This document shows positions 1-64,000 of a stretch of 64,000 nucleotides of DNA, in pieces. The DNA is taken from positions 12,799,453 to 12,863,452 of the forward strand of contig NC_087084.1 of the NCBI RefSeq assembly GCF_026151205.1, written 5' to 3'. Made by a program: the position numbers and the translations under genes. The DNA comes from Bolinopsis microptera. Lineage: Eukaryota > Ctenophora > Tentaculata > Lobata > Bolinopsidae. Each line of letters begins with the position of its first letter. The stretch's first letter is position 1. The notes below the pieces were generated by a model. The model made no database searches. It was not told the DNA's origin and saw nothing but the letters and a program-made list of their open reading frames with translations.

Positions 1-107
1 AGTTTTTTGTTACATCAAATGGGCATTAATCGCCAGCCATAAAACTCATATTGCAGGAACTGAGGAATTTATTGATTAAATGTAGTGGCCGTAATTTCAT
101 AACTTTC
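1..107 (+). repeat. Partial unit: spacer between SL-like gene and 5S
   Basis: This is the tail of a unit whose genes lie outside the window. It matches the last part of every other 220-base SL-to-5S spacer, including TTGCAGGAACTGAGG and TGTAGTGGCCGTAATTTC just before the first 5S gene. No gene is visible in it. Confidence 0.9.
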
Positions 108-224
108 GGATAATGGCCATACTCGGTTGAATACATCCATCTCGTTCGATCTGGGAAGTTAAGCATGCAGGCCGGGTTATTACTTGGATGGGTGACCGCT
201 GGGAATTACCGGTGCGTTTTCTTT
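108..224 (+). rRNA. 5S rRNA, copy 1 (reference description)
   Basis: 5S rRNA of the large ribosomal subunit, transcribed by RNA polymerase III. The family is recognised from the eukaryotic 5S core: GAATACACC, CTCGTTCGATCTGGGAAG, TTAAGCAACTGCAGG (A-box region) and TTAGTACTTGGATGGGTGAC (C-box region). In the consensus of the array, GGATACGGC at the 5' end pairs with GCCGTATCC at the 3' end, giving the closing helix, and a run of four T follows as terminator. The consensus is 118 nt to the end of that helix. In this copy the 5' arm reads GGATAATGG and the 3' end GTGCGTTTTC, changes typical of the noise in the window. Promoter elements are internal, so no upstream promoter is expected. Confidence 0.95.
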
Positions 225-630
225 AGCAAATGATTTGTTAATTTCCTCATTTTTTGAGAGGGTGACCTCCTTTTTGGGGTAACGATGCCCTAAAATTGGC
301 TCCCCCCATTTCATCTGATTGGCCGGCCAACCTGAGGAAGAGGTCGGAACAGTGTCAGAGCACTGTGATGTAGTGTGTGCAGCATCGAGCTGCATCGCCA
401 AACAGTACCATTACTATCCCTTTTAGGTTGGCTAATGGGAAAGCATTAGGGCAACTGAGATGTCAGGTGACCACTTTTGCGTTTAAATCATGCTACTTGT
501 GACCTCACGTGTCTCATTACTTGCCGACTCTGGGCGGTTGCAGGAAATATTCTACCATGATCGAGCAAGGAAAGGGAAATGAGCTAGGTGACTATAAGTA
601 GGCTTGGGACACTCATTGGGCAGTTTTAAT

Positions 631-752
631 ACTTTCAACACTATATATAACAAATAATTTGACAGGTAAGATTAAGTTCCAATGTGTTAGCTGGTTTCTC
701 TCGGAGACCAGGACTTCACATCTTTTGGGAAGCCTTCCACAAGGGAAGGGCT
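631..752 (+). ncRNA. Candidate spliced-leader (SL) RNA, copy 1 (reference description)
   Basis: Second gene-like block of every unit. Array consensus, 5' to 3': AT-rich leader from ACTTTCAACAC to AATAATTTGAG; splice donor GTAAGATTAAG; stem-loop with arms CTGG(T)TCTC and GAGACCAG around a TCCG tetraloop; single-stranded ACUUCACAUCUUUUGG with an Sm-like site; terminal stem-loop with arms AGCCTTCC and GGAGGGCT around ACAA. The part after the donor is 83 nt, close to the intron-like part of nematode SL RNAs. Donor, hairpin, Sm site, hairpin is the layout of SL RNAs that donate a capped leader by trans-splicing. The true 5' end is unknown: I anchor the start on ACTTTC, but a TATA-like CATATAAG about 70 nt before the donor suggests it is some 10 nt further up. 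Donor here at 666. An unidentified Sm-class snRNA or a cis-intron donor are the alternatives. Confidence 0.7.
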
Positions 753-989
753 CTAATAAACGATGCAATAATAAAGATAACAGTGGCTCCGGTATTGTTA
801 TCCCGACCAGCCAGCTCCGTGAGTCAGTCCTCTTAGGGGTGGGCTTAAAATGGTTTCTGTGTTCCAAACAAAAAGTAAAGCCAGCAATGTTGTTACAATC
901 AAAGTGCTAATCGCCAGCCATTAAACTAATATTTGCAGGAACTGAGGAAATTAATTATTAATGTAGTGGCCGTAATTTCATAACTTTTA

Positions 990-1109
990 GGATACGGGCC
1001 ATACTCGGTTGATACACCCCCATCTCGTTCGATCTGGAAGTTAAGCAACTGCAGGCCGGGTTAGGACTTGGAGGGTGACTCGCTGGAATTCCCGGTGCCG
1101 TATCCTTTT
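990..1109 (+). rRNA. 5S rRNA, copy 2
   Basis: 120 nt. 5' arm GATACGGGCC, 3' arm CCGTATCC followed by TTTT. C-box region reads TTAGGACTTGGAGGG. Confidence 0.95.
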
Positions 1110-1513
1110 GCAATTGATTGTTATTTCCTCATTTTTTTCGATGAGGGTGACCTTTTTGGGTAACGTGACCCTAAAATGGCCCCCCCATTTCATCTGAATG
1201 GCGGCCCAAACCTTGAGAAGAGGTCGGAAACTGTGTCAAGAGCACTGTGAGTAGTGTGTGCAGCTCATCGGCTGCATCTCCAACACGGTCCAAGTACATC
1301 CCTTTTAAGGTGGCTAATGGGGTAAGCCATTTTGGGCAACATGAGATGTCAGGGTGACCACTTTGGCGTTAAAATCATGCTTTTGTGACCTCACGTGTCT
1401 CATGTACTTGCCGCTTGTGAGGGTAGCAAGGAAATATTCTAAGATCCAGAGCAAGGAAGAGCTAGGTTGAAACATATAAGTAGGCCTGGGACCACTCAAA
1501 TGGGCGTTTTAAT

Positions 1514-1629
1514 ACTATCTACATTCTATATAACATAATAATTTGAGGTAAGATTTAGTTTCCAATGTGTAATGGTTTTCTCGGAGACAGACTTAACCTA
1601 TCTTTTGGTAGCCTTCCACAAAGGAGGCT
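1514..1629 (+). ncRNA. Candidate SL RNA, copy 2
   Basis: Donor GTAAG at 1548 after ATTTGAG. First hairpin arms TCTC and GAGA kept; terminal stem ends GGAGGCT. Confidence 0.7.
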
Positions 1630-1854
1630 CTAATTAACGATCAATAATAAAGATAACAGAGATCCCGGTATGGTATCCCGACAGCCAGATCAGAGTCATG
1701 TCTCTTAGCATGGTTTTGTGATCACAACCAAATATGTAGCCAGTCCAATGTTGTTACATTCAAAGTGCTAATCGCCAAGCATAAAAAACTCTAATCATTT
1801 GCAGGAAACTGAGGAATTAATTTTTAATTGTAGTGGCAGTAATTTATAACTTTC

Positions 1855-1975
1855 GGATACGGCAATCTCGGTTGAATACACCATCTCGTTCGATCTGGGT
1901 AGTTAAGCAACTCGCAGGCCGGGTTAGTATTGGATGGGTTGACCGCATTGGGATTTCCCGGTGCCGTATCCTTTT
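1855..1975 (+). rRNA. 5S rRNA, copy 3
   Basis: 121 nt. GGATACGG and CCGTATCC arms are intact; CCATACTCGG is degraded to CAATCTCGG. Confidence 0.95.
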
Positions 1976-2376
1976 GCAATTGATTTGTTAATTTCCTTCA
2001 TTTTTGAGTGGGTGACCTTTTTTGGGTAACGTGACCCCTAAAAAGAGCCCCCCCCATTTTCATCTGAATGGCGGCCAAAACCTGAGAGAGGTCGGAACAG
2101 TGTCAAGAGCACTGTGATGTAGTTGTGTGCTGCATCGAGCTGCCATCTCCAACACGTCCAATTACATCCCTTTTAAGGTGGCTTAATGGGAAAGCCATTA
2201 TGGCAACATGGGATGGTCAGGCGACAACTTTGGCTGTTTAATCATGCATCTTGGTCACTCACAGTGTCTCATTACTTGCGCTTGGAGGGTTAGCAAGGAA
2301 ATATTCTACACGATCCGAGAAGGAAGAGATAGTTTGACTTATACAGAGGCCTGGGACCACTCATGGGCAGTTTTAT

Positions 2377-2499
2377 ATCTTTCAACCTTACTATATAACA
2401 AATAATTTGATAGGTAGATTAAGTTCCAATGGTGTAACTGGTTCTCTCCGGAGACCAGACTTCACCATCTCTTTGGTAAGCCTTCCACAAGGATGGGCT
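2377..2499 (+). ncRNA. Candidate SL RNA, copy 3
   Basis: Donor at 2414 (TTTGATAG|GTAG). First hairpin CTGGTTCTC, then GGAGACCAG, is intact. Confidence 0.68.
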
Positions 2500-2724
2500 C
2501 CTAATAAACGATGCAATAATAAAGATAAACAGAGCTTCCGGTATTGTATCCGACAGCCTGCTCCGAGTAATGTACTCTTAGCATGGTTTTTGTGATCACT
2601 CACCCAAAAAGTAGCCAGCAATGTTGTTACAATCCAAAGTGCTAATCGCCAGCTTAAAAACTAATATTGGCAGGAATGAGGAATTAATTTTTACATGTAG
2701 GGGGTCCGTAATTTCATAACTTTC

Positions 2725-2846
2725 GGATACGGCTTATAGGTTGAATACCCCCATCTCGTTCGATCTGGGAAGTTAAGCAAGCTGCAGGCCGGGTTAGTAC
2801 TTGGATTGGGTGACCGGCCTCGGAATATCCCGGTGCCGTATCCTTT
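2725..2846 (+). rRNA. 5S rRNA, copy 4
   Basis: 122 nt. GGATACGG and CCGTATCC arms are intact; the T tract reads TTTA. Confidence 0.95.
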
Positions 2847-3257
2847 ATGCTAAATGATTTGTTAATTTCTCATTTTATGACGGAGGGTGACACTTTTTTG
2901 GTATCGTGACCCCTAAAATGGCCCCCCCATTTCATTCTGAATGGCCGGACAAAAAACTGAGAAGAGGTCGTGAACAGTGTCAAGAGCACTGTGATGTAGT
3001 GTGTGCAGCATCGAGCGGCTTCTCCAAACACGTCCAAGTAAATCCTTTTAAGGTGGCTAATGAGGAAAGCCATTATGGCAACATGAGATGGTAGGTGGTC
3101 ACACTTTTGGCGGTTATAATCATGTTTTTGTGACCTCAAGTGTACTTATTACTTGACGCTATGGGAGGGTTGCAAGGAAATATTCTACAAGATCGAGCAG
3201 GAAAGAGCTAGGGTGGTCATTTAAGTAGGCCTGGGACCACTCATGGGCAGTTTTAAT

Positions 3258-3377
3258 ACATTTCAACACTACTATATAACAAATATTTTGAGGTTAAAGA
3301 TTAAGTTTCCAACTGTGTAATGGTTCTCTCCGGAGACCTGTCTTCATTCTTTTGGTCCGCCTTCCACAAGGAGGGCT
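3258..3377 (+). ncRNA. Candidate SL RNA, copy 4
   Basis: Donor at 3293 (TTTTGAG|GTTAAAG). Terminal stem-loop CCTTCC-ACAA-GGAGGG intact. Confidence 0.7.
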
Positions 3378-3608
3378 CTAATTAACGATGCAATAATAGA
3401 TATACAGAGCTCCCGGTAATGTATCCCGACAGCAAGCTCCGGGTCATGTCCTCCTTAGCACTATGGGTTTTGTGATCACAACCAAAAAGTTGCCAGCATG
3501 TTGTTACATTCAAAGTGCTAATCGCCATAGCCATAAAAACTTATATTTTGCAGGTAACTGAGGAATTTAATTATTAAATGTAGTGGCCGTTACTTTACAT
3601 AAACTTTC

Positions 3609-3731
3609 GGTTACAGGCCATACTCGGTTGAATTAACCCCATTCGTTCGATCTTGGGAAGTTAAGCACTGCAGGCCGGGATTCGTATCTTGGATGGGTGA
3701 CCGCCTGGGATTCCCGGTGCCGTATCCTTTT
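3609..3731 (+). rRNA. 5S rRNA, copy 5
   Basis: 123 nt. 5' arm reads GGTTACAGG; C-box region and T4 terminator are present. Confidence 0.95.
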
Positions 3732-4140
3732 GCAAATGTTTGTTTAATTTCCTCATTTTTTTGAGTGGGTGACCTTTTTTTGGGAAACGTGACCTAAAAT
3801 GGCCCCCCCCATTTTCATTGAATGGCCGGCCTAACCTGTGAAGTAGGGTCGGAACAGTGTCAAGAGCACTGTGATGTTGTGTAGTGCAGCATCGAGCTGC
3901 ATCCCAACAACGTCAATTACATCCTTTTTTTAAGGGGCTAATGGGAAAGCCATTTTGGGCAACATGAGATGGGTTGGTGACCACTTTGGCGTTAAATCAT
4001 GCTATCCTTGTGACCTCACGTGTCTCATTTATCTTCGCCGCTCTGGAGGGTAGCAAGGAATATTCTACAGATCCGAGCAAGGGAAAGAGCTAAGGTTGAC
4101 CATATAAGTAGGCCTGGGATCCACTCAATGGGCAGTTGTT

Positions 4141-4253
4141 ACTTTCATCACTACTATATAACAAATAAATTGCAGTAAGATTAAGTTCCATGTGTAATGT
4201 CATCTCCGGTGACCAGACTTCTCATCTTTGGTAAGCCTTCCACAAGGTGGGAT
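4141..4253 (+). ncRNA. Candidate SL RNA, copy 5
   Basis: Leader perfect from ACTTTC; donor GTAAG at 4175 lacks one preceding G. Terminal stem is weakened (GGTGGGAT). Confidence 0.66.
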
Positions 4254-4475
4254 TTATAAATCGATGCATAATAAAGATAACAGAAAGCTTCCGGTATTGT
4301 ATCCCGACTGCCCGCTCCGGAGTCATGTCTTTAGCATGGTTTTGTGATCACAACTAAAAAGTAAGCCAGCTAATGGTTGTTACAATCAAAGTGCTAATCG
4401 CCAGCCATAAAACTAATATTTGCAGGTACTGAGGATATTAATTATTAATTGTAGGGCCGTAATTTCATTACTTTC

Positions 4476-4599
4476 GGCATACGGCCTACTCGGTTGATAC
4501 ACCCCATCGCGTTCGATCTGGAAGTTAAGCAACTGCAGCCGGGTTAGTACTTGGAAGGGTGACCGCCTGGGAATTCCCGGTGCCGTATCCACACCTTTT
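4476..4599 (+). rRNA. 5S rRNA, copy 6
   Basis: 124 nt. Bases ACAC separate the GTATCC arm from the T tract; A-box core TTAAGCAACTGCAG is kept. Confidence 0.95.
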
Positions 4600-5006
4600 G
4601 CATATATGATTTGTTAATTTCCTCATTTTTTGAGAGGGTGACCTTTTTTGGGTAACGTGACCCTAAAATGGCCCCCCAATTGTCTTCTGAATGGCCCGGC
4701 CTAACCTGAGAGAGGTTCGGAAACAGTGTCTAAGTGCACTGGGATTTAGTGTCGCTGGCACATCGAGCTGCATCTCCATACACGTCCAATTACATCCCTT
4801 TTAAGGTGGCTTAATGGGAAAGCCATTATGGGCACATGAGATGGGTCAGGTGACCACTTTGGGCGTTTAATATGCTATCTTGTGACCTCACGTGTCTCTC
4901 TTTACTTGCCGCTATGGAGGGTAGCAAGAAATTTCTACAGATCGAAGAAGGGAATGAGCTAGGTGACATATAAGTAGGCTGGTACCACTCAATGGCAAGT
5001 TTTAAT

Positions 5007-5127
5007 ACTTTCAACACTACTATATAACATAAATAATTTGAGGTAAGATAACGTTCCAATGTGTAATAATGGTTCTCTCGGAGGACCTGACTTTCACATT
5101 TTTGGTAAGCCTTCCACAAGGAGGGCT
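5007..5127 (+). ncRNA. Candidate SL RNA, copy 6
   Basis: Leader and donor (5043) near consensus; terminal stem-loop intact. Confidence 0.7.
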
Positions 5128-5359
5128 TAATAAACGATGCGATATTAAAAGATAAACAGAGCTCCGGTATTGTATCCCGACAGCCAGCTCCGATCATGTC
5201 CTCTTAGCATCGGTTTTTGTTGATATCCATACAACCAATAAGTTGCCAGCAATGTTGTTACAATCAAAGTGCTATATCGCCCGACATAAAACTTAATATT
5301 TGCAGGTAACTGGAGTGATATTAATTTTTAAATGTAGTGGCCGTTATTTCATATCTTTC

Positions 5360-5480
5360 GGAGACGGCCATACTCGGTTGAAACCCCATCTCGTTCGATC
5401 TGGAAGTTAAGCAACTGGCAGGCCGGGTTGTAATTGGTATGGGAGACCGCCTGGGAATTCCCTCAGGTGCCGTATCCTTT
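5360..5480 (+). rRNA. 5S rRNA, copy 7
   Basis: 121 nt. 5' arm GGAGACGG; 3' arm CCGTATCC intact. Confidence 0.95.
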
Positions 5481-5886
5481 AGCAAATGATTTGTTAATTT
5501 TCCTCATTTTTGAGAGGGTGACCCTTTTTTGGGTAACGTGACCCCTAAAATGGCCCCCCCATTTCATCCGGAATGGCCGGTCCAAAAACTGAGAAGAGGT
5601 TAGGAAAACATTGTCAAGAGCACTGTGATGTGAGGTGCAGCTTCGAGCTGCATCTCCAACACGTACAATTACATCCCTTTTAAGGTGGCTAATGGGAAAG
5701 CCATTATGGGCAACATGAAGTTGTCAGGTGACCACTTTGCGTTTAAATCATCTATCTTGTGACCTCACGTGTCTCATTTACTTGCGCTCTGGAGGGTTGC
5801 AAGGAAAATATTCCTACAGTCCGGAGCAATGGAAGAGCTAGGTTGACATAGAAGTAGGCTGGGTCCACTCAATGGGCAGTTTGAAT

Positions 5887-6002
5887 ACTTTCAACATACT
5901 TTTTAACAAATAATTTGAGGTAGATAAAGTTCCAATGTGTAATGGTTCTCTCCGGAGACCAAGACTTCACATCTTTTGGTATAAGCCTTCCACAAGAGGG
6001 CT
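5887..6002 (+). ncRNA. Candidate SL RNA, copy 7
   Basis: Donor GTAG at 5920 after TTTGAG; ATCTTTTGG Sm-like site present. Confidence 0.7.
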
Positions 6003-6223
6003 CTAAATAACGATGCAATAAATAAAGTAAACAGAGCTCCCGGTTTCGTATCCCGACGCCAGACTCCGAGTCATGCCTTCTAATGAATGTTTGTGATCAC
6101 AACACTAAAAAGTAGCCAGCATGTTGTTACAATCAAAGTGCTAATCGCCCAACCATAAAACTAATATTTGCAGGAACGAGGAATTAATTATTAATGTTGT
6201 GGCGTATTTTCATTTAAACTTTC

Positions 6224-6350
6224 GGTTACGGCCATTACTCGGTTGATACAACCCCATCTCGTTCGATCTGGGAAGTTATAGCATCTGCAGGCCCCGGGTA
6301 GTACTGGATGGGTGAACCGCCTGGGGAATTCCCGAGTGCCGTATCCTTTT
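6224..6350 (+). rRNA. 5S rRNA, copy 8
   Basis: 127 nt. Longer by scattered inserted bases, such as GGCCCCGGG in the middle. Confidence 0.95.
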
Positions 6351-6753
6351 GCATTGATTTGTTAATTTCCTCATTTTTTGAAGATGGGTGACCTTTTTTG
6401 GGTAACGTGACCCTAAAATGGCCCCCCCATTTAATCTGATTGGCCGGCCAACTGTGAAGAGGTAGAACAGAGTCAAGAGCACTGTGATGTAGTGTGTGCA
6501 GCTTCGAGCTGCCATCTCCAACTACGCTCAATTACTTCCCTTTTATGGTGGCTAATGGGAAAGCCATTTATGGGCAACATGAGATGGTCAGCGTGACCAC
6601 TTGGGCGTTAATCATGCTATCTTGTGACCTCCCGTTGTCTCATTAATTGCCGCTCTGGAGGGTAGCAAGGAAATATCATTCTACGATCGCCGAGCAAGGA
6701 AAGAGCTAGGTTGACATATAAGTAGGCTGGGACACTCAATGGGCAGTTTTATT

Positions 6754-6870
6754 TCTTTCAACACTATATATAACAAATAATTTGAGGTAGATTAAGTTCC
6801 ATTGGGTGTAACTGGTTCTCTCGGAGTCCAGACTTCACATCTTTTGGTATGCCTACCCACAAGGAGGGCT
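6754..6870 (+). ncRNA. Candidate SL RNA, copy 8
   Basis: Donor GTAG at 6787; ATCTTTTGG present; terminal arm GGAGGGCT intact. Confidence 0.7.
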
Positions 6871-7102
6871 TATTAAACGATGCAATAATAGATGATAAAC
6901 AGAGCTCCGGTATTGGTATCCCGACTGCCAGCTCCGAGTCATGGGTCCTCTTAGCATGGTTTTGTGATTCACAACCAAAAAGTAGGCCAGCAATGATGTA
7001 TACAATTCAAAGTGCTAATCGCAAAGCCATATAAAATCTAATATTTGCAGGAACTGAGGAATTTATTTTTTTAATTGTAGTGGCCGTAATTCTTAAACTT
7101 TC

Positions 7103-7222
7103 GGATTCGGCCATACTCGGTGGAATAACCCCATCTCGTTCGATCTTGGGAAGTTTGTGCAATGAGGCGGGTTAGTACTTGGATGGGTGACGCCTGGGGA
7201 TTTCCCGGTGCCGTATCCTTTT
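7103..7222 (+). rRNA. 5S rRNA, copy 9
   Basis: 120 nt. The A-box region is degraded (AAGTTTGTGCAATGAGG); both ends are clear. Confidence 0.95.
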
Positions 7223-7637
7223 GCAATTGATTTGTTAATTTCCTCATTTTTTGAGAGGGTGACCTCTTTTTGTTGGGTAACGTGACCCCTAAAATGGCCC
7301 CCCTTTTCATTGAATGGCCGGCAAACTCGAGAAGAGGTTTCGGAACAGTGTTCGTGTGCAATGTGATGTAGTGTGTGCAGCATCGAGCTGCATCTCCAAC
7401 ACGGCCATAGACATCCCTTTGATAGTGGCTAAATGGGAAAGCCTTTATGGGCAACATGAGATGGTAGGTGACCACTTGGGCGTTAATTCATGCTATCTTG
7501 TGACCTCACGTGTCTCATTACTTGCGCTTCTGGAGGGTTAGCAAGAAATATTCTACAGTATCCGAGCAAGGTAAAGAGCTAGGTTGACATATATAAGTAG
7601 CCTCGGGTCTTGGGCAACTCAATGGGCAGGTTTTAAT

Positions 7638-7748
7638 ACTTTCAACATATATATACAATTAATTTGAGGTAAGATTAAGTTCCAATGTGTAACTGGTTCT
7701 CTCGGAGACCAGACTTCCTTCTTTTGGTAAGCCTTCTCAAGGAGGGCT
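7638..7748 (+). ncRNA. Candidate SL RNA, copy 9
   Basis: Donor GTAAG at 7669; Sm-like site reduced to TTCTTTTGG. Confidence 0.7.
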
Positions 7749-7969
7749 CTAATAAACGATGCAATAATAAAGAATAAACATGTGCTCCGGTATTGTATCC
7801 CGACAGCCAGCTCCGAGTCATGTCCTCTTAGCATGGTTTAGTGATCACAACCAAAATTAGCCAGCTTGTTGTTACTATCCAAAGTGCTAATCGCCAGCCA
7901 TAAACACTAATATTTGCAGGGAACTGAGGAATTTATTATTAAAGGTAGGTGGCGTAATTTCATACTTTC

Positions 7970-8088
7970 GGATACGGCCATACTCGGTTGAATACACCCC
8001 ATCTCGTTCGATCTGGGAAGGTAGCAACTGCAGGCCGGGTTAGACTTTGATGGGGATACCGGCCTGGAATTCCGTGCCGTATCCTTTT
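7970..8088 (+). rRNA. 5S rRNA, copy 10
   Basis: 119 nt. Arms intact; C-box region reads GACTTTGATGGGGATACC. Confidence 0.95.
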
Positions 8089-8502
8089 GCAACATGATTT
8101 GTTAATTTCCTCATTTTTGGAGAGGGTGACCCTCTTTTTGCGGTAACGTGGGTCCCCCTTATAAATGGCCCCCCCCATTTCATCTGAATGCGGCCAAACC
8201 TGAGAAGAGGTCGGAACAGTGTCAAGAGCACTGTGATGTTGGTGTGTGCAGGCATCGAGCTGCATCTCCAACACGGTCAATTACATCCCTTTTAAGGTGG
8301 CCTATGGAGGCCATTCAAGGGCAACATTGAGATGGTCAGGTGACACTCTTTGGCGTTTTTAAATCATGCTTATCTTGTGACCTCACGTGTCTCATTACTT
8401 GACGCTCGGAGGGTAGCAAGTAATATTCTACAGATCCGAGCATGGAAAAGAGCTTGGTTGACATATAAGTAGGCCTGGGACCACTCACATGGCAGTTTTA
8501 AT

Positions 8503-8621
8503 ACTTTTCAACATACTTATAACATATAATTTGAACGTAAGTATTAAGTTCCAATGTTGTAAATGGTTCTCTCGGTGACCAGACTTCCACATCTATTGGT
8601 AAGCCTTCCACAGGAGGGCCT
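8503..8621 (+). ncRNA. Candidate SL RNA, copy 10
   Basis: Donor GTAAG at 8537 after TTTGAAC; Sm-like site ATCTATTGG. Confidence 0.68.
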
Positions 8622-8839
8622 AATTAAACGATGCAATAATAAAGATAAACAGAGGCTCCCGGTTTTGTATCCCACAGCTTCTCCGAGTCTTGTCCTCTTA
8701 GCCATGGTTATGTGATACACAACCTAAAAAGTAGCAGCATGTTGTTTTCAATCAAGTGCTAATCGACAGCCATAAAACTTATATTTGCAGGAACTGAGGA
8801 ATTATTATTAAATGTAGTGGCCGTAATTTCTTAACTTTC

Positions 8840-8961
8840 GGATTCGGCCATACTCGGGTTGTCTACACCCCATCTCGTTCGATCTGGGAAGTTAAGCACT
8901 GCAGCCGGGTTAGTACTTGGTATGGGTGACCGCCTGGGAATTCCCGGTGCCGTATCCTTTT
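8840..8961 (+). rRNA. 5S rRNA, copy 11
   Basis: 122 nt. Close to consensus, with GGATTCGG as the 5' arm. Confidence 0.95.
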
Positions 8962-9359
8962 GCAAATGATTGTTAAATTCCTCATTTTTGAGAGGGTGAC
9001 CCTTTTGGGTTAACTGGGAACCTAAAATGGCTCCCCCCATTTCATTTGAATGGACGGCCAAACCTGAGTAAGAGGTCGGGAACAGTGGCCAGTTGCACTT
9101 TGATGTAGTGTGTGCAGCATTGAGCTGCATCTCCAACACGTCCATTTACCATACCCTTTTAAGGTGCAATGGGAAAAGCCATTATGGGCAACATGTGATG
9201 GTCAGGTGGTCACCACTTTGGCGTGAAATCATGCTATTTGTGACTACGTGTCTCATTACTGCCGCTCTGGAGGGTAGCAAGGAATTTCTACAGTTCCGAG
9301 CATGGAAAGAGCTAGGTTGACATATAGTAGCCTGGGACCACTCATTGGGCAGTTTTAAT

Positions 9360-9479
9360 ACTTTCAAACACTACTATTTAACAAATAATTTGAGGGTAAG
9401 ATTAAGTTCCAATGTGTAACTGGTTCTCTCGGAGACCAGACTTCACATCTTCTGGTAAGCCTTCCACAAGGAGGTGCCT
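9360..9479 (+). ncRNA. Candidate SL RNA, copy 11
   Basis: Donor GTAAG at 9396 after TTTGAGG; first hairpin intact; ATCTTCTGG. Confidence 0.7.
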
Positions 9480-9701
9480 AATAAACGAGTGCAATATAAA
9501 GATAAACAGAGCTCCCGGTATTGTATCCCGACAGCCAGCTCCGAGTCATGTCCTCTTAGCTTGGTTTTGTGATCACAAACTCAAAAAGTAGCCAGCAATG
9601 TTGTTACAATCAAGAGCTAATCGCCAGCCTTTAAAACTAATATTAGCAGGCAACATGTGGAATTAACTTATTAATGTAGTGGCCGTAAGTTCATAACTGT
9701 C

Positions 9702-9823
9702 GATTACGGCCATACTCGGTTGAATACACCCCATCTCGTTCGATTGGGAAGTTATGCAAAATGCAGGCCGGGTTTAGTACTTTGGATGGGTGACCGCTGG
9801 GATTTCCCGGTGCCGTTTCCTTT
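9702..9823 (+). rRNA. 5S rRNA, copy 12
   Basis: 122 nt. 5' arm reads GATTACGG with one G missing. Confidence 0.94.
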
Positions 9824-10234
9824 GCTATGATTTGTTAATTTCCTCTTTTTTGAGAGGGTGACCCTTTTTTGTGGTAACGTGACCCCTAAATTGGCCCCCC
9901 CATTTCATTATCTGAATGGCCGGCCCAACCTGAGAAGAGGTTTCGGAACAGTGTCAAAAGAGCACTGTGATGTAGTGTTGTGCAGCAATCGAGCTGCATC
10001 TCAACCCGTCCAATTACATTCCCTTTTAAGGTGGCTAATGGAAAGCCATTATGGGCAACATGAAGATGGTCAGGTGACCACTTTGGCGTAAATCATGCTA
10101 TCTTGTGACTCACGTGCTCATTACTTGCCGCTTGGAGGGTAGCAAGGAATTATTCTTCAGAATCGAGCAAGGTATGAGCTTAGGGTGACATATAAGTAGG
10201 GCCTCGGGACCCACTCAATGGGCAGTCTTTTAAT

Positions 10235-10356
10235 ACTTTCAACCACTACTTTAACACAATAATTTTTGAGGTATGATTAAGTTCCAATGTGTACCACTGG
10301 TTCTCTCGGAGACCAAAGAACTTCTCATCTTTTTGTAAAGCTTCCACAGGAGGGCT
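10235..10356 (+). ncRNA. Candidate SL RNA, copy 12
   Basis: Donor GTATG at 10271 after TTTTTGAG; Sm-like region ATCTTTTTG. Confidence 0.7.
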
Positions 10357-10582
10357 CTAATAAACGATGCAATAATAAAGATAAACAGAGACTCCGGTCC
10401 TTGTATCCCGACAAGCCAGCTCCGAGTCATGTCCTCCTTAGCATGGTTTTGTGATCACAACCAAAAAGTAGCCAGCAATGTTGTTGATAATCAAGAAGTG
10501 ATAATCGCCAGCCATAAAACGTATATTTGCAGGAAATGTGGAATAATTATTAAATTGTAGTGGCCGTAATTTCATAACTTTC

Positions 10583-10711
10583 GGATACGGCACAATATAC
10601 TCGGTTGAATACACCCCATCTCGTTACGATTGGCGGATGTTAAGCAACTGCAGGCCGGGTTGTACTTGGATGGAGTTGACCGCCTTGGGAATTCCGGTGC
10701 CGTATCCTTTT
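10583..10711 (+). rRNA. 5S rRNA, copy 13
   Basis: 129 nt. Extra bases give CACAATATACTCGG after the 5' arm. Confidence 0.95.
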
Positions 10712-11116
10712 GCAAATGATTTGTTAATTTCCTCATTTTTTTGAGAGGGTGACCCTTTTTTGGGTAACCGTGACCCTAAAATGGCCCCCCATTTTCATCT
10801 GAATGGCAGGCCAACCTTGAGAGAAGGATCGGAACAGTGTCAAGAGAGGAATGTGATGTAGTGTGTGCAGCCACGGCTGCTCATCTCCAAACGTCCCCAA
10901 TTACATCCCTTTTAGGTGGCTAATGGGAAAGCCATTATGGGCAACTGAGATGGTCAGGTGACCACTTTGGCGTTAAATCTGCTATCTTGTGACCTCTCGT
11001 GTCTCATTACTTGCCGCTCTGGAGGGTAGCCATAGGATATATTCTACTGATCCGAGCAAGGAAAGAGCTAGGTTGACATATATTATGAGGCCTGGACCAC
11101 TCATGGCAGTTTGAAT

Positions 11117-11232
11117 ACTTTCAACACTATTATAACAAATAAATTGAGGGGGAAGATTAAGTTCCAATGTGTAACTGGTTCTCTCCGGAGACCAGACTTC
11201 ACACTTTTGGTAAGCCTTCCACAGGGAGGGCT
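11117..11232 (+). ncRNA. Candidate SL RNA, copy 13 (donor GT lost)
   Basis: TTGAGGGGGAAG replaces TTGAGGTAAG, so no GT remains at the junction near 11150. Hairpins are kept. Read as a base-call error or a broken copy. Confidence 0.62.
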
Positions 11233-11449
11233 CTAATAAACGATGCAATATAAGATAAACAGAGTCCCGTGTATTGTATCCAGACACCAGCTCCGAAGTC
11301 ATGTCCTCTTAGCCGGGTTTTTGGTGATCACAACCAAAAAGTAGCCAGCATGTTGTTACAATCTAAGTGGCTATTCGCAGCCATTAAACTATATTTGCGG
11401 AAACTGAGGAATTAAGTATTTATATGTAGTGGCGTAATTTCAAACTTTC

Positions 11450-11574
11450 GGTTACGGCCGTACTCGGTTGAATACACCCCATCTCGTTCGATCTGGGAAG
11501 TTAAGCAAACTGCGCCGGAGTTAGTACTTGGATGGGTGACCGCCTTGGGAATTCCCTGGTGCCGTTCTCCTTTT
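11450..11574 (+). rRNA. 5S rRNA, copy 14
   Basis: 125 nt. 5' arm GGTTACGGCC, 3' arm CCGTTCTCC, then TTTT. Confidence 0.95.
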
Positions 11575-11997
11575 GGCAATGATGTGTTAATTTCCTCATT
11601 GTTTGAGAGGGTGACCTTTTTTGGGTACCGTGACCCCTTAAAATGGCCCCCCCCATTTCATCTTCTGAATGGCCGGCCCATTATACCTGTGAAGAGGTCG
11701 GTTACAGTGTCAAAGAGGCACCTGTTATGTAGTGTGTGCAGCATCGTGCTGCATCTCCAAAACGTCCAATTTACATCCCTTTTAAGGTTGGTAATGGGAA
11801 GCCATTATGGCAACCATTGAGATGGTACAGGTGACCACTTTGGCGTTAAATTCATGCTATCTTGGACCTCACGTGTCTCATTACTTGCCACGCTCTGGAG
11901 TGGTAGCAAGGAAATATTTACAGATCGAGCTCAAGGAAAGTGCCTAGGTTGGGGACATATTATAAGTAGGCTGGGACCATCAATGGGCAGTTTTAAT

Positions 11998-12118
11998 ACT
12001 TTCTACACTTACTAATTAACAAATTAATTTGAGGTTAAGATTAAGTTCCAAGTGTAACGGGTTCTCTACCGGAGAACCAGACTTCACATCTTTTGGTAAG
12101 CCTTCCACAAGGAGGGCT
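11998..12118 (+). ncRNA. Candidate SL RNA, copy 14
   Basis: Donor GTTAAG at 12034; ATCTTTTGGTAAG and full terminal stem-loop are intact. Confidence 0.7.
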
Positions 12119-12341
12119 CTATATTAAAACGATGCAATAATAAGATAAACAGAGCCTCCCGGTATTGATCCCGACAGCCAGCTCCGAGATTCATGTTCCT
12201 CTTAGCATGGTTTTGTGTTAACATACTAAAAGTAGCCGCAATGTTTGTTACAATAAAGTGCTATGCGCCAGCCATAAAACTTGTTGCAGGAACTGAGGAA
12301 TTAATTTTTAAATTGATAAGTGGCGTAATTTCATAACTTTC

Positions 12342-12463
12342 GGATCGGCATACTTCGGTTGAATACACCCCATCTCGTTCGATCTGGGTGAGTTATGCAA
12401 CTGCAGGCCGGGTTCAGTACTTGGATGGGTGACCGACTGGGATTTCCGGTTGCCGTATCTTTT
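12342..12463 (+). rRNA. 5S rRNA, copy 15
   Basis: 122 nt. 5' arm shortened to GGATCGGC; C-box TACTTGGATGGGTGACC is intact. Confidence 0.95.
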
Positions 12464-12862
12464 GCAAATGATTTGTTAATTCTCTTTTTGTGAGGGTGAC
12501 CCTTTTTTGGGGTACGTGACCCTAAATGCCCCCCCATTTCATTGAATGGCAGGCCAAACCTGAGAAGTGTCCCGGAATCAGTGTCAAGAGCACTGTGTGT
12601 TTGTGTGTTGCAGCATCGAGCTGCATCTCCAACACGTCAATTACATTCCTTGTAAGGTGGCTAATGGGAAAGCCATTATGGGCAAATGAAGATGGTCAGG
12701 ATTCGTGACACTTTGGCGATAATTCCTGCTACTTGTGATCTCTAACGTGTCCATTACTTCGCTCTGGAGTGGTTGCAGGAAATCTTTCTATGATCCGATA
12801 GCAAGGAAAAGAGCTAGGTGACTATAAGTAGGCCTGCGGACCATTCATGGGGCAGTTTTATT

Positions 12863-12978
12863 ACTTTCAAACATACTATATAACAATAAATTTGGGTAAG
12901 ATTAAGTTCAAATGTGTTACTGGTTCTCTCCCGGAGACCAGACTTCACTTATGTTGGAAGCCTTCCACAAGGAGGGCT
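12863..12978 (+). ncRNA. Candidate SL RNA, copy 15
   Basis: Donor GTAAG at 12896 after TTTGG; Sm-like region degraded to TTATGTTGG. Confidence 0.67.
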
Positions 12979-13204
12979 CTAATAAACGATGCAATAATTA
13001 AGGATAAAAACAGAGCGCCGGTATGTATCCCGACCGCCAGGCTCCGAGTCATGTCTATTTGCCATGGTTTTGTGATCACAACCAAAAAAGTACGCCAGCA
13101 ATGTTGGTACAATCAAAGTGCTAATCGCCTTCCATTTAAAACTAATATTTGCAGGGAACTGTGGAATTAATTATTAATGTAGTGGCGTATTTTCATTAAC
13201 TTTC

Positions 13205-13329
13205 GGATTTCGGCCACTACTAGTTGAATTCGCCCCATCTCGTTCGATCTGGGAAGGTTTAAGCAACTGCAGGCGGGTTAGTACTGGTTGCGGTGACCGG
13301 CCTGGGAATCCCGGTTGCCGTATCCTTTT
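13205..13329 (+). rRNA. 5S rRNA, copy 16
   Basis: 125 nt. 5' arm GGATTTCGG; GCCGTATCCTTTT at the 3' end. Confidence 0.95.
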
Positions 13330-13743
13330 GCAAATGATTTGTTAATTTCCTCCATTTTTTGAGAGGGTGACCCTTTTTAGGGTAACGTGACCTAAAATTG
13401 GCCCCCCCATTTCATCTGGAATGGCCGGCCAAACCTGGAGGAAGAGGTCGGTAACAGTGTCAAGAGCACTGTGTATGTGTGTGTGCAGCAGCGTGCTGGC
13501 ATCTCCTACACGTCAATTTACATCCCTTTTAAGGTGGCTAATGGGTAAGCCATTTATGGGGCAACATGAGGATGGTCAGGTGACACTTTGGCGTAAATAC
13601 ATTGCTTTACTTTGTGACCTCACGGTGTCTCTTTACATTGCCGCACTGGAGGGTAGCAGGGAATATTCTACTGATTCGAGCAAGGGAAAGAGCCTAGGTT
13701 GACAGATATGTAGGCCTGGGACCACTCAATTGGGCAGTTGTTT

Positions 13744-13861
13744 ACTTTCATAACACTACTTTTTAACAAATAATTGAGGTATGATTAAGGTCCAATGTGT
13801 ATCTGCGTTCTCCCGGAGACCAGACTTCAATCTTTTGTTGCCTTCCACAAGGAGGGGGGCT
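13744..13861 (+). ncRNA. Candidate SL RNA, copy 16
   Basis: Donor GTATG at 13779; extra G residues in the terminal arm (GGAGGGGGGCT). Confidence 0.68.
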
Positions 13862-14080
13862 CTTACTATACAGAATAATAAAAGATAACAGAGTCCCGGT
13901 ATTGTATCACCGCAGCCAGCTACGAGTCATGTCCTCTTAGCATTGGTTTTGTGTTCACAACCAAAAAGTAGCCAGCAATGTTGTTTACAATCATAGTGCT
14001 AATCGCCAGCTCATAATACTAATATTTGCAGGAACAGGTAATTAATTTATTAAATGTAGTGGCCGTAATTCATAACTTTC

Positions 14081-14203
14081 GGATACGGCCTTACTCGGTT
14101 GAATACACCCATCTCGTTACGATCTGGGAAGTTAAGCAACTGCAGGCCGGGTTAGTACTTGGAAAGGGTGACCGGCCGGGAATTCCCGGTGCCGTATCCT
14201 TTT
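14081..14203 (+). rRNA. 5S rRNA, copy 17
   Basis: 123 nt. One of the cleanest copies: both helix arms, A-box core and T4 are intact. Confidence 0.96.
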
Positions 14204-14607
14204 GCCAAATGATTTGTTAATTTGCTATTTTTTGAGAGCGGTGACCCTTTTTTGGTAACGTGACCCCTAAATATGGCCCCCCATTTTCATCGGAATGGCG
14301 GCCAAACCTGGAGAGAGGTCGGATACAGTGTCAGAGACACTTGTGATGTAGTGTGTGCTAGCATCGAGCTGCTTCTCCAAACACGTCCATTCATCCCTTT
14401 TAAGGTGCTAATGGGAAAGCCTTTATTGGGCAACTTGAGATGGTCTCTGGTGACCACTTTGCGTTAAATCAGGCTATTTGTGACCTCACGTGTATATTAC
14501 TTGCCGTCTGGTGGGTTGCAAGGATAATATTATACAGATCCGAGCAAGGAAAGAGCTAGGTTGACATATAAGTAGGCCTGGCGACCACTTCAATGGGCAG
14601 TTGTTAT

Positions 14608-14719
14608 ACTTCAACAATACTATTGTACAATGAATTTGAGGTAGATTTAAGTTCAATGTGTATCTGGTTCTCTCCGGAGACCAGACTTCACATTCTTTTG
14701 TAAGCCTTCACAGGAGGCT
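14608..14719 (+). ncRNA. Candidate SL RNA, copy 17
   Basis: Donor GTAG at 14641 after ATTTGAG; first hairpin with TCCG loop intact. Confidence 0.7.
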
Positions 14720-14942
14720 CTAATAAAACGATGAATAATAAAGATACAGAGGCCCCGGTTTTGTTATTCCGACAGCCAGAGCTTCCGAGTCATGTCTCCC
14801 TTAGCATGGTTTTGTGATCACTACCAATAAAGTAGCCAGCAATGTGGTTACAATCAAAGGTAATCGCAGCCATAAAACTAATATTTGCAGGATGGAGGAA
14901 TTAATTATTATATGTAGTGGGCCGTAATTTCTATATACTGTC

Positions 14943-15072
14943 GTGATACGGCCATACTCGGCTTGAATTACACCCCATCTCGTTCGAACTCTGGGAGTTA
15001 GCAACTGCAGGCCGCACGGTTAGTACTTGGATGGGTGACAGCTCCTGGGAATTCCCGGTTGCCGTATCCTTT
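14943..15072 (+). rRNA. 5S rRNA, copy 18
   Basis: 130 nt. 5' arm GTGATACGG; several single inserted bases. Confidence 0.94.
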
Positions 15073-15494
15073 GCAAATTGATTTTGTTAATGTTTCCTCA
15101 TTTTTTGATGAGGGTGACACTTTTTTGGAGTATAACGTGGACCCCTTAATGGCCCCCCCCATTTATCTGAATGGCCGGCCAAACCTGAGATGAAGGTCGG
15201 AACGGTGCAAGAGAACTGTGATCGTAGTGTGGGCAGCATCGAAGCTGCATCTCTACAAGTCCAATTACATCCTTTTTAAGGTGGCTAAGGGGAAAAGCCC
15301 ATTATGGGCAATACATGTTAATGATGGTCAGGTGGACCACTTTGGCGTTTTAATCTGCTATCTTGTGGACCTCACGTGGTTATTACTTGCCGCTCTGGAG
15401 GGTAGCACGGGAAATATTCTACAGGATCCGAGCATGGATAAGAGCTAGGTTGACATCTAAGTAGGCCTGGGACACTCAAGGAGGCAGTTTTAAT

Positions 15495-15614
15495 ACTTTC
15501 CAACACTAATCTTTGACAAATAATTTGAGGTAAGATTAAGTATCCAATGTGTATACGGGTTTCTCTCGGAGACCAGATTACTTCCCTTTTGGTATGCCTT
15601 CCACATGGAGGGCT
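15495..15614 (+). ncRNA. Candidate SL RNA, copy 18
   Basis: Donor GTAAG at 15530 after TAATTTGAG; GGAGACCAG arm intact. Confidence 0.7.
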
Positions 15615-15840
15615 CTTATAAACGATTAATAATAAAGATAAACAGAGCTCCCGGTTTTGGATCCCGACAAGCCAGCTCGAGTCATGTCTCTTAGCCATGG
15701 TTTTGTGTTCACAACCAAAAAATGTAGCCAGCATTGTTGTTTCAGTCCATGTTGCTAATCGCCAGCAATATAACTAATATTTGCAGGAAACTGAGGAATA
15801 ATTTTATTATAATTTGTAGTGGCCGTAATTTCTAACTTTC

Positions 15841-15967
15841 GGATACGGGCCTACTCGGTTGAATACCCCCCCATCTCGTTCGATCCTGCGGAAGCTAAGC
15901 AACTGCTCAGGCCGGGTGTTAGGACTGGATGGGTGACCGCCTGGGTATTCCGGTGCCGTATTCTTTT
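15841..15967 (+). rRNA. 5S rRNA, copy 19
   Basis: 127 nt. A-box reads AGCTAAGCAACTGC, otherwise near consensus. Confidence 0.95.
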
Positions 15968-16380
15968 GCAAATTGATTTGTTTAAATTTCCTTTTTTTTG
16001 AGAGGGTGTCCCTTTTTTGGTAACGTGACCCCTAAAATGGCCCCCCCATTTCATCTGATGGTCCGGCCAATACTGAGAAGAGGTCGGTACAGTGTCAAGG
16101 CACTGTGATGTAGTGTGTGCAGGCATCGAGCTGCAATCTCCAACACGTCCTAATTACATCCCCTTTTAAGGGTGGCTTATAGGGAAAGCCATTATGGGCA
16201 ACATGAGATGGTCGGGTGACCACTTTGCGTTAAATCATGCTATTTGTGGACCCTCACGTGTCTCATTTACTTGCCGCTCCGGATGGTGCAAGGTAAATAT
16301 TCTACAGATCGACCAAGGAAAGGAGCTTGGTTGACATCATAAGTAGGCCTGGGACCATACATCAATGGGGGCTGTTTTTA

Positions 16381-16501
16381 ATTCTTTCCAACTCTACTAT
16401 TAACAAAATAATTGAGGTAAGATTAGTTCCATGTGTAAAATCTTGGTTCCTCCGGAGACCAGAACTTCACTTCTTTTGGTTAGCCTTCCTCAAGGAGGGC
16501 T
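16381..16501 (+). ncRNA. Candidate SL RNA, copy 19
   Basis: Donor GTAAG at 16417 after TTGAG; TCTTTTGG Sm-like core. Confidence 0.7.
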
Positions 16502-16740
16502 CTTAATAAACGTTGCATTAATAAAGATATAAACAGAGCTCCCGGTATTGTATCCCGATCAGGCCAGCTTCGGTGGTCATGCTCATCCGTAGCATGGTTT
16601 TGTGATCACATACCTAAATGTAGCCAGCACTGTTGTTATCAATCAAAGTGCTAATCGCCAGCCTATAAAAACTATTATCTTGCAGGAAAACTGAGGAATT
16701 AACATTATTCACTGTAGTGGCCGTAATTTCATAACTTTCG

Positions 16741-16860
16741 GGATACGGGCCATACTCGGTTGAATACACCCCATCTCGTTATGATCTGGAAAGTTAAGCA
16801 ACTGCGGACGGGTGTACTTGGATGGGTGACCGCCTGGGAATTCCGGTGCCGTATCCTTTT
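16741..16860 (+). rRNA. 5S rRNA, copy 20
   Basis: 120 nt. Arms and T4 intact; GCAGGCCGG is reduced to GCGGACGG. Confidence 0.95.
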
Positions 16861-17272
16861 GCAAAACTGATTTGTTTATTCCTTCATTTTTGTTGAGAGG
16901 GGGACCCTTTTTGGGTAAATCGTGACCCCTTAAAATGGCCCACCCATTTCATCTGAATGGACGGCCAAACCTGAGATGAGGTCGGAACTGTGTCAAGTAG
17001 CCACTGTGATGTTAGCTGTGTGCAGATCGAGCTGCATCTCCAACACGTCCTACTTACATCACCTTTTTAGGTTGGCTAAGGGAAGCCATTATGGGCAAAA
17101 TGAGATGGTCGGGGACCACTTTGGCGTGAAATATGCTATCTTGTGAACTCACGTGTCTCATTACTTGCCGCTCTCTGGAGGGTAGCTAGGATATTTTTTA
17201 GACAGATCAGTGCAGGAAAGAGCTAGGTTGAATATAAGTAGGCCTGGCGACACAATCAATGGGCAGTTTAAT

Positions 17273-17393
17273 ACTTTCAACACTACTATATAACACAAAT
17301 AATTTGAGGTATGATTAAGGCCAATGGTGTAACTGGTTCTCTCCGGCGACCAGACTGCAACATCTTTTGGTAGCTCTTCCACAAGGTGGGCAT
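17273..17393 (+). ncRNA. Candidate SL RNA, copy 20
   Basis: Donor GTATG at 17309; ATCTTTTGG intact; terminal stem noisy. Confidence 0.69.
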
Positions 17394-17623
17394 CTAATTA
17401 AAACGATGCAATAATTAAGTAAACTGAGACTCCGGGTTTGTATCCCGACAGCCGCTCCGAGTCATGTCTCGTAGCATGGTTCTTGTGATCACAATACCTC
17501 TAAAAAGTAGCCAGCAATGTTGTTACATTCAAGTGCTAAATGCACTGCCTTAAACAAACTAATATTTGCCAGGAACTGAGGAATTAATTATTTAATGTAG
17601 TGGCCGTATTTTCATAAACTTTC

Positions 17624-17754
17624 GGATACGGACATACTAGGTGGTCATCACACCCGCCATTCGTTCGATCTGGGTAGTTAAAGCAACTGCAGGCCGGGGT
17701 TTGTACTTTTATGGGTGACGCCTGGGATTCCCGGTGCCCTCGTCTTCACTTTTT
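17624..17754 (+). rRNA. 5S rRNA, copy 21
   Basis: 131 nt. 3' arm disturbed (GCCCTCGTCTTCAC) before TTTTT. Confidence 0.94.
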
Positions 17755-18163
17755 GCAAATGTCTTTTGTTAATTTCCTACATTTTTGAGAGGGTGACCAT
17801 TTTGGTAACGTGACCCTAACATTGGCCCACCCATTTCATCTGATATGGCGGCCAAACCTGAGAAGAGGTCGGATCGTGTACTAAGTGCACTGTGATGTTG
17901 TTGTGTGCTCGCATCGAGCTGCATCTCCAAACTCATACAAATTACATCCCTTTTAAGGAGGCTAATGGGAAAGCCATTATGGGCACATGAGTGGTCAGGA
18001 TGAAACACTTTGGCGTTATAATCATTGCTATCTTGTGACCTCACGTGTCGCATTTCTTGCCGCTTCTGGAGCGGTAGCAAGGGAATATATTCTACAGATC
18101 CGTGCAGGAAAGAGCTAGGTGCTTATAAGTAGGCCTAGGGACAACTCAATGGGCAGTTTTCAT

Positions 18164-18282
18164 ACTTTCAACACTACGATATAACAAATATTTGAGTAAG
18201 ATTATGTTCAATTGTGTATACTGGTTCTTCTCCCGGAGACCAGTTCACTATCTTGTGGTAAGCCATTCCACAAGGGAGGGCT
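18164..18282 (+). ncRNA. Candidate SL RNA, copy 21
   Basis: Donor GTAAG at 18196 directly after TTTGA; Sm-like region TATCTTGTGG. Confidence 0.68.
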
Positions 18283-18505
18283 CTAATAAACGATGGATTA
18301 ATAAGATAAACAGAGCTCCCGGTATTGTATCACCGACAGCAGCTCCGTGTCTATGTCCTCTTGCTTGGTTTTGTGATCACAACCAAAAAGTAGCCAGCTT
18401 GTTGTTTCAAATGCATGTGCTAATCGCAGCCTTAAAACTAATATTTGCAGGAACTGAGGAAGTAATTATTAATTGTTAGTGGCCCGTAATTTCAATATAC
18501 CTTTC

Positions 18506-18632
18506 GGTTACGGCCATATCGTTGAATACACCCATCTCGTTTAGAATCTGGGAGTTAAGCAACTGCAGGACGGGTTAGTACATTGGAATGGGTGACCGCT
18601 GGGAATTCCCCGCATGGGGGTCCGTATCTTTT
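18506..18632 (+). rRNA. 5S rRNA, copy 22
   Basis: 127 nt. CGCATGGGGG is inserted in the last helix before TCCGTATC. Confidence 0.94.
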
Positions 18633-19048
18633 GAACTAACTTGAGTTGTTTTTTCCTATTTTTGGAGGGGTCACCCTTTTTTGGCGTAACGTGACCCCTA
18701 AAATGGCCCCCCCCTGTTTCATCTGAATGGCCGGCCAAACCTGTGAAGAGGTCGGAACGTGTCAAGAGCACTGTGTTGGTTGTGTGGGCAGCACTCGAGC
18801 TGCTTCCCCAACACGTCCAATGACATCCCTTTTAAAGGTGGCTTATGGGAAGGCATTATGGCAACTATGATGATGGTCAGGTGACCACCTTTGGCGTTTT
18901 ATTCATGCTATTTTGTGACCTCACGTGTTCTCATTTACTTGCAGCTCTGGTGGGTTGCAAGGAAATATGCTACAGATCGAGCAAGGAAAGAGCTGAGGGT
19001 GACATATAAGTAGGCAATGGGACCTACCTCTATGGGCAGTTTGTATAT

Positions 19049-19165
19049 ACTTCAACACGAAGATATATCATTTAATTTGTGGTAAGGATTTAGTTCAATG
19101 TGTGTAAAACTGGTTCTCTCGGTGACCAGACTGACATCTTTTGGTAAGCCTTCACAAGGAGGGCT
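19049..19165 (+). ncRNA. Candidate SL RNA, copy 22
   Basis: Donor GTAAG at 19082 after TTTGTG; ATCTTTTGGTAAG intact. Confidence 0.69.
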
Positions 19166-19390
19166 CTAATAAAGATGCAATATAACGACTAAACAGAAGC
19201 TCCTGGTATTGTCATCCCGACAGCCAGCTCGAGTCATGTCTTCCTTAGCATGGCTTTGTGGCACCAACCATAAAGTATGCCAGCCCATATGTTGTTACAT
19301 TCAAGTTTGCTAATCGCAAGCCGTTAAAACTAATATTTGCAGGAAGGAGGAACTTAATTATTAAATGTGTGGCCGTATTTCATAACTTTC

Positions 19391-19505
19391 GGATCGGCCT
19401 TACTCGGTGAATACCCCCATCATCGTTCGTTTGGAAGTTAAGCACACTGCAGGCGGGTTAGTACTTGGATGGGTGACCGCTAGGGAATTCGGTGCGTATC
19501 CTTTT
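19391..19505 (+). rRNA. 5S rRNA, copy 23
   Basis: 115 nt, the shortest copy, through scattered single deletions rather than one gap. Confidence 0.94.
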
Positions 19506-19914
19506 GCAAATGATTTGTTAATTTCCCTCATTTTTTGGATGAGGGTGACCCTTTTTTGGGTAACGTGAACCCTTAAAAGTCCCCCCAGTTTCATTGAATG
19601 GCCGGCCAAACCTGAGAAGATGGTCCGGAAACAGTGTCTAAGCAGCACTGTGGATGTAGTGTGTGCAGCATCGAGAGGCATCTCCAACACGTCCAATTAC
19701 CATCCCTTTTAAGGTGGCTATTGGAATAGCCATTATGGGCACATGAGTTGGTCAGGTGACCACTTTGGCCGTTAAATCATGCTATCTTGTGACCTCACGT
19801 GTCGCCATTACTTCGACGCTCTGGTGGGTAGCAAGGAAATATCTACAGATCGAGAAGGAAAGAGCTAGGTTGAACTTATAAGTAGGCCTGGGACACTCAA
19901 TGGGCAGTTTTAAT

Positions 19915-20036
19915 TCTTTCAACACCTATATATAACAAATATTTGAGGTTTAAAGATTAGTTCCAATGTGTAAATGGTTCTCTCCGGCGACCAAGACTTC
20001 AACATCTTTTTGGTAAGCCTTCCACATGGAAGGGCT
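19915..20036 (+). ncRNA. Candidate SL RNA, copy 23
   Basis: Donor GTTTAAAG at 19948; ATCTTTTTGG, one T longer than most. Confidence 0.69.
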
Positions 20037-20267
20037 CATAATAAACGATTGCAATAATCAAAGGATAAACCGATCCCGGTTTTGTATCCCGACAAGCCAG
20101 CTCCGGTCATGTCTCTTAGCTTTGGTTTTGTGATCACAACCATAAAGTAGCCAGCAATGTTGTTGTAACAATCAAAGTGCTTAATCGACAGCCATAAAAC
20201 TATTATTTGCAGGGGAACTGAGGAAAGTAATTATTTTAATTGTAGTGGCTCGTAATTTCTAACTTTC

Positions 20268-20394
20268 GGATCGGCCATACTCGGTTGAATACACACCCAT
20301 CTCGTTCGACTCTGGGGAAGGTAAGCAACTGCAGGGCAGGGTTAGTACTTGGAGGGGTGCACCGCCTGGAATTCCGGTCTGCCGTACTCCTTTT
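20268..20394 (+). rRNA. 5S rRNA, copy 24
   Basis: 127 nt. 3' arm GCCGTACTCC; 5' arm GGATCGGCC. Confidence 0.95.
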
Positions 20395-20801
20395 GCAAAA
20401 TGATTTTGTTTAAATTTCTCATTTTTTGAGAGGGTGACCCTTTTTTGGGTAACGTGCCCTAATTGGACCCCACCCCATTTCATTGAATGTCCGGCTCAAA
20501 CCTCTGAGTAAGAGGTCGGACGGTGTCAAGAGCACTGTGGTGTAGTGTGTGCAGCATCGTGCTGGCATCTCCAAACCACGTCATTACATCACCTTGTAAG
20601 GTGGCTAATGGGAAAGCCCCATTACTGGGCAAACATGTGATGGTCAGGTGACACTTGGCGTTAAATCATGCTATCTTGTGACCTCACGGTCTCATTACTT
20701 GCGCTCTGTGGGAGGGTAGCAGGAAATATTCTACGATCCGAGCAGTAGAGCTAGGTAGACATATAAGTTGGCCTGGGAACATCAATGGGCCAGTTTTATA
20801 T

Positions 20802-20921
20802 ACTTTTTCAACATAACTATATAACAAATAATTTGAGGTAAGATTAAGTTCCAATGTGTAAACTGGTTCTCCCGGAGACCAGGACTTACATCTTATGGTT
20901 AAGCCTTCCACCAATGGGGCT
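20802..20921 (+). ncRNA. Candidate SL RNA, copy 24
   Basis: Donor GTAAG at 20838 after ATTTGAG; terminal stem weakened (AATGGGGCT). Confidence 0.69.
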
Positions 20922-21147
20922 TAAATTTACGTTGCTATAATATAAGATAAACCAGAGCTCCCGGTATTTGTATCCCGACAGCCAGCTCCGAGTCATGTCC
21001 TCTTAGCATGGTTTTGTGTATCACAACCAAAAAGTAGCCAGCAATGTTGTTACAATCAAAGTGCTTAATCGCCTGCCATAAAACTATTAATTTGCAGGAA
21101 CTGTGGAATTAATTATTAAATGTAGTGGCCGTATTCTCATAACTTTC

Positions 21148-21265
21148 GGATCGGCCCTACTCGGTTGAACTACACCCATCTCGTTTTCGTATCTGGGATT
21201 AAGCAACTGCAGGCCGGGTTTGTATGGATGGGTGACCGCTGGGAAATTCCCGGTGCGTATCCTTT
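21148..21265 (+). rRNA. 5S rRNA, copy 25
   Basis: 118 nt. 5' arm GGATCGGCC, 3' arm GTGCGTATCC. Confidence 0.95.
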
Positions 21266-21676
21266 GCAAATGATTGTTAATTTCCTCATCTTTTTTTGAG
21301 GGGAGACCCTTTTTTTGGGTAACTGGGACCACCTAAAATTGGCACCCCCCCCCATTTCATCTGATATGGCGGGCCCCAATCCTGAGAAGAGGTCGGTAAC
21401 GGTCAAGAGCTGTGAGGTAGTGTGTGCAGATCGAGCGTGCATCTCCAACACGTTTCCAATTACATCACTTTTAAGGTGGGCTAATGGGAAAGCCATTTGG
21501 GCAAAATCAGATGTCAGGTGACCACTTTGGCGTTAAATCATGCTTTCTTGTGACCTCCCGGGGTCATTACTTGCCGCTCTGGAGGGCTAGCAAGGGGAAA
21601 TATTTACAGATCGAGCTGGAAAGAGCTAGGTTGACATATAAGTAGGCCTCGGACACTTCAATTGGGCAGTTTTATT

Positions 21677-21801
21677 ACTTTCAAACACTTACTTATTATA
21701 TACAAATAATTGAGGTAAGATTAAGTTCCAATGTGTAACTGGTTCTCTCGGAGACAAGAAAGTCACCCATCTTTGTTGTAAGCCTTCCACAAGGCGGGGC
21801 T
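21677..21801 (+). ncRNA. Candidate SL RNA, copy 25
   Basis: Donor GTAAG at 21715; GTAAGATTAAGTTCC perfect. Confidence 0.7.
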
Positions 21802-22033
21802 CTAATAAACGATGCAATAATAAAGAATAAAAGAGCTCTCCGGTATGTATCCCGACAGCCAGTCCGAGTCATGGTCCTTTAGCATGGTTTTGTTGGATCA
21901 CAACCAAAAATGTAGCCACTGCAATGTTGTTTACCAATCAAAGTGTAATCCGCCAGGCCATTAAAACTAATATTTGCAGGAACAATGAGGAATTAAATTA
22001 TTAAATGTAGTGGCCGATAATTTCATAGCTTTC

Positions 22034-22175
22034 GGATACGGCCATACTCGGTTGAATACCTCCCCCATCCTCGTTCGATCTGGGAAGTTAAGGCAACTGC
22101 AGGCCGGGTTAGAAATGTTAGTAGTGGATGGGGTGGGACCGCCCTGGGAATTCCCGGGTGCCGCGTATCCTTTTT
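22034..22175 (+). rRNA. 5S rRNA, copy 26
   Basis: 142 nt. About 9 extra bases around GGTTAGAAATGTTAGTAG, looking like a partial duplication of GTTAGTA in the C-box region. Confidence 0.93.
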
Positions 22176-22572
22176 GCAAATGATTTGTTAATTTCCTCAT
22201 TTTTTGAGAGGGTGACCTTTTTGTGGGTAACGTTGACCCCAAAATGGCCCCCCCAAGTCATCTGAATTGCCGGCAAAACTGAGAAGAGGTCGGAACAGTG
22301 TCAAGAGCTTGTGATGTATGTGTGTGAGTCCGAGCTGCTCTCCATACACGTTCCCAATTACATTCCCTTTTAAGGTGGCTAATGGGAAGCCATTATGGGC
22401 AACATTGAGATGGTCAGGTGACCACTTTGGCGTTAATCATGCTATCTTTGTGACCGACGTGTTCTCATTACTTGACAGCTTGGAGGGTAGCAAGGAAATA
22501 TTCTCAGATCGAGAAGGAAGAGCTAGGTTGACATATATGTAGGCTGGGACCAACTCATATGGGCAGTTTTAT

Positions 22573-22695
22573 ACTTCAAACACTACTATATAAACATATA
22601 ATTTGTAGGGTAAGATAAGTTCCACTGTGTAACTGGTTCCTTCTCGGAGACCCGACTTCAAATCTTTTGGGGTAAGCACTTCCACATGGAGGGCT
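22573..22695 (+). ncRNA. Candidate SL RNA, copy 26
   Basis: Donor GTAAG at 22610 after TTTGTAGG; ATCTTTTGGGG. Confidence 0.69.
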
Positions 22696-22924
22696 CTATA
22701 AACGATCTGCAATAATTAAGATTATAAAAACAGACTCCGTGTTGTAATTCCCGGACAGCAGCTCCGAGTTCATGTCTACTTAGCAGGTTTGGTCAAAACC
22801 AAAAAGTAAGCCAGCAATTTTGTTACAATCAAAGTGCTAACGCCAGCCATTAAAACTAATATGTTTGCAGGAACTGAGGAAATTAATTTTATAATATGTA
22901 GTGGGCCGTTAATTTCATAACTTC

Positions 22925-23053
22925 GGAAACGACCATTACTCGGTTGAATATACCCCATCTCGTTCGATCTTGGAAGTTATGCAACAGCAGGCCGGTTAGG
23001 TCTCTTGGGATGGTTGACCGCCTGTGGAATTTCCGGGTGGGCCGTAAGTCTTT
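22925..23053 (+). rRNA. 5S rRNA, copy 27
   Basis: 129 nt. 5' arm GGAAACGACC and 3' arm GCCGTAAGTC are both altered. The GC-rich insert at 23079-23139 follows. Confidence 0.92.
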
Positions 23054-23078
23054 ATGCACTTGGATTGTTTGACTTTCC

Positions 23079-23139
23079 TGACCCTGCGCCCCCGGCTCCC
23101 CGGCCGTCCCACGCTGCGCCCCCGGCGCCTCACAACTTA
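23079..23139 (+). other. GC-rich insert unique to one unit
   Basis: About 60 bases of very GC-rich sequence replace the usual CATTTTTTGAGAGGGTGACC stretch after 5S copy 27. CTGCGCCCCCGGC occurs twice, at 23084-23096 and 23114-23126, exactly 30 bases apart. Nothing like it occurs in the other 71 units. Confidence 0.75.
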
Positions 23140-23516
23140 TTTGGGGTAACGTGACCCTAATTGCCCCCTCATCTTTCATCTGAATGGCCGGCCCATTCCT
23201 GAGAAGAGGTTTCGGAACAGTGTCAAGAAGCGCACTGTAATGTAGTTGTGTGCAGCATCGAGCTGCATCTCCAACACGTCCAATTTACTATGTCCCTTTT
23301 TAAGGTGGTAATGGGAAAGCCATTATGGGGGCGACATGAGATGGTCAGGTGGACCACTTTGGCGTTAAAGCATGCTAATACTTGTGACCTCACGTGTATC
23401 ATTACTTGCCGGCTCTGGTGGGTAGCAAGAAATATTTCTACTGGATCCGAGCAAGGTAAGAGCTAGGTTGAACTATAAGTAGGCCTGGGACACTCATTAT
23501 GGGCAGTTTTTTATAC

Positions 23517-23631
23517 TTTTCAACACTACTTATATAACAAATATTTTGAGGTAAGATTAAGTGCATGTGTTAACTGGTCTCTCCGGGAGCCCAGGCTTCA
23601 CATCTTTTGGTATGCCTTCACAAGGAGGGCT
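23517..23631 (+). ncRNA. Candidate SL RNA, copy 27
   Basis: Donor GTAAG at 23551 after TTTTGAG; ATCTTTTGG intact. Confidence 0.7.
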
Positions 23632-23854
23632 CTAATAAACGATGCATAATAAAGATAAACAGAAGCTCCGGTATTGTATCGACAGCCCGCTCCGAGTTCC
23701 ATGTCCCTCTTAGCATGGTTTTGTGATCACATCCAATAATTAGCCAGCAAAGTTGTTACAATCAAAGTGCTAATCCCAAGCCATAAAACTAATATTTGCA
23801 GGAAACTGAGGAATTAATTATTAAATGTTTGTGGCCGTAATTTCATTAACTTTC

Positions 23855-23981
23855 GGATTCGCCATACTCGGTTGAATATCACCCCATTCTCGTTCGATCT
23901 GGGAGAAGTTAAAGCCAACCTGCAGGCCGGGTTAGTATTGGATGGGGGTGACCGCTGGGAATTCCCTGGGGCCGTATCTTT
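23855..23981 (+). rRNA. 5S rRNA, copy 28
   Basis: 127 nt. GGATTCGCC start; GCCGTATC-TTT end. Confidence 0.94.
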
Positions 23982-24356
23982 GTCAAAGATTTGTATTCCC
24001 TATTTTTGAGAGGGTGACCCGTTGTTTGGGTAACGTGACCCTAAATGGCCCCCCATTCATCTGATTGGCCGGCCAAACCTGAGGAGAGAGGTGTCGGATC
24101 AGTGTCAAGTGCACTGTGATGTAGTGTTGTCAGCATCGAGCTGCATCTCCAAACACGTCCAATTACATCCTTTTAGGTGGCTATTGTGAAAAGCCATTTA
24201 TTGGGCACATGAGAATGGTTCAGGTGACCATTTGGCGGGTTAAAATCATGCTATCTTGTACCTCACGTGTCTCATTACTGGCCCCGCTCCCGCTCTGGAG
24301 GGTAGCAAGGAAATATTCTTACTTGATCGAGCAAGGAAAGAGCTAGGTTGAATATA

Positions 24357-24370
24357 TAAAATAAAAAAAT
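24357..24370 (+). repeat. A-rich insertion in one unit
   Basis: AAAATAAAAAAAT interrupts the TATA-like ACATATAAGTAGGCC just before SL-like copy 28. Private to this unit. Confidence 0.7.
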
Positions 24371-24405
24371 GTAGGCCTGGGACCACTCAATGTTGGCAGT
24401 TTTAT

Positions 24406-24520
24406 AATTTCAACACTTACTATAGAAAAATAAATTTGAGGTAAGGTTAGTTCCAATGTGTAACTGGTTATCTCCGGGACCAGACTTCACATCTTTTGGT
24501 AAGCCTTCCCAAGGAGGGCT
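24406..24520 (+). ncRNA. Candidate SL RNA, copy 28
   Basis: Donor GTAAG at 24441 after AATTTGAG; ATCTTTTGGTAAGCC intact. Confidence 0.7.
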
Positions 24521-24746
24521 CTAATAAACGATGCAATAATATAAGATTAAACAGAGCTCCCGGTATTGTATCCCGTACAGCCAGCTCCGAGTCATGTCCT
24601 CTTAGCATGGTTTTGTGATCACCAACAAAGTAGCCAGCAATGTTGTTACAATCAAAGTGCCCCCAAATCGCCAGCCATAAACTATATTTGCAGGAATGAG
24701 GAATTTATTATTAAATGTAGTGCCGTACGTAAATTTCTTAACTTTC

Positions 24747-24867
24747 GGTACGCCATACTCGGTTGATATACACCCCATCCGTTCGATCTGGGAAGGTAAG
24801 CAACTGCAGGCCGGGTTAGTACTTGGATGGGTGACCGCCTGGGGAATTCCCGGTTGCCGTACCTTTT
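24747..24867 (+). rRNA. 5S rRNA, copy 29
   Basis: 121 nt. GGTACGCC start; A-box and C-box regions are nearly perfect. Confidence 0.95.
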
Positions 24868-25277
24868 GCAAATGATTGTTAATTTCCCATTGTTGGCGAG
24901 GGTGACCCTTTTTTTGGGTAAACGTGAACCCCTAAAAATGGCCCACCATTTCTTCTGAATGGCCGGCCAAACTGAGATGAGGTCCGGACCAGTGTCAAGA
25001 GCTCACTGGGATGTAGTTGTGTGCAGCTTCGAGCTGCATCTCCTACACGTCCAATTACAGCCCTTTTAGGTGGCTAATGGGGAAAGCCATTTGGGCAACA
25101 TGAGATGGCAGCGTGTCCTCTTTGGGCGTTAATTCATGCTTTCTTTGTGACCCTCACGTGTCTCATTACTTGCGACTCTGGAGGGATAGCAAGGAAAGAT
25201 TCTACAGATCCGAAGCAACGGAAAGAGGCTAGGTTGACATATAAGTAGGCCTGGCCCACTCAATGGGCAGTTTTAAT

Positions 25278-25398
25278 ACTTTAAACACTACTATATAAAT
25301 ATAATTTGAGGTAAGATTTCAAGTTCCAAATGTGTAACAGGTTCTCATCCAGGAGACCTGACTTCACATTTATTGGTAAGCCTCTCACAAGGAGGGCT
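25278..25398 (+). ncRNA. Candidate SL RNA, copy 29
   Basis: Donor GTAAG at 25311 after AATTTGAG; Sm-like region ATTTATTGG. Confidence 0.7.
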
Positions 25399-25617
25399 CT
25401 AATAATCGAAGCATTCTTAAAGATAAACAGAGCTCCGGTTTTGTATCCCGACAGCACAGCTCTGAGTCAATGTCCTTTAGCATTGGTTTTGTGATCACAA
25501 CTAAAAGTAAGCCAGCAATGTTGTTACAAATCAAAGTGCTACTCAGCCAGCCATAAAATAATATTTGCAGGAACTGAGGAATTAATTATTAAATGTAGGG
25601 GCCGTAATTCTTAATTC

Positions 25618-25739
25618 GGATCACGGCCATACTCGGTTGAATACTACCCCATCCGTTCGATCTGGGATGTTAAGACTGCAGGCCGGGTTTGTATTGGATG
25701 GGTGACCGCCGATGGTATTCCCGGTGCCGTATCCCTTTT
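25618..25739 (+). rRNA. 5S rRNA, copy 30
   Basis: 122 nt. GGATCACGGCC start; CCGTATCCC then TTTT. Confidence 0.95.
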
Positions 25740-26163
25740 GCAAATGATTGTTAATTTCCTCTTTTTTTTGGAGAGGGTGGACCTTTTTTGGGTACGTTGA
25801 CCCCTAAATTGGCCCCCCCATTTTCATGGATTGGCCGGCCTAAACCTGAGATGAGGTCGGAACAGTGTCAAGAGCACTGTGTATGTAGTGTGTTTGCAGC
25901 ATCGAGCTGCATCTCCAACACGTCCAATTACATCCCTTTATGGTGGCTAATGGTGAAATCCATTTTGGGCAACATGAGATGGTCGGTGGACCACTTTGGC
26001 GTTTAAATCTTGCTATCTTGTGACCTCAACCGTGTACTAGTACTTGCCGCTCTGGAGGGTAGCAAGGAAATGGGGAAAATATTCTTACGTATCCGAGCAA
26101 GGAAAGAGCTAGGTTGGACATATAAGGTCTCAGGCCTGCGGACACTCAATGGGCAGTTTTAAT

Positions 26164-26286
26164 ACTTTCAAACACGACTTATATTAACAAATAATTTGAG
26201 GTAAGCATTAAGTTCCAATGTGTAATGGTTCTCTCCGGAGACCAGAACTTCACATCTTTTGGTTAGCCTTCCACAGTAGGAGGGCT
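26164..26286 (+). ncRNA. Candidate SL RNA, copy 30
   Basis: Donor GTAAG at 26201 after AATTTGAG; ATCTTTTGG intact. Confidence 0.7.
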
Positions 26287-26315
26287 CTAATAAACGATGC
26301 AATATTAAAGATAAC

Positions 26316-26334
26316 AAGGTGGGGGGCCCCTTTT
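26316..26334 (+). repeat. G/C/T homopolymer insertion
   Basis: AAGGTGGGGGGCCCCTTTT replaces ACAGAGCTC after SL-like copy 30. Private to this unit. Confidence 0.7.
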
Positions 26335-26521
26335 CCGGTATTTGTATCCGACAGCCAGCTCCGAGTCATGTCCTCTTAGCATGGTTGTGTTTGATCACAA
26401 CCAAAAGTAGCCAGCAATGTTGGTTAACAATCAAAGTGCTAATCGCCAGCCATAAAACTAATATTTTGCTGGAAACTGCGGAATTATTATTATATGTATG
26501 GCCGTAATTTTCAAAAATTTC

Positions 26522-26645
26522 GGATACGGCCTATCGGTTGAATTACACCCCATCTCGATTCGATCTGGGAAAAGGTTAAGCAACTGCAGGCCGGGTTAGT
26601 ACTTGGAGGGTGACCGCCTGGAATTCCCGGTGCCGTTATCCTTTT
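26522..26645 (+). rRNA. 5S rRNA, copy 31
   Basis: 124 nt. GGATACGGCC intact; C-box reads TACTTGGAGGGTGACC. Confidence 0.95.
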
Positions 26646-27052
26646 GCAAATGATTTGTTAATTTCCTCATTTTGTGAGAGGGTGACCCTTTTTTGGGTAA
26701 CGTGACCCCTAAAATGGCCCCCCTTTTCATTCTGATTGCCGGCCCTCAACTGAGAATGGGTCGGAAACAGTGTCAAGAGCACTGTTGATGTAGTGTGTGG
26801 CTGCATCGAGCTGCATCTACAACACGTCCATATTACATCCCTTTTAAGGTGGCTAATGGGGAAAGCACATTATGGGCATCATGAGATGGTCAGTAGTGAC
26901 CTAACTTTGGCGTTTAAATTCTTGCTAATCTTGTGACCTACGTGTCTCATTATTGCGCTTGGAGGGGTAGCAAGAATATTCTACAGATCGAGCAAGGAAA
27001 GAGCTAGGTTGACATATAAGTAGGCTGGGACCACTCAATGGGCAGTTTTAAT

Positions 27053-27171
27053 ACTTTCATCACTACTATTTAACAAATAATTTGATGGTTAAGATTCACA
27101 GTTCCATGTGTAACTGTTCTCTCCGGGACCCAGACTTCTCATCTTTTGGTAAGCCTACCACATGGGAGGCT
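27053..27171 (+). ncRNA. Candidate SL RNA, copy 31
   Basis: Donor GTTAAG at 27088; ATCTTTTGGTAAGCC intact; hairpin 1 has lost part of its 3' arm. Confidence 0.68.
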
Positions 27172-27397
27172 CTATTAACGATGTGCAATAATAAAGATAA
27201 AACAGAGCTCCCGGTATTGTATCCCGACAGCCAGCTCCGAAGGGCTTGTCCTCTTAGCTTGGTTTTGTGATCAAACCAAAATAGTAGGCCAGCAATGGTG
27301 TTACATCAATGTGCTAATCGCCAGCCATAAAACTAATATTTGCTGGAAACTGAGGGAATTATTTTATTAATGTAGTGGCCCGTAATTTATAACTTTC

Positions 27398-27516
27398 GGT
27401 ACGGCCATTACTCGGTTGATACACCCCATCTGTTCGATCTGGGAGTTAAGCAATCTGCAGGCGGGTTAGTACTTGGTTGGGTGACCGCATGGAATTCCGG
27501 GTGCCGCTATCCTTTT
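27398..27516 (+). rRNA. 5S rRNA, copy 32
   Basis: 119 nt. GGTACGGCC start; GCCGCTATCC then TTTT. Confidence 0.95.
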
Positions 27517-27930
27517 GCAAATGATTTGTTAATTTCCTCATTTTTTTGAGAGGGTGACCTTTTTTGGTAACGTGACCCCTTAATTGGCCCCCCATTTCAT
27601 CTGAATGGCCGGCAAAACCTGAGATGAGGTCGGAAAAGTGTTCAAGAGCACTGGGAGGTAGTGTGTGCAGCATCGAGGCTTCATTCTCCAAACCGTCCAA
27701 TTACATCCCTTTTAAGGTGGCTATAATGGGACAAGCCATTTATGGCAACATGAGATGGTCAGGTGACCACTTTGGCGTTATAATCAATGCTATCTTGTGA
27801 CCTCACGTGTCTCAGTACATTGCCGACTCTGGAGGGTTTAGCACAGAAATATTCTACTGTATCCGAGCAAGGAAAGGAGCTAGGTTGACATATAAGGAGG
27901 CCCTGGGACCACTCATTGGCAGTTTTAATT

Positions 27931-28054
27931 ATTTCAATACATACTATTATACAAATTAATTTGAGGTAAAGATTATTGTTTCAATGTGTAACTGGTTCTC
28001 TCGGAGAACCAGTCTTCACATTTCTTTTGGTAAGGCCTTCCACATGGGAGGGCT
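27931..28054 (+). ncRNA. Candidate SL RNA, copy 32
   Basis: Donor GTAAAG at 27966 after TTTGAG; hairpin 1 intact. Confidence 0.7.
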
Positions 28055-28215
28055 CTAATAAAACGATGCAAAATAAAGATAAACAGAAGCTCCCGGTTTT
28101 GTATACCGACAGCCAGCTCCGAGTCATGTCTCTTAGCATGGTTTTGTGATCACAACCAAAAATAGTAGCCAGCTATGTTGTTACAATCAAAGTTGCTAAT
28201 CGCCAGCCATTAAAA

Positions 28216-28228
28216 CTAATATTTGCAG
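28216..28228 (+). promoter_or_regulatory. Splice-acceptor-like motif (representative)
   Basis: CTAATATTTGCAG recurs in nearly all units about 250-260 bases downstream of the GTAAG donor. A branch-like CTAAT and TTTGCAG look like a 3' splice site, but the branch A would be unusually close to the AG. It may be coincidental. Confidence 0.25.
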
Positions 28229-28279
28229 GAACTGAGGAAATTAATTATTAAATGTAGTGGCCGTAATTTCATAACTTTC

Positions 28280-28401
28280 GGATACGGCCCATACTCGGTT
28301 GAATACACCCAATCTCGTTCGATTCTGGGAGTTAAGCAACTGAGGCCGGGTTTAGTACTTGGATGGTGTGACCGCCTGGGATTCCCGGTGCCGTATTTTT
28401 T
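28280..28401 (+). rRNA. 5S rRNA, copy 33
   Basis: 122 nt. 5' arm GGATACGGCC; the 3' arm has lost CC, giving CCGTATTTTTT. Confidence 0.95.
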
Positions 28402-28821
28402 GCAAATGATTTTGTTAATTTCCTCTCATTTTTTGAGGAGGGTGACCCTTTTTTGGTAACGTTGGACCTTAAAATGGCCCCCCCATTTCATCTGAACCAT
28501 GACGGCCAAACCTGAGAAGAGGTCGAACAGTGTCAAGAGCACTGTGAGGTTAGTGTGTGCTGCATCGGTGCATCGCCAACAGTCCATTTTAATCCCTTTT
28601 ATAGGTGGCTAATGGGAAAGCCATTTTGGGCATCATGAGGATGGTTAAGGTGGACCACTTTGGCGTTTTTTAAATTTTGCTATCTTGTGTCCTCAAGTGT
28701 CTCATTACTTGCCGCTCTGGAGGGTAGCAAGGAAATGGAAATATTCTATGATCCGAGCAAGGAAAGTGCTAGGTTGACATTATTTGTAGGCCTGGGACCC
28801 AATCTATGGGCCAGTTTTAAT

Positions 28822-28945
28822 ACTTTTCAAAACATACTATATATCAAATAATTTGAGGTAAGATTAAGTTCTCAATGGTTGTAACTGGTTCCTTCTCCGG
28901 GAGACCAGACTTCACTTCTTTTGTAAGCCTTCCACAAGGAGGGCT
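28822..28945 (+). ncRNA. Candidate SL RNA, copy 33
   Basis: Donor GTAAG at 28858 after TTTGAG; terminal loop ACAA and arms perfect. Confidence 0.7.
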
Positions 28946-29163
28946 CTAATAAACGATTGCATTAATAAAGATAAACAGTGATCCCGGTATGTATCCGGAC
29001 AGCCAGCTCGTGGTATGTCATCTTAGCATGGTTTTGTGATCTCAACAAAAAGTAGCCAGCAATGTTGTTACAATCAACGTGCTATTCGCCAGCCATAAAA
29101 CTAATATTTGAAGGAAAACTGAGGAATTAATTATTATATGTAGTGGCGTAATTTCATAATTTC

Positions 29164-29284
29164 GGATACGGCCATACTCGGTTGGAATACACCCCATCTC
29201 GTTCGATCTGGGAAGTTAGCAACGGCAGGCTGGTTTAGTTCTGATGGGTGACCGCATGGCAATTTTCCCGGTGCGTATCCTTTT
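29164..29284 (+). rRNA. 5S rRNA, copy 34
   Basis: 121 nt. Arms intact; C-box degraded to TTAGTTCTGATGGGTG. Confidence 0.95.
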
Positions 29285-29699
29285 GCAAATGATTTGTTTA
29301 TTTCCTCATTTTGTTGTGAGGGTGTCCTTTTTTGGGTAACGTGACCCCTAAAATGCCCCCCCATTTCATCTCTGAATGGCCGGCCAACCTGAGAAGAGGT
29401 CGGAACAGTGTCAAGGCACTGTGATGTAGGTGGTGCAGGCATCGAGCTTGCAGCTCCAACACGTCAATTACATTCCCTTTTTAAAGGTGGACTAATGGAA
29501 AGCCATTATGGGGCAAACATGAGTGGTCAGGGACCACTTTTGCGTTAAAATTCATGCTATCTTGTGACCCTCACGTGTCTCATTACTGCCGATCTGGAGG
29601 GTAGCAAGGAAATATTTCACAGATCCGGCATGGAAAGAGGGAAAAGGACTAGGTTTGACATATAAGTAGGCCTGGGACCACTCAATGGGCAGTTTTAAT

Positions 29700-29821
29700 A
29701 CTTTAACACTACTATAGAAACAGATAATTTGGAGGTAAGATTTAAGTTCAATGTGTAAAACTGGGTTCTCTCCGGAGACCAGACTTCACATCTTTTGGTA
29801 AGGCCTTCCACAAGGAGGGCT
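29700..29821 (+). ncRNA. Candidate SL RNA, copy 34
   Basis: Donor GTAAG at 29735; hairpin 1, ATCTTTTGG and terminal stem-loop are all present. Confidence 0.71.
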
Positions 29822-30049
29822 CTAATAAAACGATGCAATAATAAAGATAAACAGAGCTCCCGGGTTTGTATCCCGCGCACAGCCAGTCCGAGTCATGTCT
29901 CTTAAGCATGGTTTAGTGATCACAACCATAAAAGTAGCCAAGCCAATGTTGTTACAATCAAAGTGCTAATCGCCAGCCAAAAAACTAATTTTTGCTGGAA
30001 CTGAGGAAATAATTATTTAGTTGTAGTGGCCGTAATTTCATAAACTTTC

Positions 30050-30171
30050 GGATACGGCCTATACTCGGTTGAATACACCATTCGTTCGATCTGGGAAGTT
30101 AAAGCAACTGCAGGCCGGGTTAGTACTTGGAGGGTGACCGCCCTGGGAATTCCCCGGTGCCGTTTCCTTTT
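30050..30171 (+). rRNA. 5S rRNA, copy 35
   Basis: 122 nt. GGATACGGCC start; CCGTTTCC then TTTT. Confidence 0.95.
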
Positions 30172-30583
30172 GCAAAATGATATTGTAATTTCCTCATTTT
30201 TTGAGAGGGGTGACCCTTTTTGTTGGGTAACGTGACCCTCTAAAATGGCCCCCATTTCATCTGAATGGCGGCCATAAACCTGAGAAGAGGTCGGAACAGT
30301 GTCAATAGAGCACTGTGATGTAGTGTGTGCTGCATCGAGCTGCATCTCCAACACGTCCAATTACATCCCTTTTAGGTGGTCTATATGGGAAAGCCATTAT
30401 GGGCAACATAGATTGTCAGGTGGACCACATTTTGGCGTTAAATCATGCTAATCTTGTGGACCTCACGTGTCTCTTACATGCCGCTCTGGAGGGTAGCAAG
30501 GATTTTTCTACAGATCGAGCAAGGAGGAAAGAGCTAGGTTGACATATAAGTAGGCCTGGGACCACTCAATGGGCAGTTTTAAT

Positions 30584-30698
30584 TCTTTTCAACACTACTA
30601 TATAACAAATTAATTTGAGGTAAGATTAAGTTCCAATGTGTAATGTTCTCTCCGAGACCAGACTTCACATCTTTTGGTAAGCCTTCAAAGGAAGGGCT
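30584..30698 (+). ncRNA. Candidate SL RNA, copy 35
   Basis: Donor GTAAG at 30620; ATCTTTTGGTAAGCC perfect. Confidence 0.71.
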
Positions 30699-30728
30699 CT
30701 AATAAAACGATGCAATAATCAAAGACAA

Positions 30729-30741
30729 CACACACACACAC
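30729..30741 (+). repeat. Short CA repeat insertion
   Basis: A run of CA dinucleotides is inserted between AAAGA and CAGAGCTC after SL-like copy 35. No other unit has it. Confidence 0.75.
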
Positions 30742-30933
30742 CCAGAGCTCCGGTTATTGTTTCCCGACAGCCAGTCAGAGTCATGTTCCTCTTAGCATGT
30801 TTTGTGATCACATACCAAAAAGTAGCAGCAATGTTGTTACAATCAATGTGCTAATCGCCAGCCATTAAAAATATATTTGCAGGAACTTGAGGAATTAATT
30901 TTTAATGTAGTGGCAGTTTTTCCATAAACTTTC

Positions 30934-31058
30934 GGATTCGGCCCATACTTCGGTTGAATACACCCCATCTTCGTTCGATCTGGGAGTTTTAGGCAACTGC
31001 CTGGCCGGGTTAGTAAGTGGTGGGGTGGTCGCCTGGAATTCCCGGTGCGTATCCTTTT
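30934..31058 (+). rRNA. 5S rRNA, copy 36
   Basis: 125 nt. C-box region altered to TTAGTAAGTGGTGGGGTGG. Confidence 0.94.
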
Positions 31059-31469
31059 GCAAATGATGTGTTAATTTCCTCATTTCTTGAGAGGGTGACC
31101 CTTTTTTGGGTTACGTGACACCTAAAATGGCCCCCACATTTCATCTGAATGGCCGGCCAAACTAGAAGAGGTATCGGAAACAGTGTCAAGTCTCTGTGAT
31201 GTAGTGTGTATGCTGCTCGAGCGGCATATACCAACATCGTTACAATTACATCCCTTTTAAGGTGGCTATAAAGGGAAAAGCCAGTATGGGCATCATGAGA
31301 TGGTCTAGGTGACCACTTTGGCGTTAATCATGCTATTCTTGTGACCTCCCCACGTGTCTCATTACTCTGCCGCTCTGGAGGGGTAGCAAGGAAATATTTA
31401 CATATCCGAGCAAGGAAAGGCTAGGTTGACATATTAAGTAGCCTGGGACCCACGAATGGCAGTTTTAAT

Positions 31470-31585
31470 ACTTTCAATCATACTTTATAACAAAATAATT
31501 GAGGTAAGATTAAGGTCCAATGTGTAATGGTGCTGCTCCGGAGACCAGACTCGCATCTTTTTGTAAGCCTTCCCACAAGGATGCT
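31470..31585 (+). ncRNA. Candidate SL RNA, copy 36
   Basis: Donor GTAAG at 31504; terminal arm reduced to GGATGCT. Confidence 0.68.
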
Positions 31586-31785
31586 CTAAGAAAAACGATG
31601 CAATATATTAAAGATAAAACAGAGGCTCCCGGTTATTGTATCCCGACTGCAGCTCCGAGTCATGTCCTCTTGCATGGTTTTGTGACACAACCAAAAAGTA
31701 GCCAGCAATGTTGTTACAATCAAAGTGCTAATCGCCAGCCATAAAACTATTATTTGCAGGAACTGCTGGAAATTAATTATTTAAT

Positions 31786-31798
31786 GGGGGGGTTTTTT
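31786..31798 (+). repeat. G7T6 insertion upstream of 5S copy 37
   Basis: GGGGGGGTTTTTT interrupts AATGTAGTGGCCG. Private to this unit. Confidence 0.75.
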
Positions 31799-31824
31799 AG
31801 TTGGCGTAATTTCATAATACTTTC

Positions 31825-31948
31825 GGTATACAGGCCCATTCTGTCGGTTGAATACACCCCATCTCGTTCGATTGGGAAGTTAAGCAACTGCAGCCGGGGT
31901 TAGTACTTGGATGGGTGACGCCTGGGAATTCCGGTGCCGTATCCTTTT
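31825..31948 (+). rRNA. 5S rRNA, copy 37
   Basis: 124 nt. GGTATACAGGCC start; the 3' half is almost consensus. Confidence 0.95.
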
Positions 31949-32356
31949 GCAACTTGATTGTTAATTTCCTCATTTTTTGAGAGGGTGACCTTTTTTGGGT
32001 AACAGTGACCCCTAATATGGCCCCCCCATTTCATCTGAATGGCCGGCCAAACCCTGAGAAGAGGTCGGAATCAGTTGTCAAAGAGCATGTGATGTAGTCG
32101 TGTTGCAGCATCGAGCTGCATCTCCATCACGTCCAATTACATCCTTTTTAAGGTGGTAATGGGAAGCCCATTATGGGCAACATTGTGAGATGGTCATGGT
32201 GACCACTTTGGCGTTAAATCATGCTATCTTGTGACCTCATCGTGTATCATTATTGCCGCTCTGGAGGGTTAGCAAAGGAATATTATCTGATCCGGAGCAA
32301 GGAAAGAGCTAGGTTGACTATAAGTAGGCTGGGACCTCTCAATGCGGCGTTTTAAT

Positions 32357-32478
32357 ACTTTCAACTACTACTATATATCAAATAATTGAGTATGATTAAG
32401 TTCCAATGTGTAAACTGGGTTCTATACCGGAGGACACTGACTTATAACATCTTTTGTAAGCCCTTCCACATGGGGGCT
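32357..32478 (+). ncRNA. Candidate SL RNA, copy 37
   Basis: Donor GTATG at 32390; hairpin 1 noisy (TCTATACCGGAGGACA). Confidence 0.67.
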
Positions 32479-32594
32479 TAATAAACGATGCATAATAAAG
32501 ATAAACAGAGACTCCCTGGTATTGTATCCCGACAGCCTACGCTCCGAGTCATGTCCTCTTAGCATGGTTTTGTGAATCAAACCAAAAAGTAGCC

Positions 32595-32616
32595 TGGGGT
32601 TGGGGGGGGGGGGGAC
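32595..32616 (+). repeat. G-rich insertion
   Basis: TGGGGT followed by a run of about 13 G splits GTAGCC from GCAATG in the SL-to-5S spacer before 5S copy 38. Private to this unit. Confidence 0.75.
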
Positions 32617-32718
32617 CGCAATGTTGTTACAATCAAAGTGTTCGCCAGCCTTTAAAACTAATTTTTGAGAACTGAGGAATTAATTATTAATTGTAGTTGG
32701 CAGTAATATCTTAATTTC

Positions 32719-32854
32719 GGATTACGGCCATTACTCGGTTGATACACCCCATCTCGTACCGATCTGGGAAGTTAGCAAATGCTGGCCGGGTTATAGTACT
32801 TGGATGGGTGATCCGCCGGGGGATTCCCGGTGGTTGCCGTCAATGTATCCTTTT
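32719..32854 (+). rRNA. 5S rRNA, copy 38
   Basis: 136 nt. Extra bases in the 3' arm (GTTGCCGTCAATGTATCC). Confidence 0.94.
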
Positions 32855-33265
32855 GACAAATGATTTGTTTAACTTTCTCATTTTTGAGTGGGTGACCCTT
32901 TTTTGGGTAATCGTGACCCTAAAAATGGCCCCCCCATTTCATCTGAATGGCCGGCCAAACCGGAGAAAGAGGTCGGAACAGTGTCTAGAGCACTCCGTGA
33001 TGTAGATGGTGTGCAGCATCGAGCTGCTCTCCAAAACCGTTCCAATTACATCACCTTTTAAGGTGCTAATGGGGAAACCATTATGGCTACATGAGGATGT
33101 CAGGTTGACCACTTTGGCGTCTAAATCATGCTATCGTTGTGACGACACGTGGTCTCTTACTTGCCGCTCTGGAGTTGGTAGCAAGGAAGTATTCTCACAC
33201 AGATCGTGAAGGAAAGAGCTAGGTTGAATATAAGTAGGCCTGGGACACTCATTGGCAGTTTTATT

Positions 33266-33383
33266 ACTTTAACCACTACTATATAACTCAAATAATTTGA
33301 GGTTAGATTAAGTTCCTATGTGTAACTGCGTTCTCTCCGGAGACCAGACTTCACATCTTTTGGGAGCCTTCCTCAGGAGGGCT
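33266..33383 (+). ncRNA. Candidate SL RNA, copy 38
   Basis: Donor GTTAG at 33302; hairpin 1 with TCCG loop and ATCTTTTGG intact. Confidence 0.7.
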
Positions 33384-33620
33384 CTATATAAACTATGCAA
33401 TAATAAGATAAACAGTGCTCACGGTATTTGTATCCCGACAGCCAAGCTCGTGGTCATGTCTATCTTAGCATGGGTTTGCGATCACAACCAAAAAGGTAGC
33501 CAAGCAATGTTGTTACAATTCTAAGTTGCTCATCCCCAGCCATAAAACAATATTTGCAGGAAGTTGAGGAAAAAAAATTAATTATTAGATTGTATGTGGC
33601 CGTACATTTCTATAACTTTC

Positions 33621-33748
33621 GGAGACGGCCCCATACTCGGTGTTGAATACACCCATCTCCGTTCGATCTGGGAAGTTAAGCAACTGCAGGCGGGTTTTAG
33701 TACTTGGGATGGGGTGACCGCCTGGGAATTCCCGGTGCCGTATCCTTT
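33621..33748 (+). rRNA. 5S rRNA, copy 39
   Basis: 128 nt. GGAGACGGCC start; A-box core TTAAGCAACTGCAGG is perfect. Confidence 0.95.
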
Positions 33749-34170
33749 GCAATATGGATTTGTTAAATTTCCTCATTTTTTTGAGAGGTGACACCTTTTT
33801 TGGGGTAAACGTGACCCTATAAATGGCCCCCCATTTTCATCTGGATGGCCGGCCAACCTGAGAAGAGGTCGGAACGTGTCCAAGAGCACTGTGTGTGATG
33901 TTTGTGTGTGCTGCCCATCGAGGCTGCATTCTCCAACTCGTCCAGTTACATCCCCTTTTATAGGTGGCTAATGGGAAGCCATTATGGGCAACATGAGATG
34001 GTCAGGGAACTTTGGCGTTTAAATTCTTGCTATCTTGTGACCTCACGTGTCTCATTACTTGCCGCTCTGGAGGGTAGCAAAGGAAATATTCTTACAGATC
34101 GAGCAAGGAACAGAGCTTAGGTTGACATATAAGTAGCCTGGACCCAGAATCAATGGGCTCTGTTTTAATT

Positions 34171-34289
34171 ACTTTCAACACTACTATATAACAAATAATT
34201 TGAGGTAAGATTAAGTTCCAATGTGTACTGGTTTCTCCGGAGACCAGGACTTCACCATCTTTCTGGTAAGCCTTCCATCAAGGTGGGCT
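34171..34289 (+). ncRNA. Candidate SL RNA, copy 39
   Basis: Leader perfect from ACTTTCAACAC through AATTTGAG; donor GTAAG at 34205. Confidence 0.72.
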
Positions 34290-34518
34290 CTAATAAACGA
34301 TGCATAATAAAGTTAAACAGAGCTCCCTCACGGTATTGTTTCCCGACAGCCAGAGCTCGGTCATGTCCTCTCTTAGGCATGGTTTTGTGATCACAACCAA
34401 AATGTAGCCAGGCAATGTAGTTACAATCTAAGTCTAATCGCCAGCCATAAAACTATTATTTGCATGGACTGAGGAATCTAATTATTAAATGTTAGTGGCC
34501 GTAATTTTCATAACTTTC

Positions 34519-34647
34519 GGATACGGCAGAACTCGGTTGGGAATACACCCCATCTCGTATCGATCTGGGATGTGTATAAGCAACTGTCTGGCCGGGTTGA
34601 GTTCTTGGTGGGTGACCCTGGGAATTCCCGGGTGCCGTATCTCTTTT
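34519..34647 (+). rRNA. 5S rRNA, copy 40
   Basis: 129 nt. A-box region altered (TGTGTATAAGCAACTG). Confidence 0.94.
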
Positions 34648-35058
34648 GCATATGATTTGTTTAATTTCCTCATTTTTGAGTGGGTGACCCTTTTTTGGGT
34701 AACGTGACCCCTAAATATGGCCCCCCCATTTCATCTGAATGGCCGGCCTAAACCTGAGAAGAGGTCCGGTACATGTTGAGAGCCACTGTTTGTTGTGTGT
34801 GCAGCATCGAGCTGCTCATCTCCAACACGTCAATTACATCCCTTTTAAGGTGGCTAATGGGAATGCCATTATGGGCAACATGAGATGGTCAGGTGACCAC
34901 TTTGCTTTTTCAGCGTGTTAAAATCATGCTATCTTGTGACCTCCGGTCTCATTACTGCCGTCTGGAGGGGTAGCAAGGAAATATTCTACAGATCCGAGCA
35001 AGGAAAGAGCTAGGTAGACTATAAGTAGGCCTGGGTCCACTCTTTGGGCAGTTTTAAT

Positions 35059-35173
35059 ACTTTCTACTCTACTATATAACAAATAATTTGAGGTAAGATT
35101 AGTTCCAATGTGTGTACTGGTTCTTCTCCGGAGACAGACTTCACTTCGTTTGGTAAGCCTTCCACAAGGAGCT
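35059..35173 (+). ncRNA. Candidate SL RNA, copy 40
   Basis: Donor GTAAG at 35093 after ATTTGAG; terminal arm shortened to GGAGCT. Confidence 0.69.
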
Positions 35174-35394
35174 CTAATAAACGTGCAATAATAACAGATA
35201 ACAGAGCTCCCGGTATTGTATCCGACAGCCAGATCCGAGTCATTGTCCTCCTTTGCATGGTTTTGTGACTCAACCCAAAATAGTAGTCCAGCAATGTTGT
35301 TACAATCAAAGTGCTAATCGCAGCCATAAAACTAATATTTGCATGGAACTGAGGTAATTACTTATTTAAATGTAGGGCCGTAATTTTCATAACT

Positions 35395-35518
35395 CGGATA
35401 CGGCCATATACTCGGTTGAATACCACCCATCTCGTTCGATCTGGGAAGTTAAGCATACTGCAGGCCGGTTAGTTACTTGGATGGGTGACCGCAGGGAATC
35501 CGGTTGCCGTATCCTTTT
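35395..35518 (+). rRNA. 5S rRNA, copy 41
   Basis: 124 nt. GGATACGGCC start; GGTTGCCGTATCC and TTTT end. Confidence 0.95.
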
Positions 35519-35935
35519 GCCTAACTGATTTGTTTATTTTCCTCATTTTTTGAGAGGGTGACCCTTTTTTGGGCGTAACGGACCCTCCTAAATGGCCCCC
35601 CCATTTCATATACTGAATGGCCGGCCAAACTCTGTGAGAGGTCGGAACAGTGTCAAGGAGCACTGTGATGTAGTGTGTGCAGCTATCGAGCTGCATTCTC
35701 AACACGTTCACTTACATCCCTTTTAAGTGTGGCTAATAGGAAAGCCATTATGGCAATCATGTGATGGTCAGGTGACCACTTTGGCGTTAAAATCATTGTA
35801 ATCTTGTGACCTCACGTGTCTCATTTACTTGCCGCTCTGGAGGGTAAGCAAGGAAATTTCTACAGATTCCGAGCATAGGAAAAAGAGCTTGGTTGACATT
35901 AAGTTGGCCTGGACCACTCAATGGGCATTTTATAT

Positions 35936-36053
35936 ACTTTCAAACTACTATATAACAAATTATTTGAGGTTAGATTAAGTTCCAATGTGGTAACTGGTTC
36001 TTTCCGGAGACCAGACCTTCACCATCTTTTGGTAAGCCTTCCACAAGGGGGCT
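35936..36053 (+). ncRNA. Candidate SL RNA, copy 41
   Basis: Donor GTTAG at 35969; ATCTTTTGGTAAGCC intact. Confidence 0.7.
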
Positions 36054-36224
36054 CTAATAACGCTGCAATAATAAATATTAAACAGAGCTCCCGGTATTGT
36101 TTCCCGACAGCCTGCTCCGAGTCATGTCCTCTTAGGCATGGGTTTGTGATCAAAACCAAAAGTAGCAAGCATGTTGTTTACTAATCATCGTGCTAATCGC
36201 CAGCCATAAAACTAATATTTGCAG

Positions 36225-36236
36225 GGTTCGGCAGTT
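36225..36236 (+). repeat. Small insertion flanked by GCAG
   Basis: GGTTCGGCAGTTG lies between TTTGCAG and AACTGAGG and includes a second GCAG. Private to this unit. Confidence 0.6.
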
Positions 36237-36288
36237 GAACTGAGGAATTTTAATTATTAAATGTAGTGTCAGTTAATTTCATCATTTC

Positions 36289-36413
36289 GGATACGGCCAT
36301 ATTTCGGTTGAATACACCCCCATTCTCGTTCGATCTGGAGTTAAGCAACTGCCAGCCGGGTTTGTACTTGGCATGGGTGACCGCTGGGGAATTCCCGGCT
36401 GCCGTATTCCTTT
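36289..36413 (+). rRNA. 5S rRNA, copy 42
   Basis: 125 nt. GGATACGGCC start; GCCGTATTCC then TTT. Confidence 0.95.
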
Positions 36414-36822
36414 GCAAATGATTTGTTAATTCCTCATTTTTTGAGAGGGTGACCCTTTTTTGGGTAACGTGACCCCTCTAAAATGGCCCCCCATTTCATC
36501 TGAATGGCCGGCCAAACCTGAGAAGAGGGTCGGATACAGTGTCTAAGGGCACTGTGATGTAGGTGTGTGCGCATCCTGAGCCTGCATCTCCAACACGTCC
36601 AATTCATCCACTTTTAAGGTGGCTAATGGGTAAGCCATTATGGCATCAACAACATGAGATGGTCAGGTGACCACTTTGGCGTTAAATCTGCTATCTTGTA
36701 ACTCACGTGTCTCATTACTTGCCGCTCTGGGGGTAGCAAGGAAATTTTCTACAGATCCGAGCAAGGGAAAGAGCTAGGTTGACATATAAGAGGCCTGGGA
36801 CCACTCAAGGGGCAGTTATAAT

Positions 36823-36938
36823 ACTTTCAACAACTATATTTAACAAATAATTGAGGTAAGATAAGTTCCAATGTGATAATGGTTCTCTCCGGAGACCAGA
36901 CTTCACATTTTTGGTAAGCTTCTCCACAAGGTAGGGCT
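36823..36938 (+). ncRNA. Candidate SL RNA, copy 42
   Basis: Donor GTAAG at 36856; hairpin 1 with TCCG loop intact. Confidence 0.7.
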
Positions 36939-37172
36939 CTATATAAACGATTCAATAATAAGTTAAACAGAGCTCCCGGGTATTGTATCCCGACAGTCAT
37001 GCTTCCGAGGGCATGTCTCCTCTTAGCATGGTTTTGTGATCACAACAAAAAGTAGCCAGCAATGTTGTTTCAATCAAGTGCTAATCGCCAGCCTCATAAA
37101 AACTTATATTTGCCGGGTACTGGAGGGGAATTAAGTTATTAATGGTAGTGGCCCGTAATTTCTTAAACTTTA

Positions 37173-37293
37173 GGATACGGCCTTATCTCGGTTGAATACC
37201 CCATCTCGTTCGATTGGGAAGTTAAGCAACTGCAGGCCGGGTAGTACTTGGAATGGGTGACCGCTGGGAATTCTCCCGGTGCCGTTTCCTTTT
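37173..37293 (+). rRNA. 5S rRNA, copy 43
   Basis: 121 nt. GGATACGGCC start; A-box perfect; CCGTTTCC then TTTT. Confidence 0.95.
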
Positions 37294-37692
37294 CGCTATA
37301 TGATTTGTTAATTTTCCTCTTTTTTGAGAGGGTGACCCTTTTTTGGGTAACGTGACCCTAAAAGGGCCCCCCATTTCATCTGAATGGCCGGCAAACCTGT
37401 GAAGAGTCGCGAACAGTGTCAAGGAGCACTGTGATGGTGTGTGTGCTCAAGCATCGAGCTGCTTCTCCAAACTCGTCCAATTACATCCTTTTAAGGTGGC
37501 TATATGGAAAGCCTTTATGGGCAACATGAGATGTTCAGGTGACCACTTTGGCGTTTAAATCATGCTATCTTGTGACCTCACGTGTCTCATTACTTGCCGC
37601 TCTGGAGGGTAGCAAGGAAGTTTCTATGATCCGGCGTGGAAAGAGCGAGTTGACATATTAAGTAGGCGGGGACACTCAATGGGCAGTTTTAT

Positions 37693-37810
37693 ACTTTAAC
37701 ATACTATAATAACATTTTATGTGAGGTAAGATTAAGTTCCAATGTGTAAACTGTTCTCTCCGGAGACCAGACTTCAATCGTTTGGTAAAGCCATTCCAAC
37801 TAGGAGGGCT
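37693..37810 (+). ncRNA. Candidate SL RNA, copy 43
   Basis: Donor GTAAG at 37726 after TGTGAG; hairpin 1 intact; Sm-like region ATCGTTTGG. Confidence 0.69.
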
Positions 37811-38046
37811 CTAATAAACGATGCAATAATAAAGAATAAACAGAGCTCCCGGTATCTGTATCCGACAGCCAGCTCCGTGTCATGTCTATTAGCTTGTTTT
37901 GTGATCACAACCAAAAAGTAGCCAGCCAATGTTGTTACATTCAAAGTGCTAATCGCCAGCCATTATATAAAACTAATATTTGCGAGGAAAATGAGGAATT
38001 AATTATTAAATGTAACGATGTCGGTCGTGATATTTGCATAACTTGA

Positions 38047-38175
38047 GGATACGGCTTACGCGGTTGAATACACCCCATCTCGTTCGATCCTGGGAAGTTA
38101 AGGCGAGCTGCATGGCGGTTTGCGTATCTTTGGATGGTTAGTGACGCCTGGGAATTCCCGGTTGCCCGTATCTTT
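38047..38175 (+). rRNA. 5S rRNA, copy 44
   Basis: 129 nt. A-box reads TTAAGGCGAGCTGC, with inserted C/G bases that become common from here on. Confidence 0.93.
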
Positions 38176-38593
38176 GCAAATTGATTTGTTAAATTTCCTC
38201 TCATTTTTGAGAGGGTGACCCCTTTTTTGGTAACGTGAACCCTAAAATGGCCCCCCTTTCATTCTGAATGGTCCGCGGCCAAACTGAGCAAGAGGTCGGA
38301 AACAGTGTCAAGAGACACGGTGTAGTGTAGTGTGTGCCAGAACGAGCGGCATCTCCAACACGTCCATATTATATCACTTTTAAGGCGCGCTAATGGGAAA
38401 AGCGCATTATGGGCTCAAATGAGATGGTCAGGTGAGCACTTTGGCGTTTAAATCATGCTATCTTGTGACCTTCACGGTTCATTACTTGCCGCTCTGGAGG
38501 GGTAGCAAGGAAATATTGCTACAGGATCCGAGCAAGGAGAAAAGTGCTAGGTTGCTATAATAGCGCCTGGGACCCTCAATGGCAGTTTTTAAT

Positions 38594-38712
38594 ACTTCAA
38601 CCACTTTACTATATAAAATAATTGGAGGAGTATTAGTTCCAATGTGCTATACTGGTTCTCTCCGGATGACAGATCTTAAGCACTCCTTTTGGTAAGCATT
38701 CCCATGGAGGGT
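38594..38712 (+). ncRNA. Candidate SL RNA, copy 44 (donor altered)
   Basis: Junction reads GGAGGAGTATT near 38628, so GTAAG is lost. Hairpin 1 also carries inserted bases. Confidence 0.6.
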
Positions 38713-38948
38713 CTAATAAATGCGATGCGCGCATAATAAGATAAAACAGAAGCTCCCGGTATTCGTATCCCGACTGCCAGCTTTTTTCGAGTCATTGTCC
38801 TCTTAGCTATGGTTTTGTGATCACAACCAAAGAGTAGCCAGCAATGTTGTTACATTCAAAGTGCTCTAATCGCCAGACATAAAATTATATATTTGCAGGA
38901 ACTGAGGAATAGATTATTAATTGTAGTGGCGTTAATTTCATAACTTTC

Positions 38949-39078
38949 GGATACGGCCATACTCGGTTGATTTCACCCCTATGTGCTCGGCTCGATCTGG
39001 GAAGTTTAGCAAAATGCAGGCTCGGGTGTTAGGACTTGGATGGGTGATCGCCGCGGAATTCCGGTGCCGTATCCTTTT
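38949..39078 (+). rRNA. 5S rRNA, copy 45
   Basis: 130 nt. GTGCTCGGCTCGATCTGG replaces the CTCGTTCGATCTGG segment. Confidence 0.94.
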
Positions 39079-39493
39079 GCAAATGATTTGTTAATTTTCC
39101 TCATTTTTTGAGGGGTGACCCTTTTTTGTGGTGAAGTGACCCCTAAAATGGCCCCCCCATTTGTCATCTGAATGGGCCGGCCAAACCTTGAGAAGAGGTC
39201 GAACAGTGTCAAGAGCACTAGTCGTGATGTAGTGTGTGTGGCTGGCATCGAGGCTGCATCTCCAACACGTCCCAATTACAAGCCCTTTTAAGTTGGCTAA
39301 TGGGAAAGCATTATGGGCACATGAGATGGTTCAGGTGACCCTTTGGCGTTTTATTATGCTTTCTTGTGACTCACGTGTCTCCTTACTTGCCGCTTGGAGG
39401 GGTAGCAAGGAAATATTCTACAGATCCGAGCAAGGAAAGAGCTGGTTGACATATAAGTAGGGCCGGGGACCACTCAAATGGGGCAGGTTTAAT

Positions 39494-39621
39494 ACTTTCA
39501 AACACTACCGATTATTACAGAATGTAATTTGAGTAAGTATTATAGTTCCAATGTGTAAATGGTTCTCTCCGGAGACCAGACTTCACTCTCTTTCGGTATG
39601 CCTTACAAAGAAGAGAGGGCT
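39494..39621 (+). ncRNA. Candidate SL RNA, copy 45
   Basis: Donor GTAAG at 39533; hairpin 1 with TCCG loop intact; terminal stem noisy. Confidence 0.68.
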
Positions 39622-39854
39622 CTAATAAACGATGCCATATATCAGATAAACAGATGCTCGCCCTGGTATTGTATCCCGACAGGCCAGCAGCTCCGAGTCA
39701 TGTCTCCTTTCTTAGCATGGTTTTTGATCACAACCAAATTGTAGCCAGCAATGTTGTTACAATCAAAGGTGCTAATCGCCAGCATAGAAACTAAATATTT
39801 GCTGGAAAACTGAGGATTTAATTAGAATGTGGTGGCGTAATTTTCATAACTTTC

Positions 39855-39987
39855 GGATACGGCCAGATCGCGGTTGATATACACCCATATCTCGTTCGAT
39901 CTGGGAATAGGTTAGAGCAACGCAGCCGGGTTAGTACTTGGTCTTATGGTAGTGACTCCGCCAGGAATTCCGGTGCCGTATCCTTTT
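39855..39987 (+). rRNA. 5S rRNA, copy 46
   Basis: 133 nt. Extra bases in the C-box region (TTGGTCTTATGGTAGTGAC). Confidence 0.94.
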
Positions 39988-40414
39988 GCTAATGATTGTG
40001 TTAATTTCCTCTATTTTTTGAGTTGGGTGACCGCTTTTTTGGGTTCACGTGACACCTAAAATGGCCCCCCCATTTTCATCTGAATGGCCGGGCCAAACCT
40101 GAGTGAGAGGTCGGACAGTGTCAGAAGAGCACTGTGATGTAGTGTGTGCAGCATCGGCTGCATCACTCAACACGTCCAACTTACATCCCTTTTAAGGTGG
40201 CTAATGGGAAAAGCCATTTTGGGCTCTGTACATTGAGATGGGTCAGGTGGGACCACTTTGGCGTTTAAATCATGCTATCTTGTGACTCTCAATGTGTTCA
40301 TTACTTGCCGCTCTGGAGGGTAGCAAGGCATTATATTTCTACAGATCCGAGCAAGGAGAGCATTAGGGTGACATGGTTAAGTTAGGCCGGGACATATCTA
40401 GGGGCTGTTTTTAT

Positions 40415-40536
40415 ACTTTCAAACACCTACTTTATATCGAAAATTATTTGAGGTAAGATGAAGTTCCATATGTGTAAACTGTTCTCTCGGTGCCTAGATT
40501 CAACGTCTTTTGGTAAGCCTTCCACTAAGGGGGGCT
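40415..40536 (+). ncRNA. Candidate SL RNA, copy 46
   Basis: Donor GTAAG at 40453 after TTTGAG; GTCTTTTGG Sm-like core. Confidence 0.69.
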
Positions 40537-40751
40537 CTAATAAACGATTGCAATAATTAAGATAATCAGTTGCTCCCGGTTTTGGATCCGAATGCCAGCT
40601 CGTGTCATGTCCTATAGCTTGTTTTTGGATCACAACCAAAAAGTAGCCAGCAATGTTGTTACAATCAAAGTGCTAATCGCCAGCCATAAAATAAATTTGC
40701 AGGAACTGTGGGAATTAATTATGAAATGTAGTGGCCTAATTTCATACTTTC

Positions 40752-40873
40752 GGATACGGCCTTTACTCGGTTGATACCACCCCTTCTCGTTCGATCTGGG
40801 AAGTTAAGCAACCTGCAGGCCGGGTTAGTACTTGGAGGGGTGACGCCTGGGAATTCCGGTGCCGTATCCTTTT
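40752..40873 (+). rRNA. 5S rRNA, copy 47
   Basis: 122 nt. Near consensus; GCCGTATCC and TTTT intact. Confidence 0.95.
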
Positions 40874-41293
40874 GCAAATGATTTGTTAAAATTTTCCTCA
40901 TCTTTTGAGAGGGTGACCCTTTTTTGGGTTAACGTGCCCCTAAAACGCGCGCCCCCAAATTCATCTGACATGGCCGGCCAAAACCTGAGAAAGAGGTCGG
41001 TACCAGTGTCAAGAGCCTCTGTGATGTAGTGTGTTGCAGCATCGGCTGATTATCCACTCGTCCAATTACATTCCCTTGTAAGGTGGCTAATGGAAAGCCC
41101 CATTATGGGCAACATGAGACTGGTCAGGTGACCACTTGGCGTTTAATCATTGCTTTCTTGTGACCTCTCGTGTCTCTTTTACTTGCCGCTCTCGGAGGGT
41201 AGCAAGGAATATATTCTACAGTTCCGAGCAAGGTAAGAGCATAGGTTGAACTATAAGTAGGCCTGGGTCCATCTCAATGGAGCTGTTTTTAAT

Positions 41294-41411
41294 ACTTTCA
41301 AACACTACTTATAACAAATAATTTGAGTATGATTAAGTTCCAATGGGTAACTGGTTCTCTCCTGGAGACCTGACTTCTCATCTTTTGGTAATGCCTTCCA
41401 CAAGGAGGGCT
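41294..41411 (+). ncRNA. Candidate SL RNA, copy 47
   Basis: Donor GTATG at 41327 after TTTGA; ATCTTTTGGTAA and GGAGGGCT intact. Confidence 0.7.
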
Positions 41412-41658
41412 CTAATAAACGATTGCAATAATAAAGATTAAAAACAGATAGCTCCCGGATATTGTATCCCGACAGCCAGCTCCGAGTCATTTGTCCTCGT
41501 AGCATGGTTTTGTGATTCTCGTAACCAGAAGTAGCCAGACAATGTTGATTACAATCTTCTCGCAAAGTGCTATTAGCCTCGACCATAAAAACTATCTTGG
41601 CAGGAAAACAGAGGAATTAATTATTGTAAGTAGTGGCCGTTAATTTCACTGTACTTTC

Positions 41659-41794
41659 GGATACGGCCGTATATGCTCGCGCGAGCGCATTGAATACACC
41701 CAGTCTCGTTCGGTTCCTGTGTGAGAGCAACTGAAGGCCGGGTTAGTACTTGGATGGGTGACCGCCTGGGAATTCCCGTGCCGTGTTCGCTTTT
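41659..41794 (+). rRNA. 5S rRNA, copy 48
   Basis: 136 nt. Carries the palindrome GCTCGCGCGAGC at 41675-41686 in place of part of ATACTCGGTTG. This would disrupt helix II/III if real. Confidence 0.92.
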
Positions 41795-42219
41795 GCAGAT
41801 GATTTGTTGAAATTTCCTCCATTTTTTGTGAGGGGTGCCCTTTTTTGGGGAACGTGACCCTTAAATGGCCCCCCCTCCACATTTTCTATCTGAATGGCCG
41901 GCCAAACTGGAGAAGATGGTACGGTGGTATCTAGTGTCAAGAGCACGGTGATGTAGTGTGTGCAGCATCGAGCTGCTGCATCTCAACACGTCCAATTACA
42001 TTACCTTTAAGGTGGCTAAGGAAAGCCATTTTGGCATACTTGAGTTGGGTACAGGTGACCCATACTTTGCGTTAAATCATGCTAGATTGTGACCTCACGT
42101 GGTCTCATTACTTGCCGCTCTTGGAGGGTTGCAAGGAAATATTCTACAGTCGCCGAGCAAGGAAAGAGCTCGGTTGAGATATATAATAGGCCTGGGACCA
42201 CTCAATGGGCAGTTTTAAT

Positions 42220-42340
42220 ACTTTCAACATCGTACTATTATAACAAATAATTTGAAGGTAAGATTAAGTTCCAATGTGTAACTGGTTCTCTCGGAGACCA
42301 GACTTCAGCATATTTTGGTAAGCCTTTCCACAAGGAGGCT
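42220..42340 (+). ncRNA. Candidate SL RNA, copy 48
   Basis: Donor GTAAG at 42258 after TTTGAAG; GTAAGATTAAGTTCCAATG perfect. Confidence 0.7.
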
Positions 42341-42573
42341 CTAATAAGCGATGCAATAATAGAAAGATAAACGGAGCTCCCGGTTTTGTATCCCGACAGG
42401 CGACAGCTCCGAGTCTGTCATGCTTAGCATGGTTTTTGTGATCACAGACCAAAGAAGTAGCCAGGCAAGTTGTTACAATCAGAGTGCAATCGCCAGCCAT
42501 TAAACTTATATTTGCAGAACTTGAGGAATTAGATTTATTAAAATGTAGTGGCCCGGTATTTCATGTTAACTTG

Positions 42574-42706
42574 GGAGGAGCGGCCATACTCTCGGTTGAA
42601 TACCACCCGCATCTCGTTCGAATTGGGTAGTTAAGCATCTCTGCAGTGCGGGTTCGGGAGTATTGGATGGGTGACCGCCTGGGAATTCCCGGTGCCGTAT
42701 TCTTTT
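42574..42706 (+). rRNA. 5S rRNA, copy 49
   Basis: 133 nt. 5' arm reads GAGGAGCGGCC; 3' half clear. Confidence 0.93.
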
Positions 42707-43131
42707 GCAATATGATTTGTTTAATTCCTCATTGTTTTTGAGATGGCGGTGAGACCCTTTTTTGGGTAACGTGACCCCTAAAATGGCCCCCCCATTTCAT
42801 CTGAATGGCCGGCCAAAACCTGAGAAGAACGGTCGGAAACAGTGACAAGAGCACTGTGATGTGTGTGTGCAGCATCGAGCTGCATCTCCAACAGTCCAAT
42901 TACTACATCCCGTTTTAAGGTGGCTTAATATAGGGAAAGCCTTATGGGCAACATTGAGATGGTCAGGCTGACCACTTTGGCGTTAAATCATGTATCTTGT
43001 GACTCCACGTGTCTCCATTACTTCCGCTTGTGAGGGTAGCAAGGAACATATTCTACAGTTAACGAGCAAGGAAAGAAGGCTAGCGTTGACAAATAAGTAG
43101 GCTGGACACTCAATGGGCATCGCGCTTTAAT

Positions 43132-43254
43132 ACTCTTTCAACACTACTATTTAACTACTAATAATTTGAGGTAAGATTAAGTTCCAATGTGTAAATGGGT
43201 CTCTCCGGAGACCTAGACTTCACATCTTTTGGTAAGCCTTCCACAAGGAGGGCT
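43132..43254 (+). ncRNA. Candidate SL RNA, copy 49
   Basis: Donor GTAAG at 43171 after AATTTGAG; ATCTTTTGG and terminal stem-loop perfect. Confidence 0.71.
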
Positions 43255-43475
43255 CTAATAACGATGCAATAATTATAAAGAATAACAGAGCTCCGGTATT
43301 GTATCCCGACAGCCAGCTCGAGTCCTGTCCTCTTAGCATGGTTTTGTGATCACATCCAAAAGTAGCCTGCATGATGTTACAATCAAAGTGCTAATCAGCA
43401 GCCATAATAAAACTAATATTGCAGGAATGAGGAATTAATGAATTAAATGTAGTGGCCGTAAATTTCTAACATTTC

Positions 43476-43602
43476 GGATACGGCCATAACTCGGTTGAAT
43501 ACACCCCATCTCGTTCGATCTGGGAAGTTAAGCAACGGCAGGCCGGGTTACAGTACTTGGATGGGTGACCCCCTCTGGAATTCCCGGTGCCGCTATCCTT
43601 TT
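43476..43602 (+). rRNA. 5S rRNA, copy 50
   Basis: 127 nt. Near consensus from GGATACGGCC to the A-box; GCCGCTATCC then TTTT. Confidence 0.95.
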
Positions 43603-44031
43603 GCAATTGATTTGTTATTTCCTCATTTTTTTGACGTGGTAACCCTTTTTTGGGTAACGTGGACCCCTTAAAAAATGACCCCCCCATTTCATCTGAATGG
43701 CCGGCCATACTCTCTGAGAAGAGGTCGGAACCTGTGTCTCAGAGCACTGTGATGTTAGTGTGTGCAGCATCGAGCTGCATCTCCATCACGCCAATACAGA
43801 TCCCTTTAAGGGGCCTAATGGGGAAAGCACATTATGGGCAAAATGAGATGGTCAGGTGACACTTGGCGTTAAATACGCTTACTTCTTGTGACTCAGTGTC
43901 TCATTACTTGCCAGGCGCTTGGAGGGTAGCATGGAAATATTTCTTCTATCCGAGGGCAACGGGAGGTAAAGATGCTAGGTTGACAATATAAGTAGGCCTG
44001 GGGACCACTCGATTGGGCCAGGAGTTTTAAT

Positions 44032-44157
44032 ACTTTTCATCATACTATTTAAACAAATAATTTGAGGTAACGGATTAGTTCCAATGTGTACTTGGTTCTC
44101 TCGGAGACCAGACTTCACATCTTTTGGTAAGCCTTTTTTTCCCACCAAGGAGGGGCT
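44032..44157 (+). ncRNA. Candidate SL RNA, copy 50
   Basis: Donor GTAACG at 44067. T-run expansion (TTTTTTTCCC) in the 5' arm of the terminal stem. Confidence 0.67.
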
Positions 44158-44389
44158 CTATTAACAGATGGCGCAATATAAAGATAAACAGTGCTCCCGG
44201 TTTGTATCTCGGCAGCCAGCCTCGAGTCATGTCCTTGTTAGCATGGTTTTGTGAACACAACAAAAATGTAGCCAGCATTGTTGTTACAATCAAAGTGCTA
44301 AGCGGCGAGCCATAAAACTAATATTTGCAGGCACACTGAGGAGATTTAATTATTAGAATGTATGGTCAGGCCGTGAAGTGTCATAAACT

Positions 44390-44417
44390 CCTCCCCACCC
44401 CCCCCGCCCTCCCCCGT
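44390..44417 (+). repeat. C-rich insertion before 5S copy 51
   Basis: About 28 bases of C with occasional A, G and T sit between CATAAACT and the 5S start. Private to this unit. Confidence 0.75.
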
Positions 44418-44418
44418 C

Positions 44419-44549
44419 GGATTCGGGGCCATACTTCGGTTGAATACACCCCATCTCGTTCGATCTGGGAGTGTAAGCAACTGCAAGGGCCGGCGTTAGT
44501 ACTTGGATTGGGTGACCGTCCTGGAGAATGCCCGGTGGCCGTATCCTTT
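44419..44549 (+). rRNA. 5S rRNA, copy 51
   Basis: 131 nt. GGATTCGGGGCC start, preceded directly by a C-rich insert at 44390-44417. Confidence 0.93.
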
Positions 44550-44993
44550 GCAAATGATTGTGAGATTTCTCATTTTTGGAGTGGGTGACCCTTTTTTGGG
44601 TAACGTGACCCCTGTAATGGCCCCCACCGCTTTCCTTTGAATGGCCTCGGGACCATATCCTTGCGAGATTGGGTCGGAACAGTGGTCAAGAAGTCACTGT
44701 GTGTGTTGATGTAGTGTGTGCAGGCATCGAGCTGCATCTCCAACACGGTTCAATTACATCCTTTGTAAGGTGGCTAACTGGTGAAAAGCCATTATGGCTT
44801 GCAACATGGATGGTGTCAGGTGGCCACTTTTCTGGCGTGTATATCTTGCTATGACTTGTGTCCTCACGTGGTCTCTTTACTTGCCTGCTTCGGAGAGGTG
44901 TAGCAACGGAAAAGTATTCTACAGTCAGGGCAGGGGAAAGAGCGTAGTTGTCGCCTATAAGTAGGCCGGGACCACTCATATGGCAGTTTTAAT

Positions 44994-45120
44994 ACTTTCT
45001 CAACGCTGACTGATATAACAAATTAATTTGAGGATGAAGATTAAGTTCCAATGTGTTGACTTGGTCTCTCCGAGACCAGGACTTCACATCTTTTTTGGTA
45101 AGCCTTCCACAAGGAGGGCT
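44994..45120 (+). ncRNA. Candidate SL RNA, copy 51 (donor altered)
   Basis: Junction reads TTTGAGGATGAAG near 45033, so GTAAG is interrupted by an A. Terminal stem-loop perfect. Confidence 0.64.
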
Positions 45121-45351
45121 CTAATAATACGATGGCAATAATAATGATAAACAGAGCTCCCGGTATGTTATACCGACAGCCAGCTCCGGAGTTCATGTCC
45201 TCTTAGCATGTTTTGTGATCACCAAACCAAAAAGTTGCCAGCATTGGTGTTACAATCAAAGTGCTAATCGCCAGCATAAAAAAAATAATATTTGCAGGAC
45301 TGAGGAATTATTTATTTGTAGTGTAGTGGGCACGTTATTTCAATAACTTTC

Positions 45352-45477
45352 GGATACGGCCATATTCGGTTGAATAACCCCATCTCGTTCGGATCTGGGA
45401 AGTTTAAGCCAACTGCAGGCCGGGTGCATGTATCTTGGAGGGTGACCGCCTGGGAATTCCCGGGGCCGTTTCGTTTT
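45352..45477 (+). rRNA. 5S rRNA, copy 52
   Basis: 126 nt. GGATACGGCC start; C-box altered to GCATGTATCTTGGAGGG. Confidence 0.94.
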
Positions 45478-45889
45478 GCAAATGATTTGTTAATTTCCGT
45501 CATTTTTGAGGGGTGACCCTTTTTTGGTAATAGTGACCCCTAAAAATGGCCCCCCATTTTCATCTGAATGGCCGGCCTAACCTGAGAAGAGGTCGGAACA
45601 GTGTCAAGAGCACTGTGATGTAGTTTTTGTGTGCAGCATCGAGGCTGCTTCTCCAACACGCGTCCAATTACATCCTTTTAAGGTGGCTAATGGGGAAAGC
45701 CATTATGGGCAACATGAGATGGTCAGGTGACACTTTGGCGTTTAATCATGCTGATCTTGTGACCCACGTGTTCATTACTTTTGCCGCTCTGGAGTGTAGC
45801 AAGGAAATTATCTCTACAGATCGAGCAAGGAAAGAAGCTGAGTTGATCATATAAGAGGCCTGGGGGACACAGTCATGGGAGGTTTAGAT

Positions 45890-46008
45890 ACTTTTCCAAC
45901 ACTACTATATAAGCAAATAATTTGAGGTAAGATTAAGGTTCGCAATGTGTGTAACTGTCTCTCGGGACCAGGACTTCCATCTTTTGGGAAGCCTTCCAAT
46001 GGAGGGCT
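45890..46008 (+). ncRNA. Candidate SL RNA, copy 52
   Basis: Donor GTAAG at 45927 after TTTGAG; hairpin 1 shortened by deletions. Confidence 0.69.
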
Positions 46009-46231
46009 CTAATATACGATGCAATAATAAAGATAAAACAGTGCTCCGGTATTGTATTCCGACTGCAGCTTCCGAGTCATGTCTCTGTAGCATGGGTATT
46101 GGATCACAACCAAAAAGTAGACAGCAATGTTGGTTACAATCAAAGTGCTAATTCGCCCGCCATAAAAACTAATATTGCAGGAACTGTGGAATTTACATTA
46201 TTTAAATGTAGTGGCCGTATTTCATTACTTT

Positions 46232-46356
46232 GGATACGCCATTCTCTCGGTTGAATACCACCCCATCATCTCGTTCTCGATCTGGGAAGATAAGCACTGC
46301 AGGCGGGTTAGTACTTGGATGGGTGACCGCCTGAATTCCGCTGTGCCGTATCTTTT
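46232..46356 (+). rRNA. 5S rRNA, copy 53
   Basis: 125 nt. C-box TTAGTACTTGGATGGGTGAC is intact; GGATACGCC start. Confidence 0.95.
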
Positions 46357-46449
46357 GCAATTGATTTGTTAATGTCCTCATTATGGAGAGGGTGACCCTT
46401 TTTGGGTAAACGTGACCCCTTAAAATTGGCCCCCATTTCATCTGAAAGG

Positions 46450-46467
46450 CGCCCCCCGCCCCCCCCC
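46450..46467 (+). repeat. C-rich insertion
   Basis: CGCCCCCCGCCCCCCCC is inserted within GAATGGCCGGCC after 5S copy 53. Private to this unit. Confidence 0.75.
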
Positions 46468-46789
46468 GGCCAAACCTTGAGATGAGGGTCGGACGCAGTG
46501 GTCAAGAGCACTGTGATGTAGTGTGGGCAGCTCCGAGCGATCTCCAACCACCGTCCAATTAATCCCTTTTAGGAGGCTAATGGGAAAGCCATTAGTGGGC
46601 AACATGAGTTGGTCAGGTGACCACTTTGGCGTTTAAACATGCTATCTGGGTGACCTCGGATGTCTCATTACTTGCCCCGCTCTGGAGGGTAGCAAGGAAA
46701 TATTATACAGATACCGAGCGAAGAGAAAAGAGCTAGGTTGACCTCTAAGTAAGGTCCCGGGAGACACTCTCAATGGGCTGTTTTTTATA

Positions 46790-46913
46790 ACTTTGTCAAC
46801 ACTACTATATTAACAAAATATTGTGAGGTAAGGATTAAGTTCCAATGTGTAACTGGTTCTCTCCGGAGACAGACTTCATCTCTATTTGGTAAAGCCTTCC
46901 AACAAGGAGGGCT
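46790..46913 (+). ncRNA. Candidate SL RNA, copy 53
   Basis: Donor GTAAGG at 46828; hairpin 1 TCCG loop kept; Sm-like region CTCTATTTGG. Confidence 0.69.
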
Positions 46914-47143
46914 CTATAATTCGGATGCAATAATAAAAGATAAAAAGTGAGGCTCCCGCGTATTGGTATCCCGACAGCCAGCTCCGAGTCATGTCCTCTT
47001 AGCCTCAGGGTGTTGTGAGCACTAAACCAAAAGTAGCAGCAATGTTGTTACAATTCAAGAGTGCTAATCGCCAGCATAAAACAAATATTTGCTGGACTGA
47101 GGAATTAATTATTAAATGTAGTGGCCGTTATTTCATAACTTTC

Positions 47144-47266
47144 GGATTACTGGCCATACTCGGGTGAATACCCCCCATCACGTTCGATCTGGGAAGTTAA
47201 GCAACTGCAGGCCGGGTTAGTTCTGGGATGGTGACCGCCTGGGAATTCCGGTGGCGTATTCCTTTT
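47144..47266 (+). rRNA. 5S rRNA, copy 54
   Basis: 123 nt. A-box perfect (AAGTTAAGCAACTGCAGG); GTGGCGTATTCC end. Confidence 0.95.
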
Positions 47267-47679
47267 GCATATGATTTGTTATTCCATCATTTTTTGACGA
47301 GGGTGATCCCTTGTTTGGTACGTGCATCCCCTAATAAATGGCCCCCCCATTTCATTGAATGGCCGGCCAACTGAGAAGAGGTCGGTAACAGTGGTCAAGA
47401 GCACTGTTGATGTAGTGTGGTGCAGCATCGAGCTGCAATATCACCTTTTCCATTTACATCCCTTTTTAGGTGGCTAATGGGGAAAGCGTTATGGGCAAAA
47501 TGAGCATTGGGTCAGGTGGGACCACTTTGGCGTAAAATTCATGCTATCTTGTGACCTCAACGTGTCTCTTTACTTGCCCGCTTGGAGGGTTATAGATAGG
47601 ATTATTCTACAGATCCGAGCACGGAAAGATCTAGGTTGACATGAAGTAGGCCTGGGACCACTCTATGGGCAGTTTTAAT

Positions 47680-47801
47680 ACTTTCAACACTATATTATAA
47701 AATTATTGAGGTAAGATTTAAGTTCAATGTGTAACTGGTTCTCTGTACGGCTCGACCAGTCATCACAACTTTTTGGTAAGCCTTCCACAAGCGCAGGGCC
47801 T
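47680..47801 (+). ncRNA. Candidate SL RNA, copy 54
   Basis: Donor GTAAG at 47711; hairpin 1 scrambled (TGTACGGCTCGACCAG). Confidence 0.67.
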
Positions 47802-48040
47802 CTAATGAAACACGATTTGCAGATAATGATAACAGAGATCCGGTCAAATTGTATCCCGACAGACAGCTCCGAGTAATGTCCTGCTTAGCATGGTTTTGTG
47901 ATGCATGACAACGCTCTAAAAAGTAGCCGGCTAATGTTTGGTTACAATCAAGTGCTAATCGCCAGCCATAAAAACTAATATTTGCAGGGAACTGAGTAAT
48001 TAATTATTAAATGTAGTCTGGCCGTAATTTCATAACTTTC

Positions 48041-48169
48041 GGATGTACGGCCATACTCGGTTGAATCACCCCATCTCGTTTCGATCTGGGTAAGGTTAAG
48101 CAACTGCAGGCCGGGTTAGTACTTTGGATGGGTGGGACCCGCCTGGGAATTCCGGTGCCGTCTCCTTTT
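48041..48169 (+). rRNA. 5S rRNA, copy 55
   Basis: 129 nt. GGATGTACGGCC start; GCCGTCTCC then TTTT. Confidence 0.95.
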
Positions 48170-48597
48170 GTCAAATGATTTGTTTAATTTCCTCATTTTT
48201 TTGAGAGGAGTGACCCTTTTTTTGGGTAAGTTCGTGACCCGCCTAAAATGGCCCCCCCATTTCATCTGAATGCCGGCCAAAACCTGTGAAGAGGTCGGAA
48301 CATGTGTCAAGAGCACTCTGTGATGTAGTGTGTGCAGCATCGAGCTGGCATTCTCTCAAACAGCGTCCAATTAAATCCCTTTTAAGGTGGCTAATCGGGA
48401 AAAGCATTATGGGGCAACATGAGATGGTCAGGTGAACCCACTTTGGCGTTTAAATCATGCTTTCTGTGACCTCTCGTGTCTCATTACTTGCCGCTCTGGT
48501 GGGTGCAAAGGGATATTCTACAGATCAGCAGCAAGGAAAAGAGCTTAGGTTGACTTATAAGTAGGCCTGGGACCACTCAATGGCGCAGCTGTTAAGT

Positions 48598-48720
48598 ACT
48601 TTTCAAACACTTGTATAATCAAATAATTTGAGGTATGATTAAGTTCCAATGTGTATCTGCCGTTCTCGTCCGGAGACCAGACTTCACATCTTATTGGTAA
48701 GCCTTCTCACAAGGAGGGCT
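48598..48720 (+). ncRNA. Candidate SL RNA, copy 55
   Basis: Donor GTATG at 48633 after TTTGAG; GGAGACCAG and GGAGGGCT arms intact. Confidence 0.7.
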
Positions 48721-48948
48721 CTAATAAACGATGCAAATATAAAGATACAGAGCTCCGGTATTGTATCCCGACTGCCGCTCGGAGTCTGTCCTATCGTAGC
48801 ATGGTTTTGTGATCACACCAAAAAGTGTAGGCATGCAATGTTTGTTACAATTTCATAAGTGGCTAAATCGCCAGCATAAACCACGTATATTTGCAGGAAC
48901 TGTCGGAATTAATTATTAAATGTAGTGGCCGTAACTTTCTTAACTTTC

Positions 48949-49076
48949 GGATTCCGGCCAGCGGTGAATACAACCCCATCTCGTTTCAGGATCGGGAAGG
49001 TTAAAGCAACGGCAGGCCGGTGTTAGTAATTGGATGGGGTGACCGCCTGGGAATTGTCCCGGTGCCGTATCCTTTT
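48949..49076 (+). rRNA. 5S rRNA, copy 56
   Basis: 128 nt. GGATTCCGGCC start, with CCATACTC mostly lost. Confidence 0.94.
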
Positions 49077-49481
49077 GCAAAAGATTTGTTAATTTCCTCG
49101 CATTTTTTGAGAGGGTGACCCTTTTGTTGGGTAACCGTGACCCTCTATGAAAGGCCCCCCATTTCATCTGTGTATGGCGGCCAAACCTGAGAAGAGTCGG
49201 AACAGTGTCAAGAGCACTGTGATGTAGTGTGTGCAGCATCGAGCTGCATCTCCAACCGTTCCAATTACTTCCTTTTAGGTGGCTATTGGGAAAGCCATTA
49301 TGGGAAACTATGAGCTGGTCAGGTGACCACTTTGGCGTTAAATCATGCGATCTGGGACCTCCGTGTCTCATTACTTGCCGCTGGACGGGTTGCAAGGAAA
49401 TATTCTACCAGGATCCGAGCCAAAGGAAGAGCTATGGTTGACATCTATAAGTAGGCCTGGGACACTCAATGGGCGTTTTAT
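49077..49481 (+). other. 5S-to-SL spacer (representative, unit 56)
   Basis: About 400 bases without a recognised gene, conserved in all units. In order it holds: the T4 terminator context TTTTGCAAATGATTTG; a stretch with GGGTGACCC and GGGTAACGTGACCC; a C run before CATTTCATCTGAATGG; a GGCCGGCC palindrome in the consensus (altered in this copy); the four-hairpin cluster; TTAAATCATGCTATCTTGTGA; CTCACGTGTCTCATTAC; and the TATA-like element. Conservation here says little about function, since rDNA spacers homogenise with their genes. Confidence 0.8.
49202..49329 (+). other. Cluster of four short inverted repeats in the spacer (representative)
   Basis: Four perfect or near-perfect 6-bp inverted repeats lie within about 128 bases: ACAGTG/CACTGT (loop of 7), TGCAGC/GCTGCA (loop of 5), TAATGG/CCATTA (loop GAAAG; TATTGG in this copy) and TGGTCA/TGACCA (2 bases between). 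All four recur in the other units. They could be a third structured RNA, transcription factor sites or chance. No known RNA family is recognised. Confidence 0.45.
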
Positions 49482-49596
49482 ACTTTCAACACTACTATAT
49501 ACATATTAATTTGAGGTAAGATTAAGTTCAATGTTGTACTGGTTCTCTCCGGAGACGGCTTCACATCTTTTGGTATGCCTTCCACCACGAGGGCCT
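49482..49596 (+). ncRNA. Candidate SL RNA, copy 56
   Basis: Donor GTAAG at 49516 after TTTGAG; ATCTTTTGG intact; terminal loop altered. Confidence 0.7.
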
Positions 49597-49816
49597 ATAA
49601 AACGATCAATCATAAAAGATAACAGAGCTCCCGCGTATTGTATCCGACAGCCAGCTCCGAGTATGTCCTCTTAGCATTGGTTTTGTGATCACAAACCAAA
49701 AAGTAGCAGCAAGTTGTTCAATCAAAGTGCTAATCGCCCAGCATTAAAAATAATATTTGCAGGAACTGGGACAATTAATTATTTAAATGTAGTGGCCGCC
49801 GTAATTCATAACTTTC
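49597..49816 (+). other. SL-to-5S spacer (representative, unit 56)
   Basis: About 220 bases with no recognised gene. The consensus contains ATGCAATAATAAAGATAAAC just after the SL-like gene, GAGCT/AGCTC arms around CGGTATTGTATCCCG, the palindrome TGTGATCACA, and CTAATATTTGCAG, which resembles a branch point plus 3' splice site. AT-rich TTAATTATTAAATG then leads to the next 5S. Confidence 0.7.
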
Positions 49817-49945
49817 GGAATACGGCCATACTCGGTTGAATACTCCCCCATTCTCGTTCGATCTGGGGAACGTTAACGCTCAACTGAGGCCGAGGGTTTG
49901 TACTGGATGGGTGACCGCCTGGGAATTCCGGTGCCGTTATCCTTT
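49817..49945 (+). rRNA. 5S rRNA, copy 57
   Basis: 129 nt. A-box altered to CGTTAACGCTCAACTG. Confidence 0.94.
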
Positions 49946-50324
49946 GGCAAATGATTTGTTATTTTCCTCATTGAGAGGGTGACCCTTTTTTGGGTACAAG
50001 AGACACCCTAAATGGGGGCCCCCCCCCCCATTTCATCTGAATGGCCGGGTCCAAACTGAGAAGAGGTCGGAAAGTGTCAAGAGCACTGGTGATGTAGTGT
50101 GTGCAGCATCGTGCGGATCTCCCAACAAGAACTGTACTCAATTATCCCTTTAATAGCGCTGCTAATGGGAAAGACATTGTATGGGCAACATTGAGATGGG
50201 TCAGGTGACCACTTTGTCGTGAAAATCATGTATCGTGTGACAATTCACGTGTCTCACTTGACTTGCCGCTCTTGGAGGGTAGCAGGAAATATTCTGTACA
50301 GATCGAGCAAGGAAAGAGCTAGGT

Positions 50325-50340
50325 TGACATATAAGTAGGC
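50325..50340 (+). promoter_or_regulatory. TATA-like element upstream of SL-like gene (representative)
   Basis: TTGACATATAAGTAGGCC recurs at this place in most units. Its TATAAG lies about 72 nt before the donor, so a start about 30 nt downstream would give a leader of roughly 40-45 nt. I infer a promoter role from position and conservation only; snRNA and SL genes often use a proximal sequence element instead. Confidence 0.4.
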
Positions 50341-50366
50341 CTGGGACACTCAATGGGCAGTTTAAT

Positions 50367-50488
50367 ACTTTCAACACTACTATATAACAAATAATTTGAA
50401 GGTAAGATTAAGTTCCAATGTGTAACTGGTTCTCTCCGGGAGACCGACTTCACTCTCTTGTTGGGTAAGCCTTCCACAAGGATGGGCT
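50367..50488 (+). ncRNA. Candidate SL RNA, copy 57
   Basis: Leader perfect through AATAATTTGA; donor GTAAG at 50402; the TATA-like motif at 50325-50340 lies 72 nt before the donor. Confidence 0.72.
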
Positions 50489-50730
50489 TAATAAAACGAT
50501 GCAATAAACATAAAGATAAACAGAGCTCACGGTATTGTATCCGATACAGCCAGCTCACAGTCTTGTGTCTTCTTAGCATGGTTTTGTTGATCACAACCAA
50601 AAAGCGCTCGTCAGCAATGTTGTTACAATCAGAACAGTTGCTATTCGCCAGCCATCTTACTAAACTATTATTTGCAGGAACCTGAGGAATTATTTATTTA
50701 AATGTATGGCCGTAATTATCATAATTTCGC

Positions 50731-50870
50731 GATACGGGGGGGGGCCTATACTCGGTTGGAATACACCCATTCTCTGTCGACTCTGGGAAAGTTTAAGCAC
50801 CTGCAGGCGGGTTCAGTACTTGGACTGGGTTGACCGCCTGGGATAATTCCGGCTTGCCGATGTCCTTATT
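50731..50870 (+). rRNA. 5S rRNA, copy 58
   Basis: 140 nt. A nine-G run (50736-50744) sits in the 5' arm; 3' arm TTGCCGATGTCC. Confidence 0.92.
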
Positions 50871-51286
50871 TGCATTTGATTTGTTCATTTCTCAGTTTTT
50901 GAGTGTGGTGACCCTTTTTTGGGTAACGCTGAGCCCCTAAAATGTGCCTCATCCCCCATTTCATCCTGAATGGCCCGGCAATAACTGTCGAGAGGTCGGA
51001 ACAGTGTCAAGAGCAACTGTGATGTGAGTGTGTGCGCATTCGAGCTGCATCTCCAACACGTACAATTAATCCTTTTAAGGTGGCTAATGGGAAAGCCTTT
51101 AGGGGCAACGGAGATGGTCAGGTGACCACTTTGGCGTTAAATCATGCTATTCTTGTGACTCCAGTGTCTCTCATTCTTGCTGCGCTCTGGAGGGTTACGA
51201 GAGGAAATATTCTACAGATCGAGCACGTAAAGTCTTAGGTTGACATATAAGTAGGCTGAGGACCACTCATATGGGCAGTTTTTAAT

Positions 51287-51423
51287 ACTTTCAACACTAC
51301 TATATTACAAAATTATTTGAGGTAATATGTATGATTTAAGTTTCAATGTGTACTGGTTTCTCTCCGGAGGACCAGACTTGTTCAATATATTTTGGTACAG
51401 GGCCTTCGTCACAAGCGAGGGCT
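51287..51423 (+). ncRNA. Candidate SL RNA, copy 58
   Basis: Donor GTAATATG at 51322. Longest copy, with inserts around the Sm-like site (AATATATTTTGG). Confidence 0.66.
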
Positions 51424-51664
51424 CTAATAATCGCGAGATGACAATATAAAGGATAAGACAGAGGCTCCGGTATTGTATCCCGACAGCACTCAAGCTCCGT
51501 GTACATGTCTCCTTTCTGCATTGTTTTGTGTCACAACCAAAAAGTAAGCCAGCAATGTTGTTCAATAAGTTGCTATCTGCCAGCCATAAAAACTAACGCA
51601 TTTGTAGGATGGAAATGAGGATATTAATTTATTAAATGTAGTGGCCGATTAATTTATAACTTTA

Positions 51665-51794
51665 GGATACGGCCATACTCGGTTGAATTCACCCATCTCG
51701 TTCGATTCTGGTAGTGTTAAAGCATACTGCAGCGTGGGTTTAAGTTACTTGGATGTGTGGACGCACTGGGGAATTCCCGGTGCCGTATCCTTTT
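51665..51794 (+). rRNA. 5S rRNA, copy 59
   Basis: 130 nt. GGATACGGCC start and GCCGTATCC-TTTT end; middle noisy. Confidence 0.95.
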
Positions 51795-52202
51795 GCAAAT
51801 GATTGTAATTTCCTCATTTTTGAGAGGGTGACCTTTTTGGGTAACGTGGGACCCCTAAAATGGCCCCCCCATTCATCTGAATGGCGGCAACCTGAGAAGA
51901 GGTCGGTACCAGTGTCAAGAGCACTGTGATGTAGTGTGTGCAGCATCGAGCTGCATCTCCAACACGTCCTCAATTACATCCTTTTAGGAGAGGCTAATGG
52001 GAAAGCCATTATGGCAACATGAGATGGCAGGTGACACTTTGGCGTTATAAATCATGCTATTCTTGTGACATCACAGTGTTCATTTCTTGCTCGCTCTGGA
52101 GAGGTTGTGCAAGAAATAGTCTACAGATCCGAGCACTAAGGAAAGAGCGTTAGGTTGAATATAATGTAGGCCTGGGACCCACTCAATGGGCAAGAGTTTT
52201 AA

Positions 52203-52324
52203 ACTTTCAACACTACTATTTTAACAAATAATTTGATGGTAAGTTAAGTTCCAATGTGTAACTTGGTTCTCTACGGAGCCCAGACTTCAATCTTTTGGTA
52301 AGTGTGCTTCCACAAGGAGGGCCT
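52203..52324 (+). ncRNA. Candidate SL RNA, copy 59
   Basis: Donor GTAAG at 52239 after TTTGATG; ATCTTTTGGTAAG intact. Confidence 0.69.
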
Positions 52325-52556
52325 CTATTTAAACGTGCAATATAAGTTAAACTGATGTCCCGGTCTTTGTATCCGACAGCCTGCTCGAGTGCTCATGTCC
52401 TTCTTAGCATGGTTTTTGTGATCTCAGAACCAATGTGAGTAGCCAGCATGTTGTGTTCAAGTCAAAGTTGCTATTCGCCAGCCTAAAATAATATTTGCCT
52501 AGGAAAACTGTGGAATTAATTATTAAATGTAGTGGCCGTATATTTTCATAACTTTC

Positions 52557-52684
52557 GATACAGGCCATACTCGGTGATACACCCCATCTCGTTCGATCGC
52601 TGGATGTTAAGTCGAATCTGCAGGCCGGCGGTGAGTACTTGGATGGGTGCTACCGCCTCGGGGTATTCCCGGTGCCGTGATCTT
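52557..52684 (+). rRNA. 5S rRNA, copy 60
   Basis: 128 nt. GATACAGGCC start; 3' arm GCCGTGATC followed by TT only. An extended T run lies downstream at 52698-52707. Confidence 0.93.
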
Positions 52685-52697
52685 GAGTGCATAATGA

Positions 52698-52707
52698 TTT
52701 TTTTTTT
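52698..52707 (+). repeat. T-run expansion after 5S copy 60
   Basis: Ten T followed by CTCG replace the TTTGTTAATTTCC context after the terminator. Private to this unit. Confidence 0.7.
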
Positions 52708-53104
52708 CTCGTTATTTCCTCATTTTTTGCGAGGGTGACCCTTTTTTGGGTTAACGTGACCCTAAAATGGGCCCCCCCATATTTCATCTGAATGGCGGCC
52801 AACCGAGGAGGTCGGAACAGTGTCAAGAGCACTGTGACTGTAGTCTGTTGCAGATCGAGCTGCATCTCCAACACGTCCAATTTATCCCTTTTAAGTGGCT
52901 AATGGAAAGCCATTATGGGCAACAATGAAGATGGTCAGGTGACCACTTTGGCGTTAAATCCATGCTATCTTGTGACCTTCCGTGTCCTCATTACTTGCCG
53001 CTCGGGAGGGGTAGCAAGAAAATGATATCTACAGATCCGAGCAAGGAAAGAGCTAGGTTGGACATATGAGTAGCCTGGGCCACTCATGTGGGGCAGGTCT
53101 TAAT

Positions 53105-53228
53105 ACTTTCAACTCTACTATATAAAAAAGAATTTGATGGTAGATTAAGTTCTCCAATGTGTAACTGGTTCTCTCCGCGAGACCAGATCTTCACATCTTT
53201 TGGTAGTGCCTTGCCACAAGGGAGGGCT
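53105..53228 (+). ncRNA. Candidate SL RNA, copy 60
   Basis: Donor GTAG at 53140 after TTTGATG; ATCTTTTGG and GGAGGGCT intact. Confidence 0.69.
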
Positions 53229-53456
53229 CTAATAAACTCGATGCATTATAAAGATAAACAGAGCTCCCGTTATTGTATCCGCAGCCGCTCCGAGTCTGTC
53301 CTCGTAGCATGGTTTTGTGATCATCAACCAAATAAGTAGCCAGCAATGTTGTTACAATCAAAGTGCCTAATCGTCCAGCCCTATTAAAAACTAATATTTG
53401 CAGGAATACTGAGGGAATTTATTATTAAATGTAGTGGCCGTAATTTCATAACTTTC

Positions 53457-53580
53457 GATACGGCCATACTCAGGTTGAATACACCCAATCGTTCGAATCT
53501 GGAAGGTAAGCAACTGCAGGCCGGGGGAGTTACTTGGATGGCGTGATCCGCCTGGAAGTTCCGGTGCCGGTAATACTTTT
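53457..53580 (+). rRNA. 5S rRNA, copy 61
   Basis: 124 nt. GATACGGCC start; 3' arm GCCGGTAATAC then TTTT. Confidence 0.94.
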
Positions 53581-53990
53581 GCAACATGATTTGTTAATTT
53601 CCTCTCACTTTTTTGAGAGGGTGAACCTTTTTTGGGTACGTGACCCCTAAATGGCCCCCCTCCTTTCATCTGAATGGGCCGGCCAAACCTGAGAAGAGGT
53701 CGGAACAGTGTCAGAGGCACTTTGATGTTAGTGTGTGCAGCATCGAGCCGCATCTCCCAACACGTCCAATTCAATCCCTTTTCAGGTGGCTTTGGGAAAG
53801 CCATTATGGGAACATAGAGGATGGTCAGGTGACAACTTTGCGTTAATTTCATGCTATCTTGTGACCTCACGTGTACTTCATTATACTGCCGCTCTGGAGG
53901 GTAGCAAGCAATATTCTACAGATCCGAGCAAGAAGAGCATAGGTTGCATATAAGTAGGCGCTGGGACCACTCATCTTGGCAGTTTTATAT

Positions 53991-54118
53991 ACTGTTTCAA
54001 TCATACTAATAAAACAATAATTTGAGGTAAGATTATAGTTTCCAATGTGTAACTGGTTCTCTCCTCGGAGACCACAGACTTCGAGCATCTTTTGGTAAGC
54101 CTTCCACATAGGAGGGCT
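53991..54118 (+). ncRNA. Candidate SL RNA, copy 61
   Basis: Donor GTAAG at 54027 after TTTGAG; ATCTTTTGGTAAGCC intact. Confidence 0.7.
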
Positions 54119-54348
54119 CTATTAAACGATGCATAATAAAGATGTGACAGAGCCCCGGTATTGTATCCCGACAGCCAGCTCGAGTCCTTTGTCTTTCTTT
54201 GCCTTGGTTTTGAGGATCCAACCAAACAGTAGCTCAGCATTGTTTGTTACAATCAAAGTGCTAATCGCCAGCCATTAAAATAATATTGCTGGAGGAACTG
54301 AGGAATTAATTATTTAATGTAGTGGCCTGTAATTTCATAACTCCTTTC

Positions 54349-54476
54349 GGATACGGCCTTACTCGGTTTGGAATACACCCTCACATCTCGTTCGATCTGG
54401 GAAGTTAAGCAACTGCAGAGCCGGTGTTAGTAATTTGGGATGGGTGGACGTCTGGAAATTCGGTGCCGGATCCTTT
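54349..54476 (+). rRNA. 5S rRNA, copy 62
   Basis: 128 nt. A-box perfect; 3' arm GCCGGATCC then TTT. Confidence 0.95.
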
Positions 54477-54897
54477 GGCAAATGTATTTGTTAATTTCCC
54501 TCATTTTTGAGAGGTGACCCTTTTTTGGTAACGTGACCCCTAAAATGGCCCCCACCTTTTCATCGAATGGCGGCCCAGTAACCTGAGAAGTGGTCGGACT
54601 AGTGGCAAGTGCACTGGTGATGGCTAGTTGCTTTTGTGCTGCATCGAGCTGATCTCCATCACGTCCAATTTACATCCCTTTTAGGTGGCTATGGGAAAGC
54701 CATTATGGGGCAACATGAGATGGTCATGGTGACTCCACTTTGGCGTTTGTAATTCATTTGCTATCATGTGCCTCACGTTTTCATTACTTGCCGCTCTGGA
54801 GGGGTAGCAAGGAATATTATTCTACAGATCGAGCTAGGAAGAAAGGTTGGTTGACATATAGTTGGCCTTGGGACCACTCATATGGCGCAGTTTTAAT

Positions 54898-55018
54898 ACT
54901 TTACCAAAATACTATTATAACAAATAATTGACTGGTAAGATTAAGTTCAATGGTAACAGTTCTTCTCGTGCCGGAGACCAGATTCACATTTTTGGTAAGC
55001 CTTCCTCAAGGAGCGGCT
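54898..55018 (+). ncRNA. Candidate SL RNA, copy 62
   Basis: Donor GTAAG at 54935 after TTGACTG; GGAGACCAG arm intact. Confidence 0.68.
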
Positions 55019-55249
55019 CTAGATAACGATGCTTCTTATATAAGATAACAGAGCTGCCGGTATTGTATCCGCAGGCCAGCTCCGGTCATGTCCTTCTTAG
55101 CATTGGTTTTGTGTTCACAACCAAAGTAAGTAGGCCACGCAATGTTGTTACAATCAAGGTGCTAATCGCCAGCCATAAAAACACTGTAATATTTGCAGGA
55201 ACGGAGGAATTAATAATTCAATGTTGTGGCCTCGTATTTCATAACTTTC

Positions 55250-55375
55250 GGATTACGGCCATACTCGGTTGAATACACCCCATCTCGTTCGATCTGGGAA
55301 GTTAAGCATCTGCAGGCCGGGTGTAGTACTTGGATGGGTGAACGCCCCTGGGAATTCCCGCTGCCAGTATCTTTT
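55250..55375 (+). rRNA. 5S rRNA, copy 63
   Basis: 126 nt. CTCGTTCGATCTGGGAAG is perfect; GCCAGTATC then TTTT. Confidence 0.95.
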
Positions 55376-55788
55376 GCAATGATTTGTAATTTACTCATTT
55401 TTTGATCGTGGTGACCCTCTTTTTTGGGTATACGTGACCCTAAATGGGCCCCCCATTTTCTTCTGAATGGCCGGCCAAAACTGAGAAGGAGGTCGAACAG
55501 TGTCCAGAGCATGATGATGTTGTGTGTGCAGCCATCGAGCTGCATATCTCCTACTCGTCCAATTACATACTTTAATGTGCTTAATGGGAAACGCCCTTTA
55601 GGGCAAACATGAGATGGTCAGGTGACCCACTTTGGCGTTAAATCATGCTATATTGTGACCGTACGTGTCCTCATTACTTGCCGCTTCCTGGAGCGGTAGC
55701 AACGGAAATATTCTACAGATACGAAAGCAAGGAAAGAGCTAGAGTTGACATTTAAGTAGGACTGGGACCACTCAATGGCAGTTTTAAT

Positions 55789-55910
55789 ACTTTCAACACT
55801 ACCTATCTTAACAACTTACATTTGAGGTAAGATTAAGTTCCAATGTGTAAACTGGTTCTTACGGTGACCGACTTCAATCTTTTGGTAAGCCCTTCCACAA
55901 GGACGGGTCT
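55789..55910 (+). ncRNA. Candidate SL RNA, copy 63
   Basis: Donor GTAAG at 55827 after TTTGAG; hairpin 1 degraded; TCTTTTGGTAAGCCC present. Confidence 0.68.
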
Positions 55911-56131
55911 TATAAACGATGCAATAATAAGTTAACAGAGCCTCCGGTATTGTATCCCGAACAGCCAGCTCCGGAGTCATGTCCTCTTAGTTGGTTTTGT
56001 GATCACAACAAAAGTAGCCTGCATGTGTTACATTTCAGATGCTAGATTCTCTCAGCCTATAAAACTTATTTTGCAGGAAACTGAGGTATTAATTTATTTA
56101 TTGTAGGGGCAGTAAGTTTCATTTCACTTTC

Positions 56132-56259
56132 GGATACGGATACTGGGTTGAGATACACCCCATCTCGTTCGACCGGGATCAGTTAAGCTCAACACTGCAG
56201 GCCGGGTTGGTACTTGGATGGGTGACCGCCTGGGGATTTCCCGGTGCCGTCTTCCTTTT
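56132..56259 (+). rRNA. 5S rRNA, copy 64
   Basis: 128 nt. C-box TACTTGGATGGGTGACC intact; GCCGTCTTCC then TTTT. Confidence 0.95.
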
Positions 56260-56677
56260 GCTTCATGATTTTGTTAATTTCTCATTTTTGACCTGAGGGG
56301 TGACCCTTTTTTTGGGTAAGTGACCCCTAAAATGGCCCCCCATTTTCATCTGAATGGAGGCCAAACTGAGAAGATGGTCGGTACAGTGTCAGAGCTCTTG
56401 TGATGTTTGTGTGCAGCTTCGTGATGCATCTCCAACACGGCCAATACATCCCTTTTATTGGTGGCTGTTATGGGGAAAAGCCTCATTTATGGGCACATGG
56501 AGCTGGTCAGGTGACCACCTTTGGCTCGTTAAATCATGCTATCTTGTGACCTCACGTGTTCATTACTTGCCGCTCTGGGGGTTAGCAGGAAATAATTCTA
56601 CAGATCCGAGCATGGACAAGAGCTTATGGTTGACATTGTAAAGTAGGCCTGGGACCACTCAATGGGCAGTTTTTTAT

Positions 56678-56801
56678 ACTTTTCAGAACACTCCTATATA
56701 ACAAATCAATTTGAGTGGTAAGATTATGTTCCAATGTGTATGGTTCTCTCCTGGAGCCCAGACCTTACATCTTTTGGTTAAGCCTTCCACTAGGTTGGGC
56801 T
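56678..56801 (+). ncRNA. Candidate SL RNA, copy 64
   Basis: Donor GTAAG at 56718 after TTTGAGTG; ATCTTTTGG intact. Confidence 0.69.
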
Positions 56802-57039
56802 CTATGAACCGATTGCAATAATAAAGATACTCACAGAGATATCACGGTTATTGTGTTTTATCCGACAGCCAGCTCCGAGTCATGTCCTCTTAGCATGGTT
56901 TTGTGATCATCAACCAAAAAGTAAGACAGCAATGTTGTACAATCAAAGTTGTAATCGGCTAGCCATGTGAAAACTAATATTGAGGAAACTTGAGGGAATT
57001 AATTATTTATTAGTGGCCTCGTAATGTCAAAACTGTTTC

Positions 57040-57157
57040 GGATACGGCCTACTCGGGTTGAATACACCTCTCGTTCGATCTGGAAGGTAAGAAACTGCAG
57101 GCGGGGTTGTACTTGGATGGGTGGACCGCCTGGGAATTCCCGGTGCCGTTTTATTTT
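57040..57157 (+). rRNA. 5S rRNA, copy 65
   Basis: 118 nt. GGATACGGCC start; 3' arm GCCGTTTTA then TTTT. Confidence 0.94.
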
Positions 57158-57298
57158 GCAAATGATTTGTTATGGCTCCTCTTTTTTTGAGATGGGTGCC
57201 CTTTTTGGTAACGTGACCCCTAAAATGGCCCCCCATTTCTTGTATGGCCGGCACAAACCTGAGAAGAGGGGTACGGAAACAGTGTTCAAGGCACTGTT

Positions 57299-57307
57299 GG
57301 GGGGGGG
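57299..57307 (+). repeat. G-run insertion
   Basis: Nine G are inserted after CACTGTT in the hairpin cluster of unit 65. Confidence 0.7.
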
Positions 57308-57580
57308 AATGTAGTGTGTGGCGGGTATCCGAGCTGCATCTCCAACACGTCCAATTACATCCTTATAAGGTGGCATATGGAAAGCCATTATGGGCGAACA
57401 TGAGATGGTCAGGTGACACTTTGCGTTAAATCATTGCTATCTTGTGATCCTAACGTGTCTCTTTTACTTGCACGCTCTGGTAGCGGTAGCAAGGAAGTTG
57501 TCTACAGATCCGAGCTAGGAAAGAGCATAGGTTGTCATTTTTATGTAGGCTGGGCCTCACTCGTTTGGGTCAGTTTTAAT

Positions 57581-57699
57581 ACTTTCAACCTACACTATTA
57601 ACAAAATAATTTTGAGGTATGATTAAGTTTCAATGAGTAATATTGGTTTCTCTCCAGGAGACGACTTCAATCTTTTGTAAGCTTTCACAAGGACGGGCT
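57581..57699 (+). ncRNA. Candidate SL RNA, copy 65
   Basis: Donor GTATG at 57617 after TTTTGAG; terminal arm GGACGGGCT. Confidence 0.68.
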
Positions 57700-57895
57700 C
57701 ATAATTAAACGACGCAATATTAAAGACTAAACAGAGCTCCCGGTAATTGTATCCGACAGCCAGCTCGAGTCTAATGTCCTTTACGCATGGTTTTGGATCA
57801 CAACACAAAAAGTATGCCGCAAGGTTGGTTACCATTCAAAGTTGATGATCGCCAGCCATAAAAACTAATATTTGCAGGAAACTTGAGGAATTAAT

Positions 57896-57915
57896 CTTTC
57901 TAAAAAAATAAAAAT
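57896..57915 (+). repeat. A-rich insertion before 5S copy 66
   Basis: CTTTCTAAAAAAATAAAAAT replaces ATTATTAA in the AT-rich lead into the 5S gene. Confidence 0.7.
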
Positions 57916-57944
57916 ATGTAGTGGCCGTAATTTCTTAACTTGTT

Positions 57945-58091
57945 GGATACGCCTCATACTACGGTTGAATATCCAGACCCCTTTTTTTGTTTTTTCCCTC
58001 GTTCGATGCTGGGAAAGTTAGCAAACTGCAGCCGGGTTAGTACTTGGCAAGCGGGTGACCGCCCTTGGGAATTCCAGGTGCCGTATCTTTT
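57945..58091 (+). rRNA. 5S rRNA, copy 66
   Basis: 147 nt, the longest copy. A T-rich insert (about 57981-57997) splits ACACCCC from CTCGTTCGAT. The copy is flanked by an A-rich insert upstream and the long C tract downstream. Confidence 0.9.
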
Positions 58092-58242
58092 GCAAAAATG
58101 ATTTGTTAATTTCTCATTTTTGAGTGGGTGACCCTTTTTTGGGTACGTGACCCAAAAATGGCCCCCCCCATTTCATCTGAATGCCTGGCCACACTGTGAA
58201 GCGGTCGGATACAGTGTCAAGAGCACTGTGATGTAGTGTGTG

Positions 58243-58301
58243 TTTTCCCCCCCCCCCCCCCCCCCCCCCCCCCCACCCCCCCCCCCCCCCCCTTTTTTTT
58301 T
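58243..58301 (+). repeat. T4-C46-T9 homopolymer tract
   Basis: TTTT, then 46 positions that are all C except one A at 58275, then nine T, inserted exactly between GTGTGTG and CAGCAT of the spacer hairpin cluster. It is the largest homopolymer in the window and private to unit 66, which also has two other low-complexity inserts. Confidence 0.9.
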
Positions 58302-58577
58302 CCAGCATATTCGAGCTGCACGCTTCCTACACGTCTCAATGTACATCCCTTTTAAGGTGGCTATTGGAAAGCTCATTATGGGCAACATGAGATGGTCAGG
58401 TGACCAACTTTGGTCGTTAAATCTTGACTATCTTGTGGACCTCACGTGTGTCATTACTTTGCCGCTCTGGAGGGTAGCATAGGACTCTCACTATTTACAG
58501 ATCGAGCGCAAGGAAAGAGCTAGGTTGGACATTATCAGCTATCTTAGGCCTGGGGACACTCAATGGGCAGGTTTAAT

Positions 58578-58701
58578 ACTTTCCAACACTAATATTTGGA
58601 CAATTAATTTGCGATGGTAAGATTAAGTTCAATGTTGTAATCTGGGTCTCTCGGAGACCAGACTTCACATCTTCTTTGGGTAAGCCTTCCACAAGGAGGC
58701 T
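58578..58701 (+). ncRNA. Candidate SL RNA, copy 66
   Basis: Donor GTAAG at 58617 after TTTGCGATG; GGAGACCAG arm intact. Confidence 0.68.
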
Positions 58702-58925
58702 CTAATAAACGATGCATTTAATAAAGAATACAGAGCTCCCGGTATTGGGATCCGACAGCCAGCTCCGAGGCATGTCCTTCTTAGCATGGTTTTGTGGTTC
58801 ACTCAACCCAATAAGTAGCCAGCATGTTTGTACATTCTAAGTGCTTATCGCAGCCTAAAATATATTTGCAGGGGGAACTGTGGAATTAATTATTATATGT
58901 AGTGGCCGTAATTTCTTAACTGTTC

Positions 58926-59048
58926 GGATACGGCCATACTCGGTTGAATACAACCCACATCTCGTTCGATCTGGATAGTTAAGCAACTGCAGGCCGGGTT
59001 CAGTCTTGGATGGGTGACCGCTGGGAATTCCCGGTGCCGTATCCTTTT
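58926..59048 (+). rRNA. 5S rRNA, copy 67
   Basis: 123 nt. One of the cleanest copies: both arms, A-box, C-box core and T4 are present. Confidence 0.96.
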
Positions 59049-59460
59049 GCAAATGATTTTGTGAAATTTCCTTACTTTTGTTGAGAGGGGACCTTTTTTG
59101 GGTAACCGTGACCCCTAAAATGGCCACCCCCATTTCTTCTGAATGGCCGGCCCAAACTGGAGAAGAGGTCGGAACTGTGTCTAGGCACTGTTTGTAGTGT
59201 GTGCTGCCCATCGAGCTGCTTCTCCAGAACACGTCCAATACATCCTTTTTAAGGTGGCTAATGGGGAAAGCCATTTATGGGCATAACATGTGTTGGTAGT
59301 GACACTTTGGCGTTAATTCATCTATCTTGTGACCTCACGTGGTCTCATTACTTGCCGATCTGGAGCCACAGGTTGCAGGGAAATATTATACCAGATCCGA
59401 GCAAGGAAAGAGCTAGGGTTGCATTTAAGGTGGTGGGACCACTATGGGCAGTTTTTTTAT

Positions 59461-59577
59461 ACTTTCAACACTACTATATAACAAATAATTTGAGGTAAGA
59501 TTAAGTTCCAATGTGTAACGGTTCTTCCGTGTGAGACCGACTTCAAATCTTTTGGTAAGCCTTCCACAAGGAGGGCT
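59461..59577 (+). ncRNA. Candidate SL RNA, copy 67
   Basis: Leader perfect from ACTTTC to TTTGAG; donor GTAAG at 59495; terminal stem-loop perfect; hairpin 1 noisy. Confidence 0.72.
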
Positions 59578-59806
59578 CCTAATAACGATGCAATAATAAA
59601 GATAAACAGGGCTCCGGTATGTATACCGACCGCCCTGCTCAGAGTTCTTGTCCTTTTAGCATGGTTTTGTGTTCCACAACTCAAAAAGTAGCCAGCAATG
59701 TTGTTACAATCAAAGTGTGCTAATCGCCAGCCACATAAAACTGAATATTTGCAGGATACTGAGGAAATTAATTATTAAATGTAGTGGCCGTAATATTATA
59801 ACTTTC

Positions 59807-59929
59807 GGAGTTACGGCCATACTCGGTTGAATACACCCCATCTCGTTCGATCTGGGAAGTTAAGCTTACTGCAGGCGGGGTAGTATTGGATGGGTGACGA
59901 CGCTGGGAATCCCGGTGCCGTATCCTTTT
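59807..59929 (+). rRNA. 5S rRNA, copy 68
   Basis: 123 nt. GGAGTTACGGCC start; A-box TTAAGCTTACTGCAGG. Confidence 0.95.
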
Positions 59930-60335
59930 GCAAATGATTTGTAATTTCCTCATTTTTTTGAGAGGGTGACCACTTTTTGGGTTAACGGACCCTAAAATGG
60001 CCCCCATTTCATTGATGCCGGCCCAAACATGAGAAGAGGTCGGAACAGTGTCAAAAGAGGCATGTGATGTAGTGTGTGCGGCCAGCATCGAGCTGCATCT
60101 CCTTCAACGTCTTCAATTACATCCCTGTTAAGGTGGTAATGGGAAAGCCAATTATGGGCTACATGAGATGGTCAGGTGACCACTTTGGCGTTTTAATCAT
60201 GCTAATCTTGTGACTCTCACGTGTTCTCATTATTGCGCTCTGGAGGGTAGCAAGAAATATTCTACAGATCCGAGCAAGGAAAGAGCTAGGTTGACATATA
60301 AGTAGGCCTGTGACACTTCAAATGGGCAGTTTTAT

Positions 60336-60458
60336 ATTTCACATACTAAATAACAATATATTTGAAGGTATGATTAAGGGTCCTATGTGGTAACTGGTTT
60401 CGCTCTCCGGAGACAGACTTCACATCTTTTGTAAGCCTTCCACAAGGAGGCATTATCT
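60336..60458 (+). ncRNA. Candidate SL RNA, copy 68
   Basis: Donor GTATG at 60368 after TTTGAAG; CATTAT is inserted in the 3' arm of the terminal stem. Confidence 0.67.
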
Positions 60459-60684
60459 AATAAACGATGCAATAATAAGCTATAAACAGAGCTCCCGGTA
60501 TTGTTTTCCCGACAGCCAGCTCCGGAGTCTTGTCCTCTTAGCATGGTTTTGTGATCACAACCAAAAAGTAGCCAGCATGTTGTTGTTACAATCAAAGTGC
60601 TATTCGCCCAGCCATAAAACTAAGCATTTGCAGGAAACTGAGGAATTAATTATTTAAATGTAGTGGCCCGTATTTTTAACTTTC

Positions 60685-60806
60685 GGATACGGCCATACTC
60701 GGTTGATACACCACCATTCGTTCGATCTGGAAGTTAAGCAACTGCAGGCCGGGTTAGTTAGTACTTGGATGGGTGACCGCTGGAATTCCCTGTGCCGTAT
60801 TCTTTT
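60685..60806 (+). rRNA. 5S rRNA, copy 69
   Basis: 122 nt. GTTAGTTAGTAC shows a 4-base duplication in the C-box region. Confidence 0.95.
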
Positions 60807-61228
60807 GCAAATGATTTGTTATTTTCCTCTTTTTTGAGAGGTGACCCTTTTTGAGGTTAACGTGATGCCTAATATGGCCCCCCCCATTTCATCTGTGAAT
60901 GGCCGGCCAAACTGAGAAGGAGGTCGGAACAGTGTCAAGAGCGTACTGTGATGTTAGTGTGTGCAGCATCGAGCTGAATCTCATATCACGTCCAATTACA
61001 TCACTTTTAAGGGTGGCTAATGGGAATGCCATGATGGGCAAATGAGATGGTCAGGTGGGGACTCCATCTTTGGCGTTTATAATGATGCTTATCTTGTGAC
61101 TCACGTGTCTCATTCTTGCCGCGTCTGGAGGGGTTGAGTCAGAAATATTCTACTGATCGAGCAAGGACTAAATGAGCTAGGTTGACAGATATGATAGGCC
61201 TGGACCACTCAATGGGGCAGTTTTTAAT

Positions 61229-61354
61229 ACTTTTCAAACACTACTATATAACAAATAAGTTGTAGGTAAAGAGTATAGTTCCAATGTGTAACGTGGTGTC
61301 TCTCGTGAGACCAGACTTCACATCTTTTGTCTAGTGCTTCCACAAGGAGGGGCT
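61229..61354 (+). ncRNA. Candidate SL RNA, copy 69
   Basis: Donor GTAAAG at 61266; ATCTTTTG present; terminal stem 5' arm altered. Confidence 0.67.
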
Positions 61355-61595
61355 CTAAAAACGATGCAATAATTAAGATAAACAGGAAGCTCCCGGCGTA
61401 TTTGTTTATCCCGACAGCCAGCTCCGAGTCATGTACTGTTTAGCAATGGTTTTGTGATCACAACCAAAAACGTAGCCAGCAATGTTGTATCAATCAACAG
61501 TTGCTAATCCTCAGCCATCAAACTAAGCTATTGCAGGAACTGGAGGAATTAATTGTTGTGTAATGTAGTGGCCGTAATTCATACTTTCGGGAGGA

Positions 61596-61729
61596 GGATA
61601 CGGCCATACTCGGTTTTGAATACACCTCACGACTATCTCGTTCGATCGGGGAAGTGTAAGAACGTGCAGCCGGGTTAGTACTTGGATGGGTGACCCGCCG
61701 GGGATGACGCTCCCGTGGTGCTATCCTTT
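61596..61729 (+). rRNA. 5S rRNA, copy 70
   Basis: 134 nt. GAGGA precedes the GGATACGG arm; the 3' helix is scrambled (GATGACGCTCCCG). Confidence 0.92.
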
Positions 61730-62132
61730 GCAAATGTGATTTGTTAATTTTCCTCATTTTTTGAATGAGGGTGACCCTTTTTTGGGTACGTGAACCCCTA
61801 AAATTGGCCCCCTTTTCATCTGAATGCGGCCAAACCTGAGAAGAAGGATCGGATCAGTGTCAAGAGCACTGTGATGTAGTGTGTGCAGCATAGAGCTGGC
61901 ATCTCCAAAACACGGTCCACTTACATCCCTTGAAGGTGGCTAATGGAAAAGCCATTCGATGGCAACATGGGATGGTCAGGTGAACACTTTGGCGTTAAAT
62001 ATGCTATTTGTGACCTATTGTCTCATTACTTGCCGCTCTGGGGGGTAGCAAGGGAAATATTCTACAGATCCGAGCTGGAATGAGTAGTTGACATATAAGT
62101 AGGCCTGGGACCATCAATGGGCAGTTTTATTA

Positions 62133-62249
62133 ATTTCTACACTAATATATAAACTTATTTGAGGGAAGATTAAGTTCCAATGTGTAACTGGTTCTCTCCG
62201 GAGGACCAGACTTACACATCTTTTGGTAAGCCTTCCACAGGGATGGGCT
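62133..62249 (+). ncRNA. Candidate SL RNA, copy 70 (donor GT lost)
   Basis: Junction reads TTTGAGGGAAG near 62164, with T replaced by G. Hairpin 1 and ATCTTTTGG intact. Confidence 0.63.
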
Positions 62250-62491
62250 CTAATAAACGATGCAAATTCTTAAAGATATAAAAGATGCTCCCGGTATTGT
62301 ATCCTGACAGCCAGCTCCGACAGTCTTGTCCTCTTAGCATGGTTTTGTCGATCACTCAACCGCAAAAAGTAGAGCCAGCAATGATTGTTACAAACGAACG
62401 TGCGTAATCGCCTAGCCATAAAAATTAAAAATTTGCAGGAACTGAGGAACTTAATATACTGAAAGGTTAGTGGCCGTAATTTATAACTTTC

Positions 62492-62620
62492 GGATATCGG
62501 CCATACGCGGGTTGAATACTCAACCCATCTCGTTTCAGATCTGGGAAGTTAGCAAACTGATATGGCGGGTTAGTATTGGATGGGTGACCGCTTGGGAATT
62601 CCCGGTGCCCGTATCCTTTT
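62492..62620 (+). rRNA. 5S rRNA, copy 71
   Basis: 129 nt. GGATATCGGCC start; GCCCGTATCC and TTTT end. Confidence 0.95.
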
Positions 62621-63043
62621 GCAACATGATTGTTTATTTCATCATTTTTGGAGGGGGACCTTTTTTGGGTAACGTGGACCCCTAAAATGGCACCCCCCAT
62701 TTAGTCGAGAATGGCGGCCAAACATGAAGGGAAGGGGTCGGATCAGTGTCAAGAGCACTGTGATTTGTAGTGTGTGCAGCATCGGCGCTGCCATCTCCAC
62801 ACGTCCAATTACATTCCCTTTTAGGTGGCGTGTTGGAAAGGCCATTTATGGGCAACATGATGATGGTGCATGGGTGACACTTTGGCCGTTAAATCATGCT
62901 GATCTGGTGACCTCACGCTGTCTCATTACTGTGCCGCCTCGTGGAGGGTAGCAAGAGAAATATTCTACAGTTCCGAGATAGGAAAGAGCTTAGGGTGTGT
63001 GCATATAAGGTAGGCCTGGGACCACTCAATGGGCAGTTTTAAT

Positions 63044-63164
63044 ACTTTTCAACACTACTATATAACAAATAATTTGATGGTAGAATAAGTTCCTATGTGT
63101 AAACTGGGTTCTCTCCGGAGACAGACTTCACATCTTTTGGTAACTAGCCTTCACAAGGAGGGCT
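63044..63164 (+). ncRNA. Candidate SL RNA, copy 71
   Basis: Donor GTAG at 63080 after TTTGATG; hairpin 1 with TCCG loop and ATCTTTTGG present. Confidence 0.7.
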
Positions 63165-63387
63165 CTAATAACGATTCAATAATAAAGTAAACAGAGCTCG
63201 GTATTGTATCCGGCAGCCAGCCTCCGAGTCATGTCCTCCTTGGCATGGTTTTGTGATCACAAGACCAAAAAGTAGCCAGCAATGGTTGTTACCAATCATA
63301 GTGCCTAATCGCCAGCCATAAAACTAATCTATTTGCAGGAACTGAGGAATTAATTATTAAATGTAGTGGCGTCAATTCATAACTTTC

Positions 63388-63527
63388 GGATTACGGCCAT
63401 ACTCGGTTGAATACACCCCTTTCTCTCTCCGATCTTGAGTAGTTGTAAGCAACTCGGCCAGGCGAGGGTCCGGGTTAGTACTTGGTGGGTGACCGCGTCT
63501 GGGAATTCCCGGGAGCCGTATCCTTTT
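63388..63527 (+). rRNA. 5S rRNA, copy 72
   Basis: 140 nt. About ten extra bases around CTCGGCCAGGCGAGGGTCCGG (61-80 nt into the gene); ends are clear. Confidence 0.92.
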
Positions 63528-63932
63528 GCAAATGATTTGTTAATTCCTCTTTTTTTTTGATGGAGGGTGTCCCTTTTTTGGGTAACGTGACCCCTAAATA
63601 TGTGCCCCCCCATTTCATCTGAAATGGCCGGCCCAAACCTGAGAAGTAGGGTCGGACGTGTCAAGAGCACTGTGGATGTAGTGTGGCAGCATCGGCTGAT
63701 CTCAACAGTCCAATTACATCCCTTTTAAGGTGGCTAATGGGAAAGCCTTTATGGGCCGAACATTGAGATGGTCAAGTGACACTTGCGTTTTAAATTCATG
63801 CATCTTGGGCCCTTCACGTGTTATCATTACTTGCCGCTCTGGTGGGGTAGCAAGGATATATTCTACGATCCGAGCAGGAAAGAGCTAGGTTGAATTATAA
63901 GTAGGCCTGGGACCATCAATGGCAGTTTTAAT

Positions 63933-64000
63933 ACTTTCATCACTACTATATACAAATAATTTTGAGGTTAGATTAAGTTCCAATGTGAACTGGATCTTCC
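63933..64000 (+). ncRNA. Candidate SL RNA, copy 72 (cut by window end)
   Basis: Leader, TTTGAG and donor GTTAG (63967) are present; the sequence stops inside the first hairpin. Confidence 0.6.

Follow-up and report, generated by a model that had tools for sequence, protein, structure and literature searches.

Ctenophores have been argued to be the sister group of all other animals (PMC10232365; this and the other papers are cited here from excerpts). Their spliced leader (SL) was described from transcripts of Hormiphora californensis (Schultz 2021; PMC8527503), where shared first exons of 35-48 bp, more than 90% identical to the 44-nt sequence GAGTTTCAAACTTTTCAACACTACTTTAAACAAATTAATTTGAG, stood on 56% of the Iso-Seq reads, and where a AATTTGAG motif was common to Hormiphora and Mnemiopsis. 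The same study cites earlier EST work on ctenophore SLs (Derelle 2010) and gives 718 leader copies for the Hormiphora genome and 491 for that of Mnemiopsis, genes and relics not being separated in the available excerpts. Linkage of SL genes to 5S rRNA genes, which an earlier note on the present DNA had mentioned for several unrelated lineages, is in print for many organisms, among them copepods and Caenorhabditis briggsae, whose SL gene lies within or clustered with the 5S repeats, as in the array studied here.

The leader of Bolinopsis microptera proved to be similar to that of H. californensis. Aligned with the Hormiphora SL in print, its 43 nt agreed in 39 of 46 columns, a likeness reached by none of 5000 shuffles, and it had the same AATTTGAG end, with a length of 43 nt against 35-48 bp there. 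The suggestion that the SL might be undescribed is therefore not supported. The excerpts of PMC8527503 describe neither the RNA gene nor its 5S linkage, and both are given here. In the literature surveyed, no report of a ctenophore SL RNA gene, of its linkage to 5S or of leader relics was found; the linkage and the relics may already be in print. The leader was not found in a viral contig collection searched with two patterns or in another genome-contig collection searched with one. Moreover, a check against Rfam, as the earlier note had proposed, gave no SL1 or SL2 match, either at the gathering score over the whole window or at E <= 5 in positions 7000-20000. The leaders of copepods and C. 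briggsae are not known to be related to the present one.

The window, that is, the whole stretch of 64,000 nucleotides analysed, was built as a tandem array: a unit of about 880 bp, in which a single 5S rRNA gene is paired with a single SL RNA gene, occurred 72 times. A BLAST search of the whole window with one 5S gene gave 72 5S starts spaced 862-960 bp apart; in an Rfam search, 53 matches reached the 5S cut-off. The covariance model R1, trained on SL gene copies of the same genome from outside the window, found 72 SL genes, all on the forward strand, the last being truncated by the window end. The SL gene began 511-603 bp after the 5S start, and exactly one followed each 5S gene (72/72). The claim that every 5S repeat carries a second small RNA gene of SL layout was thus borne out in all units; for the first unit the gene itself stood, and its span was changed from 631-752 to 622-760 by the covariance model. 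The features were as follows:

109-64000, forward strand: array of 72 units of 5S and SL genes, error-rich (BLAST, covariance model and error counts)
109-222, forward strand: 5S rRNA gene of unit 1, one of 72 (Rfam RF00001, 55.9 bits)
622-760, forward strand: SL RNA gene of unit 1, one of 72 (covariance model R1, 118.9 bits, E 2.7e-21)
622-665, forward strand: leader exon of unit 1, with errors; clean copies have 43 nt, AGTTTTAATACTTTCAACACTACTATATAACAAATAATTTGAG (clean genes, and 91 relics for the 5' border)
666-670, forward strand: GTAAG splice donor (invariant in five gene variants; the relics stop here)
691-711, forward strand: hairpin 1 of 8 bp with a one-base bulge and a UCCG or UCAG loop (folds; paired cells 100% in five variants)
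720-728, forward strand: Sm-like site AUCUUUUGG, in the lone gene L118 AUAUUUUGG (alignment)
731-752, forward strand: terminal hairpin 2 of 8 bp, with the variant loops ACAA, UUCA, UCUA and ACUA (paired cells 97.5%)
11108-11240, forward strand: best-scoring SL gene of the window (covariance model R1, 141.8 bits)

We have little doubt that this is a tandem SL RNA/5S array of a ctenophore, whose leader is trans-spliced to many RNAs, some of which have been reverse-transcribed and inserted into the genome as relics.

The sequence of the array itself was of low quality. Per 100 nt, the 5S genes of the window carried 3.3 substitutions, 9.4 insertions and 2.8 deletions, and the 71 complete SL genes 4.5, 11.8 and 2.4, respectively; none of the 72 5S genes and none of the 71 SL genes was perfect. 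With the same script, 15 clean 5S-linked SL copies gave 0.3 substitutions, 1.5 insertions and 0.05 deletions per 100 nt, and 8 of the 15 were perfect. Since even the clean copies gave 1.5 insertions, an end effect accounts for some of the insertions counted. The complete lack of perfect copies in the window might suggest that the array is degenerate and non-functional. This is very unlikely, because insertions dominate the differences, 5S and SL genes are affected alike, and clean copies of both are present on the same contig and elsewhere. Unpolished long reads typically show insertion-rich error. PacBio CLR stands beside HiFi and Iso-Seq among the libraries used across the three species of PMC10232365, and the gaps of B. 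microptera were closed with TGS-GapCloser, which also argues against decay. We infer that the stretch is a long-read gap fill. In so error-rich a window, without a perfect copy, the differences from unit to unit are probably mostly error, and the true SL gene sequence is that of the clean copies elsewhere in the genome. A run of 46 C at 58247-58292 probably reflects the same poor sequence quality.

In the clean copies, all the parts named by the earlier note were recovered: the leader end TTTGAG, GTAAG, an 8-bp hairpin with a UCCG loop, AUCUUUUGG and an 8-bp hairpin with an ACAA loop. That all units share them held for the consensus but not for the individual window copies, and the stem of hairpin 1 had one bulged base in clean copies. 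Five gene variants aligned gap-free over 134 columns, of which columns 1-62 (the exon and 19 nt) were invariant, and in 5/5 the exon was directly followed by the GU donor (TTTGAG/GTAAG). The copies of contigs C5 and C3 differed at five positions, four of them in the two tetraloops and one beyond hairpin 2; their spacers and flanks, unlike the gene, had diverged. Folding of two clean variants gave z values of -2.68 and -1.83, with 2/200 and 7/200 shuffles folding as well. Of the 80 hairpin cells in the five variants 98.8% were paired, no pair was changed on both sides, and shuffles equalled the observed value; covariation says nothing here because these cells hardly vary. The Sm-like motif, a putative Sm-binding site, sits between the two folded hairpins. 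The predicted SL RNA would measure about 125-135 nt: after the 43-nt exon and the GU donor would come an intron half in which the Sm-like site is flanked by the two hairpins. This length, as well as Sm binding, cap donation and present activity, is predicted from DNA.

Further SL copies were present on C5, in two regions of C13 and on C3, together with single genes on C2 and C1. A pattern of the exon-intron junction tolerating up to 3 mismatches, which missed most of the error-rich window units, gave 83 sites in the genome. Two were single, and 81 lay in four array regions: 37 on C3 (13.51-13.55 Mb, with a usual spacing of 591 bp), 12 on C5, and 24 and 8 on C13. The C3 array, examined over 7.1 kb with 11 SL genes, showed no 5S gene there, and the C13 array at 15.24 Mb included units without 5S, indicating that the linkage to 5S is optional. 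The lone divergent SL gene L118 (C1:19149826-19149861), with the Sm-like site AUAUUUUGG, has a U2 snRNA gene (C1:19147707) as a neighbour at about 2 kb.

Most of the leader matches in the genome are relics and not genes. A search for the leader core with a next base other than G gave 1,588 sites at up to 2 mismatches, and the reversed-pattern control gave 0. These sites overlap with the 1,017 of another leader search and must not be added to them, since one of the tolerated mismatches may hit the base after the core. For this reason, and because some 250 array units (estimated from array lengths, not counted) may be included, about 1,340 relics is the conservative figure. The genome thus seems to hold over a thousand intronless leader relics.

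By the 100 nt that follow the leader, 110 relics from 94 stretches fell into 34 groups. The 17 groups with at least 2 members held 93 of the 110, and some single groups were pieces or relatives of others. The sample was not random: among the matches listed, it took 88 of 100 on C1 and C2 and 19 of 100 from a second list. Before counting, matches close to stretch ends were removed, as were duplicates sharing the same flanks and the array and parent-gene loci; from a set of 91 relics, L037 was removed as well. A looser grouping of those 91 had given 22 groups, at least two families being merged, and was replaced by the stricter one. As the sampled relics are mostly in repeated families, they need not represent a thousand independent splicing events.

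The relics also marked the 5' end of the exon. Upstream of CAACAC, the 91 relics matched the gene at 80-99% over 12 bases, then at 47% and 42%, at 8-12% over the next four bases, and at 11-47% beyond, like AT-rich background. The similarity stops at AGTTTT, which indicates that the copied RNA begins there and that the exon has 43 nt. It therefore starts 9 nt farther upstream than the earlier note had placed it.

The same leader preceded all 34 downstream groups, including one retrocopy of a host gene. At C1:14,433,157, the sequence behind the leader of the relic was an open frame without introns that belonged to the Pfam EMC6 family (E 2.9e-18) and that we take to be RAB5IF-like. The parent gene at C1:10.21 Mb consisted of four blocks of 81, 108, 132 and 277 nt, 92.8-98.8% identical to the copy. 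Its first block began after CATCAG with TTAACAGGAAACATG, without the leader, and in the copy the leader was joined to TTAACAGAAAACATG. Furthermore, some elements were joined to the leader at two alternative sites, and the inner junction followed AG in the longer copy in 5/5 informative cases, which came from 4 of the 34 groups. These junctions were CTAG/GGTCATC, AG/GACCCC and, three times in related elements, TTCAG/GGATG; two of the four groups share the TTCAG/GG start. Among the distinct junction pairs, 11/12 ended in AG; three sets in which the inner junction is itself preceded by a leader were set aside, as was a nested site with TT at its end. The leader, too, ends in AG, so that an AG junction could in any single case also have arisen by template switching at a match of two bases. 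The AG acceptors and the leader-tagged copies are evidence, internal to the genome, of trans-splicing followed by reverse transcription.

Two leader-tagged elements from the groups with alternative junctions encoded reverse transcriptase, with E values of 1.9e-29 and 5.4e-37, so that at least these two are non-LTR retrotransposons; in the second, the enzyme lies in an open frame of 1,141 aa after a first frame of 750 aa. Among three element ORF starts scanned, two gave a sub-threshold match to a PHD-type finger (E 8.1e-5 and 7.2e-4) and one gave none. The leader-tagged non-LTR retrotransposon L141 (C4:13000000-13005980) matched the 2OG-Fe(II) oxygenase family PF13532 in its first frame (E 1.1e-14), where a GDSL family match was below the cut-off.

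The leader might instead be native to a mobile element and have been captured by the SL gene, the relics then being copies of the element. This would suit the 93 sampled relics in groups of two or more, and it is nevertheless very improbable: the same leader stands before 34 groups (a few of them pieces or relatives of one another), it is found on a spliced host-gene copy and is absent at the parent gene, and it is joined to single elements at two alternative sites. The SL RNA reading of the earlier note is right, and these genomic signs of leader transfer to other RNAs strengthen it.

Several relics were arranged in pairs or rows. Stacked leaders were found by the exact pattern at 1 site, within a head-to-head relic pair. 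Five such pairs were observed: C1:3731159-3731236 (L047), C1:7307504-7307591 (L058), C1:15606567-15606661 (L069), C1:16284610-16284696 (L070) and C1:18035176-18035265 (L071). Their 5' ends face each other tens of bases apart, and each pair is a palindrome with a single repeat family on its two sides; in the stretches of L058, L069, L070 and L071, matches to miRNA families were below the gathering scores. Tandem leader relics, spaced 101-204 bp and often 181 bp apart, were seen at C2:1844702-1845297 (L080), C1:24530365-24530635 (L079) and C2:5123580-5124253, and in L079 and L080 each leader was followed by TCAGGGAAGCGGC or a one-base variant. In short relic families (L040, L042, L050, L060), a TGAA-stem-GAAA-like motif came straight after the leader, which by eye we found reminiscent of a hammerhead core. 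A hammerhead core in the commonest relic family was not supported, as Rfam found none in 20 stretches at E <= 1, including L040, L042 and L060.

The regions upstream of the SL genes were compared with those of snRNA genes. Sixteen U1, U2, U4 and U5 genes had the upstream consensus TTCAAACACAAGGAAATATTTTAT, starting at -58 to -62, from which an ungapped PWM was built. The U1, U2, U4 and U5 genes of L014-L034 share CAAACACAAGGAAATATT at about -58, likely the ctenophore PSE. The SL loci C3, L117 and L118 have CAAACTAGGAAA, by eye at -56, and the 5S-linked SL genes have GCAAGGAAA upstream; the ungapped PWM supported neither. Its best scores in SL upstream regions were -7.6 to -15.4, compared with 17.6-35.5 for the snRNA genes, 87-455 of 1000 shuffles being as good, and p was 0.05-0.30 at the expected promoter position. 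An snRNA-type promoter was thus not supported, and a gapped resemblance of the SL upstream region to the snRNA element is kept as a lead.

It is extremely unlikely that the gene is an ordinary or SmY-like snRNA linked to 5S, with a transcript starting past GTAAG and the leader as its promoter: the hairpin-Sm-hairpin order, two matches to SmY within SL genes below its gathering score (25.5 and 22.6 bits against 39) and a best PWM match in the leader in 4/4 units scanned (score -2.9) would agree with it, but 49-61 of 300 shuffles did as well as that PWM match, which is not significant, ctenophore mRNAs carry the leader according to PMC8527503, and it is invariant in the five variants and precedes other sequences, ending exactly at the donor.

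As an SL RNA, the transcript would donate its 5' exon, and the spliceosome would attach it at AG acceptors close to the 5' ends of many RNAs, as the genomic products suggest. The acceptors would include RNAs of non-LTR retrotransposons, and leader-bearing retrotransposon and host RNAs would then be reverse-transcribed and inserted, giving the relics. Both halves of this mechanism occur elsewhere. In Hydra, about 30% of the TE Iso-Seq reads carry an SL (PMC12220107), the material there being RNA, compared with genomic DNA with junctions here. Dinoflagellate genomes contain SL-tagged retroposed mRNAs (PMC6050394), as here. In contrast to those relics, much of the material here is retroelements, and multiple SLs occurred in about 20% of the full-length transcripts analysed in dinoflagellates (PMC6050394), against one exact stacked site here.

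The dispersed relics are the most interesting addition to the SL/5S array. Possibly, though this is a tentative view, trans-spliced RNAs have been recycled into the ctenophore genome on a large scale, as in dinoflagellates, with non-LTR retrotransposons and short repeats spreading together with the leader and the leader serving as its own renewable acceptor. Within it, the relics are well supported and the renewable acceptor is speculation: the leader ends in TTTGAG, which resembles a 3' splice site, so an inserted copy may act as its own acceptor and regain the leader in each cycle. Such a cycle would fit the near absence of stacked leaders, which dead-on-arrival copies would fit equally well.

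The RNA gene behind the known ctenophore leader is hereby supplied, together with its copies, some linked to 5S and others not, and an estimate of the exon 5' end drawn from the genome. Moreover, the relics are of consequence for gene models with a spurious first exon in common and for the leader-copy counts given in the excerpts of PMC8527503. They also record which RNAs were trans-spliced, and where.
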